Assembly: GCA_022241785.1 (NCBI GenBank)
Contig: JAKOMP010000004.1
Coordinates: 66-64,065, forward strand
Origin: Cyanocohniella sp. LLY
GTDB taxonomy: Bacteria > Cyanobacteriota > Cyanobacteriia > Cyanobacteriales > Nostocaceae
DNA: 64,000 nucleotides
Reading direction: 5' to 3'
Part shown: positions 1-64,000 of the stretch, one piece after another
Layout: every line of letters starts with the position of its first letter
How positions within the stretch are numbered: position 1 is the first letter of the stretch
Made by a program: the position numbers and the translations under genes
The notes under the pieces: generated by a model
The model's database searches: none
What the model was told of the DNA's origin: nothing
What the model saw: only the letters and a program-made list of their open reading frames with translations

Positions 1-236
1 CGCAGTCAGACTCGCGTTTCTCACTTTGCTCGAATTGCTCCCACTGCTTCATAGTATTCCTGATTTTCTATTTTGTGATGACTGGTTTTGCCCTCTATCA
101 ATTCGCCAACAGTATCCTTGTAGGGAAGGGGTTGGGGTTAGGTTCCGTCGAACTCACATTAACTATGTATATGATTAAATTTAAAAAACATATCTGTACA
201 GATGTAATTTTAATTTTTATTTATCAACCCTAATTT
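1..236. other. Upstream region of the first kinase
   Basis: I see no gene here. Positions about 111-150 hold a short G-rich segment (TTGTAGGGAAGGGG followed by TTAGGT) that recurs at 32925-32956 and 57515-57545 inside MITE-like elements, so a partial or degenerate copy of such an element may lie here. The last 60 bases are AT-rich and presumably carry the promoter of the kinase that starts at 237. Confidence 0.4.
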
Positions 237-1826
237 ATGCAAACACTCCTGAACAACCGCTATCAAGTTATTCGGACTTTGGGGAGTGGTGGATTTGGTG
301 AAACTTTTCTAGCAGAAGATACCCAAATGCCATCCCACCGTCGCTGCGTGATTAAACTGCTAAGACCGATTCAAAATAATCTTCAGGTTTACCAACTGGT
401 ACAAGAACGGTTTCAACGCGAAGCAGCAATTTTAGAAGACTTGGGTGGATTTACTGACCAAATTCCGACGTTGTATGCCTACTTTCAGTCAGAAGGGCAA
501 TTTTATTTAGTTCAAGAGTGGATTGAAGGCGATACCCTGACAGCAAAACTCCAAAAACAAGGGTTATTCAGTGAATGTGCTGTCAAAGAAGTTTTGGTGG
601 ATTTGTTACCAGTGCTAGATTATGTCCACTCAAAGCGCATTGTTCACCGCGATATTAAGCCAGATAACATTATTGTGCGGCATCGTGATAGTAAGTCAGT
701 GTTAATTGATTTCGGTGCGGTGCGGGAATCAATGGGAACGGTATTTAATTCCCAAGGTAATCCTACCAGTTCCATTGTCATTGGTACGCCTGGCTATATG
801 CCCAGCGAACAAGCAGCGGGTAGACCAGTTTATTCTAGTGATTTATATAGTTTAGGTTTGACAGCAATTTATTTGCTGACAGGAAAACAACCACAGGAAT
901 TAGAGGCTGATGCGCGTACTGGAGAAGTTGTTTGGCATCAACACGCCTTAAGTATTAGTCCCACATTAGCAGGAGTTCTAGACCGGGCGATCGCCTATCA
1001 TCCACGCGATCGCTTTGCCACTGCTAGAGAAATCCTAGAAGCTCTACAATTAGGTTCAGTTAGTATCCCGCCTACAGTAGCTTATCAGCATCCACAAGTA
1101 GTAACAGCAACGTCTCCTGCTCCCGCCCCATGCCTAAATACAGTTGCTGTTAGTCCAGGTTCTGCCTCACAACCTCCTACTCCTAATCAGGCTAGTGGAC
1201 AAAAGGGCATTTTTCTTGGCAGTTTAATTGTAGGTGGTTTAATAGGTGCTTCTATCATCATTGGTTTTGCCCTGAATAAACCACCGCAGCCATTACAGGC
1301 AGTAGATTCACGCAATGAACCATCAAATGTTATACCATCTGCTAATTCTCCTATTGCCCAAACTCCAGAACCTTCCCCAAATGACATTCAACCACAGGAA
1401 GTTATACAACCTATAAATTCCCCACCTCCGGCAATAATTCCTAATCAAACCCCATCTTCTGGGCCTCCTCCGGCCAAAACCCCAGAAGTCAATAGACCAT
1501 CCCCTGCACAAGCAGTGCAAAATTATTATCTAAATATTAATCAAGGTCAATATCAAACTGCGTGGAATCAACTAGCCCCCAACTTGCAAAGTAATACACG
1601 ACTGCACCCTGATGGTTATCTTTCTTACATCGATTGGTGGGAAGGGAAAGTGGAAAGCGTCAATGTTGAACAAGTTAATTTAGTGCAAGCCAGTACAGAA
1701 ACAGCCACAGTCAATGCCAAGTTTCAATACTTGATGAAAAATGGCAAACAAGTTCCCGGTTCTGTGAATTTTTCCCTTTTATGGGATGCTGAAAATAGTA
1801 GATGGGTTGTTAGTGCTGTTAAATAG
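237..1826 (+). CDS. Membrane-anchored Ser/Thr protein kinase
   Basis: This 529-residue protein has an N-terminal Hanks-type kinase domain: glycine loop LGSGGFGET at about residues 15-23, lysine K40 in CVIKLL, catalytic loop HRDIKPDN near residue 140, DFGAV, and the activation-segment motif GTPGYMPSEQ. A single hydrophobic segment at about 324-346 is followed by a Pro-rich linker and a C-terminal domain of about 100 residues (from about 425), probably outside the cytoplasm. It should autophosphorylate and signal from the membrane; the ligand and targets are unknown. It is followed 116 bp later by a close paralogue in the same direction, so the two look like a tandem duplication. The N-terminal kinase halves are much more alike than the C-terminal domains. 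Confidence 0.9.
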   Translation: MQTLLNNRYQVIRTLGSGGFGETFLAEDTQMPSHRRCVIKLLRPIQNNLQVYQLVQERFQREAAILEDLGGFTDQIPTLYAYFQSEGQFYLVQEWIEGDTLTAKLQKQGLFSECAVKEVLVDLLPVLDYVHSKRIVHRDIKPDNIIVRHRDSKSVLIDFGAVRESMGTVFNSQGNPTSSIVIGTPGYMPSEQAAGRPVYSSDLYSLGLTAIYLLTGKQPQELEADARTGEVVWHQHALSISPTLAGVLDRAIAYHPRDRFATAREILEALQLGSVSIPPTVAYQHPQVVTATSPAPAPCLNTVAVSPGSASQPPTPNQASGQKGIFLGSLIVGGLIGASIIIGFALNKPPQPLQAVDSRNEPSNVIPSANSPIAQTPEPSPNDIQPQEVIQPINSPPPAIIPNQTPSSGPPPAKTPEVNRPSPAQAVQNYYLNINQGQYQTAWNQLAPNLQSNTRLHPDGYLSYIDWWEGKVESVNVEQVNLVQASTETATVNAKFQYLMKNGKQVPGSVNFSLLWDAENSRWVVSAVK

Positions 1827-1942
1827 CGATCGCCATTTACCCTCGACACAATAGTTATGCTCAAAATAGGGGACATAAACTGCCTGTAAATCGTCAGAAT
1901 ATCTGATGTACATTTGTAAAGGGCTAAAACTTGTAATTTTTC

Positions 1943-3721
1943 ATGACAACAACGCTGCTGAACAATCGCTATCAAGTTATTCAAGTACTGGGTGCTGGTG
2001 GGTTCGGAGAAACTTCTTTGGCAGAAGATACCCACATGCCATCTCGCCGTCGCTGTGTCATCAAGCAACTCAAACCAATAATTAATAACCCACACAATCA
2101 CAAAATGATTGAACAGAGGTTTCAGCGAGAAGCTGCAACCTTAGAAATTTTGGGTAGGGCCAGTGACCAAATTCCCGAACTCTACGCTTACTTTTCCGAA
2201 AATGGGGAATTTTACCTGGTACAAGAATGGATTCAAGGACAAACCCTGACTGATATTGTTGCCACCGAAGGCTATGCAAGTGAAAAGACTGTCCGAGAAA
2301 TTCTCTTGAGTTTGCTCTCCGTATTAAATTATGTTCACAATCAAGGCATTATTCACCGGGATATCAAGCCAGATAATATTATTCTGCGTGCAGGTGATCA
2401 CAAGCCAGTTTTGATTGATTTTGGTGCAGTTAAGGAAACCATCCGTTCAGTAGCCAATGCTTCAAATTATCCCACACGTTCAATGGTAATTGGCACACCA
2501 GGATATATGCCTAGTGAACAAGCTATCGGCAGACCGGTTTACGCTACTGATATTTACAGTTTAGGCTTGACAGCGATTTATCTACTGACTGGGAAACACC
2601 CAGCAGAAATGCAAACTGATTTGCAAACTGGGGAACTTTTGTGGCAAGAGTATGGGACTCATGTATCCCCCAATCTGGCAATGGTACTTAATCAAGCCAT
2701 TCATCCTCATGTGAGCGATCGCTATAGTACCGCCAGTAAAATGCTATATGCTTTAAGGTCTGCTAGTGATATTGCTCCACAATCTCCTATCACTACCCCT
2801 ACTTACAATATCAGTCCCCCTAAACCTGTATCAACCAAACAAACTCAAGTATTATCTGCGCCATCAACTATTTCTACCAGTAATTGGCAAAAGCCCGCTT
2901 TAATTATCGGCAGTTTAATTTTGGGTGGCTTAGTTGGTGGGGTGGCAATTTCTAGTGTCACTCGTCAACCGCAGTCTACAACACCTGTTGCCATAACTCC
3001 TACGCCCGCGCCATTTTCCGACTCAGATAATATTGAACCCACGCCTACACCAGAATTTTCGCCGCCAGCACCTATCGAGCCGCCAATTGCTGCACAACCT
3101 CCTTTAGACCCTGTAGTACCTGTAAGACCACAACCACAAGTAACTCCTACATTTGCACCCACCCCGGATGTTTCTACCCCATCACCGCAGCCAGAACTTC
3201 CAGTAGAACCGGAACTAGCACAGGAGCCAGAAAAGCCTGAATCTTCTACAGTTCCCGTAGAACCGGAACCACCACAGCCGCAACAAGATGCTGTTCCCAG
3301 TAATACCCAAAGTGTGAATATAAATGTGCCGGCATTTCCTACAGGAACTACTCAAGATACTATCAAAGCAGCCTTGGGTAACCCTAGTAAGATTTCCAAC
3401 GGCTTATGGAACACTCGTGCTTTCCTTTATCAACTGAAGCCCAATCAGGTTGACCTCGGTTACTTATTTGACCGCAACACGGGAGTTTTGCGCCAAACTG
3501 AAGTAGCTTTTGCCCAATCTGTCCAGCCCGAAGTTATGCAATCAACATTACAAGGAATGCTTGGCGGTAATATTAATAGTAATATCCAGCAAGGACTCCA
3601 AAGAGTACGCGATCGCCAAACTAGACAATACTCTTTTAATGTTGGTGGATTAAAAGGTGTGATTGAACGTAATCGACAGGATCGAATTTATATCGGCGTT
3701 TGGGATGCTGATTTGCATTAA
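1943..3721 (+). CDS. Membrane-anchored Ser/Thr protein kinase, tandem paralogue
   Basis: This 592-residue kinase starts with TLLNNRYQVIQVLGAGGFGET, almost the same as its upstream neighbour. It has the ATP-binding lysine in CVIKQL, catalytic loop HRDIKPDN, DFGAV and GTPGYMPSEQ. A transmembrane segment lies near residues 318-340. It is followed by a Pro/Glu-rich linker of about 110 residues and a C-terminal domain of about 130 residues that differs from that of the first paralogue. Duplicated kinases with different outer domains suggest different input signals through a related catalytic half; this is inference. Its stop codon lies in the A-rich tract used by the terminator of the convergent rplL gene. 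Confidence 0.9.
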   Translation: MTTTLLNNRYQVIQVLGAGGFGETSLAEDTHMPSRRRCVIKQLKPIINNPHNHKMIEQRFQREAATLEILGRASDQIPELYAYFSENGEFYLVQEWIQGQTLTDIVATEGYASEKTVREILLSLLSVLNYVHNQGIIHRDIKPDNIILRAGDHKPVLIDFGAVKETIRSVANASNYPTRSMVIGTPGYMPSEQAIGRPVYATDIYSLGLTAIYLLTGKHPAEMQTDLQTGELLWQEYGTHVSPNLAMVLNQAIHPHVSDRYSTASKMLYALRSASDIAPQSPITTPTYNISPPKPVSTKQTQVLSAPSTISTSNWQKPALIIGSLILGGLVGGVAISSVTRQPQSTTPVAITPTPAPFSDSDNIEPTPTPEFSPPAPIEPPIAAQPPLDPVVPVRPQPQVTPTFAPTPDVSTPSPQPELPVEPELAQEPEKPESSTVPVEPEPPQPQQDAVPSNTQSVNINVPAFPTGTTQDTIKAALGNPSKISNGLWNTRAFLYQLKPNQVDLGYLFDRNTGVLRQTEVAFAQSVQPEVMQSTLQGMLGGNINSNIQQGLQRVRDRQTRQYSFNVGGLKGVIERNRQDRIYIGVWDADLH

Positions 3722-3749
3722 AAAAAAGGCCTGCTTCCGCAAACCTTTT
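3720..3749 (-). terminator. Intrinsic terminator of the rplJL operon
   Basis: On the minus strand, AAAAGGTTTGC pairs with GCAGGCCTTTT (11 bp including two G-T pairs) around a GGAA tetraloop and is followed by a run of T. It lies about 40 bp past the rplL stop codon. A second perfect hairpin (CCCCAGAC/GTCTGGGG, 3758-3778) lies between it and rplL. Confidence 0.75.
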
Positions 3750-3757
3750 CTCTTTAA

Positions 3758-3778
3758 CCCCAGACGTGAAGTCTGGGG
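3758..3778. repeat. Perfect 8-bp inverted repeat between kinase and rplL
   Basis: CCCCAGAC and GTCTGGGG flank a 5-base spacer. It lies in the convergent gap beside the rplL terminator and may add to bidirectional termination or be a dispersed palindrome. No T-run follows on the minus strand. Confidence 0.5.
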
Positions 3779-3789
3779 AAAAAATTTGA

Positions 3790-4182
3790 TTACTTAACAG
3801 TAACCTTACCGCCGGCTTCTTCGATGCGCTTCTTAGCATCTTCAGCAGCATCCTTAGCAATACCTTCTTTGATTGCTTTGGGCGCAGCTTCTACCATGTC
3901 TTTGGCTTCTTTCAAACCTAAGCCAGTCAATTCCCGGACAATCTTCAGTACGGCAATCTTCTTATCAGCAGGAACGGAATCTAAGATTACGTCAAATTCG
4001 GTTTTTTCTTCTACTGGTTCAGCCGCCGCAGCACCCGCACCGGGAGCCATCATCATCATGCCACCAGCAGGTGCAGCTGCACTTACTCCGAAAGCTTCTT
4101 CAATTTGCTTAACTAACTCAGATGCTTCCAGTAAAGAAAGGCTTTTCAATTGTTCGAGAATTTGATCAGTTGTAGCAGACAT
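3790..4182 (-). CDS. rplL: Large ribosomal subunit protein bL12 (L7/L12)
   Basis: This 130-residue stalk protein has the classic layout: an N-terminal dimerisation helix ([20 protein letters not shown]), a flexible Ala/Gly/Met hinge at about residues 34-58, and a C-terminal factor-binding domain with [12 protein letters not shown]. It forms the ribosomal stalk with L10 and recruits translation GTPases. It is the last gene of the cluster. In many bacteria rpoB follows rplL, but here the operon ends and a kinase gene converges on it, as expected for cyanobacteria. It lies about 100 bp downstream of rplJ. Confidence 0.97.
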
Positions 4183-4280
4183 TGATATGACTCCTGTAAT
4201 GTTAATTTTGTTTTTGCCTACCCAAAGTTGTTATTAAGGGCAAACTTTACCAGGCAAATTCTGGTGTAATTTGGCGAATT

Positions 4281-4832
4281 TTATTCAGCAGCGCTTTCCG
4301 TGCTGTCACCTTGTTCTTTCTCAGCCACAGCCTGCAAGGCGCGAGCCAAAGAACTGGGAACTTCGTTGATACCAACAGCCACTTTGGTAGCCAAGGCGTT
4401 GATAGCTCCGGCAATTTGTGCCATGAGTTGCTCTTTAGATGGCAAGTCTCCTAGAGCCTTAACATCTGTTTCTTTGAGCAGGCGACCTTCCATTACGCCA
4501 CCGCGAAGTTCTGTCTTCTTGGTGACTTTCTGGAATTCTTGGTAAGCCTTAATTGCCGAGGAAAAATCTTCTTTTACCAGCAAAAAGGCGGAAGAACCAT
4601 TGAGCAATTCCGAAAGTGGTTGCCAGTTTTCATCACCATCAATGGCAATGCCCATTAAGGTATTTTTAGTTACCTTACAAACAGCGCCACTCGGACGTAA
4701 CCGTTGCCGTAAGTCAGTAATTTGAGCAACTGTCAGACCTTGATAGTCAATTACCAGTGCCAAAGTTGACTCGCTCAAAGTTTCTTTGAGTTCAGCAACT
4801 ATCTCTTTTTTATTTTCTAGCGTTCGACCCAT
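4281..4832 (-). CDS. rplJ: Large ribosomal subunit protein uL10
   Basis: This 183-residue protein starts [17 protein letters not shown] and has the family core around [18 protein letters not shown] and CKVTKNTLM. Its C-terminal helix binds the L12 dimers. It anchors the ribosomal stalk on 23S rRNA near L11. A long leader (4833-5215) precedes it and contains the conserved L10-binding structure, so the gene is expected to be autoregulated by the L10-L12 complex. Confidence 0.97.
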
Positions 4833-4849
4833 GCTTGTTTCACCTCCAA

Positions 4850-5215
4850 GGGCAAAATCATAAATTTCCGCTAAGTAAAACCGCCTCCAATCTATTCAGA
4901 TTAGATTTGGTTTTACTTCCTGCTTCAACCAAAGCCACACGGCGGTTTTTATCCACAGGCATAAATTCGGGACTAGCTCTCCCTATTTTTGCTAAATTCA
5001 GCACCGGATTTAAATCTCTTTTGAGCCTGACTTGTGCGTTTCACTGTGAACGAGCAAAAACAATAAACCCCAGCTATTTCAGCCAGGGTTTCACAGTCAG
5101 ACTCATAATACTTCGGTCATCACACCATTAAGGGTGGTACTTCCAGTAATTAGAGTTCTAACCTCGGCAGGATATTTAAGCTATTAGCTCCTGCTGTCTC
5201 CGGCTTTGCTTATTT
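4850..5215 (-). ncRNA. L10 (rplJL) leader with alternative helices
   Basis: The minus-strand RNA between rplA and rplJ carries, at 5203-5162, GACAGCAGGAGC...TATCCTGCCGAGG, which matches the L10-leader consensus bound by L10-L12. Further downstream is an 11-bp hairpin (5091-5065, AAACCCTGGCT/AGCTGGGGTTT) followed by ATTGTTTTTG, which looks like an attenuator. An outer helix can form between 5097-5090 and 5050-5043. Nearest the gene, AGTAAAACC (4917-4909) can pair with GGTTTTACT (4882-4874), or instead AAAACCGCC (4949-4941) can pair with GGCGGTTTT (4885-4877). These two pairings exclude each other. The L10 core assignment rests on recall of the family consensus; the helices are read directly. 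Confidence 0.75.
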
Positions 5216-5280
5216 AGTTTTGAGTCGAGAGTATTTACTAGGTACTGAACTGAGAAAATTGATTTGCTAAAAATCTTTTC

Positions 5281-5311
5281 TAGCCTCTAGTCTCTAGTCT
5301 CTAGCCTCTGG
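5281..5311. repeat. STRR heptamer array (TAGCCTC/TAGTCTC)
   Basis: Four heptamers (TAGCCTC, TAGTCTC, TAGTCTC, TAGCCTC) run directly into the 3' end of rplA. This is the TAG-containing type of cyanobacterial short tandemly repeated repetitive sequence; related arrays occur at 9284, 17804, 33268 and 55886. Confidence 0.8.
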
Positions 5312-5317
5312 TTCCCA

Positions 5318-6034
5318 TTAAGCTACTTCGGTCAGTTTCAAATCCCTGAGGGCATTAATATCGACTTTAATCGATGGGCCCATGGTGGCAGATACATAAA
5401 CTGAACGCCAATAACGACCTTTGGCTCCTGAAGGACGGTTACGATCAATCGTCTCTTGTAATGCCTTCAAGTTTACCAATAAATCTTCAGGTGAGAAGGC
5501 GACCTTACCAAACATAACATGGACAATGCCAGTTCGATCAGCCCGAAATTCTAATTTACCAGCTTTAAATTCGGCGATCGCACCTGCTACGTCAAATGTC
5601 ACAGTTCCACCCTTGGGTGATGGCATCAAACCACGAGGGCCTAATAACTTACCCAACTTTGCCACCTGTGGCATCACATCTGGTGTGGCAATTAGCTTAT
5701 CGAAATCCATCATCCCTTGTTGAATTTCGTTAATTAGCTCTTCTGAGCCAGCTATATCAGCACCAGCATTACTGGCTTCTGTAACTTTTTCACCTCTGGC
5801 AATTACGGCTACCCGTACAGTTTGTCCTGTACCTTTAGGCAATGCCACAGTTGTCCGCAATTGTTGGTCTGAATACTTGGGGTCAATCCCTAACCGGATA
5901 TGTGCTTCGGCGGCTTCAGGAAATTTAGCTGTCGCTGTGTCTCTTAACAGGTTTAAAGCCTCTAAAGGCTCATAATCCCTATCTTCTACCTTTTCTAGCA
6001 GCGCCTGTAAGCGACGCGATATTTTTTTTCCCAT
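5318..6034 (-). CDS. rplA: Large ribosomal subunit protein uL1
   Basis: This 238-residue protein matches L1 along its length, including [17 protein letters not shown], the conserved [15 protein letters not shown] segment and the C-terminal [14 protein letters not shown]. It binds 23S rRNA at the mobile L1 stalk and helps release E-site tRNA. It sits 87 bp downstream of rplK in the conserved rplK-rplA order. An STRR array abuts its stop codon and the rplJ leader begins about 100 bp further on. Confidence 0.97.
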
Positions 6035-6121
6035 TTTTCTCTCCTGGGGTAATTACGAAGTTCTGCTTCTCCCCCGATAAGTTTTGTTCTTAGTCTTGCG
6101 TCTTTTGCCAATGACTAATGA

Positions 6122-6547
6122 CTAGTCTGTAATAGTTACGCCCATGTTCTTGGCAGTACCCGCCACAATCTTCATCGCCGCTTCTATGTCGTTGGCGTTG
6201 AGATCAGGCATTTTCGTTTGAGCAATCTCTTGCAATTGCGCTCTGGTAATTGACCCAACTGTTTTTTTGTTGGGTTCATTAGAGCCTCTTTCAATCTTCG
6301 CTGCCTTGCGAATCAGTACTGATGCTGGTGGCGTTTTGAGGACAAATGTAAAACTCCGGTCTTCAAAAACCGAAATTTCTACAGGTATCACCATGCCAGC
6401 TTGGTCTGCTGTTTTGGCGTTGTACTCTTTGCAGAACATCATAATGTTCACACCGTGTTGACCCAATGCGGGACCCACTGGTGGTGCTGGGTTGGCTTTG
6501 CCAGCATTCAGGGCCAATTTAATGACCGCCACTACTTTCTTCGCCAT
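6122..6547 (-). CDS. rplK: Large ribosomal subunit protein uL11
   Basis: This 141-residue protein has the N-terminal thiopeptide-binding region [18 protein letters not shown] and the RNA-binding C-terminal domain ([20 protein letters not shown]). It is part of the GTPase-associated centre with L10 and L12. Its ATG lies only 5 bp after the nusG stop codon, so the two are cotranscribed. Confidence 0.97.
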
Positions 6548-6552
6548 TTGTG

Positions 6553-7185
6553 TTAGCTCTGTTTCTCTACCTGATTAAATTCCAATTCTACTGGTGTATC
6601 GCGGCCAAAAATCGAGAGCAAGGCTTTGAGTTTGCTTCGCTCTGGACTGACTTCAATCACCTCGCCTTCAAAGTCTTTAAAAGGACCGGAAAGCACGACT
6701 ATCTTATCACCAGTCGCCATGTCAATTTTGACAACTGGCTCCTGTTCGCTAGTCTGTTTGAATATCCGTTCTACTTCTGAGGGGCCCAGGGGTACTGGTT
6801 TTACATGACCACGGCTTTTGCTACCGCCACGTTTTTGTTCTGCTCCCACAAAATTAATTACATGGGAAGTGTTTCGTACCACCTGCCATGTATCATCTTC
6901 CATCACCATCCGCACTAGCACATAGCCAGGAAAAACTTTCTCTTCTGTGTGCTGGCGACTGCCATCCTTACGAATTTTCACCGCTGGCGTGTGAGGAATT
7001 TCTACCTGGACAATTTTGTCAGCAACATCAAATGTTTGAATGCGTTGCTCCAAATTTGTTTTCACGCGTTTTTCACAGCCTGAGGCTACTTGCACTGCAT
7101 ACCAGCGTGCTTCCTTGAGCGCTGTTTCTGCTGTTTCCTCTGACTGCAACGCTGAGTTGTATGGTTCGTCTGTTGCAGAAGTCAT
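6553..7185 (-). CDS. nusG: Transcription antitermination factor NusG
   Basis: This is a 210-residue NusG with an NGN domain ([20 protein letters not shown], then FPGYVLVRM) and a C-terminal KOW domain ([17 protein letters not shown]). It couples RNA polymerase to ribosomes and Rho-type factors. I place the start at the ATG at 7185, which overlaps the secE stop codon (TGATG), rather than at the in-frame TTG eight codons upstream. The overlap implies translational coupling with secE. Confidence 0.93.
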
Positions 7186-7406
7186 CAGAACACCTGTTTT
7201 GCTACCCAACCAAACAATCCATCGACCAAATATATCAAAGATGCGGAGAGTGTCACCATTAACAGCACAGCAGCTGATTCACTCACTAACTGCTTGCGAC
7301 TGGGCCAAACCACTTTTTCCAGTTCTTCTTTAGTTCCTTGGAAAAAGTTCGTCACACTAAATCCATTAGTGGTTGCTGGCATTTCTGCTTCATTTTTTTT
7401 GGCCAC
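7185..7406 (-). CDS. secE: Preprotein translocase subunit SecE
   Basis: This 73-residue protein has the SecE signature around LEKVVWPSRKQLVSES and one transmembrane segment near the C-terminus. It clamps SecY in the Sec translocon of plasma and thylakoid membranes. The start is GTG, preceded by a G-rich Shine-Dalgarno-like run. It is the short single-span form usual in cyanobacteria. Its stop codon overlaps the nusG start by one base. Confidence 0.9.
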   Translation of the reverse strand: MAKKNEAEMPATTNGFSVTNFFQGTKEELEKVVWPSRKQLVSESAAVLLMVTLSASLIYLVDGLFGWVAKQVF

Positions 7407-7601
7407 TGTCGTTTGTCCCCCCGTTTCTTAAAATAGAGCTATAACCTGCTAATTTATATTCAGGCTGACAGCTTCGACTCCATCATGCTTATTGGAAGCA
7501 AAAAAGCTGCAAATATAAAATAATTTTACCCGAAAAAATTAGCGCTAACTGCTAGTTTAGCAGACGTGCTATTACTTCGGACTGTATTTTTTGCTTTCAA
7601 G

Positions 7602-7674
7602 CGCGCCCTGGAGGACTTGAACCCCCGACATCAGGTTTTGGAGACCTGCGTTCTACCAACTGAACTAAGAGCGC
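7602..7674 (-). tRNA. trnW: tRNA-Trp (CCA)
   Basis: The minus strand folds as a tRNA of 73 nt. The acceptor stem GCGCTCT pairs with AGGGCGC, the D arm contains AGTTCAGTTGGTAGAAC, the anticodon loop is CTCCAAA with anticodon CCA, and the T loop is GGTTCAAGTCC. The 3' CCA is not encoded. It lies between rplS and secE. Confidence 0.97.
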
Positions 7675-7823
7675 ACAAGCTGGGGTGGATTCAGTTATTT
7701 AGCTGAACCTTTTTTAGTATAGCACAATTTCAACTCTTAATTTTATTTTATTTTGGTCGGGGGAGCAAATTAGCGGCAGTTGCCGCTTGTTAATAGAAAT
7801 TTCTCCCATACTTTGAAAAAGGT

Positions 7824-8186
7824 TTACAAAGAACGGTCAAATCTTTGCTTAATCCGAGTAGCTTTACCTACACGCTGACGTAAGTAATATAGCTTCGCCC
7901 GGCGGACTTTACCTCGACGTAGGACTTTGATGTTGTCAATTCGGGGAGAATGTAACAAAAATACCCGTTCTACACCAATGCCTTGAAACACACGACGGAC
8001 GGTAATAGTTTCGTTAATACCACCATTGCGTTTGGCAATTACAACGCCTTCGTAGGGTTGTATGCGGTATTTTTGACCTTCTTTAATCTTGACACCGACT
8101 TTTACGGTATCACCCACATAGATAATGGGCAAATCCGATTTTAGTTGTTCCGCTTCAATGGAGCGGATGATCTCTTGAGCGCTCAT
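7824..8186 (-). CDS. rplS: Large ribosomal subunit protein bL19
   Basis: This 120-residue protein is L19: [37 protein letters not shown] and the basic tail [20 protein letters not shown]. It lies at the interface of the subunits. Its position just upstream of trnW-secE-nusG is typical of cyanobacteria. About 150 bp separates it from the tRNA gene. Confidence 0.97.
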
Positions 8187-8342
8187 AGCCTGTTTGCTTT
8201 AAAAACTCACAATCATTAATAATAAATCGATAATCCTCTTTCAGTCCACTTATTTTAGATTTAAATATCAATAATTTTACCGATTCAGCAGCCTAGTCAT
8301 CAAAGCTATATTGCAAGAGTCTGTGCTACAAGCATCGGATTT

Positions 8343-9287
8343 ATGAAATTTAGCGTCGTTATTACTACATATAACCGCTTGAGTTTGCTGCAAAGAGCCA
8401 TTGACTCTGCGCTTAACCAGACAGTACCTTGTGAGGTAATTGTTGCCGATGACTGTTCATCTGATGGCACCGAAGCATATGTAACAAGCTTAGGCAACTC
8501 TGTTATTTACCATCGCAATCAGATTAACAAAGGTCATGCAGCTACGGTAAATGCTGGTGTCCACAAAGCGAGCGGTGACTGGATTAAGTTTTTGGATGAT
8601 GATGACTACCTAGCTGCCAATTGTATAGAAGAAATGGCGGAGGCGATCGCCCTTTGTCCGGGTGCTGTAATTTGTTCTTGTGTGGCAGCTCAGGTAGATA
8701 GTCATGAAGTTGAAATTAGTCGTACCCCTCAAGTTGGCCCTGGTTTAGCTTTTTATATTCCCCAAGCCGATATTCACTACGGTATGCTGCTAGAGCTTGT
8801 ACCTTTTGGGACACCTGCTCAGGTAGCTTGCAGTCGTGATGCTTTTTGGCAAACTTATGGTTGGGATTCCCGACTTGATGCCAACTGTGATGATATCGAT
8901 TCTTGGATTCGCATTGCCCAGTTTGGCCATGCCGTTTTTGTGAATCAGTGCCTCGCCTACCGGACTATTTGGACTGGTGCATATAACCAAAAGTTTTCTT
9001 TAGCGCGGCGGCTAAATACAAATATCTTAATGAAAGAGAAGATTTACGCTTTAATTGACAAAAAGCACCAGTCTTATCTACCTAAGCTCCAAAATATCAA
9101 AAATTATTTGAAACTGCATTGGATTTTAGCGGCTCTCAAGCACAGAAAATTTCAAAGTTGCTTGTCAATATTAGATAAATCTATCTTCTGTCCAATATCT
9201 TGGTGGCTTTTACTTAGATCTATTTTCTGGCGACACTCTCATTTTTATAATTTGCATCTACGTAAATTGGTTTTGATTAAGTCTTAG
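8343..9287 (+). CDS. Family 2 glycosyltransferase
   Basis: This 314-residue protein has a GT-A fold N-terminus: KFSVVITTYNRLSLLQRAID, ADDCSSDGT, and the metal-binding acidic motif FLDDDDY near residue 85. It should transfer a sugar from a nucleotide donor; the acceptor cannot be told from sequence. The C-terminal 100 residues are Lys/Arg/aromatic-rich, suggesting membrane association. The gene stands alone, divergent from rplS and convergent with the histidine kinase. Its TAG stop codon is part of a heptamer STRR array (9284-9311). Confidence 0.85.
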   Translation: MKFSVVITTYNRLSLLQRAIDSALNQTVPCEVIVADDCSSDGTEAYVTSLGNSVIYHRNQINKGHAATVNAGVHKASGDWIKFLDDDDYLAANCIEEMAEAIALCPGAVICSCVAAQVDSHEVEISRTPQVGPGLAFYIPQADIHYGMLLELVPFGTPAQVACSRDAFWQTYGWDSRLDANCDDIDSWIRIAQFGHAVFVNQCLAYRTIWTGAYNQKFSLARRLNTNILMKEKIYALIDKKHQSYLPKLQNIKNYLKLHWILAALKHRKFQSCLSILDKSIFCPISWWLLLRSIFWRHSHFYNLHLRKLVLIKS

Positions 9288-9311
9288 AGGTTAGAGGTTA
9301 GGGGCTAGAGG
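9284..9311. repeat. STRR heptamer array (TTAGAGG)
   Basis: Four heptamers TTAGAGG, TTAGAGG, TTAGGGG and CTAGAGG overlap the end of the glycosyltransferase gene and provide its stop codon. Confidence 0.8.
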
Positions 9312-9346
9312 AAGCAGCGGTGAAGTTTCTTCCCCATGAATAATGA

Positions 9347-11509
9347 CTAAATCGGCGGGCTATTATCCTTTTGATCTCTTGAGAGAATTGGATTACCGTC
9401 GATTTTATTTATTTGCTGTTTTAAGGGAATCTCAATCACAAATTCTGTACCCCGATCTGGGGCTGAAATGCAGTAAAATTTACCACTGTGATTTTTAGTA
9501 ATAATCTGGTAGCTAATAGACATACCCATGCCTGTACCTTTGCCAATGGGTTTGGTAGTAAAAAAAGGATCAAAAATTAGTTGTTTGATCGCTTCTGGTA
9601 TACCCAAGCCATTATCGCGAATTTTAATAATAATTTGATTCTCGTCGAGCATTTGGGTACAAATAAGAATCATGCCAGGGGATTCTTGAATTTCTTGGCA
9701 AGACAGTTTTTCGTTTCTTTCTTCTAATGCATCTATAGCATTAGTTAAAATATTCATAAAGACCTGATTTAGTTGCCCAGCATAACACTCTATCAACGGC
9801 AACTCACCATATTTTTTGATGACTTCAATACCGGGAGACCCAGGTTTATTTTTGAGCCGATTTTCTAAAATCAATAAAGTACTATTAATTCCTTCATGAA
9901 TATCTACCGCTTTATATTCAGCTTCGTCTAAACGGGAAAAATTTCGCAATGAAAGAACTATTTGGCGAATGCGTTCTGCTCCTATTTTCATTGAATTCAG
10001 TAATTTAGGCAAATCCTGCATCAAAAATTCTAAATCTATTACCTCAATTTCTTTTTGAATAATTGGAACTGGTTGAGGGTAGTATTCCTGATAAAGTCTA
10101 ATTAGTTGAAGTAAATCATGGATGTAATCATTAGCGGGTGTAATATTGCCATAAATAAAATTAACGGGATTATTGATTTCGTGGGCTACCCCTGCTACTA
10201 ATTGACCAAGGGAAGACATTTTTTCACTTTGGATAATTTGACTTTGAGTACGCTGTAATTCCTTTAATGTCTTCTCCAGTTGTTGCGCTTGTTGTCGGAA
10301 CCGAATTTCTGATTGCTGTAGAGCCTCTTCAGTAGTTTTGCGTTCGCTCACATTACTCATTGTGCCGGCTAAACAGTCAATTGCATTGATGTTATTCACT
10401 AAAAATTTGCCGCGATCTTCTACATAAATATAGGAGCCATCTTTTTTCTGTAGGCGATATTCGATTTGATACTGACTTTTGCTTTGAATTGCTTGTGCCA
10501 ACAAAGACTTGACTCTTGGCCGATCTTCAGGATGAATGTGCGCTTCCCAAGTAGCTACATCAAATTGCTGCCATTCATCAGCAATGTATCCCGTAATTTC
10601 CTCAATTGCTCCTGCCCAGCGAATGTAATTGTCAGCGATATCATAGACATAAATCAATTGTCCAGTTTGCTCCACAACCAAACGAAACTGATTTTCGCTA
10701 TCAGCTAAAGCCACTTCTACAGATTTGCGATCGCTTGATTCAATAACTAGACGCACAAATTCAGTAATCGAGCTAATAAAGTTTTCTTCTTCTACAGTCC
10801 AATGACGCTGATTACCCAAATGTTCACAACAGACTACACCAATAACTTTTCCCCTCGACCAAATTCGGACATCAAGCATTGAGGTAATGCCTAGAGGACT
10901 TGTATAAGTATCCGAAAATTCTGAAGTGCGAGTATCTTGATGAACATCAATAACTGCAATAATTTGTTCTTCCTTCAGAGCTTGAAAATAGCTGGGATAG
11001 TCACAGACTGATAATTCAAAACCAGCATTGTGAGAATTACTAGGACGTTCATATAAGTCAGCGCATTGAATGTTGGCATAATCTTCTGTATATAACCAAA
11101 TACTCACACGGGCAACATCAAGTCCAATACTAGCAACTTCTGTGACATGTTTTATAGCAGTTGGGAAGTCATCGTATTGTAGTGATTCACTTTGCACAAG
11201 TTGTTGTAAAGCAGTATTATGTCTTTGAAAAGTTTGCTCAGTTTGTTGTCTTGCTGTTTCAGCTTCTTGATATTCATTAATTTCTAGTTGTAACTGATTC
11301 ACTGTTTGATTTAACAGTGCTGTTCGTGCATCTATTTGTTGTTCTATTTTTTCATTAATTTGCTGTAAAGCAATTTCCATTTGCTGATCTTTATTCAAAA
11401 GAATAGGATCTATAATTCCTTCCAAAATGCTCCGTAGAAAATCTGGAAAATTTTGTTGTAGAGAATTTTGGTTGTTTTGTAAAGTAGAATTCTGGTAAAA
11501 AATATCCAT
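9347..11509 (-). CDS. GAF-PAS sensor histidine kinase
   Basis: The 720-residue protein has, in order, an N-terminal coiled-coil stretch, a GAF domain (about 125-265), a PAS/PAC domain (about 285-400, with YRLQKKDGSYIYVEDRGKF), and a transmitter domain. The phosphoacceptor is His443 in GVAHEINNPVNF. The ATP-binding boxes are MNILTNAIDAL (N), RDNGLGIPE (G1), FDPFFTTKPIGKGTGMGM (F/G2). There is no transmembrane segment, so it is a soluble sensor. No response regulator gene is adjacent, so the partner is unknown. Confidence 0.92.
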   Translation of the reverse strand: MDIFYQNSTLQNNQNSLQQNFPDFLRSILEGIIDPILLNKDQQMEIALQQINEKIEQQIDARTALLNQTVNQLQLEINEYQEAETARQQTEQTFQRHNTALQQLVQSESLQYDDFPTAIKHVTEVASIGLDVARVSIWLYTEDYANIQCADLYERPSNSHNAGFELSVCDYPSYFQALKEEQIIAVIDVHQDTRTSEFSDTYTSPLGITSMLDVRIWSRGKVIGVVCCEHLGNQRHWTVEEENFISSITEFVRLVIESSDRKSVEVALADSENQFRLVVEQTGQLIYVYDIADNYIRWAGAIEEITGYIADEWQQFDVATWEAHIHPEDRPRVKSLLAQAIQSKSQYQIEYRLQKKDGSYIYVEDRGKFLVNNINAIDCLAGTMSNVSERKTTEEALQQSEIRFRQQAQQLEKTLKELQRTQSQIIQSEKMSSLGQLVAGVAHEINNPVNFIYGNITPANDYIHDLLQLIRLYQEYYPQPVPIIQKEIEVIDLEFLMQDLPKLLNSMKIGAERIRQIVLSLRNFSRLDEAEYKAVDIHEGINSTLLILENRLKNKPGSPGIEVIKKYGELPLIECYAGQLNQVFMNILTNAIDALEERNEKLSCQEIQESPGMILICTQMLDENQIIIKIRDNGLGIPEAIKQLIFDPFFTTKPIGKGTGMGMSISYQIITKNHSGKFYCISAPDRGTEFVIEIPLKQQINKIDGNPILSRDQKDNSPPI

Positions 11510-11676
11510 CTTGCTTGATCCTGCAAGGTATTAAATTAATTTATTTAATAGTATTTTTGTAAGACAAAATAATATTCTTTTATTAGTATTCCCAAAATAT
11601 GGCATAAAAATATAAAAATTCCCCCAATGCAGATCATAAAGGCATAAACTTTACCGAAAATTCACCATATTTAAAG

Positions 11677-11817
11677 ACAATACGGTTCACTTAAGAGAAA
11701 AATTAGGTTGGGTTAAGCGATAGCGCAACCCAACAAATTCTAGAGGATGTTGGGTTTCCTGAAGTCAACCCAACCTACCACTAATTGTAGTTTTTAGCCT
11801 TAACTGAACAGTATTGT
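11677..11817. mobile_element. MITE-like element with 8-bp target duplication
   Basis: The 141-bp element has 19-bp terminal inverted repeats (ACAATACGGTTCACTTAAG at 11677-11695; its partner at 11799-11817; 17 of 19 match). It is flanked by a perfect direct repeat ATTTAAAG (11669-11676 and 11818-11825). Inside are further inverted copies of AGGTTGGGTT. It encodes no protein, so it would need a transposase in trans. It fills much of the 444-bp gap between the histidine kinase and the RND pump; the rest of the gap shows nothing else but a terminator-like hairpin. Confidence 0.85.
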
Positions 11818-11873
11818 ATTTAAAGAATGATAATCAACCATATATTGAAATGATTTTGGCAGCAATAAAGTTA

Positions 11874-11899
11874 GAGGGGTACAAAAGCTTGCACCCCTC
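11874..11899 (-). terminator. Possible terminator of the RND efflux operon
   Basis: GAGGGGT and ACCCCTC form a 7-bp GC-rich stem in the minus-strand transcript about 55 bp past the RND pump stop codon. The tract after it is only moderately T-rich. Confidence 0.45.
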
Positions 11900-11953
11900 A
11901 GGAAAACTTATATTCCACTTAAAACAGGCTATAGCTTGCTACAACACCGTTTT

Positions 11954-14900
11954 TTAGTAAAACCTTTTCTTCCATCCATCCAAATGAATTAACATTGGCT
12001 TCGTCCAACGCCAATTTAATAAATCGTGCAGCAGTGTATAAAAACAGGGGATGATAAACAAGGTTAGCAATGTGGCTAACGATAAACCTGAAAATACTAC
12101 TACACCCAATGGTTGCAGAAATTCTGACCCTTCACCAATTCCCAATGCTAGGGGGAACATACCTAAAACAGTAGTAATGGTAGTCATTAAAATTGGACGT
12201 AAGCGTTGTGGTGCAGCTTGTAAAATTGCTGTTCTCCGGTCAACTTTGTCTCGTTCGCGAATTTGATTGGCAAGTTCCACCATGATGATGGCGTTGTTGA
12301 CGACAATACCCACCAGCAACACCGCCCCCACAATCACAGTTGCACCAATGGCTGTATTGGTAACGTACAGTCCAAAAATTCCCCCAGCTAACGCCAAAGG
12401 AATTGTAAACATAATTACCAAGGGGTCGATGAGTGAGTTGTATTGTACTGCCATAACGACAAATACGAGAAAGCTTGCTAATCCACCTAATAGCTGTAGC
12501 GAGTTTTGTAGTTCCTGATTAGATTCAGCTGCCGAACTAGGCAAAACACTAACGCCTTCGGGTAAATTTATACTGTCAATAATTGTATCTACCTGTGTAA
12601 AAGCATCACTCAGGTTAGCTCCCTCAGCCAAATTACCTGCCAGGATGACGACCTGACGCTGATTAATTCGCTGAATTTCTCCTGGGGCTTGGGCTTCGGC
12701 TATTGTGGCTACATCGCTCAAACGAATTTGGCGATTGTTGCTGACAAATAAAGGTAATCTCTCTAATTGAGAAACGCTTTGCAGGGATTCTTCATTTAAC
12801 TGTACTCTGACATCTACTAAACGGTTGCCGCGTTGTAATTGGGTGGGGACGCTACCTTCGATGGCAGTCTGAATTGTGTCGCCAATACTTCTAGTATTTA
12901 AGCCAAAATTTGCCACGCGCTCCCAGTCAGGACGAATTTGCAGTTCTGGTTGACGCTCATCGGCATCAGGACGAAATCTGACTAAATTGGCTTGGTCTTC
13001 TAGGGCTGCTAATACTTCCCGCCCAGCTTGTTCTAAGTTATCTGTATCGTTCCCCTGAAGAATGACATCCACATCCGCACCACGTACTGGGGAGTTGCTG
13101 AGAATTAAACCCCGCACTTGACCAGGGGAAAGGCGGAGACGAATTCCTACTAAATTGAGTTTGTTAAATTCTGCGGTGACTCGTTCTACATAAGCGTCTG
13201 TATTAGTACCTGGTTTGAGGGTAATATTACTGGTACCTCTGAGGGGATTAGCATTGACGTTTGTACCAAAGAGTGCGCCACCAGCTGTTGAGAACACATA
13301 TTCTGTTTCTGGTTGGTTGAGCAGAATCTCATCTACCATCGCCATAACTTTGCGGTTCGTTTCCAGGGGTGTACCGGGAGGAAACTGAGCGTTTAAGTTG
13401 GCTTGTCCCGTACTAATTCGTGGCAGAATTTCTTGGGGAATTTGTGGAGCAATCCACAAACTACCACCACCAAAAACTAGAAGAGCGATCGCAACTGTTA
13501 ATAACCGCCAGCGTAATATCCCAGCTAAAAAACGGCTATATCTATTTGTAGCTGCATCAAAGCGACGATTAAATGCTTGTAGTGGCCAAAATCTACTTAA
13601 TCCACTAGAAAATTTCCATGCTAAGGTGCGGGATGTGAGCATGGGGATAATGGTTACCGCAATCAAAATGGAAGCAGCTACAGAAAAGGTGATGGTGAGA
13701 ATTAACTCGTTGAACAGTAGTGATATAAAGCCACCAATGAGCAAAAATGGCATTACCGCCACCAAGTTTGTACTGGTAGAAGCAATTAAGGCTGATTCTA
13801 CTTCCTGACTACTTTGTTCAGCTCGTTGAATGAGTTCCTGGGCATTTAAGCGAGTTTTGGTATCTTTACCGGGAGTCATACCTGCACCCTCGGCAATGTT
13901 TTCTAACATGACGATGGAGTTATCTACCACAATACCCACGCCTAAGGCTAAACCACCCAAGCTGAAGATATTTAGGGATAAACCAAATATCCCCATTAAG
14001 ATAATGGCGGTTAAACTTGCCAAAGGGATAGCAACGACAATAATAAAAGTTTGTCGCAGGGAACCTAGAAATAGTAAAACGGCAAAAGCAGCTAGTCCTG
14101 TACCAATTAACCCAGATGTGGCAACGTTAGAAATAGAATTACGGATAAACTGCGATTCATCTAATGTCGGTGTCAGTATTGTCCCTTCAGGAACTACACC
14201 AGATGCTTGAAGTTCTTGCAAACGTCTTTTTACACCCTCAACAACAGTCACTGTGTTAGCATCTGGCTGTTTTTGAATGCTGACTTTAACAGATGGTTCT
14301 CCATTAAGTAAAACGTAGATGCGCTGTTGTTCGGAACCATCAACGACTTCAGCGAAATCTCGCAAATAAACACGGCGATTCAAAACTGGAGATTGGGCAT
14401 TAGAGTCTGAGGGAGAAGATACTTCAAAAGACAAATTTCTAATTTCTTCTGCACTTTGGAAGCGTCCTACAGTACGCGTCAATGGCTCGGAATTTTGTCC
14501 TAATAGCCGACCACCAGAAACATCTTGATTGCGGTCTCTCAGTTCATCTAGTACAGGTGTCAAACCTACACCCAAAGCTTGCAAGCGGTCTAAATCTAAA
14601 TTGACTCTAACTTCTTCATTCACTCCTCCCGATACGTCTACCCCTGCTACTCCAGGTACAACACCGAGTTCCCGGGCTAGTTCTTCTTCGGCGAAAACCC
14701 GTAAATCAACGCTTTCTAATGAGGGTGAAGTTAAGGCAAATTCGTAAACTGGTAATTGTGAAGGATCGACTTTGAATAAACGCGGTGCGCCCAGAGAGTC
14801 TGGTAAGTTGCCTCTAGCTCTATTGAAGGCGGCTGTGGCATCATTGAGAGCTTGGTCAATATCTCCCCCTGGTTCAAAATAAAGATCCAAGCTTACCTGC

Positions 14901-15187
14901 CCTTCACGAGTTTGGGAGAAAACCTGTAGCACTCCCTCTGTGGCTGTAAAAGCTGATTCTAAAGGTCGTGTCACTTCATCAATCGCCACCTCTGGAGAAA
15001 TTCCTGGTGCGTCTATCCTGACGCCAATTCGTGGATAGGTAATTGACGGTAGTAAATCTACGGGTAGCTTAAGGACGAAAAATACACCCATGACTACTAC
15101 TGCCAGGGCCAGCATCAGTGTGCCGATGTGTCGGCGGATAGAGATGGTACTAATACTAAATCCGCCACCCTTATTTATTTGCTGCAT
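11954..15187 (-). CDS. RND (HAE1/AcrB-like) efflux pump
   Basis: This 1077-residue inner-membrane pump has the RND layout: an N-terminal TM helix (IRRHIGTLMLALAVVVMGV), a large periplasmic loop, TM2-6, a second periplasmic loop and the C-terminal TM block. The proton-relay region reads GVGIVVDNSIVMLENI, so the first acidic residue of the AcrB Asp pair is kept and the second is Asn, a common variant. It probably exports hydrophobic compounds together with the adaptor encoded 67 bp upstream and a TolC-type protein encoded elsewhere. The substrate is unknown. Confidence 0.93.
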   Translation of the reverse strand: MQQINKGGGFSISTISIRRHIGTLMLALAVVVMGVFFVLKLPVDLLPSITYPRIGVRIDAPGISPEVAIDEVTRPLESAFTATEGVLQVFSQTREGQVSLDLYFEPGGDIDQALNDATAAFNRARGNLPDSLGAPRLFKVDPSQLPVYEFALTSPSLESVDLRVFAEEELARELGVVPGVAGVDVSGGVNEEVRVNLDLDRLQALGVGLTPVLDELRDRNQDVSGGRLLGQNSEPLTRTVGRFQSAEEIRNLSFEVSSPSDSNAQSPVLNRRVYLRDFAEVVDGSEQQRIYVLLNGEPSVKVSIQKQPDANTVTVVEGVKRRLQELQASGVVPEGTILTPTLDESQFIRNSISNVATSGLIGTGLAAFAVLLFLGSLRQTFIIVVAIPLASLTAIILMGIFGLSLNIFSLGGLALGVGIVVDNSIVMLENIAEGAGMTPGKDTKTRLNAQELIQRAEQSSQEVESALIASTSTNLVAVMPFLLIGGFISLLFNELILTITFSVAASILIAVTIIPMLTSRTLAWKFSSGLSRFWPLQAFNRRFDAATNRYSRFLAGILRWRLLTVAIALLVFGGGSLWIAPQIPQEILPRISTGQANLNAQFPPGTPLETNRKVMAMVDEILLNQPETEYVFSTAGGALFGTNVNANPLRGTSNITLKPGTNTDAYVERVTAEFNKLNLVGIRLRLSPGQVRGLILSNSPVRGADVDVILQGNDTDNLEQAGREVLAALEDQANLVRFRPDADERQPELQIRPDWERVANFGLNTRSIGDTIQTAIEGSVPTQLQRGNRLVDVRVQLNEESLQSVSQLERLPLFVSNNRQIRLSDVATIAEAQAPGEIQRINQRQVVILAGNLAEGANLSDAFTQVDTIIDSINLPEGVSVLPSSAAESNQELQNSLQLLGGLASFLVFVVMAVQYNSLIDPLVIMFTIPLALAGGIFGLYVTNTAIGATVIVGAVLLVGIVVNNAIIMVELANQIRERDKVDRRTAILQAAPQRLRPILMTTITTVLGMFPLALGIGEGSEFLQPLGVVVFSGLSLATLLTLFIIPCFYTLLHDLLNWRWTKPMLIHLDGWKKRFY

Positions 15188-15254
15188 CTATTATTAATCT
15201 CCAATTCGTACTTTGTAATTAAGAATGTCTGCTGTTTTTTAATTGGGATGATTT

Positions 15255-16703
15255 TTAATTTTCCGCAGGGGTTGGCTCTGGTGCTTCTGACAAAACTGAA
15301 AGAACTACAGCGTCACCATCTTTTAATGGACGACCACTGCGAGCAACATAGCGTTCCCCTGATTGCAAGCCAGATAAAATTTCTACGTTACCATCAGCTT
15401 TGTTCCCTAAGGTCACAGCACGGGCTGTCACTTTGGTATTACTTTCTGTATCTGTAACTACAAACACTGTTCCCCGCCGATCTTCTGTTTCGCTCTTTGT
15501 CGCTGTAGATGAAGCAGAATTTTTATTGCCGTTTTGTTCTTGAACTGCTGCTTGAGGCACCACTACTCGCTGTGATGTCTGGGTTTCAAAATTGACTCTT
15601 GCTAATAATCCACTACCAATCTTGTTGTCGTTGTTCGGAATCACTACTTCTACTGGTATTAAGCGCGCTGTAGCGTCGGCTGCGGGAGAAATACGTGTGA
15701 CTCTGCCAATTAATGATTGATTGGGAAAGGCATCTAAGCGGACTTGCCCAGATTGCCCAACTTGAATTTGCGATAATTCCAATTCGGAAACTTGTACTAC
15801 GACTTTTACACGGCTAAAGTCGGCAATTTGCAAGACTTCATTACCTGGTTGGAGTAAATTTCCTGGTTCTGTCACCTTTTCTGTGACAACACCAGCAATG
15901 GGAGAGATTAAGCGCGCGTAGGATCTACGCTCTTTGGCTTGAGCAACTACGGCTTGTTGGGCTACTACTCTACCTTGGGCCGCAGCAACAACTTCTTCTT
16001 CTGTACGCACTCGATCCTGGGCGGCTCTTAGTACCTGGGCTGCTGTTTGGGCCTCAGTTCGTGCTTGTTGTGCATTTTGTTGGGAGATGGCTCCGGCTTG
16101 GAAGAGTTCTTGTTGTCGTTGGGAGTCAGCTTCGGCTTGTACTAGTTCTAGTCTGGCCCGTTCAACTTCGGCTTGGGCATTGCTGATTTGAGTTTTGGCT
16201 CTGGCTACTTCTGATCTCAGGGCTGCTAGTTCGGCTTCTGCTTGCTTTAAGGATGTCAACAACAGGGCATCGTCTACCTGTCCAACGTTTTGTCCCCGTT
16301 CTACGCGATCGCCTACATCTAAGTTCAATGCCAATAACCTGGCTTCTACCTGCGATCGCAATGATACTGTCCGAAACGGCGTGGTATTACCTGTATAAGT
16401 TGGTTGTGTGCGTAATGAATTGGTGCGGGCGATCGCTACATCTACAGGTGTTGCCCTGTTACCAGGTTGTTGTCCGTTAGGTTGCTGAGATTGTGCTTTA
16501 GCAGTTTCCTCTGGTGTGGCACCACAACTTGCAGTTAGTAGTCCCACGCTGAGTAAGCCAGCCACTAAAAATATCGAACGAACCGATAGGTAATAAGAAA
16601 ACTTTTTCTGATTTCTTTGTGTGCCAGTTACATTCTTCTCAATGGCAGAATTTAACTGAGTCATAGTTCCCTGGCTTGGGTCTGTGTGAGTTTGCTGTTT
16701 CAT
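15255..16703 (-). CDS. RND efflux periplasmic adaptor (membrane fusion protein)
   Basis: From the ATG at 16703 this is a 482-residue protein. AGGA lies 8 nt upstream of that ATG; an in-frame ATG at 16736 would add 11 residues. A hydrophobic export segment ending LLTASCGA may be a lipoprotein signal. It is followed by a biotinyl-lipoyl-like half (LRSQVEARLLALNLDVGDRV), a long alpha-helical hairpin rich in Ala/Gln/Glu, the second lipoyl half (RLISPIAGVVTEKVTEPGN) and a beta-barrel domain. It bridges the pump to an outer-membrane channel. An Asn/Ser/Thr-rich insert lies near residue 390. It is the first gene of a two-gene operon. Confidence 0.92.
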   Translation of the reverse strand: MKQQTHTDPSQGTMTQLNSAIEKNVTGTQRNQKKFSYYLSVRSIFLVAGLLSVGLLTASCGATPEETAKAQSQQPNGQQPGNRATPVDVAIARTNSLRTQPTYTGNTTPFRTVSLRSQVEARLLALNLDVGDRVERGQNVGQVDDALLLTSLKQAEAELAALRSEVARAKTQISNAQAEVERARLELVQAEADSQRQQELFQAGAISQQNAQQARTEAQTAAQVLRAAQDRVRTEEEVVAAAQGRVVAQQAVVAQAKERRSYARLISPIAGVVTEKVTEPGNLLQPGNEVLQIADFSRVKVVVQVSELELSQIQVGQSGQVRLDAFPNQSLIGRVTRISPAADATARLIPVEVVIPNNDNKIGSGLLARVNFETQTSQRVVVPQAAVQEQNGNKNSASSTATKSETEDRRGTVFVVTDTESNTKVTARAVTLGNKADGNVEILSGLQSGERYVARSGRPLKDGDAVVLSVLSEAPEPTPAEN

Positions 16704-17265
16704 TGATTTTTTCCTAGCTTTGACACTCAAAATCATTGATTTTACTGTTTATAGACAAGTTTATGAAAGTTATAACAGCCTCTTTTCACCAAGAAATTAC
16801 GTATGTATTGCTATTTCCAATCTGTGAAAAATAATTTCTTTGTCATTTTTCTGTCACTTTCTCTTGTTAAGGTTTTATTTTTTAAGGAAATAAATTCAAC
16901 AAATAGTTAATACTGCCACTATGATTATGCAGGGGTAATAATCTTTTGGCAAATTAATATGATTAATTGATTTTGATGGAAATTTAGCTTTATTGTCTCA
17001 AAATCAATCCAAAGAGGGATACATTTAAAAACTATAACTATGGTTTGATTGACATTTATATTTACTAATTTACTATGATTTAATGACGATAATTAGTTTT
17101 ACTAACTATACATAAACTATAGTAGCAAAAATATTATTAATGTCACTTGTAATCCTCAGTATTTATTATATGTATTAAAAATTTTAAACACCTGTTGCTT
17201 TTTTGTTATATATAGTATATGCATATGACCAACTTTTATCAATTATTAGGTGAGGACAATTACGC
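16704..17265. other. AT-rich divergent promoter region
   Basis: About 560 bp between the divergent adaptor and lyase genes has no open frame that looks like a protein. It is strongly AT-rich, with several near-palindromic TA runs (for example around 17205-17225), and must hold both promoters. No clear operator was recognised. Confidence 0.5.
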
Positions 17266-17802
17266 GTGATATCACCGCTACAACTGACACCAACTCATAA
17301 CGAATCGCAGATCGCAGATTTTTTCCAGGAATCAGTCGGACAGTGGCACTCAGAAAGGCGCTACTACACTCTGCCAGAAGGAGAAACAAAAGAGATAGAG
17401 AGTGTCATCGAGATCCGGTTTTTAGCACCAGGATGCGATAAATTGCACGAACTGGGTCAGATGCATGATTTACCTGATTCTGTGAGTTTAATCTGTGGTG
17501 CGGAAGTCACCTGGGAAAGTACAGATGTATTAAAAGGTAGAAAAGAGTCCCAAGGTTCGACGCTATTTGGAGCGTTGGGCAATATTTTATATCGCGATCG
17601 CGGTTTTGCCACATCTAAACCAGTCACTGCTAAATATTATTTCTCCAACCCCAAAACACTATGTTTGCGAACTGAGTACAAAGGCTCAGTGTTTGAGGAG
17701 GAGTTAAAACTTATTGGTAGCAAATACCGCACCAGACAAACCATTATTTCTCGCGCTGGTGAGCAGTTGATGATTGGTCAATATTTAGAGAAGAGAATTT
17801 AG
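17266..17802 (+). CDS. CpcS/CpeS-family phycobiliprotein lyase
   Basis: This 178-residue protein resembles the CpcS/CpeS (T-type lipocalin fold) lyases: an N-terminal helix leading into DFFQESVGQWHSERRYYTL, then alternating beta strands ending RTRQTIISRAGEQLMIGQY. Members attach bilins to cysteines of phycocyanin and allophycocyanin subunits. The start is GTG with GGTGAGGA upstream. It stands alone and no phycobilisome gene is adjacent. Whether this copy is catalytic or an accessory member like CpcU cannot be told from the sequence alone. Confidence 0.8.
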   Translation: MISPLQLTPTHNESQIADFFQESVGQWHSERRYYTLPEGETKEIESVIEIRFLAPGCDKLHELGQMHDLPDSVSLICGAEVTWESTDVLKGRKESQGSTLFGALGNILYRDRGFATSKPVTAKYYFSNPKTLCLRTEYKGSVFEEELKLIGSKYRTRQTIISRAGEQLMIGQYLEKRI

Positions 17803-17803
17803 A

Positions 17804-17828
17804 ACTAGGGACTAGGGGCTAGGTGCTA
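17804..17828. repeat. STRR heptamer array split by a MITE
   Basis: ACTAGGG, ACTAGGG, GCTAGGT form a heptamer array, which continues after the MITE-like insertion as CTAGGTGCTAACCCCTAG at 17953-17970. The insertion duplicated 10 bp of the array. Confidence 0.75.
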
Positions 17829-17952
17829 CTAACTTTTCACGGTATCTGGAAAACCTCTCTCTAAATCTCTCTCCTGCGAGGCGAGAGACTTTGAATTGCT
17901 GATTTGGAAGTTAGATTTTCCGTGGACTTTTCTACATGACGTGAAAAGTTAG
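17829..17952. mobile_element. MITE-like element, family A copy 1, with 10-bp target duplication
   Basis: The 124-bp element has perfect 12-bp terminal inverted repeats, CTAACTTTTCAC and GTGAAAAGTTAG, and is flanked by a perfect direct repeat CTAGGTGCTA (17819-17828 and 17953-17962). Its left half is nearly identical to the element at 32844-32989. It has no coding capacity. Confidence 0.88.
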
Positions 17953-17978
17953 CTAGGTGCTAACCCCTAGCCTCTGTC

Positions 17979-19661
17979 TTAGCGCTTTCGCTTGAATTTC
18001 AGCATCCCCATTGAACTAATTGCCATTAAGCCTAAGATAGCCCCAGGCTCAGGAACAGATTGGGTTTCAGTCTCTGCTTCAATAGAGAAGAGGGTTGTTG
18101 TACCACTAACTTCATTAGCTACAACTAGTAATGGCTGACCATTGGGGCTATCGGCAGCGGAAATGAAAAGTAAACCTTCGGCACCCAAGTCACCGGCTGC
18201 TGGGGTCGTAGAATCTGCCGTAAAGTCGCGGTTGTTAACGTAGTTTACAAAGACAGGATTCACTGGGTCTGTGACATCGTAAGTCATGATACCCCCGACG
18301 CGCTCTAATCCGATGAAGGCGTAAAAACGATCGCCAATTTGGGCAATTTTCACGTCCTCTGGTTCTGGGCCTTTATCATCACTGCGGGTATCGAAGCTGT
18401 TTTCGACATGGTTAGAGTTGAAGAAATCAGGTAAGCGCTGGGCAATAATTTGCTCAAAGTCGTCTGCACTGTCGTAAACTCGCTTAAGTGTACCTGCTGC
18501 CTCATCCCACTCCCAAATTGCGAAGGAACGGGCACCAAAAGCGTATATCTCTTCAAACAGACCATCGCTATTTAAATCGCCTGTAGCATTAGTTACTGTC
18601 AAACGACCTAAATTTTCAGGTAGTTTTAACTCATCAGCATTAGGGAACACGTTGGGGTCGAGTTGATAGCTATTGTTACCCAGTCGGACTTCTTCACTAA
18701 AACCATCGTAATCACGAGCATCACCTTCGTTGGCTGTAACAATATAAGTTTTGCCATTGACTGTGTAAGAATCAATGCCATCGGGTTGGTACATACCGAG
18801 GACAGGCCAGTTAGCGATGTTAATGGCATTATCGCGATCGCTTGCATCAAATCCGTTTCCTGGCAAGCTATGATCCTTATAGCCCAAAGGAATAATGTCG
18901 GTAAATTCATTATTGATTAAATCCAGTACCCCAATGGCGTTATTTTCCTGCAACGCTACCCAAGCTTTAGTGGAATCTTCAGAAACAGTGATATATTCTG
19001 GTTCTAAATCCTGGGCTACAGTGGCGTTTGGCCCAAAAATGCGTACCCCAGCATCCCGTAACTGATCAATTTGGCTGTTGAATTGGGTAAAGCCAGCAGT
19101 GATCACATTAGAATTTGAGAGATTCAAGAAATCTAAATCGATGATACTGACTGAGCCTTCTGGGTCGATAGTGTAGTCACTATTTGGCTCACCTTCATTA
19201 GCTACTAACAAGCGGTTACCATTTGGAGTGAAAGTCAGCATGTCAGGTAACGCTCCCACAGTGACATCACCGAGAAAACCACCATCAGCATTAAAAAATA
19301 AAGCCTTGCCTAAATCCTGGGTAACTGGTGCTTCTACTGCTGCGGCTAGTATGCCGTTCTTAAAGGCGACACTGTTAGCATTACCACCTGAGAAATAGGT
19401 ATTGATATCAATATTAAACAGCAACGATGGATTTGTTGGGTCGCTAATGCCTATCACGTCAATGGTTTTGGCTCCCGCATTGACAACAAATAGCCGTTGG
19501 GATACCGGGTCATAAGTTGGGATTTCCGCCGCACTGACATCAAAAAGTCCTGTGTTGTAAGTACCGATGGGTTTGAGCGAAACTGCTTCTGCTGGAGCCA
19601 TGAATGTTCCTAACAGAATGGCAGATGGAGCTATTAAACCGATGAACTTTTGGATGGTCAT
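17979..19661 (-). CDS. Secreted choice-of-anchor I type protein with PEP-CTERM tail
   Basis: This 560-residue protein begins with a signal peptide (ending near APAEAVSL) and ends with VPEPGAILGLMAIS plus a basic tail, a PEP-CTERM sorting signal. The body resembles the beta-propeller-like choice-of-anchor I family (FFNADGGFLGDVTVGALPDM, TANEGDARDYDGF, FIGLERVGGIMTYDV), members of which are sometimes annotated as alkaline-phosphatase-like. I choose the ATG at 19661 (GGAA upstream) over the GTG three codons earlier. A PHO-box-like site upstream suggests phosphate control. The enzymatic activity is not shown by the sequence. Confidence 0.8.
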   Translation of the reverse strand: MTIQKFIGLIAPSAILLGTFMAPAEAVSLKPIGTYNTGLFDVSAAEIPTYDPVSQRLFVVNAGAKTIDVIGISDPTNPSLLFNIDINTYFSGGNANSVAFKNGILAAAVEAPVTQDLGKALFFNADGGFLGDVTVGALPDMLTFTPNGNRLLVANEGEPNSDYTIDPEGSVSIIDLDFLNLSNSNVITAGFTQFNSQIDQLRDAGVRIFGPNATVAQDLEPEYITVSEDSTKAWVALQENNAIGVLDLINNEFTDIIPLGYKDHSLPGNGFDASDRDNAINIANWPVLGMYQPDGIDSYTVNGKTYIVTANEGDARDYDGFSEEVRLGNNSYQLDPNVFPNADELKLPENLGRLTVTNATGDLNSDGLFEEIYAFGARSFAIWEWDEAAGTLKRVYDSADDFEQIIAQRLPDFFNSNHVENSFDTRSDDKGPEPEDVKIAQIGDRFYAFIGLERVGGIMTYDVTDPVNPVFVNYVNNRDFTADSTTPAAGDLGAEGLLFISAADSPNGQPLLVVANEVSGTTTLFSIEAETETQSVPEPGAILGLMAISSMGMLKFKRKR

Positions 19662-19865
19662 GATTTCCACGAATAATTAAATGCTTGGCTTTCAGATATC
19701 GGTCAGATGTGGTTTATCCCCATACCCCAAACACAAGCACATGAAAAATTGCCCACTCAGATGTGATCCAGTTTTGCAGGATATTCATGTTGCCAGTTTT
19801 GAAAAGTGATGACACGGGATAAAGCTGACTAGCAACTACAGTTACACCTGAAAACTATCGTCCGA

Positions 19866-19895
19866 AGGTTAAGTAAATAGGTGCTTTAGGTTAAG
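19866..19895 (-). promoter_or_regulatory. PHO-box-like site upstream of the PEP-CTERM gene
   Basis: On the minus strand CTTAACCT occurs twice exactly 22 bp apart (19895-19888 and 19873-19866), with GCACCTAT in the middle slot. This gives three 8-mers on an 11-bp period (8 + 3), the arrangement described for cyanobacterial PHO boxes bound by the PhoB-type regulator SphR. It lies about 205 bp upstream of the start codon. Apart from this, the 517-bp gap holds only AT-rich sequence and the promoter of the gene at 20179. Confidence 0.55.
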
Positions 19896-20178
19896 TAAAG
19901 GTAAAAAGCCGTAATTTTACGTATTTTTTATCAATAAGCGCAGCATAGCCATACTTTCCTCTTAATATCTTTGGGAAAATTATGTAGGCTTCAATCCAGC
20001 AAATTCCCAAACCCTTATTTCCTAGGGGTGATAGCGATTTTTTACAGTTAAAAACTATGTATTACGGATCACTTTTGCCAGGATTTAGGGTATTTTAGGA
20101 GTAAACGAGGGGTCATTTTGGGGTAATTCCTGTCCCTTCATCAAGTAAATATGATACAAGGAGTCAAACAGTACATAT

Positions 20179-20400
20179 ATGAATAAGCGTGCGGTAAAAG
20201 TCAGTTTGAATGAAAAAGCTTCTGAAGATTTAAAAGAAATTGCCCGAGAACTAGGCATTTCAGAAACTGAGGTCTTAAGAAAAGGCCTGGCCGTTATGGG
20301 ATTGTATGCAAAATTGAAAGAAAATGAGAAGCAAGGCAATGGTACTGCGGCAATTCTGTTGAGAGAAGGAGATATAACTAGAGAATTAATCCTTGCTTAG
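20179..20400 (+). CDS. Small ribbon-helix-helix-like protein
   Basis: The 73-residue protein has a basic N-terminal strand (NKRAVKVSLNEKASEDLKEI) followed by two helices (ARELGISETEVLRKGLAVMG), the pattern of CopG-type ribbon-helix-helix DNA-binding proteins. Its gene ends 9 bp before the next one, so they form an operon. It could be an autoregulator. It is not a recognised antitoxin, and the partner does not look like a toxin. Confidence 0.6.
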   Translation: MNKRAVKVSLNEKASEDLKEIARELGISETEVLRKGLAVMGLYAKLKENEKQGNGTAAILLREGDITRELILA

Positions 20401-20409
20401 TAAATTTTC

Positions 20410-20877
20410 ATGTCAGAAAGCCAAGAAATATCTGTAAGTTCTGATCAAAAGCCACCACCGTTATCAAGTGATGGCTTTCATCATAAAATTGATCCCAAAG
20501 AATCTGTAAACCTGGAAGAAACTACCAAAAAGTTCGGGAGTTTTGCAGGTTCTAGTAAGGATAAGTTTTCCCTTGTAGAAGAGCGTAAGAATTATAGAAC
20601 TCTTGTTTCGGGAGACTTAGCAAAATTCTTATGGCGTTTACTTGGGTTTGTAGTATTTGCAAATTTGGTGTCAACTATTGCTTTTTCTTGGCAGTTAATA
20701 CAAACACCTGCGGCTGATGATAGAGAGCAATATGCTGAAAGAATCAACAGCGCTACAGCAAATGTCAATGAAGCATCTAAAACCCTATATACGTTTTTGG
20801 GACCACTAGCTACTGCAGTGACAGGATATTATTTTACTAGTGTGGAAAGGTCGAATAGGGATGCTGATGACGACTAA
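20410..20877 (+). CDS. Unknown membrane protein
   Basis: I do not recognise this 155-residue protein. The first 75 residues are polar and probably disordered. Two hydrophobic segments follow (about 79-97, LWRLLGFVVFANLVSTIAF, and about 127-140, YTFLGPLATAVTGYY), separated by a helical polar stretch. The C-terminus is acidic. The gene follows the ribbon-helix-helix gene and its stop overlaps the flv1 stop codon by 4 bp on the opposite strand. Confidence 0.6.
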   Translation: MSESQEISVSSDQKPPPLSSDGFHHKIDPKESVNLEETTKKFGSFAGSSKDKFSLVEERKNYRTLVSGDLAKFLWRLLGFVVFANLVSTIAFSWQLIQTPAADDREQYAERINSATANVNEASKTLYTFLGPLATAVTGYYFTSVERSNRDADDD

Positions 20878-22586
20878 TAATGACTGCCTGTTTTCCGTTG
20901 ATGTACGGCTGTAACAGCATCTTTATTTAAGACTTTGCCATTATCAACTGTGGCATAAACTAGCCAATGGTCACCAGATTCCATGCGGCTTTGGACTGAA
21001 CATTCTAAGTATGCCAAAGCGTCAGTGAGAATGGGAGAACCACTTTCAGTGTCTTCAGCAGCAGCGATATCTGCAAATCTGTCTTGTCCTGGGCTAAAGG
21101 GTTTGAGAAAGTGTTTCATCAAACCGATATGATTGCCTTCTTGGAGGATGTTGAGAACAAATTTGTTTCCTGAGTGCATTAATAATTCTAAGGCGCGGTC
21201 TTTAGCAACGGCTACAGTTAAACCTGGAGGATTAAAGCTGGCTTGAGATACCCAAGAGGCTAACATGGCACTGGAAATATCGCCTTGTTTAGCTGTAACT
21301 ACACATAACGAACCCACAATGCGACCAACTGCTTGTTCTACATTGGTGGCTGGTTGGCTGGGAACACGGACTTTTTTGGATTTCTTTAGTCCTTGAGCAA
21401 AGTCAGTGCCGGCTTCTTCACACAATTGTAGTGTGGCATCATTGGGTTTAAATTTGACGCGGATGGCATCAAAACCGAATCTGTAGCCAGCGTCTTTGAG
21501 TTTGTTTTCAATTAAGTCAACTGCTTCACCACTCCAGCCAAAGGAACCAAAGACACCAGCAAGTTTATTTGTGGTAGCGGTGGATAGGACAATTCCTAAA
21601 GCTGTTTGTACTGGTGTGGGTGCGTGACCCCCAAGGGTAGGTGAACCAATTATGAAACCATCGGCTTTTTCTACAGCAGCACGGATTTCTTCTGGTTCTG
21701 TAAATTCGCAGTTAATTGATTCTACTGCTACACCAGCTTTAGTAATACCACGCGCGATCGCCTGGGCTAATGTGGCTGTGTTACCATAAGCTGATGCATA
21801 AATTAATGTAACTGTCAAGTCTGCTGATGCTTGCTGTTGAATCCACTGTCGATAAGCTTTGGTGAGTTCGATTAAACCGTAACGCACTATGGGGCCGTGT
21901 CCAGTGGCATACATTCTCATGGGTAAGTCAGCAAGTTTATCTAATGCTGTGTCTACTTGACGCGCATGGGGAGCCATCAAACAATCAAAATAATACCTGC
22001 GGTCTTCGTTGATGCTTTCCCAACCTTCATCAAATACCTGATCACCACAAATATGTGCGCCAAATAGTTTATCTGAGTAGAGAATTTCTGTTTGGGGGTC
22101 ATAGGTGCAAAGCAGGTCTGCGTAACGGGGGTTAGGAGTGGGGATGAACTGTAAATCATGTCCTTTACCTAAATTGAGGGTTTCTTCCCCCCGCATGACC
22201 ATAATTGGTAAATCTTGATTTTCCAGAGTATTACGTAAATTCTTTGCCCCAGGATTAGAACAGACAAAGGTAATCTGCGGTGCAAGTTCTAATAAAGCTT
22301 TGATGGTAGCGGCGCGGTTGGGATTGACGTGACCCAGGATGACATAATCAATGGCTTTAACATCAAAGCGTTGCTGTAAAGCAGCTAAATAAATTTGCGT
22401 AAATGTTTCCCCTGGAGGGTCAATGATGGCGATTTTATCAGCTTGAATTACATAGGAATTAGCTGTTGTGCCTTTGGCTAGGGCATATTCAATTTCAAAT
22501 CTCAGTCTTGACCAACTACGCGATCGCAGTACAGTTGTATCTGTGCCGATGGGGAGTGTTTGAACGTCACGGGGTTTTGTTGACAT
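20874..22586 (-). CDS. flv1: Flavodiiron protein, Flv1 type
   Basis: This 570-residue protein has the three-module layout of cyanobacterial class C flavodiiron proteins: a beta-lactamase-like diiron domain, a flavodoxin domain (TVTLIYASAYGNTATLAQAIARG is its start) and a C-terminal flavin-reductase domain. The metal-ligand motif is degenerate: HVNPNR replaces HxExDH, and NPRYAD replaces the usual HWPD. This is the signature of the Flv1/Flv2 side of the Flv1/3 and Flv2/4 pairs, which reduce O2 to water using photosynthetic electrons. It is the second gene after flv3; the intervening 110 bp contains STRR. Confidence 0.88.
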   Translation of the reverse strand: MSTKPRDVQTLPIGTDTTVLRSRSWSRLRFEIEYALAKGTTANSYVIQADKIAIIDPPGETFTQIYLAALQQRFDVKAIDYVILGHVNPNRAATIKALLELAPQITFVCSNPGAKNLRNTLENQDLPIMVMRGEETLNLGKGHDLQFIPTPNPRYADLLCTYDPQTEILYSDKLFGAHICGDQVFDEGWESINEDRRYYFDCLMAPHARQVDTALDKLADLPMRMYATGHGPIVRYGLIELTKAYRQWIQQQASADLTVTLIYASAYGNTATLAQAIARGITKAGVAVESINCEFTEPEEIRAAVEKADGFIIGSPTLGGHAPTPVQTALGIVLSTATTNKLAGVFGSFGWSGEAVDLIENKLKDAGYRFGFDAIRVKFKPNDATLQLCEEAGTDFAQGLKKSKKVRVPSQPATNVEQAVGRIVGSLCVVTAKQGDISSAMLASWVSQASFNPPGLTVAVAKDRALELLMHSGNKFVLNILQEGNHIGLMKHFLKPFSPGQDRFADIAAAEDTESGSPILTDALAYLECSVQSRMESGDHWLVYATVDNGKVLNKDAVTAVHQRKTGSHY

Positions 22587-22602
22587 GGCTTTTTTGAGGG
22601 CT

Positions 22603-22695
22603 AGAGGAAAGAGGCAGGGGGGCAGGGTGCAGGGGTGCAGGGGGGAAATTTCTTCGTTACTCCCTACTCCCCACTCCCCACTCCCTACTCCCTCC
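22603..22695. repeat. G-rich repeats and STRR array between flv genes
   Basis: The flv3-flv1 gap consists of AGGGGTGC-like repeats followed by CCCCACT/CCCTACT heptamers (about 22660-22695), a classic STRR1-type array. It leaves little room for an independent flv1 promoter. Confidence 0.75.
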
Positions 22696-22696
22696 C

Positions 22697-24421
22697 TTAA
22701 TAATGGTTACCGACTTTACGATGGTGAACTGCTGTTAGTGCTTCTGGTTTAGAAACTCTGCCTTCGTAGACGGTGCTATATACTGCCCAGTGGTCACCGC
22801 AATCCATGCGACTGACGACTTCGCATTCCATGTATGCTAGGGCATCGGTGAGGATGGGGGTGCCATTTTGGGCTGGTTGTGTTCTTACTCCTTCAAAGCG
22901 GTCAGCACCAGGGGCGAATCGCTTGAGGAAATGTCTCATGAGTTGTTGGTAATTGCCTTCTTCTAAGACGTTGAGGACAAAGCGATCGCCTACTTGCATC
23001 AATGATTCAATTGCCCGGTCTTTGGCTACGGCTATGGATAGTCCCATAGGTTTGAAGCTGGCTTGACTCACCCAGGAGGCTAGCATGGCGCTTTGCACAT
23101 CGCCTTTTTTGGCGGTGATGATATACAATCCACCACTGATGCGACCTAAGGCTTTATCGAGGTCTGCACCTAAGGATTTCATGGCTTTGATGCTGCGATC
23201 GCGGGTTACCCATTGTCCTAAGTCTGTACCTGCTTCTTCACACAGTTGGTAGGTGTTTTCTGTGGGTGTTTCTTTAATACGAATCGCTGGGAAACCTTGT
23301 GTTAAACCCAAGTTGCGGAATTGCCTTAGTAAGGTGTCTATGGGTTCGTCATCTCCACCGCCAGTTTCAAATATGCCTATGGCTTGTTTTTCGTGGGCCG
23401 ATCCTAAAACAGTGCTGAGTGCTGCTTGGATATGGGCTTTACTTCCCGCAGGAGGCATACCCACTACTAATCCTGTGCAACGGCTGACTAATTCCCGCAG
23501 TTCTTGTAAATCTATTCCTGACCCCAAATCTACGATTTCTACAGCAATATCAGTTTTGCTGATACCTTTGGCAATGGCTTGGGCTAGGCGATCGCTATAA
23601 CCATATTCGGAAACGTAAAATATCCCTACGGTGTTTTCGGCTTTGGTTTGGGTTTGGCTCCAAGTGCGGTAACGTCCGGTGAGTTCGGCAACGTTATGGG
23701 ATAATAAGGGGCCGTGACCTGTGGCAATCATATCAATGGTTTTCAGTTCAGCCATGCGCTTGAGGGCAGACAAAACTGAACGCGCATTTGGCCCCATTAA
23801 ACAGTCGTAGTAATATTTAAAGTCAGCTTCAATGGCTGCTAAATCTTCGTCAAAGGTGCTATCTGAGCAATAATGCAGCCCAAAAGCATCACAGGTGTAG
23901 AGAGTTTTGGTTTTGTGGTCGAAACTAAATATGGTGTCAGGCCAGTGTAAATTGGGGGCGATGACAAATTCAAATTCGTGACCGTTACCTAAATCTAGGC
24001 GATCGCCATTTTTGACAATTTGCCGTTTAAATGGCTGATGAACGAAATTTTCCAGAAACTGAATTGCTACTTTAGAAGCCACAACTGTGATATCTGGAGC
24101 CATTTGCAGCAAATCTTTGACCAAGCCGCTATGGTCTGGCTCGGTGTGGCTGATAATTAAATAATCAATTTCTGTGGGATTGATTAATCCAGTGAGGGTA
24201 TCAAAATATAATTGGCGAAACTTTTCATGGGAGGTGTCAACTAAGGCAGTTTGTTCACCGCGAATGAGAAACGAGTTATAGGTGGTACCGTTTTGCAGAC
24301 CGAATTCAATATCGAAGCGATCGCGATCCCAGTCTAAAGAGCGAATTGCGATCGTTTCTTGAGCGATTTCCACAGTCTCTATGGTTAGCCGCTTTTCAGT
24401 TCTTTCGGTGAGTGCTACCAT
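22697..24421 (-). CDS. flv3: Flavodiiron protein, Flv3 type
   Basis: This 574-residue protein has the same three modules as its neighbour but a complete diiron ligand set: ISHTEPDHSG (HxExDH), NLHWPDT, TCDAFG and TGHGPL. It is therefore the Flv3/Flv4-type partner. I place the start at the ATG at 24421 because AAGGAGG lies 6-8 nt upstream; the in-frame TTG at 24439 lacks one. An adjacent flv3-flv1 pair in one transcription unit is the arrangement of the heterocyst-specific flv3B/flv1B genes of Anabaena, so an O2-scavenging role for nitrogenase protection is possible (inference). Confidence 0.9.
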   Translation of the reverse strand: MVALTERTEKRLTIETVEIAQETIAIRSLDWDRDRFDIEFGLQNGTTYNSFLIRGEQTALVDTSHEKFRQLYFDTLTGLINPTEIDYLIISHTEPDHSGLVKDLLQMAPDITVVASKVAIQFLENFVHQPFKRQIVKNGDRLDLGNGHEFEFVIAPNLHWPDTIFSFDHKTKTLYTCDAFGLHYCSDSTFDEDLAAIEADFKYYYDCLMGPNARSVLSALKRMAELKTIDMIATGHGPLLSHNVAELTGRYRTWSQTQTKAENTVGIFYVSEYGYSDRLAQAIAKGISKTDIAVEIVDLGSGIDLQELRELVSRCTGLVVGMPPAGSKAHIQAALSTVLGSAHEKQAIGIFETGGGDDEPIDTLLRQFRNLGLTQGFPAIRIKETPTENTYQLCEEAGTDLGQWVTRDRSIKAMKSLGADLDKALGRISGGLYIITAKKGDVQSAMLASWVSQASFKPMGLSIAVAKDRAIESLMQVGDRFVLNVLEEGNYQQLMRHFLKRFAPGADRFEGVRTQPAQNGTPILTDALAYMECEVVSRMDCGDHWAVYSTVYEGRVSKPEALTAVHHRKVGNHY

Positions 24422-24531
24422 AACGCCCCTCCTTAACAAAATGAGTATTTATGCCTCTGGTTTTATTGTGACACGCCTTGATTGTTAAGTTTTATTAAAA
24501 AACCTATGAGTGACTTAAAAAAGTTAAAACT

Positions 24532-25317
24532 GTGAAACCACAGAGATACGGAGAGAATAATTGGTTAGCGTTAGAAATTGGTAATTCCCGGTTACATTGG
24601 GCATTATTTACAGGGAAAACCCTAAAACATACTTGGGATACTGACCATATAGCTGAGTCGGTCATACAGCAAATACCCCAACGTCTAACCGTAGATAATT
24701 TACCCCCAGAAATTTTTTCTCCCCATCTCCCCATCCTCCTCTCCTCAGTTGTTCCCAGTCAAACTGCACTTTGGCAAACATATCCTCACATTCAAGTCGT
24801 TAGTTTAGACCACATACCACTCTTAAATGTTTATCCCACATTGGGAATTGACCGTGCTTTGGCTTTGTGGGGTGCTGGCAAAACTTGGGGTTTTCCCATG
24901 CTGGTAATTGATGCTGGGACAGCCTTAACTTTTACAGGTGCGGATGCTAATCAATGTTTAGTGGGAGGCGCAATTCTACCGGGATTGGGTTTACAGTTGG
25001 CGACGCTGGGGCAAAAAACCGGACAATTACCACAAATAGAAACAGAAATTTTGACTTTACCTCCACGTTTTGCCTTGAATACATCAGAGGCTATTCAAAG
25101 TGGAGTTATCTATACTTTATTGGCGGGAATCAAAGATTTTATTTTAGCTTGGTGGGAATTATTTCCTGAAAGTAAAATTGTGATTAAAGGAGGCGATCGC
25201 TTGTTCATATACAACTATTTTCAGTTACATTTTCCAGAAATTGCTACTCGGTTAATTGTGGAACCAAACTTAATTTTTTGGGGTATGCGGGAAATATTTA
25301 CAGATAAGTTTGTTTAG
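24532..25317 (+). CDS. coaX: Type III pantothenate kinase
   Basis: This 261-residue ASKHA-fold enzyme phosphorylates pantothenate in the first step of coenzyme A synthesis. Motifs are [15 protein letters not shown] (phosphate 1), [13 protein letters not shown], and [11 protein letters not shown] (catalytic Asp). The start codon is GTG. It is divergent from flv3 across 110 bp. A dispersed inverted repeat lies just downstream. Confidence 0.88.
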
Positions 25318-25342
25318 GCGATCGTTTAACTAAGTAGGACGG

Positions 25343-25425
25343 TGTAAATAATTAAAATTTTGTAGTGAGGACTTTAGTCCTCAAATAAGAGCTGAAGCTA
25401 CGAAATGAATTTTAATTATTTTACA
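25343..25425. repeat. Dispersed inverted repeat between coaX and the Zorya-like operon
   Basis: TGTAAATAATTAAAATT (from 25343) is repeated in inverted form at 25408-25425, and the centre holds GAGGACTTTAGTCCTC. A related AAGGACTTTAGTCCTT motif recurs at 62806-62821, so this is a dispersed repeat. No direct target duplication is visible. It may end both converging transcripts. Confidence 0.7.
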
Positions 25426-25492
25426 TTGCTTAACATAGTTTGATTTTTCTCGCCGACTTACTTATTAAACAAGTAGAGATAAAGATATAATA

Positions 25493-26890
25493 TCAATGTT
25501 GCTTGTTCATATAGAGTCTAGCATCCCTTTCTAAATATTCAATTTCTCTTCTCCACAGTTCTAGCTTGTGTTCTCTTTCTTGCAATTGAGATGCTGTCGG
25601 GTTTCCGGAATATTGGGTATTTGGATTAGGCAAAATTCCATGATTTGCCAGCCAGGTATGGGAAAAGACTTGCCAAAGATATACATGATCGTGCTTCTCG
25701 CCACCCAGAAAACGAATCTGTTTGACTGAAAGTGTTGATTCACCAAAAAGAATTTGCTGATTTTTGGGATTATTAGGAAACAGGCGTATCTCACTACCTT
25801 TTCCACGAAAAAATTCGACTACAAACCACTCACCAAAATCAAATATACAAACCTCTGTAGAGTCACTCCCATCATCCTCCAATAAATCAACATCACCTTG
25901 GATTTGATAACTTATAGCAAGTTGTGATGTTTTAGGTAACAAAATACGAAGCCGTTCAAAATTGTTACTGTAGTTAGCCCAAAACTTACTACGGCTACGT
26001 AAACGATTTGCCTCGAAATCTTGTAAAGGGAGCCTGCTTAATATTAAACTAACTAACTTTTGGAAATCACCATAATTAATACCACCAATCCATTCTCGAA
26101 GTCTTTGTCTTGCTGGGTCTGAAAGTTTGTACCAATTTTCACCTTGTCTATATTTAGTTCGTAACCAATCCACCAATAAATAATGATTGGATGTTATTGT
26201 GTTAGAAACATTACTTAGTAAATAATCAACCGCTTTTATCTGCTGAATATCTGACATTTCATCTAAACAACTTAGCAACCATCTTATTTCTTGTTGGCTG
26301 GGAGAATTAATTGTTGTAAAATATGGTGAGATTTCTTCTACAAAATTGCTAAACAATGGAATCCAAATAGGTAAATCTTTTCGGATTAAATTTACTAATT
26401 TAGTTTGATTCACAGAGTGATTACAACTAATTTTTGCTAACTGTCTACTTGGTTGCTGATTACGAAGTGCCAGAATAATTTGAACTGATAGCAAATTACT
26501 AACTAATTTAGAATTAGCAAAAATATCAAAACTTTCAGATAAAGACTGTGCTAATATCTGTTCTTTCTGACCACTATGATAAAGAGCTAAACGCCATAAT
26601 AGCTGATGTTGTAACCATGAACTAGAAATTGCTACCTTCCAAATTTCTGCTGATGTTTTTCTACATTGTCCAATATTTTGCTGATCCCACTGTGCTTTAG
26701 CATGGATACAGTAAACCCAGTCCAAATGACTTATTTTATCAGCTTTACCCTGTTCAATAGCCGCCAATACTAGATCAACATTTGGCATTGATATAGTTTC
26801 TTCTGGTAAGTTACTTGCAAGCTGAATCAGTTGATTAGGAATACACGGGGGAGTTTCAGGTAGAGAAGGAAAAGAAAATTGCAAATTCAA
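25493..26890 (-). CDS. zorC: ZorC-like (EH_Signature-type) protein
   Basis: The 465-residue protein is soluble and mostly helical. Its C-terminal half carries a pattern I associate with the EH_Signature family that includes ZorC: RSRSKFWANYSNNFERLRIL, then VCIFDFGEWFVVEFF with conserved Glu, and later HDHVYLWQVF with conserved His. In Zorya type I, ZorC works with the ZorAB motor and binds DNA. The start is TTG, supported by AAAGGAG 8 nt upstream. It is 13 bp downstream of zorB and is the last gene of the operon; no ZorD helicase/nuclease gene follows. The family call is from memory of the pattern. Confidence 0.6.
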   Translation of the reverse strand: MNLQFSFPSLPETPPCIPNQLIQLASNLPEETISMPNVDLVLAAIEQGKADKISHLDWVYCIHAKAQWDQQNIGQCRKTSAEIWKVAISSSWLQHQLLWRLALYHSGQKEQILAQSLSESFDIFANSKLVSNLLSVQIILALRNQQPSRQLAKISCNHSVNQTKLVNLIRKDLPIWIPLFSNFVEEISPYFTTINSPSQQEIRWLLSCLDEMSDIQQIKAVDYLLSNVSNTITSNHYLLVDWLRTKYRQGENWYKLSDPARQRLREWIGGINYGDFQKLVSLILSRLPLQDFEANRLRSRSKFWANYSNNFERLRILLPKTSQLAISYQIQGDVDLLEDDGSDSTEVCIFDFGEWFVVEFFRGKGSEIRLFPNNPKNQQILFGESTLSVKQIRFLGGEKHDHVYLWQVFSHTWLANHGILPNPNTQYSGNPTASQLQEREHKLELWRREIEYLERDARLYMNKQH

Positions 26891-26903
26891 GATTGTTGCT
26901 CCT

Positions 26904-27557
26904 TTACAAAGAAGTTTTATTAATATCTTTATTTAATTCATCACTACGAAACTGAAAACGGAAAACTACCTTGCGATCGCCTGGATTATCCCGACTCTGA
27001 TCAGATTCAATTTCTCCACGACCAGCAGCTAATATTTTCTGGCTTAAAGATGTTTTTGTAGGAAAATTTATGTCAGAGAAAATGTATTTATGAACTGATG
27101 CAGACCTCATTACACTCAGTTCGAGATTTATTTGTTCATCTCCTTCTGAGCTAGTATGACCTTCTATAACTACACGGCTAATTTCCTGCTCAAATTCTGG
27201 TCTGGAGAAAATTACCCCACTGTAAACGGGAACAAAACTGCGTAGAAAGGCTTTACCCTCTGGTTTTAATTCTGTGCTTCCTTTAGCAAACAGAATCGAT
27301 TCTTGGATACTGATATCCCCGGTTTCTGGGTTGACTTTGACATTGATATTGTTGCTTTTCATTTCTCCTACGACATTACCAATTACTAATCTTTTAGGCA
27401 CATCTTTCTCCGCAAGCTGGAGTAGAGCAGTGATGAATAACAAGGCAAAAAACATCAATAAACCAGACATCAAATCGCCAATAGATAGATAGATATTAGA
27501 ATCATCATCCTCTATGATTTCAACATCGCTTTCATTTATGGTAAAATCATCTATCAT
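26904..27557 (-). CDS. zorB: ZorB-like MotB/OmpA motor subunit
   Basis: The 217-residue protein has an acidic cytoplasmic N-terminus, one transmembrane helix with a conserved Asp at its start (D28 in SIGDLMSGLLMFFALLF, the proton- or ion-coupling residue of MotB/ZorB), and a periplasmic OmpA-like peptidoglycan-binding domain (VVIEGHTSSEGDEQINLEL, then MRSASVHKYIF). Its ATG lies inside the end of the upstream zorA gene (11-bp overlap), so the two are translationally coupled, as in motor pairs. It would be the stator anchor of the complex. Confidence 0.78.
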   Translation of the reverse strand: MIDDFTINESDVEIIEDDDSNIYLSIGDLMSGLLMFFALLFITALLQLAEKDVPKRLVIGNVVGEMKSNNINVKVNPETGDISIQESILFAKGSTELKPEGKAFLRSFVPVYSGVIFSRPEFEQEISRVVIEGHTSSEGDEQINLELSVMRSASVHKYIFSDINFPTKTSLSQKILAAGRGEIESDQSRDNPGDRKVVFRFQFRSDELNKDINKTSL

Positions 27558-29838
27558 TGCTTTGATTATTATTCAAGTGGCGGGTATCATGTGCAGCAAC
27601 TAGAACTTTTGCTGTTTCTAGTAAACCTCCACAAACCCTAGTCATAGAAGTATCTGCTTGTTGGAAAAAGTTTACCTGTAAATCAACGGTCTTTTGCATA
27701 GAAACTTCAAGATGACTTTGCCAAGCATGAAGGCTATCATCAAATTTTCGATTCAAATTGCTGTATGAACTGTCAACCTTTTCTACTTGCTCCCCAATAC
27801 CACGCGCCAGATTTTCTAGTTGTATTAGTCGTTGTGAATCGTTTAATCCAGCAGCACTAACTAATTTGTTAATTTGTTCGACAGTCATCTGAATTTTACT
27901 CATACTTTTTTCTACTTCTTGAGTCAATTCACTCCGTCTTTGGCATTCATCTCGGAACACCTTATCAAGATGGTTTACAACCCCAGATAATCCATCCCTT
28001 TGTTCGCCTAGTGTCCCTTCCAATAAGTTGTTTTGTTGTTCAAAAAACTTCTGTAAATTCGCTTGATATTCTTGCCGAAATTTGGTCAAATCTTCCTCTA
28101 CTGTTTTACGGGTAGCTGTGAGTTTTGTGTCGATATTTCCTAAAGTAGATAGAAGATTATCCTTCGCATCATTCATCAATCCAGAAGCTTGCTCACCCAC
28201 TGTTTTTAGAGTATTAGTTTGCTCATGAAAAGTTCTATTTGCTTGAGTGAGAATGTGGATAATTCCATTTTGAGTAGCTTGCAGCATCTGCTGTTCTACT
28301 ACGGCGCGTTCTTGTAGTGCTGTTTGCAATTCTTCTCGGATTCCACGGAAGGTAGCAGCAGCTTGGACTGCACTTGCTTCAAAAACACTTCTTTGAGCTG
28401 TCAATCCTTTGATACTCTGATCTACAGCTTGATTAATTTCCTGGGCTGTTTGTTGTAAAACTCCCGTAGTTTCAGTTTGAAATTGGCTTAAAGTGTGTCC
28501 CATAGCGTTAGCAAAGCCTTGCAGCATCTGCTGTTCTACTACGGCGCGTTCTTGTAGTGCTGTTTGCAATTCTTCTCGGATTCCACGGAAGGTAGCAGCA
28601 GCTTGAACTGCACTTGTTTCAAAAGCAGTTCTTTGGGCTGTCAATCCCTGGATACTCTGATCTACAGCGCGATTAATTTCGTGGGCTGTTTGTTGTAAAA
28701 CACCTTTTGTATCTGTTTGAAATTGATTGAGAGTGTCTCCCAAATTATGTGCAAAGCCTTGGAGTTCTATCAAAGTCTCTTTTTGAAAATTCTGAATTGT
28801 CAGGATAGAACTTGCCAAACTTTGAGAGATCCCACCGAGTTCCTGATGTAGTGTCAAAACTGCTGTAGAAGCTTGCTGGGTTAACTCCGCACTTTTATCT
28901 AATCGATCTGCAATTGGTTCGAGTACCTGGATTCGTAAATCTTTAATGAGTTCTTCTAAAACTCTCTGTCCTTGATTTTCTTGGAGTTCCCGAAGTCTTT
29001 TCTGTTCTTTAAATATTGCTTCCAATCCTGGAAAAATTTGCTGCTTGACAGATTGTCCAATAGCTTGGGCTGATAACTGATTTAAGCCTGTGAACTGTTC
29101 TGCAATACTTCTACCAACAGCTTGACCAATTTCTGTTGCATTTAGCTGTTTTAACCCAGTCAAATTTTTTGCTACAAGACTCAGTGCTTCAAAGACTTCA
29201 TGATTCCCATTATCTACCGTTTTTAAAGTTGCAATATTCTCTAATTTCTGGCGTAAACTATCACGCCCTTGCTGTCGTCGCCAATCACATCCAAACAAAA
29301 CTAGAGTAAACAAACTACCAGAACCAAGTCCCATCAAGGAAGTAGAAAAAGCTGTTGTCATGCCTTGCAGTAGCCCTGTACTGGCATTCATCAATTCTTG
29401 AGAATTTTCTGTAGATAAATTAATTCCTTGGAGTCCCTTTTGTATGCCGTAAAATGTTCCTAAAACGCCGATAGCAGTACATAATGTTGTTACAAAACGC
29501 AAGGAAGTTCGAGGTATGGGGCGGGCTAAAACAGATGGATACTTTATAAGTACAAATTTGTTATCATTTTGTGCAATGTTTTGACGAATTTTTTTAACAT
29601 CATCTGTTCCTAAATGTGTTTTTAACCAGCGACTAACTCTGTTTAAGTTATTGAAATTTTTACCGTTTTGCAACTTGCTCAAAAATCGAATTGAAGCTTG
29701 AGTTTCACCACATTCTGAATGTAAATACCACCATACTGTATAAATTTCAACAACAATTGCAACTATCAATACAAAGGCAATTGCCCAATGAAAAGGTTCA
29801 TTATCCCAAATAATGTTCCAAAATTTTGCTATTTCCAC
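27547..29838 (-). CDS. zorA: ZorA-like MotA-type motor subunit with long coiled-coil tail
   Basis: The 763-residue protein has membrane helices at about 17-38, 114-134 (TLCTAIGVLGTFYGIQKGL) and 150-180 (GLLQGMTTAFSTSLMGLG). The GMxTAFxTSxxGL motif is that of ZorA and related MotA/ExbB proteins. Residues about 195-763 form a very long Gln/Glu-rich coiled-coil tail, expected in the cytoplasm. In Zorya, ZorA5B2 motors sense phage entry and the tail is needed for defence. The tail contains an internal 80-residue tandem duplication, nearly identical at DNA level. The start codon is GTG. It is downstream of an unknown 118-residue gene by 25 bp. Confidence 0.78.
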   Translation of the reverse strand: MEIAKFWNIIWDNEPFHWAIAFVLIVAIVVEIYTVWWYLHSECGETQASIRFLSKLQNGKNFNNLNRVSRWLKTHLGTDDVKKIRQNIAQNDNKFVLIKYPSVLARPIPRTSLRFVTTLCTAIGVLGTFYGIQKGLQGINLSTENSQELMNASTGLLQGMTTAFSTSLMGLGSGSLFTLVLFGCDWRRQQGRDSLRQKLENIATLKTVDNGNHEVFEALSLVAKNLTGLKQLNATEIGQAVGRSIAEQFTGLNQLSAQAIGQSVKQQIFPGLEAIFKEQKRLRELQENQGQRVLEELIKDLRIQVLEPIADRLDKSAELTQQASTAVLTLHQELGGISQSLASSILTIQNFQKETLIELQGFAHNLGDTLNQFQTDTKGVLQQTAHEINRAVDQSIQGLTAQRTAFETSAVQAAATFRGIREELQTALQERAVVEQQMLQGFANAMGHTLSQFQTETTGVLQQTAQEINQAVDQSIKGLTAQRSVFEASAVQAAATFRGIREELQTALQERAVVEQQMLQATQNGIIHILTQANRTFHEQTNTLKTVGEQASGLMNDAKDNLLSTLGNIDTKLTATRKTVEEDLTKFRQEYQANLQKFFEQQNNLLEGTLGEQRDGLSGVVNHLDKVFRDECQRRSELTQEVEKSMSKIQMTVEQINKLVSAAGLNDSQRLIQLENLARGIGEQVEKVDSSYSNLNRKFDDSLHAWQSHLEVSMQKTVDLQVNFFQQADTSMTRVCGGLLETAKVLVAAHDTRHLNNNQSNDR
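28278..28757 (-). repeat. 240-bp tandem duplication inside the zorA-like tail
   Basis: Two units with a period of exactly 240 bp (80 codons) are present. An 88-bp stretch is identical in both (28278-28365 and 28518-28605), and the remainder differs at scattered bases. In protein terms AAATFRGIREELQTALQERA appears twice 80 residues apart. Confidence 0.9.
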
Positions 29839-29863
29839 ACTGCACCCTGATAGTTTATCTTGG

Positions 29864-30220
29864 TTATTTCTGTTTAAATTTTGCTAATTCTTGATCCGTC
29901 AGAACTTTTTCAGCTGTCCGTATTGGCAAATGTTCTGCATATAAACGGTTTCCTATAGGTTCCCGGAGACATAAACTGTAAAGTCGTTCACCCTCTACTT
30001 CTGTGTCCTCCATGAGATAAACCTTTTCTGGTGCATAGTTTCGCAACAAACGAACCTGCAAACAGGTTTTTAAATCTCGTGAAGAAATAGATAAAGGTGA
30101 ATTGTGTCCAAATAATTCACCAGCCGCTTTCCAAGCGTGGTTAATAACCACAATCTCCTTAACCAATGTCTCTACAGAGGGGTACAATAGTTCAGAAGTT
30201 TTATCAATCAATGCTTTCAC
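29864..30220 (-). CDS. Unknown small protein at the head of the Zorya-like operon
   Basis: I do not recognise this 118-residue protein. It is soluble, with an N-terminal helical part (SVETLVKEIVVINHAWKAAG) and a mixed C-terminal part (RNYAPEKVYLMEDTEVEGER). It has no membrane segment and no nuclease or NTPase motif. The start is GTG. The stop codon is 25 bp before the zorA-like start and all four genes run the same way, so it is probably a component or regulator of the same system. Confidence 0.65.
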   Translation of the reverse strand: MKALIDKTSELLYPSVETLVKEIVVINHAWKAAGELFGHNSPLSISSRDLKTCLQVRLLRNYAPEKVYLMEDTEVEGERLYSLCLREPIGNRLYAEHLPIRTAEKVLTDQELAKFKQK

Positions 30221-30382
30221 CCTAGTTGCCTAAGCCTCAATAGGTTTATTGTTCCCAAAGATGGCAACTTATTTCACTTTTTTGATTATCAATCTGAAAA
30301 GGCATAATCTATTGTTTGCAGAGTTTCCATGAAACAACACTATTTCTGCCTGATAATCATCAAATTCTTATATCTTCTACAA

Positions 30383-30419
30383 ATAAAAATATCCCCGGCT
30401 TATTGCATAAGTCGGGGAT
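30383..30419 (-). terminator. Intrinsic terminator between the hydrolase gene and the Zorya-like operon
   Basis: A 13-bp stem, ATCCCCGACTTAT/ATAAGCCGGGGAT with one G-T pair and a 3-base loop on the minus strand, is followed by ATTTTTATTTG. It lies just past the alpha/beta hydrolase gene and separates it from the operon starting at 30220. Confidence 0.85.
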
Positions 30420-30448
30420 CTGAGCCTTGCTTTCGATACTTTACAGCT

Positions 30449-31267
30449 TCACAGATAATTGCTATCAACAAAATCTCTAATATCCTCAACTACAACCCCA
30501 GTACAAGATTCAGATAAATCATTACCTGCGTGAGCAATTATTTTCAAATCGACTTTAGGAATTAGTTGAGTGTAAGTTTGACTTCTAACTACATCATCTA
30601 ATAAAGCTTGACCGCCTTGCAAAATTAAAACGGGAACTTCCATTAAATGTAATCGGCTGTTCAATAATTCTGCTTCAATTTCCGACTGTCTTCGTTGGAA
30701 TAGTAATTGACAAGCAGTGGGATATTGCAGCAACCTCTGATGCACACTCCAGTCTTTTTCTATTTTGTTTTGCCATCCCAGTTTTTTAATTACCGGATGA
30801 AGCAACTTTAATATTTTCAATAATAGTGGTGGACGATTTAATAATGTCCGCATCTTCTGCCAATTTTTTTCTTGTCCATCTATCCCCACACCTTCTGGTG
30901 ATAGTAAGACTAAACCAGCAATTTGTTCTGGATACTTTAAAGCATAACTAGCAGCAATCCAACCTCCAATAGAATATCCTACTAGATATACTTTCTCTAA
31001 CTTAACAGCTTGCAAGAACTCAGCAATAGACTCTACCTGTAGATCAATTGAATAATGAATTTTAGGATTTTCTGATTCACCAAATCCCAATAAATCTGGT
31101 GCTAAACAATGAAATTTTTCCGATAATGATTTCATCACCGATACCCATTGACTGCTATCGTTCCAAGGCCCATGCAAAAAAATGATAGGAATGCCTTCCC
31201 CAGCTTCACGCCAAAATAATAGCCCTTGAGAGAGTTTCCTCCGGGAGTTCCGAAATAGGATATCCAT
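30449..31267 (-). CDS. Alpha/beta hydrolase
   Basis: This 272-residue enzyme has the alpha/beta hydrolase layout: oxyanion region FLHGPWNDSSQW, acid loop LLGFGESENP, nucleophile elbow VGYSIGG with Ser99, and a C-terminal His in IIAHAGND. The substrate is unknown. It is transcribed in the same direction as the Nudix gene 58 bp upstream and ends at a strong terminator. Confidence 0.85.
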   Translation of the reverse strand: MDILFRNSRRKLSQGLLFWREAGEGIPIIFLHGPWNDSSQWVSVMKSLSEKFHCLAPDLLGFGESENPKIHYSIDLQVESIAEFLQAVKLEKVYLVGYSIGGWIAASYALKYPEQIAGLVLLSPEGVGIDGQEKNWQKMRTLLNRPPLLLKILKLLHPVIKKLGWQNKIEKDWSVHQRLLQYPTACQLLFQRRQSEIEAELLNSRLHLMEVPVLILQGGQALLDDVVRSQTYTQLIPKVDLKIIAHAGNDLSESCTGVVVEDIRDFVDSNYL

Positions 31268-31325
31268 TTTAATTTAAAGTTAAACTTTGAGTAGACCTTG
31301 GTTAAGTTTAAAGTCCAAAATAGTT

Positions 31326-31820
31326 TTATGCCAGTGTTGTCATACCATTTAAGTAGTCTTGTAATTGCCGAGTGTGGTCATGAGACATTTTGCCTAGTGG
31401 TAGAGAGTCGGGAGAAAAGGCTTGAATTTCCATGACTTCCAATGTATCCTGGATTTCCATTTTTCCTTGAACTTCTGCTTCAACTACAACACAAATTGAA
31501 TGAATTCTCGGATCTCGGTCTGGTGATGAGTAAACTCCTACCAAACGCTTAATTTGTACCAACTCTAAACCAGTTTCTTCTATTAATTCTCGGTAGACGG
31601 TTTTCGGAATATCCTCTCCCCAGTCCACCATCCCGCCAGGTAATGCCCAACAGCCATCGTCGCGTCTGCGAATTAGCACAATTTGACCATCCGGTAACAA
31701 GGGAATGATACTAGCGCCAGTAATGGGATGACGAAAAATAATACCCAATACTGTTTGTCCAATACGCCATAAGCTACGCGTGGAATGGACAATTGCCGCA
31801 AAAAAAGCAAGAACGTTCAA
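31326..31820 (-). CDS. Nudix hydrolase
   Basis: This 164-residue protein has a full Nudix box: GGMVDWGEDIPKTVYREL followed by IEETGLEL (GX5EX7REUXEEXGU). An N-terminal hydrophobic helix (VLAFFAAIVHSTRSLW) precedes the domain, so membrane association is possible. The only plausible start is TTG at 31820, without a clear Shine-Dalgarno sequence, so the N-terminus is uncertain. The substrate is unknown. Confidence 0.8.
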   Translation of the reverse strand: MNVLAFFAAIVHSTRSLWRIGQTVLGIIFRHPITGASIIPLLPDGQIVLIRRRDDGCWALPGGMVDWGEDIPKTVYRELIEETGLELVQIKRLVGVYSSPDRDPRIHSICVVVEAEVQGKMEIQDTLEVMEIQAFSPDSLPLGKMSHDHTRQLQDYLNGMTTLA

Positions 31821-32542
31821 TTTTAATATATATATGTTGTGTTCTCTAACTTTCCTACCACTTACATAAAATCAACCAATATAGAGATGATTTTTGTGTA
31901 ACGCATATAAATATGCTCGTGGTTTAGGAATTAATTGTAATGACTCTCGTATAATATCTCAATTTTCCCATTTGTTTCCCAAGAAAATTTAATTTTTTTG
32001 TATTTATCTATACATAAATGAATTTTAGATAATTTGCATCTAAACGTGTGAGGATCTCTATCTAAATAGCTTTCGTGAATATAATTAAAGAAAATTAAAT
32101 CAAACTGGTCAAACTATTTATGAAATCAAACATAGCTTGCTTTCTAATTATTTAATTCAGCAACTAAAACGCCCAAATATTTCTATGTACTTGGTTTGAT
32201 TTAAATTGCCGCGTGGCGGGGCTACGCCCCACCCGCTATTTATGCCAGTTGCGTAAGTCCTGATAAATAAAACCATGTTAAATAATGTAAAAAAAAGCTG
32301 AAATAATCTCTTAGTAAGTTCTAACGCCCTACGGCATACCTGCGCTTACTGCATAGCGGCAACCACGGGAGATGGATTTGCATCTTGTTGACAGAAATCT
32401 ACTGAGTGCGGTAGACTAGTATACTGTTAAAAGTATCTGAATAAAAAGACTAGGCCAAAAGTATATCAATAACATCAGTAGCTGAATATTGCCTACAAGA
32501 TGCCTAGTTGCACTTTTTTGTTGTTTATTAAATGAGGTGAAC
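31821..32542. other. Intergenic region with dispersed palindromes
   Basis: The 720-bp gap has no supported gene. A GC-rich palindromic island lies at about 32207-32240 (GGCGGGGCTACGCCCCACC), and a second structured stretch, probably a dispersed repeat, at about 32320-32365 (CGCCCTACGGCATACCTGCG). Both stand out against AT-rich surroundings. The promoter of the small basic gene lies near the right end. Confidence 0.5.
32388..32417 (+). promoter_or_regulatory. Possible sigma-70 promoter of the small basic protein gene
   Basis: TTGACA (32388-32393) and TAGACT (32412-32417) are separated by 18 bp, about 125 bp upstream of the ATG at 32543. An alternative -10 (TATACT) lies 8 bp further on. Confidence 0.4.
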
Positions 32543-32707
32543 ATGGCCAAGCGCCGTAACCCGAAAAAAGAAAAGGCGCTACGGAACCAGGCATATGCCA
32601 GAAAGTTTCGTAAACGGACGACTACAGGAAGAATGCAGAGAAGGTTCCAACAAAGACCTCCGAAGAGTGAGGAAGAAGAAAGTACGTCAGCAGCTGATAC
32701 TGAATAA
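32543..32707 (+). CDS. Small conserved basic protein
   Basis: From the ATG at 32543 (GAGGTG 5 nt upstream) this is a 54-residue protein with a strongly basic front (AKRRNPKKEKALRNQAYARK) and an acidic Glu/Ser tail. It looks like a nucleic-acid or ribosome-associated small protein, but I do not recognise a named family. A strong terminator follows directly, so it is a single-gene transcript. Confidence 0.7.
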   Translation: MAKRRNPKKEKALRNQAYARKFRKRTTTGRMQRRFQQRPPKSEEEESTSAADTE

Positions 32708-32749
32708 GTTATCTGCTGAAATTCTTACTCTTTAAATTTGTGAATTTGA

Positions 32750-32782
32750 GGGTGTACAGCTAGCTGTGCGCCCATATTTTTT
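32750..32782 (+). terminator. Intrinsic terminator of the small basic protein gene
   Basis: GGGTGTACAGC pairs with GCTGTGCGCCC (11 bp with two G-T pairs, very small loop), followed by ATATTTTTT. Confidence 0.85.
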
Positions 32783-32843
32783 AGGCATTTTTTTGTTCAC
32801 ACCGTGAGGCGATCGCCCTCGCAAAAAAGCCTAATCAGTAGAT

Positions 32844-32989
32844 CTAACTTTTCACTGTATCTGGAAAACCTCTCTCTAAATCTCTCTCCTGCGAGGAGAG
32901 AGACTTTGACTTCTCCCCATTCCCTCGTAGGGAAGGGGGGTGGGGGGTTAGGTTTTGCGTTACCTTTTCCACATGACGTGAAAAGTCAG
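32844..32989. mobile_element. MITE-like element, family A copy 2, with 10-bp target duplication
   Basis: The 146-bp element has terminal repeats CTAACTTTTCAC and GTGAAAAGTCAG (11 of 12 match) and is flanked by the perfect direct repeat ATCAGTAGAT (32834-32843 and 32990-32999). Its left 70 bp match the copy at 17829 almost base for base. The right half carries an extra G-rich core (GTAGGGAAGGGG, then TTAGGT) that copy 1 lacks. Confidence 0.88.
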
Positions 32990-33024
32990 ATCAGTAGATG
33001 GGTCAACGAGTAAAAGAATTACTA

Positions 33025-33204
33025 CTAGACAATTCGCTCTACATTTCTAAATGCCATCACAATCAATGAATCATCTTGGTTCAGTTTTTCAAAGTGACTC
33101 GGCTGCGGATTTAGGAGTACCTTGCCACCGCGTTTTACTCCGAGCAAAAGTAAGGGATTCTCGGCAAGCGTAAGAAACTTCTCAAGATAAATATACCCAG
33201 ATCC
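33025..33204 (-). pseudogene. C-terminal remnant of a TrkA-C/ion-channel-like protein
   Basis: On the minus strand an open frame of 59 codons reads ...YLEKFLTLAENPLLLLGV...KVLLNPQPSHFEKL...DDSLIVMAFRNVERIV and stops at 33025. It looks like the last beta strands of an RCK/TrkA C-terminal domain, as in CASTOR/POLLUX-like channels. No start codon suits it, and a TAA lies at 33205-33207 with the rest of the gene absent. It is probably a decayed fragment. Confidence 0.5.
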
Positions 33205-33267
33205 TTAAGGATTAGAGGAAAGAAGCAGGAGAAAAAGGAACCACCATGCAAGATGCAGAGAAAAATT

Positions 33268-33298
33268 TCTAGCCCCTAACCTCTAACCTCTAGCCTCT
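33268..33298. repeat. STRR heptamer array at the end of argH
   Basis: Heptamers TAGAGGC, TAGAGGT, TAGAGGT, TAGGGGC (minus strand) overlap the last codons of argH and supply its stop codon and the final residues. Confidence 0.8.
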
Positions 33299-34680
33299 AA
33301 AGCAATTTGAGTACGAGCAGTCAAAAGTGCTTTACTAACTTGGGCAAAACCAGTACCACCATAACTGTTACGAGCAGCTACGACTTGACGCGGCGATATT
33401 GCTTCATAAATATCTGCGGCAAAGGCTGGATGTATTTGTTGCCACTCTTCTAAGGTCAAATCTTTTAAAAGTTTACCTGCGGCAATACTGGTTTTCACTA
33501 CTTTTCCTACGAGATTATAAGCCTCCCGGAAAGGAATACCCCGTGATGCCAGATAATCTGCGACATCGGTAGCATTAGAAAAATCTTCGGCTACTGCTGC
33601 TGCTAAACGCTGAGTACGAAATTCTAAACCTTCTTGTAACAATATTGTCATTGCTTCCAAGGAAGCTTTGATGGTATTGACACTATCAAATAAACCTTCT
33701 TTATCTTCTTGTAAGTCTTTGTTGTATGCCAGGGGTAGCCCTTTCATAATTACCAGCATTGCTTGGAGATGGCCAAATACGCGCCCTGTTTTTCCTCGGA
33801 CTAATTCTGGTACGTCGGGGTTTTTCTTTTGGGGCATAATGCTGGAACCCGTGGCACAGCTATCTTTTAGGGTGACAAATCGAAATTCTTCCGATGACCA
33901 AAGGATAATTTCTTCACTCAGGCGGCTGAGGTGAACCATGATTAAGCTAGCAGCACAAAGAAATTCAATGGCAAAGTCGCGATCGCTCACTCCATCCAAG
34001 CTATTAGCATAAATATCCTCAAAATGCAAGAGTTCGGCTGTGTAATGGCGGTCAATGGGGAATGTGGTTCCGGCCAATGCACCACACCCCAGGGGTGAAA
34101 TATTTACCCGCCGGGTAACATCTCCCAGGCGTTCCCAATCACGCTGGGTCATTTGGAAATATGCCAACAGGTGATGAGCCAAACTCACAGGCTGGGCGCG
34201 TTGCAGGTGAGTATAACCAGGTATCAGCGTTTCTACGTGCTGTTCGGCTATATCTAGTAAGACAGCTTGAAATTCTCGTAATTGGTGGCGAATTTGTTGA
34301 ATTTGGTCGCGTAGATAAAGTCTGGTGTCAGTACCAACTTGGTCATTACGCGATCGCGCGGTGTGCAGCTTTTTCCCCACATCACCCACAATTTCCGTCA
34401 AGCGCCGTTCCACAGCAAAATGTACATCTTCAGCATCAATCCCTGGCTGAAATTTTCCTTGCTGATATTCTTGGCGAATTTGTTCTAAACCCGCTACTAG
34501 TTGTTCTCCCTCTGTTGGGGAAATAATACCCGTGTGAGCCAACATTTTGGCATGAGCTTGAGAACCAGTCAGGTCATATTCAATTAATTCAATGTCAAAA
34601 TTGATACTAGCATTAAACCGAGCGATCGCCGGATGCAATGCTGATTCAAATCGTTGACTCCAAGTTTGTTCTTTTGTCAT
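33283..34680 (-). CDS. argH: Argininosuccinate lyase
   Basis: This 465-residue enzyme cleaves argininosuccinate to arginine and fumarate, the last step of arginine synthesis. The fumarase/aspartase superfamily signature [18 protein letters not shown] is intact, as are [20 protein letters not shown] and [19 protein letters not shown]. The extreme C-terminus (EARG) is encoded by an STRR array. Arginine is a building block of cyanophycin, whose genes lie about 7 kb away, but no operon links them. Confidence 0.97.
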
Positions 34681-34790
34681 AGATGATTAGGGACGTAGGA
34701 GATGGGAAGGTGGGGGTGGTAATTGAGGAAGACACAATAGAAATTTATCACTCTTCCTTTCCCTTGTCCCCAGTCTTCAGTCCTTAGTCC

Positions 34791-34997
34791 CTAACCGTAA
34801 CTTGTTAAATTCCGCATGATATAGCCAATTACCAGACCAATCAACAATGCCCAGATTTGACCTGTTTGGACAAAGTTATTCCAATTGTGTTGAATTTGAC
34901 CTAACAAATCTGGATCGTTAATGTGTTGGGCTAGCATCGTCAGATTCACTGGCAATTGCCAAACTAACTGAGATATGACATTACTGATGTAGTTCAT
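34791..34997 (-). CDS. Small unknown membrane protein
   Basis: From the ATG at 34997 this is a 68-residue protein with a C-terminal hydrophobic segment (IWALLIGLVIGYIMRNLTSYG) and an amphipathic N-terminal part. I do not recognise the family. It lies alone between larB and argH on the same strand. Confidence 0.55.
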   Translation of the reverse strand: MNYISNVISQLVWQLPVNLTMLAQHINDPDLLGQIQHNWNNFVQTGQIWALLIGLVIGYIMRNLTSYG

Positions 34998-35105
34998 ACT
35001 TAACAATTTATGGGTAATGGGCTGTAATTAATAGTGGTCAGTTGTTTTTTTTCCTCACACACTGGCCACATACTGAAATTTTGCGTATAACTTAACTGTC
35101 ATAAC

Positions 35106-35894
35106 TCAAGATGCCGGAGATGCCAACCGCAATTTCTCGGCTGTTCGCAAAATTTGTCCTGCTAGAACAGCAGCACCAAAACCGTTATCAATATTCACTA
35201 CACCCACACCAGCAGCACAAGAGTTGAGCATTGTCAATAGAGGAGCTAAACCGCCAAAACTTGCACCATAACCAATGCTAGTGGGAACAGCAATCACCGG
35301 ACAATCTGCTAAACCTGCCACAACGCTGGGTAAAGCGCCTTCCATTCCTGCCACAACAATCAACACCGAAGATGATTCGATGAGGTGGCGATTACTTAGC
35401 AAGCGGTGAATCCCGGCAACACCTACGTCCCAGAGACGCTGGACGCGAAACCCAGAAAGTTCTGCTGTTACAGCCGCTTCTTCAGCTACGGCTAAGTCAG
35501 CAGTACCAGCAGAGAGAATGCCGATTAATCCTGCAAAATTGGGTTCAATTGTCAGGGGTGTAATAGCACAAATGCGCGCCAATTCGTAATAGCATAAGCC
35601 TCTAACTTTTGGTTGTAGGGCAGCATAAACGGCGGGTTCAATGCGGGTGGCCATCACCACAGGATTACGAAGGCGCATCACCTCCATAATTTGAGCAATT
35701 TGTTCCGTGGTTTTACCGGGCCCCCAAATCACCTCTGGGAAACCGGTTCTCAATTCACGATGGTTATCAATTTTGGCAAACTCACCCACAGGTTCATAGG
35801 CTAAGTCTTTGAGCGAAGTTAGAGCCATATCTGGAGTAACTTTACCATTGGCAACCGCTTCTAGGAGCGATCGCAAAGTTTCAGTTTGAGTCAC
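35106..35894 (-). CDS. larB: Nickel-pincer cofactor biosynthesis protein LarB
   Basis: This 262-residue protein has a C-terminal PurE-like AIR-carboxylase domain (LIGILSAGTADLAVAEEAAV, VVAGMEGALPSVVAGL, TSIGYGASFGG) and the LarB N-terminus with FPEVIWGPGKTTEQI. LarB carboxylates and hydrolyses nicotinic acid adenine dinucleotide for the nickel-pincer cofactor. I place the start at GTG 35894, because the upstream frame (to a TTG at 35978) is made of STRR heptamers. No larC or larE is in the window. Confidence 0.88.
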   Translation of the reverse strand: MTQTETLRSLLEAVANGKVTPDMALTSLKDLAYEPVGEFAKIDNHRELRTGFPEVIWGPGKTTEQIAQIMEVMRLRNPVVMATRIEPAVYAALQPKVRGLCYYELARICAITPLTIEPNFAGLIGILSAGTADLAVAEEAAVTAELSGFRVQRLWDVGVAGIHRLLSNRHLIESSSVLIVVAGMEGALPSVVAGLADCPVIAVPTSIGYGASFGGLAPLLTMLNSCAAGVGVVNIDNGFGAAVLAGQILRTAEKLRLASPAS

Positions 35895-35940
35895 GGTATT
35901 TAATGGGGAGTAGTGAGTGGGGAGTGGTGAGTAGGGATGA
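35895..35940. repeat. STRR array upstream of larB
   Basis: GGGGAGT/AGTGAGT-like heptamers in front of larB; a second block of CCCTACT heptamers is at 36045-36062 at the end of the solute-binding protein gene. The gap between these genes is almost wholly repeat-derived. Confidence 0.7.
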
Positions 35941-36062
35941 GTAGAGATGAAGAAAAAAGATGTTGAAATTAGTGGCAAGTCTTCCCCCCTGCACCTCCTG
36001 CTTCTTCTCCTACTCCCATTCGGCTACGCTCACGGCAAGCCTATTCCCTACTCCCTACTCCC

Positions 36063-37844
36063 TTAATTAATTATGTTGATTTCATGAATATTCCAGAATG
36101 CGCCACCCAAAGCTGAGTATTTGATGTTGTCAAATTGATTCCGCACTGCTGACAAGGAATAGGGATTTACCAGATAGATAAACGGTAAATTTTCCTGGGT
36201 AATTTTTTGGGTTTCGGCGTAAATTTCTCGGCGCTTGGCTTCGTCTAGTTCCCTAGCCGCTTGAATGTAAAGTTCAGCAATTCTCGTTTCCCAAGGTGCT
36301 ACTTCCCAACCTTCTATAGGCTTTTGTCCGGCTTGGGGTTTTTGATTAAACATGTGTAATCCACCTTCAGGGTTCCAGACGTTAGCCCCATCGTTGGGTT
36401 CTAAACCACCAGTTAAACCCAGTAACGAAGCATCCCAATCAAGAGTATTTGCCAGCTTATCTGTATAAGTATTCCATGCCAATGGCGTGAAATCGACTTG
36501 CATTCCAATTCTGCCTAAGTCTTGGCGAATTTGCGCTCCCATTGCCTCGCGGATTCTATTACCTGCATTTGTCAGTAAAGTGAAGCGTACACGGTTACCA
36601 TCAGCATCTAATAGTTGACCTTGAGCGTTATATTGAAATCCAGCTTTTTTCAACAATTCTTTGGATTTTTCTGGATTGTAATCGTAGACTTTTAATCCTT
36701 CTTCTGGTGCCAAGTAAAAAGGACTTTGGACAGAAATGGGTGAATTTTGGGTTTGACCTAAGCCACGAAAAGTATTATTAATCATGGTTTGGCGGTCAAT
36801 AGCATAAGCGACTGCTTGCCGAAATTCAACTGTATTAAACCAACGAGATTTTATAGGATCTACTAGCGGTTTGCCATCTCTTCTACCTTTATTTAAATTA
36901 AACAAAACAAAAGATGTTCCAGTAGCTGGCCCGCCGTTATAGATTGTGAAATTACCTTGTTTTTCTTGTCGTTTTAATAACGAAAAGTAGTCTGGTGTCA
37001 CTCCCACCGAATCTAACCCACCAGAACGAAATTGCAGTAAAGAAGTATCTGTAGATTCGACAATTTGCCATACTACTCGTTCAATGTAGGGTTGAGCATC
37101 TCCTTGCGGCCCTTTACGCCAATAGTAAGGGTTGCGCTGGAAAACTACACGTTGGCTTGTGTCATAACGCTCTACTTTGTAGGGGCCATTGACAATGATT
37201 TGCTCAGGAGGAGTATCAACGCCCCACTGGGACAAAAATATTGGTTTACCTTCTTGGTCTTTTGTTTTGACAAATTTTTCTAAAGCATGAGCAGGTAAAA
37301 TTGGTAGTCCTAGAGTTCCTAAAAATGGTGCAAATGGTTCTGGGGTAGTGAATTCAACCCGTCGATTATCTATTTTTCTGACTTGAGGTAATGCCCGACT
37401 TTCACCAATTCGGAGAATATCTCTTGTATCTGTGGGAATCTCTTCATTCAGGTAAATGTCATTGTAAGTAAAAATTACATCATCTACTGTTAGTGGTTTG
37501 CCATCAGACCATTTCAAACCCTCTCGTAAAGTCAAAACAAACCCCAACTGATTATCAGTAAGTTTCCATGATTCTGCTAATACAGGTTCAACTTCACCAG
37601 TGATAGGATTTTGGGTTGTTAATCCCTCATAAGTTAAACTAAAAATATTAGGAACTTCTGAACTCAGTGCATAGTTAAAGGTTTTGGGATCACTAAGAAT
37701 ACTAGTTACTAATTGGGGTACTTGAGCCGCTGTAGTTTTAAAGTTAGCTGGGTTACAACCAGCAATAGTAATGGCTGTTGCTGAAGCTAAAATTATAGGT
37801 AACCAAAAACGTTTAATTGTGGTAAGAAGCCTGATAAATTTCAT
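36063..37844 (-). CDS. Peptide/oligopeptide ABC transporter substrate-binding lipoprotein
   Basis: This 593-residue protein has a signal sequence ending in the lipobox TIAGC and the family 5 solute-binding fold: PQLVTSILSDPKTFNYALSS, YEGLTTQNPITGEVEPVLAE, ESWKLTDNQLGFVLTLREGL and a C-terminal lobe with RQDLGRIGMQVDFTPLAW. It should capture peptides or similar ligands in the periplasm. No permease or ATPase gene is adjacent, so it is an orphan binding protein here. Its 3' end abuts STRR repeats. Confidence 0.92.
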   Translation of the reverse strand: MKFIRLLTTIKRFWLPIILASATAITIAGCNPANFKTTAAQVPQLVTSILSDPKTFNYALSSEVPNIFSLTYEGLTTQNPITGEVEPVLAESWKLTDNQLGFVLTLREGLKWSDGKPLTVDDVIFTYNDIYLNEEIPTDTRDILRIGESRALPQVRKIDNRRVEFTTPEPFAPFLGTLGLPILPAHALEKFVKTKDQEGKPIFLSQWGVDTPPEQIIVNGPYKVERYDTSQRVVFQRNPYYWRKGPQGDAQPYIERVVWQIVESTDTSLLQFRSGGLDSVGVTPDYFSLLKRQEKQGNFTIYNGGPATGTSFVLFNLNKGRRDGKPLVDPIKSRWFNTVEFRQAVAYAIDRQTMINNTFRGLGQTQNSPISVQSPFYLAPEEGLKVYDYNPEKSKELLKKAGFQYNAQGQLLDADGNRVRFTLLTNAGNRIREAMGAQIRQDLGRIGMQVDFTPLAWNTYTDKLANTLDWDASLLGLTGGLEPNDGANVWNPEGGLHMFNQKPQAGQKPIEGWEVAPWETRIAELYIQAARELDEAKRREIYAETQKITQENLPFIYLVNPYSLSAVRNQFDNIKYSALGGAFWNIHEINIIN

Positions 37845-37867
37845 AGTTTAAATCCCAAAATGTGAAT

Positions 37868-38467
37868 TCAAGTAGACTGAGATTGTAACCAACCCAGGAA
37901 GTTTTGGGTTTTATGGAAATACTCAATACCATTATTTCGTAACATTTCTGTAACTTCTCGCCTACCAAATTATTTATAATTGCTGCTTAAAAATACTTTA
38001 ATTTCATCTGGATAAAGACGAGCATGAAAAAATATACATCCCAGAATTAATTTATCTATAGTATGTTTTTCCAAAATAGAGATATTGAATGTTTCCTGAA
38101 AAATATTATTATTTAATGTAATCATTTCTGCTTGGCTAATAAGGTAGTTGAATATTGTATCGAAACGCTCTTTGATTTCATTATTTCTGTTAAGAAAGCT
38201 AGTTCTTGATTGCTCTAATTGAAAAAGGAGTAGTTTTGCATTATCCGAATTATCTTGCTCTGCTTCATTAATTTGTATATCTAATTTGCGGAGAAAATCT
38301 AAGTTATATTTTTCTTGTTGTTCCAATGTCATTAAAGCTTCTACATAACAAATACTGGGCAATACCAACCGTACGGAACCAGTAATATTTGTTAAGAAAT
38401 TTTCTGCTTGAGTATTTTGGCCCTTAGCTATACTCATTAAAAAATTAGTTTCAATGTAAATTATCAC
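37868..38467 (-). pseudogene. PIN-like domain protein interrupted by a stop codon
   Basis: A GTG-started frame encodes 165 residues beginning IIYIETNFLMSIAKG, a PIN-like N-terminus (Glu in the place of the first Asp), and ends KVFLSSNYK at a TAA (37970-37972). The frame then continues for 33 codons as FGRREVTEMLRNNGIEYFHK and TQNFLGWLQSQST before a TGA. These residues look like the natural C-terminus of the family, so the TAA is probably a nonsense mutation. The start lies 9 bp after the end of the restored partner frame (38477). Confidence 0.65.
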
Positions 38468-38476
38468 TACAATTAA

Positions 38477-38940
38477 TTAACAAATTTGAGTAGTTCCAGA
38501 TTCTAATAGTTGTAATAAGCCAATATTTGTCATTTCTGGCGATGCGGCCACTGTTTCGGATTTCCAATGATAAGCTAAATCACGCAGCCATGCTTCTGTC
38601 AGACCTATCAGATAAAGACTAAATATTTTTTACTCCGAAATTTTGGTTCATAATGACTCAGAACATCAACAGTATTTAAGCAAAGAATAGGTGCAGATAA
38701 ATCACTACCATCCCATTGGAAAATCTGAATATTTTCCACATCAACCAGCATGGCAAAAGGAATCAATATTTTGGTATTTTGCAAGTAATCAATCAGCCGC
38801 AGAATTGCGTATTTTCTGGTTTTTGCTTCTTTAAAAGTAAAAGGAAACCCTTGAACCTCAGCTATGAGAACAATTTGCCCATCTTTATCAAAGGCAACAA
38901 AATCAGGATGTTCTATTTCTTCTAAGTTTAGAGCTTGCAT
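38477..38940 (-). pseudogene. Frameshifted partner of the PIN-like gene
   Basis: The ATG-started frame (MQALNLEEIEHPDFVAFDKD) runs for 110 residues and stops at 38608 after KYLVFI. A second frame directly continues as LYLIGLTEAWLRDLAYHW and KSETVAASPEMTNIGLLQLL and ends at 38477. The switch falls by a run of six A (about 38628-38633). The front half looks like a PD-(D/E)XK-like or DNA-binding cyanobacterial protein (IVLIAEVQGFPF). I infer a single-base indel in an ancestral gene of about 150 codons in an operon with the PIN-like gene. Confidence 0.6.
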
Positions 38941-39038
38941 GGGTTTAATTGACTACTATTCAAGTTGGCTGAGGGTTGCCAATTATTATTTTTTATCCTA
39001 ACTATTTTGCAAAAATTTCAGTTGTAAGTTAAGAAAAA

Positions 39039-39524
39039 TTACGTTTCAGCCATTAGTAAAACAACAGCATAAGCACATATACCTTCTTCTCGACCAACGG
39101 GGCCTAATTTTTCATTGGTGGTGGCTTTGATGCCAATTTGATTGGGTGGTAATTCTAAAACAGTTGCTAACTTATCCCGCATATTGAAAACATGCGGTTT
39201 TAATTTAGGACGTTCTGCTACGACTACCGAGTCAATATTGCCTATTTCCCAGCCTTGATCTCGAATTAGCTGATGTACTTGAGTTAATAGCACCAAACTA
39301 TCTGCTCCAGCCCACTGAGGGTCACTTGGGGGAAAATAATGACCAATATCCCCTAAAGATAATGCCCCCAACATGGCATCCATAATGGCGTGAGTAAGTA
39401 CATCAGCATCACTATGCCCTAATAAACCAAGTTCATGGGGAATTTGCACGCCTCCTAAAATTAAAGGGCGATCGCTCACCAGTCGATGAATATCGTAGCC
39501 GTTACCAATCCGAATTTTAGTCAT
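39039..39524 (-). CDS. ispF: 2-C-methyl-D-erythritol 2,4-cyclodiphosphate synthase
   Basis: This 161-residue enzyme of the MEP isoprenoid pathway makes the cyclic diphosphate. The zinc site GNGYDIHRL (D and H), [18 protein letters not shown] and the C-terminal [16 protein letters not shown] are intact. It is the second gene after trmD on the same strand, with an STRR array between. It feeds synthesis of carotenoids, phytol and quinone chains. Confidence 0.97.
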
Positions 39525-39564
39525 TATTCATTAGTCATTAATTAATCATTAGGCAACAGGCAAT

Positions 39565-39638
39565 AGCCTAAGAACTCTCCCCCCTGCACCCCTGCTTCTT
39601 CTTCCCCTACTCCCCACTCCCCACTCCCCACTCCCCAT
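39565..39638. repeat. STRR array (CCCCACT heptamers) at the trmD 3' end
   Basis: Four perfect CCCCACT heptamers at about 39610-39638 and further degenerate units to the left. On the minus strand they encode the last residues of TrmD (GEWGVGSGE) and its TAG stop codon. Confidence 0.85.
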
Positions 39639-40326
39639 TTTTCTCTTGTTGCCATTTTTCCAGCAAATCAGGTCGGCGATCGCCTGTTCTTTTAATTTGT
39701 TGTTCATACCGCCAGCGGGCAATTTCGGCATGGTTTCCCGATAATAAGACATCTGGCACTTTCCAGCCCCGAAAATTGGCAGGACGAGTGTACTGGGGAT
39801 AGTCTAGCAATCCTTCTTCAAAACTTTCTGCCTTTAGGGACTCGACTTTGCCCACGGTTCCTGGTAAAAGTCTTACCACACCATTAATTAATGCCATTGA
39901 AGGAATTTCTCCTCCAGTGAGAATAAAATCACCCAAAGATACCTCACGAGTAACTAAATGCAACACCCGCTCATCTACTCCTTCGTAATGCCCACAGATG
40001 ACTACTAGCTGGTCATAATTTGTGGCTAACTCTCGCAGTAATGGTTGGTTGATGGTTTCACCCTGGGGACTCATTAAAATAATCTCTCTCCGGGGGAGAG
40101 TCGGTAGCGATTCCACAGCGCTGAAGATGGGTTCTGGCTTCATGAGCATTCCCACCCCGCCGCCGTAGGGTTCATCATCCGCCTTGTGGTGCTTATCAGT
40201 GGTAAAATCCCTGGGATTAATCAGATTTACTTGGGCAATCTGTTTGGCTAAGGCTTTACCAAGCAACCCCGAACTTAAAACTGAGGTAAAACAGTCAGGA
40301 AAAAGTGTAACTATATCAAAGCGCAC
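39607..40326 (-). CDS. trmD: tRNA (guanine-N1)-methyltransferase
   Basis: This 239-residue SPOUT-class enzyme methylates G37 of tRNAs that read CNN codons and prevents frameshifting. Motifs are MRFDIVTLFPDCF, DEPYGGGVGMLMKPEP, VICGHYEGVDERV and the knot segment GDFILTGGEIPSMALINGVV. The start is GTG. The C-terminal dozen residues come from a heptamer repeat and are not family-conserved, so repeat growth has extended or replaced the natural C-terminus. Confidence 0.95.
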   Translation of the reverse strand: MRFDIVTLFPDCFTSVLSSGLLGKALAKQIAQVNLINPRDFTTDKHHKADDEPYGGGVGMLMKPEPIFSAVESLPTLPRREIILMSPQGETINQPLLRELATNYDQLVVICGHYEGVDERVLHLVTREVSLGDFILTGGEIPSMALINGVVRLLPGTVGKVESLKAESFEEGLLDYPQYTRPANFRGWKVPDVLLSGNHAEIARWRYEQQIKRTGDRRPDLLEKWQQEKNGEWGVGSGE

Positions 40327-41049
40327 AGTAATTCGTATTCGAGAACACTAATCTAAAGAATGAATGTCTAGCAAACACCATCAGCCAATGTAGGATAGAA
40401 CTACAGATAAGTTTAATCAATAGTGTCTAAAAGTACCAGAACTATTGATTTTTGGTAGGATCAAAAGTTTTTTAATTACTTAATTTGTGTTTAAATATTG
40501 TCACAAGTACATTTAAATTAATAATCTGACCAAGTTAACAACTTCCAGGATGCATCGATCCAGCCTCAGAAAAAGCGTGTTAAGACCTGCTCGCCCCCAA
40601 TGCCAAAGGGGAAATCTAGTCTCCCAAGCATTATTATTTTGCCAGTCTGGAAAAAGTGGACAGGTGAATAACAAGGCGCTGGCTTTGAGGATCAGCAATG
40701 GACACATGAATATTGAAGCTTTTCTTCACGGAGACGCTGGGCGAACATGTGTATTCAGCGAGAAGTTGGCTATCCAATTTCAGACAAGTGTCCTCCCAAA
40801 AAAAAAGCAAAGTGCAAAAATCATCAGGCTACTGATAAGTTGTGTGGCCATAGCCATACCTTGTTAAAGTCACACGCCATTCGCCACAAGCCCTTCGGGT
40901 ACTCTTCCCTTCGGGACGCTCCGCGAACGAGAACCCCTTCGGGGAACGCAGTCCCCTAGGTCGGGAAACCCTCCTTCAGGGCTGTCTTACCGGTACCGGG
41001 AAACCCGTCCCAGGCGATGGCTCCTGAGGTTGTTGACAGGAGAAACATA
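40327..41049. other. Intergenic region with GC-rich palindromic island
   Basis: I support no gene in this 720-bp gap. Open frames here are short and unlike known proteins. From about 40885 to 41015 there is a compact set of GC-rich inverted repeats (CCCTTCGGG, CCCCTTCGGGG, GTACCGG), typical of dispersed repeats of Nostoc genomes and very different from the AT-rich left part. The cphB promoter is probably within or left of this island. Confidence 0.5.
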
Positions 41050-41913
41050 ATGCCGCAATTAAAAGCTAAATCGCTGGAAATGAGGACACCCCAAGCAACT
41101 AAAACCGCCGTTCTGGTTATCGGAGGCGCAGAAGATAAAGTTCATGGACGCGATATCCTCAGAACTTTTTTTGGCCGTGCCGGTGCTAGTAAGGCCTATA
41201 TTACAATTATTCCATCGGCCTCTCGTGAACCGGCCATTATCGGTGGTCGGTATATTCGCATTTTTGAAGAAATGGGTGCGGAGAAGGTCGAGATTTTAGA
41301 CATCCGCGAACGGGAACAGTGCGAAACGCCGCAAGTTAAAGAATCCTTGGAAGCCTGTAGTGGGGTCTTCCTCACCGGAGGCGACCAGTTACGTCTGTGT
41401 GGTGTATTGTCCGATACGCCAGCTATGGAAATTATCCGGCAGCGGGTGCGATCGGGACAGCTGACCCTAGCAGGAACTAGTGCAGGGGCGGCTGTAATGG
41501 GACATCACATGATTGCCGGCGGTGGTAGTGGCGAAACTCCAAATCGTTCCTTGGTCGATATGGCAACGGGTTTGGGTTTTATCCCGGAAGTGATTGTTGA
41601 CCAGCACTTTCACAATCGTAATCGCATGGGTCGTTTGATTAGTGCGATCGCCGCTCATCCTGATCGTTTAGGTATCGGCATTGATGAAGATACTTGTGCT
41701 GTATTTGAACGCGATGGTTGGCTACAAGTTGTGGGCAAAGGCAGTGTCACCATTGTTGATCCCACAGAAGTAACCCATACAAATGAACCTCATGTCGGCG
41801 CTAATGAACCTCTAACTGTGCATAATTTACGACTGCACATCCTCAGCTATGGCGATCGTTTTCACCTGTACCAGCGGACTGTATTGCCTGCTGTGCATCG
41901 CATCTCCAGCTGA
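41050..41913 (+). CDS. cphB: Cyanophycinase
   Basis: This 287-residue serine exopeptidase of family S51 degrades cyanophycin to beta-Asp-Arg dipeptides. The nucleophile motif is LAGTSAGAAVMG; other conserved stretches are VFLTGGDQLRL and DQHFHNRNRMGRL. I place the start at ATG 41050 (AGGAG 7 nt upstream); an in-frame ATG at 41017 has none. It lies 169 bp upstream of cphA on the same strand, the usual cphB-cphA pairing for turnover of the nitrogen reserve polymer. Confidence 0.95.
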   Translation: MPQLKAKSLEMRTPQATKTAVLVIGGAEDKVHGRDILRTFFGRAGASKAYITIIPSASREPAIIGGRYIRIFEEMGAEKVEILDIREREQCETPQVKESLEACSGVFLTGGDQLRLCGVLSDTPAMEIIRQRVRSGQLTLAGTSAGAAVMGHHMIAGGGSGETPNRSLVDMATGLGFIPEVIVDQHFHNRNRMGRLISAIAAHPDRLGIGIDEDTCAVFERDGWLQVVGKGSVTIVDPTEVTHTNEPHVGANEPLTVHNLRLHILSYGDRFHLYQRTVLPAVHRISS

Positions 41914-42082
41914 CGGAATAGTGTATCAGAGGTTACACTGTCGTTGATCGCTTTATTTCTTGCGGTAGAAAAATGAAAATAATACCATAAAAAAAGAAAA
42001 AACTGTTTATTATGAACAGTTTAGCGGTCAATTTCAGTAAGAAACTAGAATTTTGGTTCCGAATCTCCATCTACCTATTCCC

Positions 42083-44785
42083 ATGAGAATCCTCAAGATC
42101 CAGACCTTACGCGGCCCAAACTACTGGAGCATTCGACGCCACAAGCTGATCGTCATGCGCCTCGATTTAGAAACCCTTGCCGAGACGCCCTCGAATGAAA
42201 TCCCTGGCTTTTATGAAGGATTAGTAGAGGCGCTGCCAAGTCTGGAGGGTCATTATTGCTCGCCTGGCTGTCGTGGTGGTTTTTTAATGCGGGTCAAAGA
42301 AGGCACCATGATGGGCCATATCGTGGAACACGTAGCCTTAGAACTCCAGGAATTAGCTGGAATGCATGTCGGCTTTGGGCGCACACGCGAAACTGCCACA
42401 CCTGGAATTTTCCAGGTAGTAATCGAGTACTTGAATGAGGAGGCGGGACGCTACGCCGGACGAGCCGCTGTGCGGCTGTGTCAAAGTATTGTTGATAGAG
42501 GTCGTTATCCCAAGGCAGAACTTGAGCAAGACATCCAAGATCTGCAAGACTTATGGCGTGAATCTTCTTTAGGCCCTTCCACAGAAGCTATTGTCAAAGA
42601 AGCTGAAAAAAGAGGTATTCCTTGGATGCAGTTGAGTGCGCGCTTTTTGATTCAGTTGGGCTATGGCGTGAATCAGAAGCGGATGCAGGCAACAATGACC
42701 AGTAAGACTGGCATTTTAGGGGTAGAACTAGCTTGCGACAAGGAAGCCACCAAGCGCATTCTCGCAGCCGCAGGAGCGCCAGTACCCAGAGGTACCGTAA
42801 TCAACTTCTTGGACGATTTAGAAGAAGCTATCGAATATGTAGGCGGCTATCCCATTGTCATTAAACCATTAGATGGTAATCATGGACGTGGTATTACCAT
42901 TGATATTAGAAGTTGGGATGAAGCCGAGGCAGCCTACGAAGCGGCGAGACAGGTTTCTCGGTCAATTATTGTTGAGCGTTATTACGTTGGGCGAGACCAT
43001 AGGGTACTAGTTGTAGATGGCAAAGTAGTAGCAGTAGCCGAACGTGTACCAGCTCATGTAGTGGGTGATGGCAGATCTACGATTGCTGACTTAATTGAAG
43101 AAACCAACAAAGACCCCAATCGTGGTGAAGGGCATGATAACATCCTCACCAAAATCGAACTAGACCGTAACAGCTACCAATTACTAGAAAGGCAAGGTTT
43201 TACCCTCAATAGTGTGCCGCCTAAAGGTACAATTTGTTACCTAAGAGCAACAGCTAACTTAAGTACAGGTGGTAGTGCGGTGGATCGTACCGACGAAATC
43301 CACCCAGAAACCGTTTGGTTAGCCCAAAGGGTAGTGAAAATTATTGGTCTGGACATTGCCGGACTGGATGTTGTCACCACAGATATTAGCCGCCCTCTCC
43401 GGGAAGTAGATGCTGTGATTGTGGAAGTTAACGCAGCCCCAGGCTTCCGGATGCACGTCGCCCCCAGTCAAGGTATTCCCCGCAACGTTGCCGGCGCAGT
43501 TATGGATATGCTGTTCCCCAGCGAACAATCTAGCCGCATTCCCATTCTGAGTGTGACGGGTACTAATGGTAAAACTACAACTACTCGACTGTTAGCACAT
43601 ATTTACAAGCAAACAGGTAAAGTAGTAGGTTATACTACAACTGACGGGACATATATCGGTGAATACTTAGTAGAGTCGGGAGATAACACAGGGCCGCAAA
43701 GCGCCCATTTAATCCTGGAAGACCCCACAGTAGAAGTAGCCGTACTAGAAACAGCACGAGGCGGGATTCTGCGGTCTGGGCTAGGGTTTGAAACTGCCAA
43801 TGTAGGTGTAGTGCTAAATGTTGCGGCTGATCATCTAGGCATAGGTGATATAGATACTATCGATCAGTTAGCTAACCTCAAAAGTGTAGTAGCAGAAGCC
43901 GTATTCCCTGATGGCTATGCAGTACTCAACGCTGATGATCACCGTGTGGCGGCCATGGCAGAGAGAACTAAAGCGAATATTGCTTACTTCACAATGAATC
44001 CCGACTCGGAATTGGTGCGGAAGCACGTCCAAAAGAGAGGAGTAGCAGCAGTTTATGAAAACGGCTATTTGTCAATTGTCAAAGGCGATTGGACTCATCG
44101 CATCGAAAGAGCAGAAAATATTCCCTTGACAATGGGTGGACGAGCGCCGTTTATGATTGCCAACGCTTTAGCGGCTAGTTTGGCAGCCTTTGTGCAGAAC
44201 GTCACAATTGAGCAGATTCGTGGTGGCTTGAAGACCTTCCGGGCTTCTGTGAGTCAAACACCGGGGCGGATGAACTTATTTAATTTAGGGAATTATCACG
44301 CCTTAGTAGACTATGCTCACAATCCAGCCAGTTATGAAGCTGTGGGTTCCTTCGTCCGTAACTGGACTACAGGACAGCGAATTGGTGTAATTGGTGGGCC
44401 AGGCGATCGCCGTGACGAAGATTTTGTGACTTTGGGTAAACTCTCAGCTGATATTTTTGACTACATCATTGTCAAAGAAGACGACGATACCAGAGGACGT
44501 CCACGGGGATCGGCTGCTGGTTTAATTATCAAAGGCATCACCCAAGTAAATCCAGATTGTCGCTATGAGTCAATTTTGGATGAAACCGCAGCCATCAACA
44601 AAGCTCTAGATATGGCTCCCGATAACAGTCTGGTGGTAATTTTGCCAGAAAGTGTGAATCGGGCAATCAAATTAATTAAGATGCGCGGTTTAGTGAAAGA
44701 GGAGGTACAGCAACAAAATACCTCCACGACAATCGTAGATTCCCAAAATGGGGTGACATCTTCTGTTATTAATACTTTGCTTTAG
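42083..44785 (+). CDS. cphA: Cyanophycin synthetase
   Basis: This 900-residue enzyme polymerises Asp and Arg into cyanophycin. It has an N-terminal domain, an ATP-grasp domain (about 215-480, KPLDGNHGRGITIDI) that adds Asp, and a Mur-ligase-like domain from about 485 (P-loop VTGTNGKTTTTRLL at about 490) that adds Arg. The ATG at 42083 is chosen over the TTG ten codons upstream. The end converges on tatA. With cphB it forms the synthesis-degradation pair of this reserve. Confidence 0.97.
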   Translation: MRILKIQTLRGPNYWSIRRHKLIVMRLDLETLAETPSNEIPGFYEGLVEALPSLEGHYCSPGCRGGFLMRVKEGTMMGHIVEHVALELQELAGMHVGFGRTRETATPGIFQVVIEYLNEEAGRYAGRAAVRLCQSIVDRGRYPKAELEQDIQDLQDLWRESSLGPSTEAIVKEAEKRGIPWMQLSARFLIQLGYGVNQKRMQATMTSKTGILGVELACDKEATKRILAAAGAPVPRGTVINFLDDLEEAIEYVGGYPIVIKPLDGNHGRGITIDIRSWDEAEAAYEAARQVSRSIIVERYYVGRDHRVLVVDGKVVAVAERVPAHVVGDGRSTIADLIEETNKDPNRGEGHDNILTKIELDRNSYQLLERQGFTLNSVPPKGTICYLRATANLSTGGSAVDRTDEIHPETVWLAQRVVKIIGLDIAGLDVVTTDISRPLREVDAVIVEVNAAPGFRMHVAPSQGIPRNVAGAVMDMLFPSEQSSRIPILSVTGTNGKTTTTRLLAHIYKQTGKVVGYTTTDGTYIGEYLVESGDNTGPQSAHLILEDPTVEVAVLETARGGILRSGLGFETANVGVVLNVAADHLGIGDIDTIDQLANLKSVVAEAVFPDGYAVLNADDHRVAAMAERTKANIAYFTMNPDSELVRKHVQKRGVAAVYENGYLSIVKGDWTHRIERAENIPLTMGGRAPFMIANALAASLAAFVQNVTIEQIRGGLKTFRASVSQTPGRMNLFNLGNYHALVDYAHNPASYEAVGSFVRNWTTGQRIGVIGGPGDRRDEDFVTLGKLSADIFDYIIVKEDDDTRGRPRGSAAGLIIKGITQVNPDCRYESILDETAAINKALDMAPDNSLVVILPESVNRAIKLIKMRGLVKEEVQQQNTSTTIVDSQNGVTSSVINTLL

Positions 44786-44791
44786 TGGAAA

Positions 44792-44820
44792 AGTAGAGAC
44801 GGTGGTATCGCGTCTCTACT
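44792..44820. terminator. Bidirectional hairpin between cphA and tatA
   Basis: AGTAGAGACG and CGTCTCTACT form a perfect 10-bp stem between the two convergent genes; on the minus strand it is followed by TTTT. It probably ends both transcripts. Confidence 0.65.
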
Positions 44821-44825
44821 GCTAA

Positions 44826-45002
44826 CTATTGCTGTTCTTTTTCAGAATCAGTGTCATCATCATCAGTATTGTTTAATTCCTCTTTAAAACCTCGTAAGGT
44901 TTTACCCAGTGCATTTCCCAGTTCAGGAATTTTTTTCGGCCCAAAAATTACAATAGCGACTATGGCAATTATGCCTACTTCCGGCCATCCCAGTCCAAAC
45001 AT
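44826..45002 (-). CDS. tatA: Twin-arginine translocase subunit TatA/E
   Basis: A 58-residue frame on the minus strand reads MFGLGWPEVGIIAIVAIVIF then GPKKIPELGNALGKTLRGFK and an acidic tail. This is the TatA/E hallmark: a short N-terminal membrane helix, FGPKKIPELG hinge and an amphipathic helix with LGKTLRGFKEE. AGGAG lies 7 nt upstream of the ATG. It forms the pore for folded proteins across the thylakoid or plasma membrane. Confidence 0.95.
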   Translation of the reverse strand: MFGLGWPEVGIIAIVAIVIFGPKKIPELGNALGKTLRGFKEELNNTDDDDTDSEKEQQ

Positions 45003-45053
45003 TTGTCTCTCCTGTCAAGGGGTCTTTCTTAACTATAGACATTAAAGGACTAC

Positions 45054-46457
45054 TTATTTTGTGATTTCAATGCCTAACCAATCGCTTAATTCGTAGGCTA
45101 GCCATTCCAATTCCGCTTCAGATTGGATACCACCATAATTGACACTCAGTGGGTATTTCCGGACTCCTGCCCAAATATCTAGTTGTGCTGATACTGTGGT
45201 TTTATCGCCGTCAGAATCTTTAGTAAAGTGTTTGGGAACGTAAACGAGTTTAGTGATACTTTCCCTGGGTGATGGCCGGGGACGATTAAATTTTAATCCC
45301 AATAACTCATAAGTAAAGGCAATTTGCTGGTCATCTAAGTGCAGTCGAATGCGGCCAAATATACCCAGCAGCACATTCCAGATCATGAACAGCCCCACGC
45401 CCCAAAAAGGTAGTGAGAATAAAGCAAAAGGCACATTCACCGGAAAAGGTGCAGAAAGCGCGCCAATTGTCCAGAATAGGATAAAAGAATTCCAGGCGAT
45501 CGCAAACAACCCTGTGAATAACATTGAAGGTTGAAAGCCCACTGGTGGAATAAAGATATCTAAAAATTCTCGATTTTTGGTGATTTGAATTTTACTACCA
45601 GCAGGTTTACCAGTATATTTACCAAGAGTTACTGTATTAGGGCTAGTCAACTGTGGCTGATCTAAAGCTTTCAAAGCTTCCACAGCAGAACTTGGCCGCC
45701 GTTCCACGATCGGTTCAGTCATCCACTGTAACCAGCGCGTCAAGCCTGGACGCAGATGAGTTACTTGCTCAAACTGAATGCGAAAATCCTTTTGGGGTAA
45801 ATCGGCTGGATGAGTACCCGTCACCAAATAAATTAAAGTTGCGCCTAAACTATACAAGTCAGAGGACGGAACAGTCCGCGCCCCAAATTGTTCTGGTGGC
45901 ATATAACCATAAGTTCCCACCACAGTCCTAGTTCCGCCTTCAGCTGCGAGGACAGTTTGTACTGAACCAAAATCTACTAAATAAACTTGCCCCACACTAT
46001 TGCCAGAACGCTCACCCAAGAGAACATTGCTAGGCTTAATATCACGGTGGATCACAGGCGGATATAGCCCATGTAGGTAAATGAGAATTTCTAAAAGGGC
46101 TGTGGCGACTTGTTTAACATCAGCTTCGGTAAAACTCCGCCCAGTTTGTAAGTATTGCTCTAATGTTTGGGCTGGGATATAACTCTGTACTAAGGCAAAT
46201 CCTTTAATGGTGGGTGAATTTACTTCAAAATAGTCTAAATAGCGAGGGATAGCAGGGTGAGATAAAGATTTTAATGTTTCAGCTTCACGCTCAAACAGCT
46301 TAAGATCATCCCATTCAAAGTCACTCCCAAAGGTAAGTAACTTGATCACAATCAATTCACCAGTTGTCTGATCCTGAGCTAATAGCGTCCGCCGCCCTGA
46401 CTTTTTTCCTAAGAGTTGCTGAATTGCGTAGCGGTCGCCTAAAATTTCGCTGACCAT
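45054..46457 (-). CDS. Ser/Thr protein kinase with C-terminal membrane domain
   Basis: The 467-residue protein has a Hanks-type kinase domain (K39 in IVIKLL, catalytic loop HRDIKPSN, DFGSVQT, GTYGYMPPEQF) with a degenerate glycine loop (GKKSGRR). Past residue about 290 come two hydrophobic segments (LFTGLFAIAWNSFILFW and LPFWGVGLFMIWNVLLGIF) and a C-terminal cytoplasmic domain of about 100 residues. It differs from the two kinases at the window start, which have one membrane span and a Pro-rich linker. It is divergent from cbiT. Function unknown. Confidence 0.9.
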   Translation of the reverse strand: MVSEILGDRYAIQQLLGKKSGRRTLLAQDQTTGELIVIKLLTFGSDFEWDDLKLFEREAETLKSLSHPAIPRYLDYFEVNSPTIKGFALVQSYIPAQTLEQYLQTGRSFTEADVKQVATALLEILIYLHGLYPPVIHRDIKPSNVLLGERSGNSVGQVYLVDFGSVQTVLAAEGGTRTVVGTYGYMPPEQFGARTVPSSDLYSLGATLIYLVTGTHPADLPQKDFRIQFEQVTHLRPGLTRWLQWMTEPIVERRPSSAVEALKALDQPQLTSPNTVTLGKYTGKPAGSKIQITKNREFLDIFIPPVGFQPSMLFTGLFAIAWNSFILFWTIGALSAPFPVNVPFALFSLPFWGVGLFMIWNVLLGIFGRIRLHLDDQQIAFTYELLGLKFNRPRPSPRESITKLVYVPKHFTKDSDGDKTTVSAQLDIWAGVRKYPLSVNYGGIQSEAELEWLAYELSDWLGIEITK

Positions 46458-46551
46458 TATGATTGCTGATAACGCTGTGTTTAAAAGCTTTTATAGCTTA
46501 TGGCTTGTCAAATTGGGCAAGCTAATACCTTTAGTATAATTGTGTCTTTCT

Positions 46552-47154
46552 ATGCCTTCCCAACTTTGGCCTTACATTACCCCTGGTATTCCCGATGAAT
46601 TATTTGAGCATTTGCCAGGTATTCCTTTTACTCAGCGCGAAGTGCGGCTGTTATTGATTTCCCAACTGCGGCTACAACCAGACTCAGTATTGTGGGATAT
46701 TGGGGCGGGGACAGGGACAATTCCCGTAGAAGTAGGATTGCTGTGTCCCCAAGGGCAAATTATCGCTGTGGAACGGGACGAAGAAGTAGCCAACTTAATT
46801 AAGCGTAACTGCGATCGCTTTGGGGTTAAAAATGTAGAAGTAATTGAAGGTAGCGCCCCGGAATGTTTGCATGATCTCAAAGTAACTCCTCACCGGGTTT
46901 GTATTGAGGGTGGAAGACCTATTCAGGATGTTTTACAAGCAGTATGGCAATATTTACCATCATCAGGTAGAGTGGTCGCCACAGCTGCTAATCTAGAAGG
47001 CTTGTATGCTATTTCTCAAAGCTTTTCTGTATTGCGAGCCAGAAATATCGAAGTTGTTCAATCAGCAGTCAACCGTCTAGAAACGCGTGGCTTTTCCCAA
47101 ACCTTTGCCGCTGTTGATCCCATTTTTATCCTCAGTGGTGAGAAACTAGACTAG
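46552..47154 (+). CDS. cbiT: Precorrin-6B C15-methylase/decarboxylase subunit CbiT
   Basis: This 200-residue SAM-dependent methyltransferase has motif I VLWDIGAGTGTIPVEV and IIAVERDEEVANLIKRN, with the CbiT/CobL C-terminal domain arrangement GIPFTQREVRLLLISQLRL. It acts in corrin (vitamin B12) synthesis. The ATG at 46552 is chosen over an upstream TTG. It is a single gene here, with no other cobalamin genes adjacent. Confidence 0.88.
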   Translation: MPSQLWPYITPGIPDELFEHLPGIPFTQREVRLLLISQLRLQPDSVLWDIGAGTGTIPVEVGLLCPQGQIIAVERDEEVANLIKRNCDRFGVKNVEVIEGSAPECLHDLKVTPHRVCIEGGRPIQDVLQAVWQYLPSSGRVVATAANLEGLYAISQSFSVLRARNIEVVQSAVNRLETRGFSQTFAAVDPIFILSGEKLD

Positions 47155-47157
47155 GTT

Positions 47158-47335
47158 AGGGACTGGAAGGGGACAAGGCAGACAAGGGGACAAGGGGACA
47201 AGGCGACAAGGCGCAGACATTGGATTGATACCACAATATTGATGTTTTTCATCTCATCCCCCGCTCCCCCCATCTCCCCATCCCCCAATCCCCCCATCTC
47301 CCCATCTCCCGCTCCCCGATCCCCAATACCTCATT
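47158..47335. repeat. Tandem GGACAAG repeats and C-rich STRR before cdsA
   Basis: GGGGACAAG-type units at about 47165-47215 and CCCCATC/CCCCAAT-type heptamers at about 47265-47333 fill the gap between cbiT and cdsA. Confidence 0.75.
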
Positions 47336-47347
47336 CAAAATACTTCT

Positions 47348-48238
47348 ATGCCTTGGTCTCGAATTATTAGTGGAATTATAGCGATCGCTCTTGCTCTAGT
47401 TGCAACTCTTTTGGGGGGTTGGTACTTTACTATCGCAATTGCAGTGGTCGTATTTTTAGGTCAAGAAGAATATTTTAATTTGGTGCGTGCTAGAGGTATT
47501 GTTCCTGCTGCTAAAACCACCATGTTTGTCAGTCAAGCTTTACTGGTGATTTGTAACGTTAATGTCACTTTGGCGGACGCTGTGATGCCCATAGCTGGGA
47601 CGCTAATTTGTTTTTACTTACTTTTTCAGCCAAAAATGGCCACAATTGCGGATATTTCTGCTTCGATTATGGGGCTATTTTATGTAGGTTATTTATCGAG
47701 TTACTGGGTAAGGTTACGCACTCTTGATAGTGTAGCCACGAGTAATCTCCCGCTTGGTGGTTATTGGCCTACAGATTGGACAAATATTTTACAGGAAAAA
47801 AGTTTTGCTTCTTTGCCACAGGGGTTGACGTTGACAGTGCTGACTTTCTTTTGTATTTGGGCTACTGACATCGGCGCTTACGTTTTTGGCAAATTCTTCG
47901 GTAAAACCCGTTTATCTGACATCAGTCCCAAGAAAACTGTTGAAGGTGCTGTGTTTGGGATCATTGCTACTATTGCCGTAGCCGTAGCAGGAGCTTATTA
48001 TTTGCACTTACCGCAATTTCTTTTTACTGGCGTAGCATTAGGTTTACTGATTGGTATTGCCAGTCTTTTGGGCGATCTCACAGAATCTATGCTCAAGCGC
48101 GATGCTGGCGTTAAGGATTCTGGTCAGTTGATCCCCGGTCACGGAGGCATCTTAGACCGCACCGATAGTTATATCTTCACAGCGCCCTTAGTTTACTATT
48201 TTGTGACGCTTTTATTGCCATTGATTGCCAATATTTGA
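47348..48238 (+). CDS. cdsA: Phosphatidate cytidylyltransferase
   Basis: This 296-residue integral membrane enzyme makes CDP-diacylglycerol for phospholipid synthesis. About seven hydrophobic segments are visible, and the family signature near the C-terminus (SMLKRDAGVKDSGQLIPGHG followed by GILDRTDS) is complete. An inserted segment of about 30 residues lies between membrane helices near residue 120-160. It is preceded by a C-rich repeat array. Confidence 0.93.
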   Translation: MPWSRIISGIIAIALALVATLLGGWYFTIAIAVVVFLGQEEYFNLVRARGIVPAAKTTMFVSQALLVICNVNVTLADAVMPIAGTLICFYLLFQPKMATIADISASIMGLFYVGYLSSYWVRLRTLDSVATSNLPLGGYWPTDWTNILQEKSFASLPQGLTLTVLTFFCIWATDIGAYVFGKFFGKTRLSDISPKKTVEGAVFGIIATIAVAVAGAYYLHLPQFLFTGVALGLLIGIASLLGDLTESMLKRDAGVKDSGQLIPGHGGILDRTDSYIFTAPLVYYFVTLLLPLIANI

Positions 48239-48275
48239 GGCTAGAGTCATTTTGCCTCATGTCCCCATGTCACCC

Positions 48276-48989
48276 TCACGGATTAACATTAATCCGTCCT
48301 TGACACACCAACTGACCGGGGATCAAGTTGAGTTCTTGAATATCGACATCTGAGCCAAGATCCAAATTGTATCCATGCTCGTTTTCCACAAGTGGTATTT
48401 CGTTTTGGATAACTTGAATCTGTGATAATTTCAATTCACGATTGCCAATTAACTCTAAACTTAAATAAATTTCCAGAGGTATAGATTCGCTAGTGGGTGC
48501 TAAGATAGCACGGAGTTGAATTTGATTATTGTCTAAAATAATTTTCTGCCAAGTAATTGCTTGGGATTTTAGACAATATTCTGGTATAAGTTTAACCAGT
48601 ACATCATTTAAAGCAGTTGATAAGAGTTCAGATGAAAGGGAACTATTTAAATCCTTTTCCTCAACTACTACATCGCCAATCACTGGTACTATTTCTAACA
48701 GTCTGAGTGGTTGCCCTTTGAGTACTGAGCCTATATTGACCTGAATATTTTCTGCTAAGAGTTGAATTCGTGTAACATGAAGGCCTTGATACACGGCATC
48801 GCTGGCTATTATAGAAACCCAGGGAATGCAACCAGAGAGAAGTTGGCGATCGCTCGCTTTAATTTCTACCTCTAGTTGAGATACTTGAGTGACTTGTGAT
48901 TTTAACCAGAGTTTTAGGGCTTTTGTGAGTACATTTGTAATTATGCGGATTTTATGTGAACTTTTGGCTGAGGAATTTTCTTCTGGCAT
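48276..48989 (-). CDS. DUF2993 (LmeA-like) protein
   Basis: The 237-residue protein matches the cyanobacterial DUF2993 pattern: a helix followed by a region of repeated beta strands (QVTQVSQLEVEIKASDRQLL, SVLKGQPLRLLEIVPVIGDV, DNNQIQLRAILAPTSES). There is no signal peptide. The function is unknown; family members are thought to bind lipids or act at membranes. It is convergent with cdsA and divergent from the pseudouridine synthase gene. Confidence 0.8.
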   Translation of the reverse strand: MPEENSSAKSSHKIRIITNVLTKALKLWLKSQVTQVSQLEVEIKASDRQLLSGCIPWVSIIASDAVYQGLHVTRIQLLAENIQVNIGSVLKGQPLRLLEIVPVIGDVVVEEKDLNSSLSSELLSTALNDVLVKLIPEYCLKSQAITWQKIILDNNQIQLRAILAPTSESIPLEIYLSLELIGNRELKLSQIQVIQNEIPLVENEHGYNLDLGSDVDIQELNLIPGQLVCQGRINVNP

Positions 48990-49152
48990 TTAACCACTTA
49001 GGTGATGGATATTTGCTAAACAACTAACTAAACTGAAATAAGCTTTAAATGTAACATTTATGGCTACTCAGCACAAAATGCAAATATGATGAATATTATC
49101 TAAACTTTCCACACTTTCTCCAAAATTTCCCAGTATATTCAGTAATTTCAAC

Positions 49153-49938
49153 ATGGAGGCGCGGTTACAAAAAGTTCTAGCTCAATGGGGTATAGCCTCA
49201 CGTCGTGAAGCTGAGGAAATGATTCGGCGATCGCGTGTGCGAATTAATGGAGTAATAGCACATTTAGGTCAAAAAGTTGACCCTCAAAAAGATACCATTT
49301 CCATAGATGGCAAGCCAGTATCTGCTCGGCAGCCGCCTGTAATATATCTATTACTAAATAAACCACCTGGAGTAGTTTCTACCTGCTATGACCCTCAGGG
49401 AAGAACAACAGTTTTAGATTTACTTCCTGAAGAATTACGCCAGGGTTCAGGTCTGCACCCTGTTGGCCGTCTAGATGCAGATTCCACCGGAGCGTTAATC
49501 CTGACCAATGACGGGGAACTCACATTTGCACTCACCCATCCACGTCACAGTGTCCCTAAGACTTATCAGGTTTTGGTCAAGGGACATCCATCCGAAGCCG
49601 TGTTAGAAATGTGGCGTCAAGGTGTGACTTTAGAAGGGCGAAAAACACGCCCAGCTAAAGTGAACTTAACAGAAAGTCTTGCTAAAAACAGCCGTTTAGA
49701 AATAGTTTTGAAGGAGGGGAGAAACCGACAGATTCGCCGTGTAGCCCAACAGTTGGGATATCCCGTAATTAAGCTACATCGTACTGCCATAGGCCCAATT
49801 CAATTACAAATCTCAAAAGCACCCTTGTTACGTGAGGGTGACTATCGTCTACTCAAAGATGCTGAAATTCGCTTTTTAAAAGAGCAGATTAAGCATCTAC
49901 CTATTAAAGATTCAGCTGAGGTCAGGAGCGGAGATTAA
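49153..49938 (+). CDS. rRNA pseudouridine synthase (RluB/RsuA family)
   Basis: This 261-residue enzyme has an N-terminal S4 RNA-binding domain (RLQKVLAQWGIASRREAEEM) and a catalytic domain with VGRLDADSTGALILTNDG (catalytic Asp) and LKEGRNRQIRRV. It isomerises a uridine in rRNA. It ends 2 bp before the next gene, so both are cotranscribed. Whether its target is 16S or 23S rRNA is not decided by sequence. Confidence 0.9.
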   Translation: MEARLQKVLAQWGIASRREAEEMIRRSRVRINGVIAHLGQKVDPQKDTISIDGKPVSARQPPVIYLLLNKPPGVVSTCYDPQGRTTVLDLLPEELRQGSGLHPVGRLDADSTGALILTNDGELTFALTHPRHSVPKTYQVLVKGHPSEAVLEMWRQGVTLEGRKTRPAKVNLTESLAKNSRLEIVLKEGRNRQIRRVAQQLGYPVIKLHRTAIGPIQLQISKAPLLREGDYRLLKDAEIRFLKEQIKHLPIKDSAEVRSGD

Positions 49939-49940
49939 GC

Positions 49941-50750
49941 ATGAAATGGCTAAAAAGTAAAGAAAAAGAGCAGCCGACATTTTCATTAGCACAGCAACAA
50001 GCGGAAAAATTGGCCCAAATGGGCGCTCAATTGCGAGAAACCCGACAAAAACGGGCTTTATCTCTAGAAGAAATGGTAGTTTTAACCAAGATTCCCCGGC
50101 GATTATTACAGGCGATAGAAGAAGGTAATTTAGAAGATTTACCAGAACCAGTTTATATTCAGGGTTTAATCAGGCAATTTTCCGATGCACTGGGCTTTCA
50201 GGGATTGGAATTTGCCAGTAATTTTCCTTTAGATTCTCATTCAGTCAGCATCCCGCCTACTGAAAAAAATCATTCTATTGGTTTACTACGACCGCTTCAT
50301 CTTTACTTACTTTATATATTTGTCATTGTCAGCGCTGTAAGTAGCTTGTCTCAATTGCTGAGTAATAGTAATACTCTTAGCCATAGCAATCAACAGCCAC
50401 AAAGAGAAACAGCTTATCAATCAGAATCCAATCAAGCAAACTCTCAAAAACCTACAAACTTGCAACCTGTAAGCGACACCTCGAATCGCATCAACAATAA
50501 TCAGTCATTGCAGATTGGTGTCACCTTAAAAGAATCATCTTGGATTCGCGTAGTAGCCGATGGCAAAACCGAGTTCGAGGGTATTCTCCCACAAGGAACT
50601 TACCGCACCTGGAAAGCCCAAGAGCAACTAACAGTAAAAACTAATAATGCTGGTAGTGTTTTGATGAGCGTGAATCAGCAAGAAGCCAGACAAATGGGAG
50701 AACCAGGGAAAGAAGGAGAAATCAAGATTGGTGGTAAACCCAGATCTTGA
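49941..50750 (+). CDS. RodZ-like helix-turn-helix membrane protein
   Basis: The 269-residue protein has an N-terminal helix-turn-helix (GAQLRETRQKRALSLEEMVV, LTKIPRRLLQAIEEGNLEDL), a membrane helix at about 112-130 (LYLLYIFVIVSAVSSLSQLL) and an Asn/Gln-rich linker, then a C-terminal DUF4115-type beta domain (SLQIGVTLKESSWIRVVADG). This is the RodZ layout, a cytoskeletal adaptor that links MreB to the cell wall machinery. A 2-bp gap joins it to the pseudouridine synthase gene. Confidence 0.8.
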   Translation: MKWLKSKEKEQPTFSLAQQQAEKLAQMGAQLRETRQKRALSLEEMVVLTKIPRRLLQAIEEGNLEDLPEPVYIQGLIRQFSDALGFQGLEFASNFPLDSHSVSIPPTEKNHSIGLLRPLHLYLLYIFVIVSAVSSLSQLLSNSNTLSHSNQQPQRETAYQSESNQANSQKPTNLQPVSDTSNRINNNQSLQIGVTLKESSWIRVVADGKTEFEGILPQGTYRTWKAQEQLTVKTNNAGSVLMSVNQQEARQMGEPGKEGEIKIGGKPRS

Positions 50751-50794
50751 GTAGATAGGGATCAGGGACAAATGGCAAAATATTTTTGTTCATT

Positions 50795-50845
<51 letters not shown>

Positions 50846-50847
50846 TT

Positions 50848-52356
50848 TCATTTTCCTTGCGGTGCGCGTCCGCAGAGTTTAGTGAGATTTTTCAGGCGAT
50901 CGCCTAGTTCTTCTGTTAACGCTGATGGCTGATAGCGCCAATCCCAATTACCCTCAGCAACACTGGGAAAGTTCATGCGCGCCTCGGTTCCTAAACCCAA
51001 GATATCCTGCAAAGGAATAATCGCTTGATTGGCGATGGAACTTAAAGCTAATCGAATGACATCCCAGTGAACACCTTCAGGACTAATGCAACCTAAATAA
51101 AGTAGTAAGTTTTGCTTTTCCCAATCACTAGCTTGGTTAAACCAGCCTACAGTGGTGTCATTGTCGTGAGTTCCGGTATACACCACAGCGTTACGTGTGT
51201 AATTAAAAGGTAAAAATGGATTACCGGGATCAGAACCAAAAGCAAACTGTAACACCTTCATTCCAGGGAACTCATACTTGTCGCGCAGTGCTTCTACTTC
51301 TGGCGTAATTACCCCCAAATCTTCGGCTAAGACTGGTAACTGTCCCAATTGCTGTTTGATCGCATCAAATAACTCGTCACCTGGGGCCTTCATCCATGTT
51401 CCATTCATGGCTGTTTCTTCGCCTTTTTTGACAGCCCAGTAGGCTTCAAAACCCCGGAAGTGGTCAATGCGAATGACATCTATATAATCCAGCATTGCTT
51501 CAAAGCGACCCAGCCACCATTTAAAGTCTTGTTTTTGCAATTCCTCCCAGTCATAAACTGGGTTACCCCATAATTGACCAGTTTCACTAAAGTAATCAGG
51601 TGGAACTCCCGCCATTAATGCTGGTTCTCTTGTTTCTTCATCTAGGCAAAAGATTTCGGGATGCGCCCACACATCAGCGCTATCTTGGGCTACATAAATG
51701 GGAATATCGCCAACTATGGAAATCCCGCTCATGTTGGCATAGGATTTGAGTTCTGACCATTGGCGGAAAAATTCAAATTGAACGAATTTATAGTAAAAAA
51801 TTTCAGACGTTAATTGTCGTCGTACCCGATCCATTGCTTCTGGTTCGCGCTTGACAAGTTCTGATTCCCAAGTGTGCCAACTTGTATCTTCATGGGCATC
51901 TTTCAAGGCCATAAATAAGGCGTAATCATCTAGCCAATAAGCTTTGCTATCACAAAAACCTGCAAATTCTGTTTGTTGTAGAGGTTTTGCTTTAACTTGA
52001 AAGTTCTCACAGGCTTTTTTCAGCAATGCAATTTTTATGGGCTTAACTTGCTCGTAATCTACCTTAGAGTCCTCAAATACTGGTAAGTTAGCAAAATCTT
52101 CTTCAGCTAACAAACCCTGCTCTTGCAACTGTTCTGGGTTGATGAGCATGGGGTTTCCTGCCATTGCTGAGTAGGAAGCATAAGGAGAATTCCCATACCC
52201 TGTCGGCCCTAAGGGTAAGACTTGCCAATATTGTTGGTAACTTTCTCTGAGAAAATCAATAAATTTGTAGGCTTCTAAACCTAAATCCCCAATGCCAAAT
52301 CGACTGGGAAAAGATGTAGGATGCAACAAAATACCACTGGATCTAGGAAAAGGCAT
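50848..52356 (-). CDS. malQ: 4-alpha-glucanotransferase (amylomaltase)
   Basis: This 502-residue GH77 enzyme disproportionates glucans in glycogen metabolism. It shows the family segments RIDHFRGFEAYW, LAEDLGVITPEVEALRDK, GMKVLQFAF and VVYTGTHDNDTT, including the catalytic Asp/Glu regions. I use the ATG at 52356 (start PFPRSSGILLHP) rather than the TTG four codons upstream. It is divergent from a Nudix gene. Confidence 0.95.
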   Translation of the reverse strand: MPFPRSSGILLHPTSFPSRFGIGDLGLEAYKFIDFLRESYQQYWQVLPLGPTGYGNSPYASYSAMAGNPMLINPEQLQEQGLLAEEDFANLPVFEDSKVDYEQVKPIKIALLKKACENFQVKAKPLQQTEFAGFCDSKAYWLDDYALFMALKDAHEDTSWHTWESELVKREPEAMDRVRRQLTSEIFYYKFVQFEFFRQWSELKSYANMSGISIVGDIPIYVAQDSADVWAHPEIFCLDEETREPALMAGVPPDYFSETGQLWGNPVYDWEELQKQDFKWWLGRFEAMLDYIDVIRIDHFRGFEAYWAVKKGEETAMNGTWMKAPGDELFDAIKQQLGQLPVLAEDLGVITPEVEALRDKYEFPGMKVLQFAFGSDPGNPFLPFNYTRNAVVYTGTHDNDTTVGWFNQASDWEKQNLLLYLGCISPEGVHWDVIRLALSSIANQAIIPLQDILGLGTEARMNFPSVAEGNWDWRYQPSALTEELGDRLKNLTKLCGRAPQGK

Positions 52357-52472
52357 ATTGAACTTCAAATATAGAAATAAGTGATTGCAACGAATTTATC
52401 ACGGTAAGGTCAGCTTTGAAAGCTAACAGAAAATGAGGGTGAGAGGAAGATTTTACATAATGACTATTGACT

Positions 52473-52910
52473 ATGACTTATAGAAATCCTGCACCAACGG
52501 TTGATATCATCATTGAATTAGTGGATCGGCCACATCGACCAATAGTGTTAATTGAGCGGCATAATTCACCTTTAGGTTGGGCGATTCCTGGCGGTTTTGT
52601 AGATTATGGGGAACCTGTGGAGGTAGCGGCGCGGCGCGAGGCTGAGGAAGAAATTGGTTTGCAAGTTGAGTTGATTGAACAATTTTTGGTCTATTCTGAC
52701 CCTAGTCGTGACCCGCGTCAGCACACCATTAGTATTGTGTTTTTGGCTACAGCATCAGGGGAGCCAAAAGCGGGTGATGATGCAAAGAATGTGGGTGTTT
52801 TTGAGTCTTGGTGTGTGCCGAATAATTTATGTTTTGACCACGATCGCATTCTCCGGGATTATTGGCGTTATCGGCATTATGGGCTGCGTCCACGGTTGGG
52901 CTGGGAGTGA
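52473..52910 (+). CDS. Nudix hydrolase
   Basis: This 145-residue protein has an intact Nudix box [18 protein letters not shown] followed by EEEIGLQV. It is small, soluble and lies 104 bp before the pentapeptide-repeat gene. ADP-ribose or a nucleotide is a likely substrate class; this is inference. The ATG at 52473 is chosen over a TTG two codons upstream. Confidence 0.88.
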
Positions 52911-53014
52911 CGAACCACAGAGGCACAGAGGGCGCGGAGAGAGGAGTTAAGACGAGTATCTATGAATTATTATTACTGCGTTTATACTGAAGCAGTGGTA
53001 TTTTATGGTGCATT

Positions 53015-54388
53015 ATGGATGCTGAGGAATTATTGGAGAAATATGCAAAAGGTCAACGTGACTTTAAGAGTGTAAATCTAAGAGGAGTAGATTTAAAAGG
53101 TGCTGATTTAAGTGGGATCAACCTACAAAGTGCTGACTTGACAGGAGCAGATTTGAATGATGCAAACTTGAGCAACGCAATTCTTCATTGCACAAACTTT
53201 ACTAGAGCATCTTTGACAGGTGCAAAGTTGAGTTGTTTACAAAACAGTTCTTCTGTGAATTTCAGTTGGGCAGATTTGATTTGTGCTGACTTGAGTCAGG
53301 CAAATCTAACTAGCGCCAACTTTACTAATGCCAATTTGGATAATGCTGACTTGAGTCAGGCGAATCTAAGTAGCGCCAACTTTACTAATGCCAACCTGAA
53401 TGATGCCAACTTGAGTCAGGCGAATCTAAGTAGTGCTGACTGTACTAATGCCAATTTGGATAATACTAAGTTGAGCGATGCGACGCTAGAATCTGCCAAC
53501 TTAACTGAAGCATCCTTGAACAATGCAAACCTTGTGAGGGCAAAACTTACAGGTGCTAATTTGAGTGGAGCTAATTTGACTGGGGTTGATTTGAGTCAAG
53601 CAATCTTAAGCAACGTTAAACTCAAAAATGCCAATTTACAGCAAATCAAAATTCGAGGCGTCCGTTTATCTCAACAAGATTTTTCTGGGATGAATTTGGC
53701 TGGTGCTGATTTGGGCGCAGCTAACCTCATTGGCGTAAATTTCAGAAAAGCTTGTTTACAAGGGACAAATTTAGATAAGGCGGAACTGCAAAAAACTGAT
53801 TTGATAAAAGCGAATCTAAATGGAGCAAGTCTGAGGAAAGTAGACTTGACTGGAGCAAATATCTATGGGGCTAGCTTTGCAGAAGCAGACCTAACTGGTG
53901 CGATAATGCCTGATGGAGAAGTTTACCAGCCGATCGCCTCTGAGGTGGAAATCGGTAAACAGGAAGCATCGTTAGAGCAAGTAATATCTATGACTCGTAA
54001 AGTAATTAATACTGACCAAGCACCTGCTCCAGTGGGGCCATATAATCAGGCGATCGCCGCTTCTGGTCAAATGGTCTTTGTCGCTGGACAAATTGCCATC
54101 GATCCTCGCCTCGGTGATATTGTCTACACGGATGATGTGAAAAAGCAAACTGAGCAGGTAATGGCTAATCTAGAAGCTATTCTGACAGCATCTGGTGCTA
54201 GTTTTGAAAATGTGGTCAAAACCACCGTATTTCTCGCTGATATGAATGATTTTGCTGCAGTGAATGCGGTTTATGCTAAATATTTTCCCGAAGATACAGC
54301 CCCAGCCCGTGCTTGTGTGCAGGTGTCGCGTCTACCTAAGGATGTTTTGGTAGAAATTGATTGTATTGCAGTGATACCTGGGGAATAA
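53015..54388 (+). CDS. Pentapeptide-repeat protein fused to a RidA domain
   Basis: This 457-residue protein has about 55 tandem pentapeptides of the A(D/N)Lxx type at residues about 20-300 (for example [16 protein letters not shown]), which fold as a right-handed quadrilateral beta-helix. Residue 326 starts a complete RidA/YjgF domain ([50 protein letters not shown]). RidA deaminates reactive enamines and imines. The frame is continuous. RidA is normally a stand-alone protein of about 130 residues, so this fusion is unusual. An internal ATG at 53990 could make RidA alone, but no Shine-Dalgarno sequence is seen. Confidence 0.85.
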
Positions 54389-54395
54389 AGTTTTT

Positions 54396-54420
54396 AACCC
54401 GCGCAGGCGGGTTTGGTTTG
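54396..54420 (+). terminator. Intrinsic terminator of the pentapeptide-RidA gene
   Basis: AACCCGC GCAG GCGGGTT forms a 7-bp stem directly after the stop codon, followed by TGGTTTG. Confidence 0.6.
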
Positions 54421-54472
54421 TATAGCCGCGACTTCTAGTCGCCAGGGCTAGTTGAATTAATAAGATATGTGA

Positions 54473-54523
54473 AGCGATCGCCTGCATAAGCCTTCATAAT
54501 TCTACAAATGGCAGGCGATCGCT
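54473..54523. repeat. 13-bp inverted repeat built on HIP1 sites
   Basis: AGCGATCGCCTGC (54473-54485) and GCAGGCGATCGCT (54511-54523) are perfect inverted copies with a 25-bp spacer. The rest of this 359-bp gap contains another hairpin (GCGACT/AGTCGC near 54428) and STRR-like CCCCTGCT repeats at 54713-54750. No gene is seen. Confidence 0.65.
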
Positions 54524-54747
54524 CAATTCAAAATTCTTGCCAAAGTTTAGCAAAAATTACTGCCGAATACTTATTAAATTTTCTTATTAAAAAATCAAAA
54601 CTTTACCAGCCGTTTCCACGAACTTTGCTGTGACGTATTGTGACTTCTTCTAAATTATCTGGGGACTTCCAGAAATTAAATTATCCAATTTACTGGGATG
54701 CAAGGTTGTCTTTCTCCCCCCTGCTCCCTGCTCCCCTGCTCCCCTGC

Positions 54748-55386
54748 TTACCCAGTGATTGGACATTTATTTAGTTTGAAGTCCCCTGGCTGCTGTTCTA
54801 GCCTCTTGTCTGCAAAATGCTTGTCCATTAGTGCAGGTACTTGTGCTGCGGGAATGCGGCTATAGCGGGTTTTGTCTGGCATCACTAAGTTAGGCCCAGC
54901 TTTGCAGTTTTTCATACAACCAGTACCTTTAATTGTTACTTGGTCTTCTAAACCGCGATTACTTAAGGCTGCTTCTAAAGCCTGACAAACTGCTTTACCA
55001 CCGCGTTTCATGCAGTCAGACTTTTGACACACCAAAATTGTGGCTTTATTTTTAGCTGATTTAGCTTTAGCAGTATTAATTGCTGGTTTCTCCTGTACTG
55101 GGACTGTGCCTATTTCAGAACGTGCTGCCATCACACGTTCAGCTTTTAATGTAACTGTATCTTTTTTTATATCGTGCTTTTTATAACCAACAACTTGCAA
55201 CCAAGTACCTGGTGGTAAACGCAAGTCAAAGGCTGCTCGTAAATGTTTAGCAAGTTTAATGTAATATTCACCCTCAGAAGTAGCTAACAATAAGCCTTTG
55301 AGCTTATAGCCATCTTTGATCACAAAATTAATAAATCTTCCTTCTAGGCAAAATTCTGCGGTGTCTGTACTGTAGGATGCACTCAT
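54748..55386 (-). CDS. 2Fe-2S (thioredoxin-like) ferredoxin-domain protein
   Basis: From the ATG at 55386 this is a 212-residue protein. The first 100 residues form a conserved beta-rich domain (FCLEGRFINFVIKDGYKLKG). A basic linker follows, then a C-terminal thioredoxin-like 2Fe-2S domain with Cys pattern CQKSDCMKRGG, GTGCMKNCKAGPNLV. Cluster binding by these four cysteines is likely, as in the bidirectional-hydrogenase HoxE and ferredoxin-like proteins. The redox partner is unknown. A small gene ends 62 bp before it, and the two may be cotranscribed. Confidence 0.8.
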   Translation of the reverse strand: MSASYSTDTAEFCLEGRFINFVIKDGYKLKGLLLATSEGEYYIKLAKHLRAAFDLRLPPGTWLQVVGYKKHDIKKDTVTLKAERVMAARSEIGTVPVQEKPAINTAKAKSAKNKATILVCQKSDCMKRGGKAVCQALEAALSNRGLEDQVTIKGTGCMKNCKAGPNLVMPDKTRYSRIPAAQVPALMDKHFADKRLEQQPGDFKLNKCPITG

Positions 55387-55447
55387 TTTATTTAACCTAT
55401 TTTTAACTAAGTAGTTTTTCAGCATTAGGCGCGACAATCTCTGCTAC

Positions 55448-55723
55448 CTACGAAGATTTTCGGTAGCGACTTTGCCAGCTGCGTTCCAGATTCCAAATCA
55501 GGTCTTGACGGGAGGCTGTAAATTGCTGCATCACACACCAAAGTTGAATAGCTGCTAAGGGGTTGTGAATTTCCACCTGCAATGGCTGGTTAGTCTGACA
55601 CCAACAAGGAATATCTAGCTCTTGCAAGCGTTGATAGATTTGCCACCGGTCTGCCCAATTCACCCCAATAACGTACTTTTGCTCTACTTCTGAACTTAAC
55701 GATTTCAAGAGACTAGCCCTCAA
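55448..55723 (-). CDS. Small conserved protein of unknown function
   Basis: The 91-residue protein is soluble and Trp/Gln-rich (VIGVNWADRWQIYQRLQELD, QQFTASRQDLIWNLERSWQS). I recognise no domain. The only usable start is a TTG at 55723, with no Shine-Dalgarno support, so the true start may differ. The gene lies directly upstream of the 2Fe-2S protein gene on the same strand. Confidence 0.5.
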   Translation of the reverse strand: MRASLLKSLSSEVEQKYVIGVNWADRWQIYQRLQELDIPCWCQTNQPLQVEIHNPLAAIQLWCVMQQFTASRQDLIWNLERSWQSRYRKSS

Positions 55724-56268
55724 CGTGCGACAAAATTGCAGTAACTATTGTGTTTTGAATCCCTAATTTTTAAAATTTCGGGAATATCACCTCTTCAAAT
55801 AAGCATAACCTAAGTGCTAACAATTCTCAATTGCTTGAAAAAAGAATCTCAAAACTTTGTAATAATTTCCTGTTATGCGTCTGAGACTAGGGATTAGGGA
55901 CTAGGGATACGAAGAGGACAAGGTGGTGCAAGCCTAAAATAGTCTCTCTTATGTCTTGTGTGTCTATACTTAGCTTCAGCAAAGTAATTAATATAACTAC
56001 GTATATTTTTATGAAAATTCTTCTCATGACTAGTGCAAGTAATGAGGATTCAAAGAAGATATTTCAGAGCTTTAATATTTAAAAATTTAGTTTCTAAACA
56101 TTCTCATTAGTAGTAATTCAAGACTATGTTAATGAGTAAAAATGCAATTTTAACGACAGAAGATTTACATTTTTATGATAATAATCAGGGTTGCTTTTAT
56201 TTTTTAAATGTTAATATGTAGAAGATAAGCAGTTAAAAGCCGTAACTGTGATAAAGCGAGGAGAATTA
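55724..56268. other. AT-rich upstream region of dps
   Basis: No gene is visible in this gap. An STRR-type heptamer run (GGGATTA/GGGACTA) lies at about 55886-55912. The rest is AT-rich and holds the divergent promoters. Confidence 0.5.
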
Positions 56269-56823
56269 ATGTCAGATACACAAACTTTGTTACAAAACTT
56301 TGGTCAAGTTTACGACAATCCTGTCCTATTGGATCATAGTGTAACCGCCCCAGTAACCGAAGGTTTTAACGTTGTATTAGCTAGCTTTCAAGCACTGTAC
56401 TTGCAGTACCAAAAGCATCATTTTGTAGTTGAAGGTTCTGAATTTTACTCACTGCATGAGTTTTTCAGCGATAGCTACGAGCAAGTACAAGATCACGTTC
56501 ATGAAATTGGCGAACGCTTGAACGGTCTGGGTGGTGTACCAGCTGCTAGTTTCAGTAAATTAGCAGAATTAACTTGTTTCGAGCAAGAACCAGATGGCGT
56601 ATATTCTTGCCGCCAAATGATAGAAAATGATCTAGCCGCAGAACAAGCAATGATTAACGTCATCCGCCGTCAAGCTTCTCAGGCAGAGAGTTTGGGCGAC
56701 CGGGGTACACGCTATCTCTACGAACAAATTCTATTAAAAACTGAGGAACGTGCTTACCATTTAGCTCATTTCTTGGCTAAAGATAGTTTAACCTTAGGAT
56801 TTGTTCAACCTGCTCAAAATTAG
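56269..56823 (+). CDS. dps: Dps-family ferritin-like protein, His-type ferroxidase centre
   Basis: This 184-residue protein has the four-helix Dps fold. The ferroxidase region reads [21 protein letters not shown] and [10 protein letters not shown]. Counting from the ATG at 56269 (AGGAG upstream), the likely ligands are H50 or H51, H63, H78 and E82. The position usually Asp is His78, as in the DpsA of Thermosynechococcus and the NpDps4 type of Nostoc. It stores or detoxifies iron using O2 or peroxide. Its 3' end has a clear terminator, so it is a single-gene transcript upstream of carB. Confidence 0.88.
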
Positions 56824-56896
56824 TACTGTCCTACTTTCGGTTTGGTGTAGTCTACCCTGAGAAAAGAGTTGGCAGTTCTAAACATTAAAAAAATCT

Positions 56897-56935
56897 AAAA
56901 ATGGCGGAGATGAATAAAATATCTCTGCCATTTTT
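56897..56935 (+). terminator. Terminator of the dps gene
   Basis: AAAAATGGCGGAGAT and ATCTCTGCCATTTTT form a 15-bp stem with one G-T pair, ending in TTTTT, 73 bp after the dps stop codon. It could work in both directions. Confidence 0.8.
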
Positions 56936-57427
56936 AATATCAGTAGATAAATGTACTAAATATATACAGTATTCAAGTAATAAATGTGCAAGATATTAGG
57001 AAATAATAGCAATTGCTAATTAGAAAAGTTTTGTATTTAAATTGTTTGATCACCAGACAACGACTAAGTAAACTTTTACTAAAAAAAAGCGCGAAAAATA
57101 TCTCATCATTTTTCAGCATGAGTCAGTTTCAATTAAAAATTATTTGTAAACAAGTTAAAGTATATTTACAGGGAATTAATTAAAATTATCTATCCTGAAT
57201 TATCAGCTAAGTGAAGATTTGCGATCGCTAAGTCATAGATTGACTACAGTAGCCTACGGTGTATGTCCCAATGAAAAGGAATAGGCAACAGGGGAGATGA
57301 GGATAATAATCAAGCGATCGCCTACAATACTGGTCAAGCCAATGGGCTGATACACGGTAGCTGGGGCAGTTTCCCTGATACAATGGCTGGCGTGCTAGGT
57401 AATTGAAGATAGTAGCCTAGATATAGG

Positions 57428-57569
57428 TAACGCGATGTGCGACTTATTCTTGAAACCCCGCTTCCATTCCTCTTTCCAAAACGCGGAGAGAGGCTTTGAT
57501 TCTTGCTCCCCTTCCCTTGTAGGGAAGGGGTTGGGGGTTAGGTCTGAGAGAAAATCGCACACGGCGTTA
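57428..57569. mobile_element. MITE-like inverted-repeat element upstream of carB
   Basis: 18-bp imperfect terminal repeats (TAACGCGATGTGCGACTT at 57428-57445; its inverse at 57552-57569; 15 of 18 match) enclose a core with GTAGGGAAGGGGTTGGGGG and TTAGGT that also occurs in the element at 32844. I see no convincing target duplication. It contains no gene. Confidence 0.6.
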
Positions 57570-57705
57570 GGTAGGTGCTTTTATAGTCCTATCACTGTGG
57601 TCTGTACTATCCAACGACTGAAAACTTAATAATAAATAAGACGACCGAGGGGAAAGACCCTTAAAATAATCAGGATTTGTATTCTCTTACTCCAACCCAA
57701 CGACT

Positions 57706-60700
57706 ATGCCCCGCCGTCAAGACCTCCGGAAAATACTATTGTTAGGCTCTGGCCCTATCGTGATCGGACAAGCCTGTGAGTTTGATTACTCTGGTACTCA
57801 AGCCTGTAAAGCGCTGCGAGAAGAAGGCTATGAAGTCGTGTTAGTCAACTCTAACCCGGCAACAATTATGACCGATCCAGAAACTGCCGATCGCACTTAT
57901 ATTGAGCCGCTAACACCGGAATTGGTCGAAAAAGTCATCGCCAAAGAACGTCCTGATGCCCTTCTACCAACAATGGGAGGACAAACGGCACTGAATCTTG
58001 CTGTAGCCCTGGCGAAAAATGGTGTTTTAGAAAAGTATAACGTTGAATTAATCGGCGCTAAATTACCTGCCATTGAGAAAGCAGAAGATCGCAAATTATT
58101 TAACGAGGCCATGCAAAGGATTGGGGTGAAAATGTGTCCTAGTGGCACAGCCTCAACTTGGCCAGAAGCCAAAGCGATCGCCGAACAAATTGGGACTTAT
58201 CCTTTAATTATTCGTCCTGCCTTTACAATGGGTGGCAGTGGCGGTGGTATTGCCTACAACAAAGAAGAATTTGAAGAAATGGCCCAGGTGGGTATAGATG
58301 CTAGCCCTGTTTCCCAAATTCTCATCGACCAATCTTTACTGGGCTGGAAAGAATACGAATTAGAAGTCATGCGGGATTTGGCAGATAACGTGGTGATTAT
58401 CTGTTCCATCGAAAACCTTGACCCTATGGGTATCCACACCGGTGACTCCATTACCGTTGCTCCCGCCCAAACCCTGACTGATAAAGAATATCAGCGGCTA
58501 CGGGATATGGCGATTAAAATTATTCGGGAAATTGGTGTAGAAACTGGCGGTTCTAATATTCAATTTGCTATTAATCCGGTGACTGGGGATGTAGTTGTCA
58601 TTGAAATGAACCCCCGCGTTTCCCGGAGTTCGGCTTTAGCTTCCAAGGCTACAGGTTTCCCCATTGCCAAAATGGCGGCTAAGTTAGCTGTGGGTTACAC
58701 CTTGGATGAAATTAAAAATGACATCACCAAGAAAACACCCGCTTCCTTTGAACCAACCATTGACTATGTAGTTACCAAAATCCCCCGCTTCGCTTTTGAA
58801 AAGTTCCCTGGTTCAGAACCTGTGCTGACAACTCAGATGAAGTCGGTGGGTGAAGCTATGGCCATTGGGAGGACATTTAATGAATCTTTCCAAAAAGCAC
58901 TGCGTTCCTTAGAAACTGGACGCGCCGGTTGGGGTTGTGACAAAGCCGAAAAATTACCCAGCGGTGAACAAATTCGCGCCCAACTGCGGACACCGAACCC
59001 TGATCGCATCTTCTCGGTGCGTCATGCTTTACAACTAGGAATGAGTACCGAGGAAATCTACGAACTTACAGGTATTGACCCGTGGTTCTTAGATAAAATG
59101 CAGCAACTGTTGGATGTGGAAAAATTTCTCAAGCGCACTCCTTTGCAGAAGTTGACAAAAGCGCAGTTATATGACATTAAACGTGATGGTTTTAGCGATC
59201 GCCAAATTGCCTTTGCTACAAAAACCACTGAAGATGAAGTCCGAGCCTATCGCCAAAAATTAGGTGTTACCCCAGTTTACAAAACCGTAGATACTTGTGC
59301 GGCGGAGTTTGAAGCGTTTACGCCCTACTATTATTCTACCTACGAAGCAGAAACCGAAGTTTTACCCACCACCAAGCCCAAGGTGATGATTTTGGGCGGT
59401 GGCCCTAACCGCATCGGACAGGGAATTGAATTTGACTATTGTTGTTGTCACGCCGCCTATGCTTTGAAAGGTGCGGGATTTGAAACAATTATGGTTAATT
59501 CCAATCCGGAGACAGTTTCCACCGATTATGACACAAGCGATCGCCTGTATTTTGAGCCGTTGACTAAAGAAGATGTGCTGAACATTATCGAAGCCGAAAA
59601 TCCGGTAGGGATAATTATTCAGTTTGGCGGTCAAACACCCTTGAAATTAGCAGTCCCGTTACAGAAGTATCTCACGGCTCTGGACGAGGAAACAACTCAC
59701 CCATCATGCCCATCACCCAACCTCCCCGTGACAAAAATTTGGGGTACATCACCCGATTCCATTGACATGGCGGAAAATCGGGAGCGGTTTGAAAAAATTC
59801 TCAATCAGTTAAATATTTCCCAGCCGGCCAATGGTATTGCCCGCAGTTACGAAGATGCACTGATTGTCGCCCAACGTATTGGTTATCCGGTAGTTGTGCG
59901 TCCTAGTTATGTGTTAGGGGGACGAGCAATGGAAATCGTCTACTCGGATACAGAATTAGAACGTTACATGACATTTGCGGTGCAGGTGGAACCAGAACAT
60001 CCCATCTTGATTGATAAGTTCTTGGAAAATGCCATCGAAGTCGATGTGGATGCCATCGCCGATCATACTGGCAAAGTAGTAATGGGTGGCATTATGGAAC
60101 ACATTGAGCAGGCGGGGATTCACTCAGGTGATTCTGCTTGTTCTTTACCAACTATTTCCTTGTCACCAGCAGTTCTCGCACAAATTCGCACTTGGACGGT
60201 GCAGCTAGCTCAGGAATTAGAAGTTGTGGGATTGATGAATATTCAGTTTGCGGTGGTGGGCGCTCAAGGTGATGCGCCGCAAGTCTATATTTTAGAAGCT
60301 AATCCCCGCGCTTCACGCACAGTCCCATTTGTGTCTAAGGCTACAGGTATACCACTGGCGAAACTCGCCTCCTTGATTATGTCGGGACAAACCTTAGCAG
60401 AGTTAGGTTTTACTGAAGAAGTGATTCCCTCACATATGTCCGTCAAAGAAGCAGTATTACCGTTTAATAAATTCCCCGGAACTGATACAATATTGGGCCC
60501 AGAAATGCGTTCCACTGGTGAAGTCATGGGAATAGATAGCGATTTTGGACGCGCCTTTGCCAAAGCAGAATTAGCTGCGGGAGAGCGTTTACCCCTCCAA
60601 GGTACTGTATTTGTCTCCATGAGCGATCGCGATAAAACTGCGGCCGTTGATGTCGTCAAAGAATTTATTGACTTAGGCTTCACCGTGATGGCTACTTCAG

Positions 60701-61023
60701 GTACTGGCCACGTCCTACAACAACAAGGCTTAAATGTTGAGTTAGTCCTAAAACTCCATGAAGGTCGTCCCCACGTCCTTGATGCCATTAAAAATCAGAA
60801 AATCCAACTCATCATTAACACACCTTCCGGTGAAGAGGCCCAGACTGATGCTAGATTAATCCGGCGCACAGCTTTGGCTTACAAAATCCCCATCATCACA
60901 ACTATCGCCGGCGCAAAAGCTACTGTTGCTGCCATCCGCTCACTACAAACTACTACTTTAGACGTAAAAGTTATCCAAGAGTACTGCGCGATTTATCAAC
61001 TAGGCTCTCAACCCAAAAAGTAA
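57706..61023 (+). CDS. carB: Carbamoyl-phosphate synthase large subunit
   Basis: This 1105-residue enzyme makes carbamoyl phosphate for arginine and pyrimidine synthesis with the CarA glutaminase. It contains two homologous ATP-grasp halves ([20 protein letters not shown] and [20 protein letters not shown]), an oligomerisation region and a C-terminal allosteric domain ([20 protein letters not shown]). It is slightly longer than usual because of a small insert ([18 protein letters not shown]) at the start of the second half. The neighbouring order dps-carB-sigD is conserved in Nostoc relatives, to my knowledge. Confidence 0.97.
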
Positions 61024-61671
61024 GGTAATTGGCTCTGATAGAGCATTTAGTGGCTATGGGGGGAAATAGAGAATCGCAAAAACTCCCCCCCCCGCCTGCT
61101 TTTTGAATCTGCATTAAGCAGTATTTACAAGGAAAATTAAGCAATTATTATAGAAGGATAATTATAGATTCTATTGAGATATTTTAAGAAGTATGAGGAA
61201 TTAATTTTTCTCTGGAGACAATTTTATCATTTGACTTGCCCGGTCGTCTGTAAGCATTAGCCAGCCTGAGTCTTCTAATCACAGTATTAAAGGGTAAAGA
61301 CATCGATAAATTCCAGTAGATACTGATGATTCATCACCCTTGTTTTTTCAACTTCTCACTTTCTCAATTGCCCATTGATGCTAGGAGTCTATTGTATAAA
61401 CTAGAACAGCTAAAAAAATAGCATTACTAGTATTTCCATTTTTTCTCATAAATGTTACAATTATTAATAATGAAAGATACAAAAAACGTTTACTTTTTAT
61501 CTAACCTGAGATAGTTGTGAAAACAAATAAATAACTGTAACGTCTACCAGTTAAGACCTTTATTTGATTAATATAAGCAGCCGACGACATCCATCGGGGG
61601 CGTAAATTGTAAACCATCACAAGGGTTCCTAGCCTAACTAGCTAATGCCCTGTTTTCGTATCCACTAGTTA
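61024..61671. other. Upstream region of sigD
   Basis: Nothing gene-like is seen in this 648-bp gap. A weak hairpin GCTCT/AGAGC lies just after carB and a run of C at 61085-61096. The rest is AT-rich and probably contains several promoters of the sigma factor gene. Confidence 0.45.
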
Positions 61672-62670
61672 ATGACCCCACCGTCAAATCCATCATTACC
61701 GAAGAGTAGCGCCATGAAGACCGCTCAGACAGCCACAGACCTCGTGCGGACTTACCTGCGTGAGATTGGCCGTGTGCCACTCTTAACCCACGAGGAAGAA
61801 ATTTTCTACGGCAAACAGGTGCAACGTTCCAGTACCTTAAATGAAGTCAGGGAGTCTCTTGTTGACCGATTAGGTCGTCAACCGAGTCTAGAAGAGTGGG
61901 CAACAGCCGCAAATTTAGAAGTGGTCGAATTGAACGATGCGATCGCCGACGGTGAAATTGCTAAACGCAAAATGGTCGAAGCCAACTTGCGTCTGGTAGT
62001 ATCCGTTGCCAAAAAATACATTAAACGCAATGTAGATTTACTAGACTTAATTCAAGAAGGCAGTATAGGGATGCAGCGGGGTGTAGAAAAATTTGACCCC
62101 ACCAAAGGCTATAGATTTTCTACCTATGCTTATTGGTGGATACGTCAAGCCATCACCCGGGCGATCGCTGAAAAAGCTCGTACCATCCGTTTGCCAATTC
62201 ATATTACTGAAAAATTAAATAAAATTAAAAAAGCACAGCGCCAGCTATCTCAACAACTAGGACGCGCCCCATCAGCGGCTGAGTTAGCTCAGGAATTAGA
62301 ATTGACACCCAAGCAGGTGCGAGAATATTTAGAAAAAGCGCGTCTACCTTTATCCTTAGATTTGCGGTTGGGGGACAATTACGACACCGAACTTGGAGAA
62401 ATGTTAGAAGATCCCGGCGCATCTCCCGAAGAGTTCGTCATGCAGTCTTCTTTATCTTATGACTTAGAGCGTCTGATGGAAGAACTCACCCCGCAGCAAA
62501 AAGAAGTGATTACCTTACGCTTCGGGTTAACTGATGGACAAGCACTCACCTTGGCCAGAATTGGCGAAATTCTCAACATTAGCCGCGAACGAGTCAGGCA
62601 AATCGAACGAGAAGCCTTAACTAAACTTCGCAAGTCGAAAGCCAGTATGAATGAATACTTGGCTAGTTAG
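61672..62670 (+). CDS. sigD: Group 2 RNA polymerase sigma factor (SigD type)
   Basis: The 332-residue protein has sigma-70 regions 1.2 ([20 protein letters not shown]), 2 ([54 protein letters not shown]), 3 and 4.2 ([20 protein letters not shown]). It lacks a long acidic region 1.1, so it is a non-essential group 2 factor. The symbol rests on similarity in size and the carB neighbour, as I recall from Anabaena; it could be another group 2 member. Such factors adjust transcription to stress, light and nitrogen. A terminator follows it. Confidence 0.85.
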
Positions 62671-63075
62671 GGACTTGTAAATTAATTTACTAATGTTTTT
62701 CTAGTATCTTCCCAGAAAAACCTTGATTTAGAGCCTGCCTAGCAGGCTTTATTCGTTTAGTTTCTGATATAGTTTCTGAAAGCTTTTGCATAAGGGAAGT
62801 TTGTAGTAAGGACTTTAGTCCTTTCTATATCCTCTACATCCCATACCCGCATTTCTGATAATTTTGCTAATTTTGCATTTATTCTCCCCCACTTACTTAG
62901 AGAGACGAGAAAATACGCTACTTTTGGTACGGTTACACCGACCTCCAGTAAATGATATGCCTGTTAAATTAGTTGATATGAATAGCCAAGAGCCAGTTAA
63001 ATGAAGTAAATAGCAAGTATTTACTATTAAAAATCTCAGCACTACAGCTACTAGAGATAGTACAAGAGGTAAAGC
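62671..63075. other. Intergenic region between sigD and the DUF760 gene
   Basis: Apart from the sigD terminator and a GTAGTAAGGACTTTAGTCCTT palindrome at about 62802-62822 (same motif as at 25361-25382), there is only AT-rich sequence with the promoter of the next gene. No open frame of note. Confidence 0.45.
62732..62752 (+). terminator. Terminator of sigD
   Basis: AGCCTGC CTA GCAGGCT forms a 7-bp stem followed by TTATT, about 60 bp after the sigD stop codon. Confidence 0.7.
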
Positions 63076-63420
63076 ATGAATAAACCATCTAACCGAGTTT
63101 CAGAATTTTTTAATGGTGAGTCAGAAACCAGTAATTTGCTGTGGCAGTACGTTAAAGCACTAAGTCCAGAAACAGTTACCCAATTATCTAAGCCTACTTC
63201 AGCCGAAGTTTTTCAGGTAATGGAGCGTAACATTATAGGATTATTAGGAAACTTACCTTCAGAACATTTCAACGTCACCGTCACCACCAGCCGGGAAAGC
63301 TTGGGTCAACTACTTGCTTCTGCAATGATGAGTGGTTATTTTCTCCGTAACGCTGAACAGAGAATGAACTTTGAAGCAACCCTGCAAGGCAATGAAATTA
63401 ATGGTAGTGAAATTGACTAG
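63076..63420 (+). CDS. DUF760 protein
   Basis: This 114-residue soluble protein matches the DUF760 family found in cyanobacteria and chloroplasts: NLLWQYVKALSPETVTQLSK, VMERNIIGLLGNLPSEHFNV, and MMSGYFLRNAEQRMNFEATL. The function is unknown; some plant members interact with chloroplast or proteolysis components (not shown here). It is a single-gene unit with its own terminator. Confidence 0.85.
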   Translation: MNKPSNRVSEFFNGESETSNLLWQYVKALSPETVTQLSKPTSAEVFQVMERNIIGLLGNLPSEHFNVTVTTSRESLGQLLASAMMSGYFLRNAEQRMNFEATLQGNEINGSEID

Positions 63421-63551
63421 CCATTGAAAATTTTGGCTCAAAACTTCCACATTATTGGGTTTATACCTCCTCACAGTCACGGATAAACCCATAAAAAATA
63501 AATTTCATGCAGCATTTTCACAACCAACCTTCCCTTAAAATAAATTGCAAG

Positions 63552-63586
63552 CTCGGCAGACTGAACTAACTTTCTGCCGAGTTTTG
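63552..63586 (+). terminator. Terminator of the DUF760 gene
   Basis: CTCGGCAGA and TCTGCCGAG form a 9-bp perfect stem followed by TTTT, about 130 bp after the stop codon and 44 bp before the next start codon. Confidence 0.85.
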
Positions 63587-63629
63587 CTATGGTTTCTCGT
63601 TTACTAATTTTTCCCAACCGCCACAAACT

Positions 63630-64000
63630 ATGAGTGCAACGACTTCTTCCCCACCCCACAAAATTATTGGTGTTGCCGTAATCTGGAACGAACATGAGCA
63701 AATTTTAATTGATCGCCGTCGTCCAGAAGGTGTCATGGGCGGTTTATGGGAATTTCCCGGTGGCAAAATCGAGCCTGGCGAAACCATTGAAGAGTGTATT
63801 CAACGAGAAATTCAAGAAGAACTAGCAATAGAAATTGAAGTAGGAAAGCATTTAATCACTATTGACCACACCTATACTCACTTGCGCGTTACCTTGACAG
63901 TGCATCACTGTCGTCTCATTGCCGGTGTTCCTCAACCCCTAGAGTGCGATGAAATTTGCTGGGTACACTTAGATGATCTAGAAAACTTTGCTTTCCCCCA
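63630..64000 (+). CDS. mutT: MutT-type 8-oxo-dGTP diphosphatase, cut by window end
   Basis: From the ATG at 63630 the frame stays open to the window edge (123 codons visible). It starts MSATTSSPPHKIIGVAVIWN and has a complete Nudix box GGKIEPGETIEECIQREI followed by QEELAIEI, and GGLWEFPGGK just before, as in MutT. It would remove oxidised guanine nucleotides from the pool. The C-terminus lies outside the window. Confidence 0.85.
   Translation, partial: MSATTSSPPHKIIGVAVIWNEHEQILIDRRRPEGVMGGLWEFPGGKIEPGETIEECIQREIQEELAIEIEVGKHLITIDHTYTHLRVTLTVHHCRLIAGVPQPLECDEICWVHLDDLENFAFP

What the first reader, a model, noticed from the sequence alone, without database searches (positions are those of the whole stretch)
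25493..30220. Zorya-like motor operon without its known effector
Four same-strand genes with gaps of 25, -11 and 13 bp encode, in order, an unknown 118-residue protein, a ZorA-like MotA protein with a coiled-coil tail of over 550 residues, a ZorB-like MotB/OmpA protein with the conserved motor Asp (D28), and a protein with ZorC/EH_Signature features. Zorya type I carries ZorC plus the helicase/nuclease ZorD; type II has ZorE; type III has ZorF and ZorG. None of these effectors is here: downstream is an inverted repeat and coaX, and upstream is a terminator and a hydrolase. The set ABC plus an extra small leading gene could be a distinct Zorya class, a system that borrows its effector in trans, or a MotAB-type complex with another role.
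Basis: partly seen in the sequence, partly recalled or inferred. Interest (0 to 1): 0.92.

Follow-up and report, generated by a model that had tools for sequence, protein, structure and literature searches.

The report
Zorya operon with new small partner
This cyanobacterial operon is a variant of the Zorya phage-defence motor that lacks the usual DNA-degrading subunit and instead nearly always travels with a small, unnamed protein, which suggests a Zorya class whose weapon is still to be found.

Summary
Four same-strand genes encode an unnamed 118-residue protein (X), ZorA, ZorB and ZorC, with no ZorD, ZorE, ZorF or ZorG beside them. PADLOC profiles score the last three at 1032, 242 and 576 bits, and the ZorC model matches solved ZorC at Z 14.4.

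X is the novelty. It hits none of four family libraries and no confident fold, yet is tied to this ZorABC. X lies beside zorA or zorC in 49 of 52 named loci. It shares 23 of its 24 genomes with ZorC in a 386-genome cyanobacterial sample, and 22 of 22 in 329 Vibrionaceae. Of 27 X-bearing genomes searched (24 cyanobacterial), none has full-length ZorD and only two Vibrio have full-length ZorE. Sampled X-linked ZorBs form their own branch. E346, E359, D401 and H402 of ZorC are invariant in 55 X-linked rows; of these, four ZorD-partnered ZorCs keep only E359.

In Vibrionaceae, X-ZorABC sits behind a Zorya II operon (17 loci) or before a second ZorAB pair (6 loci): double-motor arrays.

Best reading: a ZorD-less Zorya class in which X replaces ZorD and ZorC, perhaps catalytic, is the DNA-facing effector. 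Defence and chemistry are inferred, not shown.

The parts
29864..30220 (-). X: unnamed 118-aa protein, first gene of the operon; predicted helical hairpin (16-37, 42-62), three beta strands and two short C-terminal helices; N27, K31, K51, Q55, H97, P99 invariant
   Evidence: ORF; no hit in Pfam, PADLOC, NCBIfam or, for this member, PHROGs; AF2 pLDDT 93.5, pTM 0.85; invariants in 69 of 69 distinct rows of 95-160 aa; dN/dS 0.16-0.34 in 4 comparisons
27547..29838 (-). ZorA: MotA-like motor subunit with long cytoplasmic tail, 763 aa
   Evidence: PADLOC PDLC00597 1032 bits
28278..28725 (-). tandem duplication, 240-bp period (80 codons), 1.9 copies, inside the ZorA tail
   Evidence: Tandem Repeats Finder
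26904..27557 (-). ZorB: MotB-like subunit with OmpA-type domain, 217 aa; overlaps zorA by 11 bp
   Evidence: PADLOC PDLC00609 242 bits; Pfam OmpA 3.6e-9
27474..27476 (-). codon of the motor aspartate D28 of ZorB
   Evidence: D in 61 of 61 distinct X-linked ZorB rows of 200-260 aa; same column as type I, II and III Asp
25493..26890 (-). ZorC: EH_Signature protein, 465 aa
   Evidence: PADLOC PDLC00618 576 bits; Pfam EH_Signature 1.2e-36; model matches solved ZorC 8r68, Z 14.4 over 345 residues
25853..25855 (-). codon of ZorC E346
   Evidence: E in 55 of 55 X-linked rows; N, D, N, N in four ZorD-partnered rows
25814..25816 (-). codon of ZorC E359
   Evidence: E in 55 of 55 X-linked and 4 of 4 ZorD-partnered rows; aligns with residue 400 of the E. 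coli plasmid ZorC; that this is the Glu of the EH signature is recalled
25685..25690 (-). codons of ZorC D401-H402
   Evidence: DH in 55 of 55 X-linked rows; not DH in the four ZorD-partnered rows, in a gapped region
25346..25421 (.). MITE-like element downstream of zorC (not part of the system)
   Evidence: inverted arms; 47 matches in the genome

Best explanation
The operon encodes a ZorD-less class of Zorya, here called X-ZorABC. Shown: the matches of three proteins to ZorA, ZorB and ZorC and their key residues, the near-constant company of X, the absence of a ZorD, ZorE, ZorF or ZorG gene in the operon, and the joining to other defence genes in Vibrionaceae. Inferred from known Zorya: ZorA5B2 is an ion-driven rotor held to peptidoglycan by ZorB, triggered when a phage disturbs the envelope, and the signal runs down the ZorA tail. 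Inferred here: X takes the place of ZorD as the cytoplasmic partner that couples the ZorA tail to ZorC, and ZorC is the DNA-facing effector. ZorC may itself be catalytic through the E346, E359, D401, H402 set, of which its ZorD-partnered cousins keep only E359. My split: real D-less Zorya variant with X as a component and an anti-phage role, about 0.8; ZorC rather than X or a trans protein as the final effector, about 0.4.
For: Family matches and ZorC fold match Z 14.4 to 8r68 against 6.5 for the next row. X is beside zorA (44 loci, gaps -38 to 284 bp) or zorC (5 loci, gaps 14 to 98 bp) in 49 of 52 named loci; the other three, L131, L138 and L140, hold fragments or remnants. X lies before zorA in 16 and after zorC in 5 of the 21 sampled loci, of 29, that hold it, so the link survives reordering. 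Same-genome coupling: 23 of 24 X genomes lie among 29 clear ZorC genomes of 386, and in 329 Vibrionaceae 22 X genomes are the 22 clear ZorC genomes. ZorB branch of 19 X-linked rows, support 97/99, apart from four type I ABCD rows (99/94). No full-length ZorD in 24 cyanobacterial or 3 gammaproteobacterial X genomes. Defence context: directly after zorA2-zorB2-zorE in 17 Vibrionaceae loci with gaps of -7 to 161 bp (15, two), with a type I restriction gene downstream shown in 13 (12, L142). A one-operon insertion: coaX and the hydrolase lie within 600 bp of each other without it in 12 of 20 relatives; in the other 8 the hydrolase was not seen in the short flank. One copy is on a plasmid.
Against: No phage assay for this class is known to me. 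In a tested type I Zorya, deletion of each component abolished defence, so ABC alone was not enough there (PMC11890865, section 6). Nothing shows that X or ZorC cuts DNA: X matches no nuclease fold, and the DH columns are compared with only four ZorD-partnered ZorCs across a gapped region. Sequence-profile comparison of X-linked ZorC with E. coli ZorC is not significant, and the tool warns that Z up to about 13-14 can be chance for helical models. The ZorCs of L142 and L206 have no Pfam EH_Signature hit, though PADLOC's ZorC model scores them 223 and 222 bits. Around the 32 loci checked, defence genes are sparse: at E 1e-20 no PADLOC family is in more than 2 of 124 flanking proteins. Three of the 23 shared cyanobacterial genomes (G022, G305, G382) have only partial ZorC matches. 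In the 17 Vibrionaceae arrays a nuclease gene, zorE, is part of the array.
Confidence: 0.6

Rival explanations
1. Effector in trans: X-ZorABC is a sensor and recruiter, and X is an adaptor that calls in a chromosomal SNF2 helicase or another nuclease in place of ZorD.
For: All 24 X-bearing cyanobacterial genomes have proteins matching ZorD's helicase region, best E per genome 1.8e-67 to 2.5e-56. In 17 Vibrionaceae loci a ZorE gene lies in the same array.
Against: Those proteins match no other part of ZorD, and a ZorD1 profile also rings in 8 of 14 control genomes, so their presence is uninformative. Two Vibrio genomes with X-ZorABC match E. coli ZorD over only 135 residues. No full-length ZorE in the 24 cyanobacterial genomes or in Shewanella.
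Confidence: 0.25
2. X itself is the toxic or nucleolytic effector, held inactive by ZorABC.
For: X is small, carries invariant polar residues (N27, K31, K51, Q55, H97 in 69 of 69 rows), and is the extra gene in systems that lack ZorD.
Against: No toxin or nuclease family or fold matches. X fragments remain where ABC is not seen, in Anabaena L140 and in G155, which sits poorly with a free toxin, though these are fragments.
Confidence: 0.15
3. The operon is a non-defence MotAB-type complex, for example for envelope stress.
For: In cyanobacteria the neighbours vary and share no partner.
Against: ZorC matches the Zorya model and the solved ZorC fold; distribution is patchy, 24 of 386 cyanobacteria; the operon lies at a site that is empty in 12 of 20 relatives, is plasmid-borne once, and is arrayed with Zorya II and restriction genes in Vibrionaceae.
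Confidence: 0.08
4. It is a decayed type I Zorya that has merely lost zorD.
For: Several copies look broken (L055, L057, L058; L097, L112, L139); some of this may be assembly error.
Against: The ZorD-less state is seen in two phyla, sampled ZorB rows form one branch apart from ABCD systems, and the four genes are under purifying selection near the window.
Confidence: 0.07

Closest known systems
Zorya type I (ZorABCD)
   Same: ZorA, ZorB and ZorC in the same order; motor Asp; ZorC fold (Z 14.4 to 8r68)
   Different: No ZorD; extra gene X; sampled ZorBs on a separate branch; ZorC carries E346 and D401-H402 where four ABCD ZorCs do not
Zorya type II (ZorABE)
   Same: ZorAB motor; physically joined to X-ZorABC in 17 Vibrionaceae loci
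   Different: No ZorE in the window operon or full length in its genome; type II as described has no ZorC (PMC11890865) and X was found only beside ZorABC
Zorya type III (ZorABFG)
   Same: ZorAB motor with two extra genes
   Different: None of the four proteins hits DUF3348 or DUF2894 in Pfam; X profile does not match ZorF or ZorG of Azoarcus

Membership tests
Zorya (any type) | ZorA: MotA-like protein with long cytoplasmic tail | tested here: met
   PDLC00597 1032 bits; Pfam MotA_ExbB only 0.0018, below cut-off; NCBIfam ZorA models below cut-off
Zorya (any type) | ZorB: N-terminal helix with motor Asp plus OmpA-type domain | tested here: met
   PDLC00609 242 bits, OmpA 3.6e-9, D28 in the common column; NCBIfam ZorB1 39 bits against a cut-off of 400
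Zorya (any type) | Protects against phage | not testable with these tools
   needs a phage challenge
Zorya type I | ZorC, EH_Signature protein | tested here: met
   PDLC00618 576 bits, EH_Signature 1.2e-36, fold match Z 14.4 to 8r68
Zorya type I | ZorD helicase-nuclease in the locus | tested here: not met
   no such gene between coaX and the hydrolase; genome has only helicase-region matches, residues 552-1064 of E. coli ZorD (1082 aa) and 581-1089 of Polaromonas ZorD (1259 aa)
Zorya type II | ZorE HNH nuclease in the locus | tested here: not met
   absent from the operon; genome matches only two stretches, at most 111 residues
Zorya type III | ZorF (DUF3348) and ZorG (DUF2894) in the locus | tested here: not met
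   no such Pfam hit among the four proteins; a genome search for DUF3348 found nothing, but no control rang

The most novel reading that the evidence does not exclude
X-ZorABC is a self-sufficient fourth class of Zorya in which X replaces ZorD and the EH domain of ZorC is itself a nuclease (E346, E359, D401, H402). In Vibrionaceae this class is built into double-motor defence arrays: ZorA2-ZorB2-ZorE-X-ZorA-ZorB-ZorC, and X-ZorA-ZorB-ZorC-ZorA'-ZorB'-unknown-ZorB''. There, two membrane motors would report to a shared set of effectors.
Probability: 0.35. Interest if true: 0.86.

Novelty: new variant of a known kind. Interest (0 to 1): 0.74.

Why it matters
Zorya types are defined by what hangs on the ZorAB motor. 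In a tested type I system ABC without D did not defend (PMC11890865), so a natural, widely kept ABC set for which no D was found says that an effector or coupling part has been missed, and X is the obvious candidate. It makes a sharp test possible: which of X and ZorC does ZorD's job. The Vibrionaceae arrays raise a second question, why two phage-sensing motors are wired into one array.

Tried and rejected
ZorD elsewhere in the genome: the first profile search rang on three contigs. Two are SNF2 helicases with DUF3670 that match only the helicase region, the third is DpdE. Rejected as ZorD. ZorD was looked for in whole genomes only in 24 cyanobacteria, Shewanella and two Vibrio; for the other 20 X-bearing Vibrionaceae only the fetched stretches were read.

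ZorE elsewhere: only short HNH-core or C-terminal stretches in the cyanobacterial genomes. ZorF by DUF3348: no hit, but no control rang either, so it says little.

X as a known family or fold: no hit in Pfam, PADLOC, NCBIfam; 37 members against PHROGs gave 18 weak families, at most 2 members each, best E 0.024; a divergent member gave Agenet at E 0.066, below cut-off; PDB sequences, one insignificant designed protein; Foldseek PDB best E 0.41; VIA-align best Z 5.3, a 49-residue helical hairpin of CBS-CP12, judged a common hairpin; BFVD best E 0.089. These do not show that the fold is new. X against ZorD, ZorE, ZorF, ZorG and the 321-aa Vibrio protein by hhalign: nothing. X in phage records: none; in IMG/VR: 14 pattern matches, none confirmed; in plasmids: one, Nostoc sp. 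HK-01.

A recurrent fifth gene: sought in the two nearest genes of at least 120 aa on each side of 32 loci that I picked, proteins over 1250 aa dropped, 124 proteins in all. Pfam's commonest family at E 1e-6 was Uma2 in 5 of 124; PADLOC's commonest at E 1e-20 was in 2 of 124. No recurrent partner found.

Literature: searches 'Zorya ZorC ZorD' (7 papers), 'Zorya cyanobacteria' (20 of 29 listed), 'EH_Signature' (none), 'ZorAB ZorC Zorya', 'Zorya type IV' (none), 'EH signature / ZorC' (026 mostly unrelated papers, 20 listed), 'Zorya Nostoc' (none), 'Zorya Vibrionaceae defence islands' (none), 'Zorya zorA new Zorya' (15 of 20 listed) showed no title, abstract start or read passage about a ZorD-less X-linked Zorya. 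The key structure paper (Hu et al., Nature 2025) is not held; I know it only by recall and by how other papers cite it. That ZorC E400 and H443 were tested there is recalled.
Full report
WHAT IS THERE. PADLOC profiles name the last three ZorA1 (1032 bits), ZorB1 (242 bits) and ZorC1 (576 bits), and Pfam gives OmpA for ZorB and EH_Signature for ZorC, both over cut-off; Pfam's MotA_ExbB hit on ZorA is below cut-off. NCBIfam's Zorya models are met only far under their cut-offs. X hits nothing in the three libraries. ZorB D28 falls in the motor-Asp column shared with type I, II and III ZorBs and is D in 61 of 61 distinct X-linked ZorB rows of 200-260 aa.

ZORC MATCHES ZORC. Sequence search against PDB finds no relative, and a profile comparison with E. 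coli ZorC is not significant. The AlphaFold2 model (23 rows, pLDDT 86.5, pTM 0.69) aligns with 8r68, solved ZorC, at Z 14.4 over 345 residues, rmsd 9.2, 12% identity; the next row is 6.5. The tool cautions that such Z can arise by chance for mainly helical models, but this row stands well above the rest and spans residues 35-424. Foldseek alone did not list it among its 50 best rows. E359 aligns with residue 400 of the E. coli plasmid ZorC.

X IS TIED TO THIS ZORABC. In a 386-genome sample of the phylum, the ZorC profile rings in 32 genomes, three of them weakly (E 1.9e-5 to 4.2e-4) and set aside here, leaving 29. X rings in 24. Twenty-three genomes have both, three of these (G022, G305, G382) with only partial ZorC; the hypergeometric chance is 2e-30, not corrected for kinship. 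X without ZorC: G155, where X is partial. ZorC without X: G042 and G235 (fragments), G121 (ABC with a short ZorA), and G039, G203, G354 (lone ZorC genes of one genus). Among the 29 neighbourhoods fetched, 21 hold X: 16 before zorA and 5 after zorC. A scan of the collection of 84,980 species genomes with one peptide pattern of X gave 52 loci: 48 cyanobacterial, one MAG labelled Tatlockia (L125), Shewanella L141, and Vibrio L142 and L144. X is beside zorA in 44 and beside zorC in 5 of the 52, same strand; L131, L138 and L140 hold fragments (type II genes of L142 and L144 were left out of that count). The two samples overlap in species. X was met once in plasmids, in Nostoc sp. HK-01, with ABC beside it, and not in phage records or IMG/VR. 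X is under purifying selection, dN/dS 0.16 to 0.34 in four comparisons.

NO EFFECTOR OF A KNOWN TYPE. ZorD of Polaromonas (1259 aa, from an annotated locus of zorA, OmpA-family, EH-signature and SNF2 genes) matches all 24 X-bearing cyanobacterial genomes, but every row lies within residues 566-1128, the helicase region; nothing touches 1-565 or 1129-1259. E. coli ZorD finds the Polaromonas plasmid over residues 63-1077 as positive control, and only 552-1064 in the window's genome, 559-1065 in Shewanella and 903-1037 in two Vibrio. The window genome's two such proteins are SNF2 helicases with DUF3670. ZorE is full length only in the two Vibrio genomes among 27 searched. The X profile does not resemble ZorD, ZorE, ZorF or ZorG. 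Flanking genes of 32 chosen loci share no partner: at most 5 of 124.

DOUBLE-MOTOR ARRAYS IN VIBRIONACEAE. In 329 genomes of the family of G399 (the genome of Vibrio locus L142), X rings in 22 and the ZorC profile in 23, one of them at E 9.9e-4 with seven stops; the other 22 are the same 22 genomes (chance 1e-34, uncorrected). Of 23 X loci, 17 have zorA2-zorB2-zorE directly before X on the same strand (15; L142 and L144, with ZorE confirmed). Two of these end at contig edges and one has 2.5 kb between zorB and zorC. A type I restriction gene follows in 13 (12, L142). In L142 the proteins score as ZorA2 953, ZorB2 348 and ZorE2 534 bits. The other six loci run X-ZorA-ZorB-ZorC and then a second motor pair, a 321- to 331-aa protein, and an OmpA-type ZorB-like protein. 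PADLOC was run on one of them (L223), and the 321- and 331-aa proteins of L223 and L228 have no Pfam hit. No ZorD, and no ZorE of their own, was seen in the stretches read; one of the six (L217) lies next to an array with ZorE. Several Vibrionaceae ZorCs are longer than the cyanobacterial ones (up to 798 aa), and two tested (L142, L206) lack a Pfam EH_Signature hit while others (L141, L207, L213) have one.

A SEPARATE BRANCH AND A CHANGED ZORC SITE. A ZorB tree of 32 rows puts 19 X-linked rows on one side of a branch (support 97/99) and four ABCD rows on another (99/94); the tool warns that long type I and type III branches meet, so deep joins are unsafe. In 55 distinct X-linked ZorCs of 440-820 aa, 24 of them gammaproteobacterial (fragments were dropped by length), E346, E359, D401 and H402 are invariant; in four ABCD ZorCs E359 is kept, E346 is N, D, N, N, and the DH columns differ. 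Only four ABCD rows were at hand, and the DH region is gapped, so this is a lead. In the model, E346 lies just before strand 347-351, E359 in strand 355-360, and D401 at the end of strand 398-401; I had no coordinates to measure distances.

MOBILITY. coaX and the hydrolase lie within 600 bp of each other without the operon in 12 of 20 relatives other than the window's genome; in the other eight the hydrolase was not seen in the 1.5-kb flank. One of the twelve, G068, carries X-ZorABC at another place. The X remnants L138 and L140 sit between ORFs of the same lengths as those flanking the intact ABC-X copy L116 (compared by length only).

MECHANISM. From published work, ZorA5B2 is an ion-driven motor bound to peptidoglycan, the ZorA tail is needed, ZorC and ZorD are recruited, and removal of each component of a type I system abolished defence (PMC11890865: outline, passages, section 6 part 1; PMC12904381 passages). 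For X-ZorABC I infer the same sensing and signalling. Because D was not found in any X-bearing genome tested while X is there, I infer that X fills the coupling place of ZorD, and that ZorC, whose conserved site is richer than in the four ABCD systems seen, is the DNA-facing effector. In Vibrionaceae the module has been joined to motors that bring their own nuclease (ZorE) or an unknown 321-aa protein, which fits a module that can share effectors. A trans effector remains possible (confidence 0.25).

NOVELTY. PADLOC models already match ZorA, ZorB and ZorC of this branch, so its genes may already be reported under type I or PADLOC's relaxed 'other' rule (the rule is described in PMC8565338, passages; that it applies here is my inference). 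X is in none of the libraries searched, and none of the papers seen describes it (searches listed under Tried and rejected). PMC8565338 defined type III by the same kind of gene association. I rate this a new variant of a known kind. Other papers seen only in passages: PMC12939059, PMC12505986, PMC12458937, PMC13192584, PMC12409362.

Noticed in passing
L206-L220, L142, L144: Seventeen Vibrionaceae loci join a Zorya II operon (zorA2-zorB2-zorE) directly to X-zorA-zorB-zorC, with a type I restriction gene downstream shown in 13; one tested gene between them (L212:13759-14907) is a Cas_NE0113 family protein (1.9e-38).
   Followed up: partly
L217:11387-19081, L221-L225, continued in L226-L231: Six Vibrionaceae loci have X-ZorA-ZorB-ZorC followed by a second ZorA-ZorB pair, a 321-331 aa protein (no Pfam hit in the two tested), and a further ZorB-like OmpA protein.
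   Followed up: partly
L129, L134, L135, L137: Two tandem zorB genes within one X-ZorABC operon (X-A-B-B-C), which could give ZorB heterodimers.
   Followed up: no
window 28278-28725: Tandem 240-bp (80-codon) duplication in the ZorA tail; ZorA lengths among named X-linked loci reach 839 aa, so tail length may vary by such units.
   Followed up: no
L047, L048, L050 (G039, G203, G354): Lone ZorC-like genes without a ZorA or ZorB hit nearby in one cyanobacterial genus, with shared neighbours.
   Followed up: no
window 25346-25421: MITE-like element with 14-nt perfect inverted arms; the 97-base stretch around it has 47 matches in this genome.
   Followed up: partly
L068:4225-7530 (G000:C149): Protein matching DpdE of the Dpd DNA-modification system in the window's genome (795 bits).
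   Followed up: no
L109:14939-17788 and L147:9466-12315: A 949-aa helicase lies just downstream of X-ZorABC in two Nostoc loci; in L147 (plasmid of Nostoc sp. HK-01) it is followed by an annotated DNA modification enzyme.
   Followed up: no
L125: MAG contig labelled Tatlockia carries X and ZorA; its X is 52% identical to the window's; possibly mis-binned.
   Followed up: no
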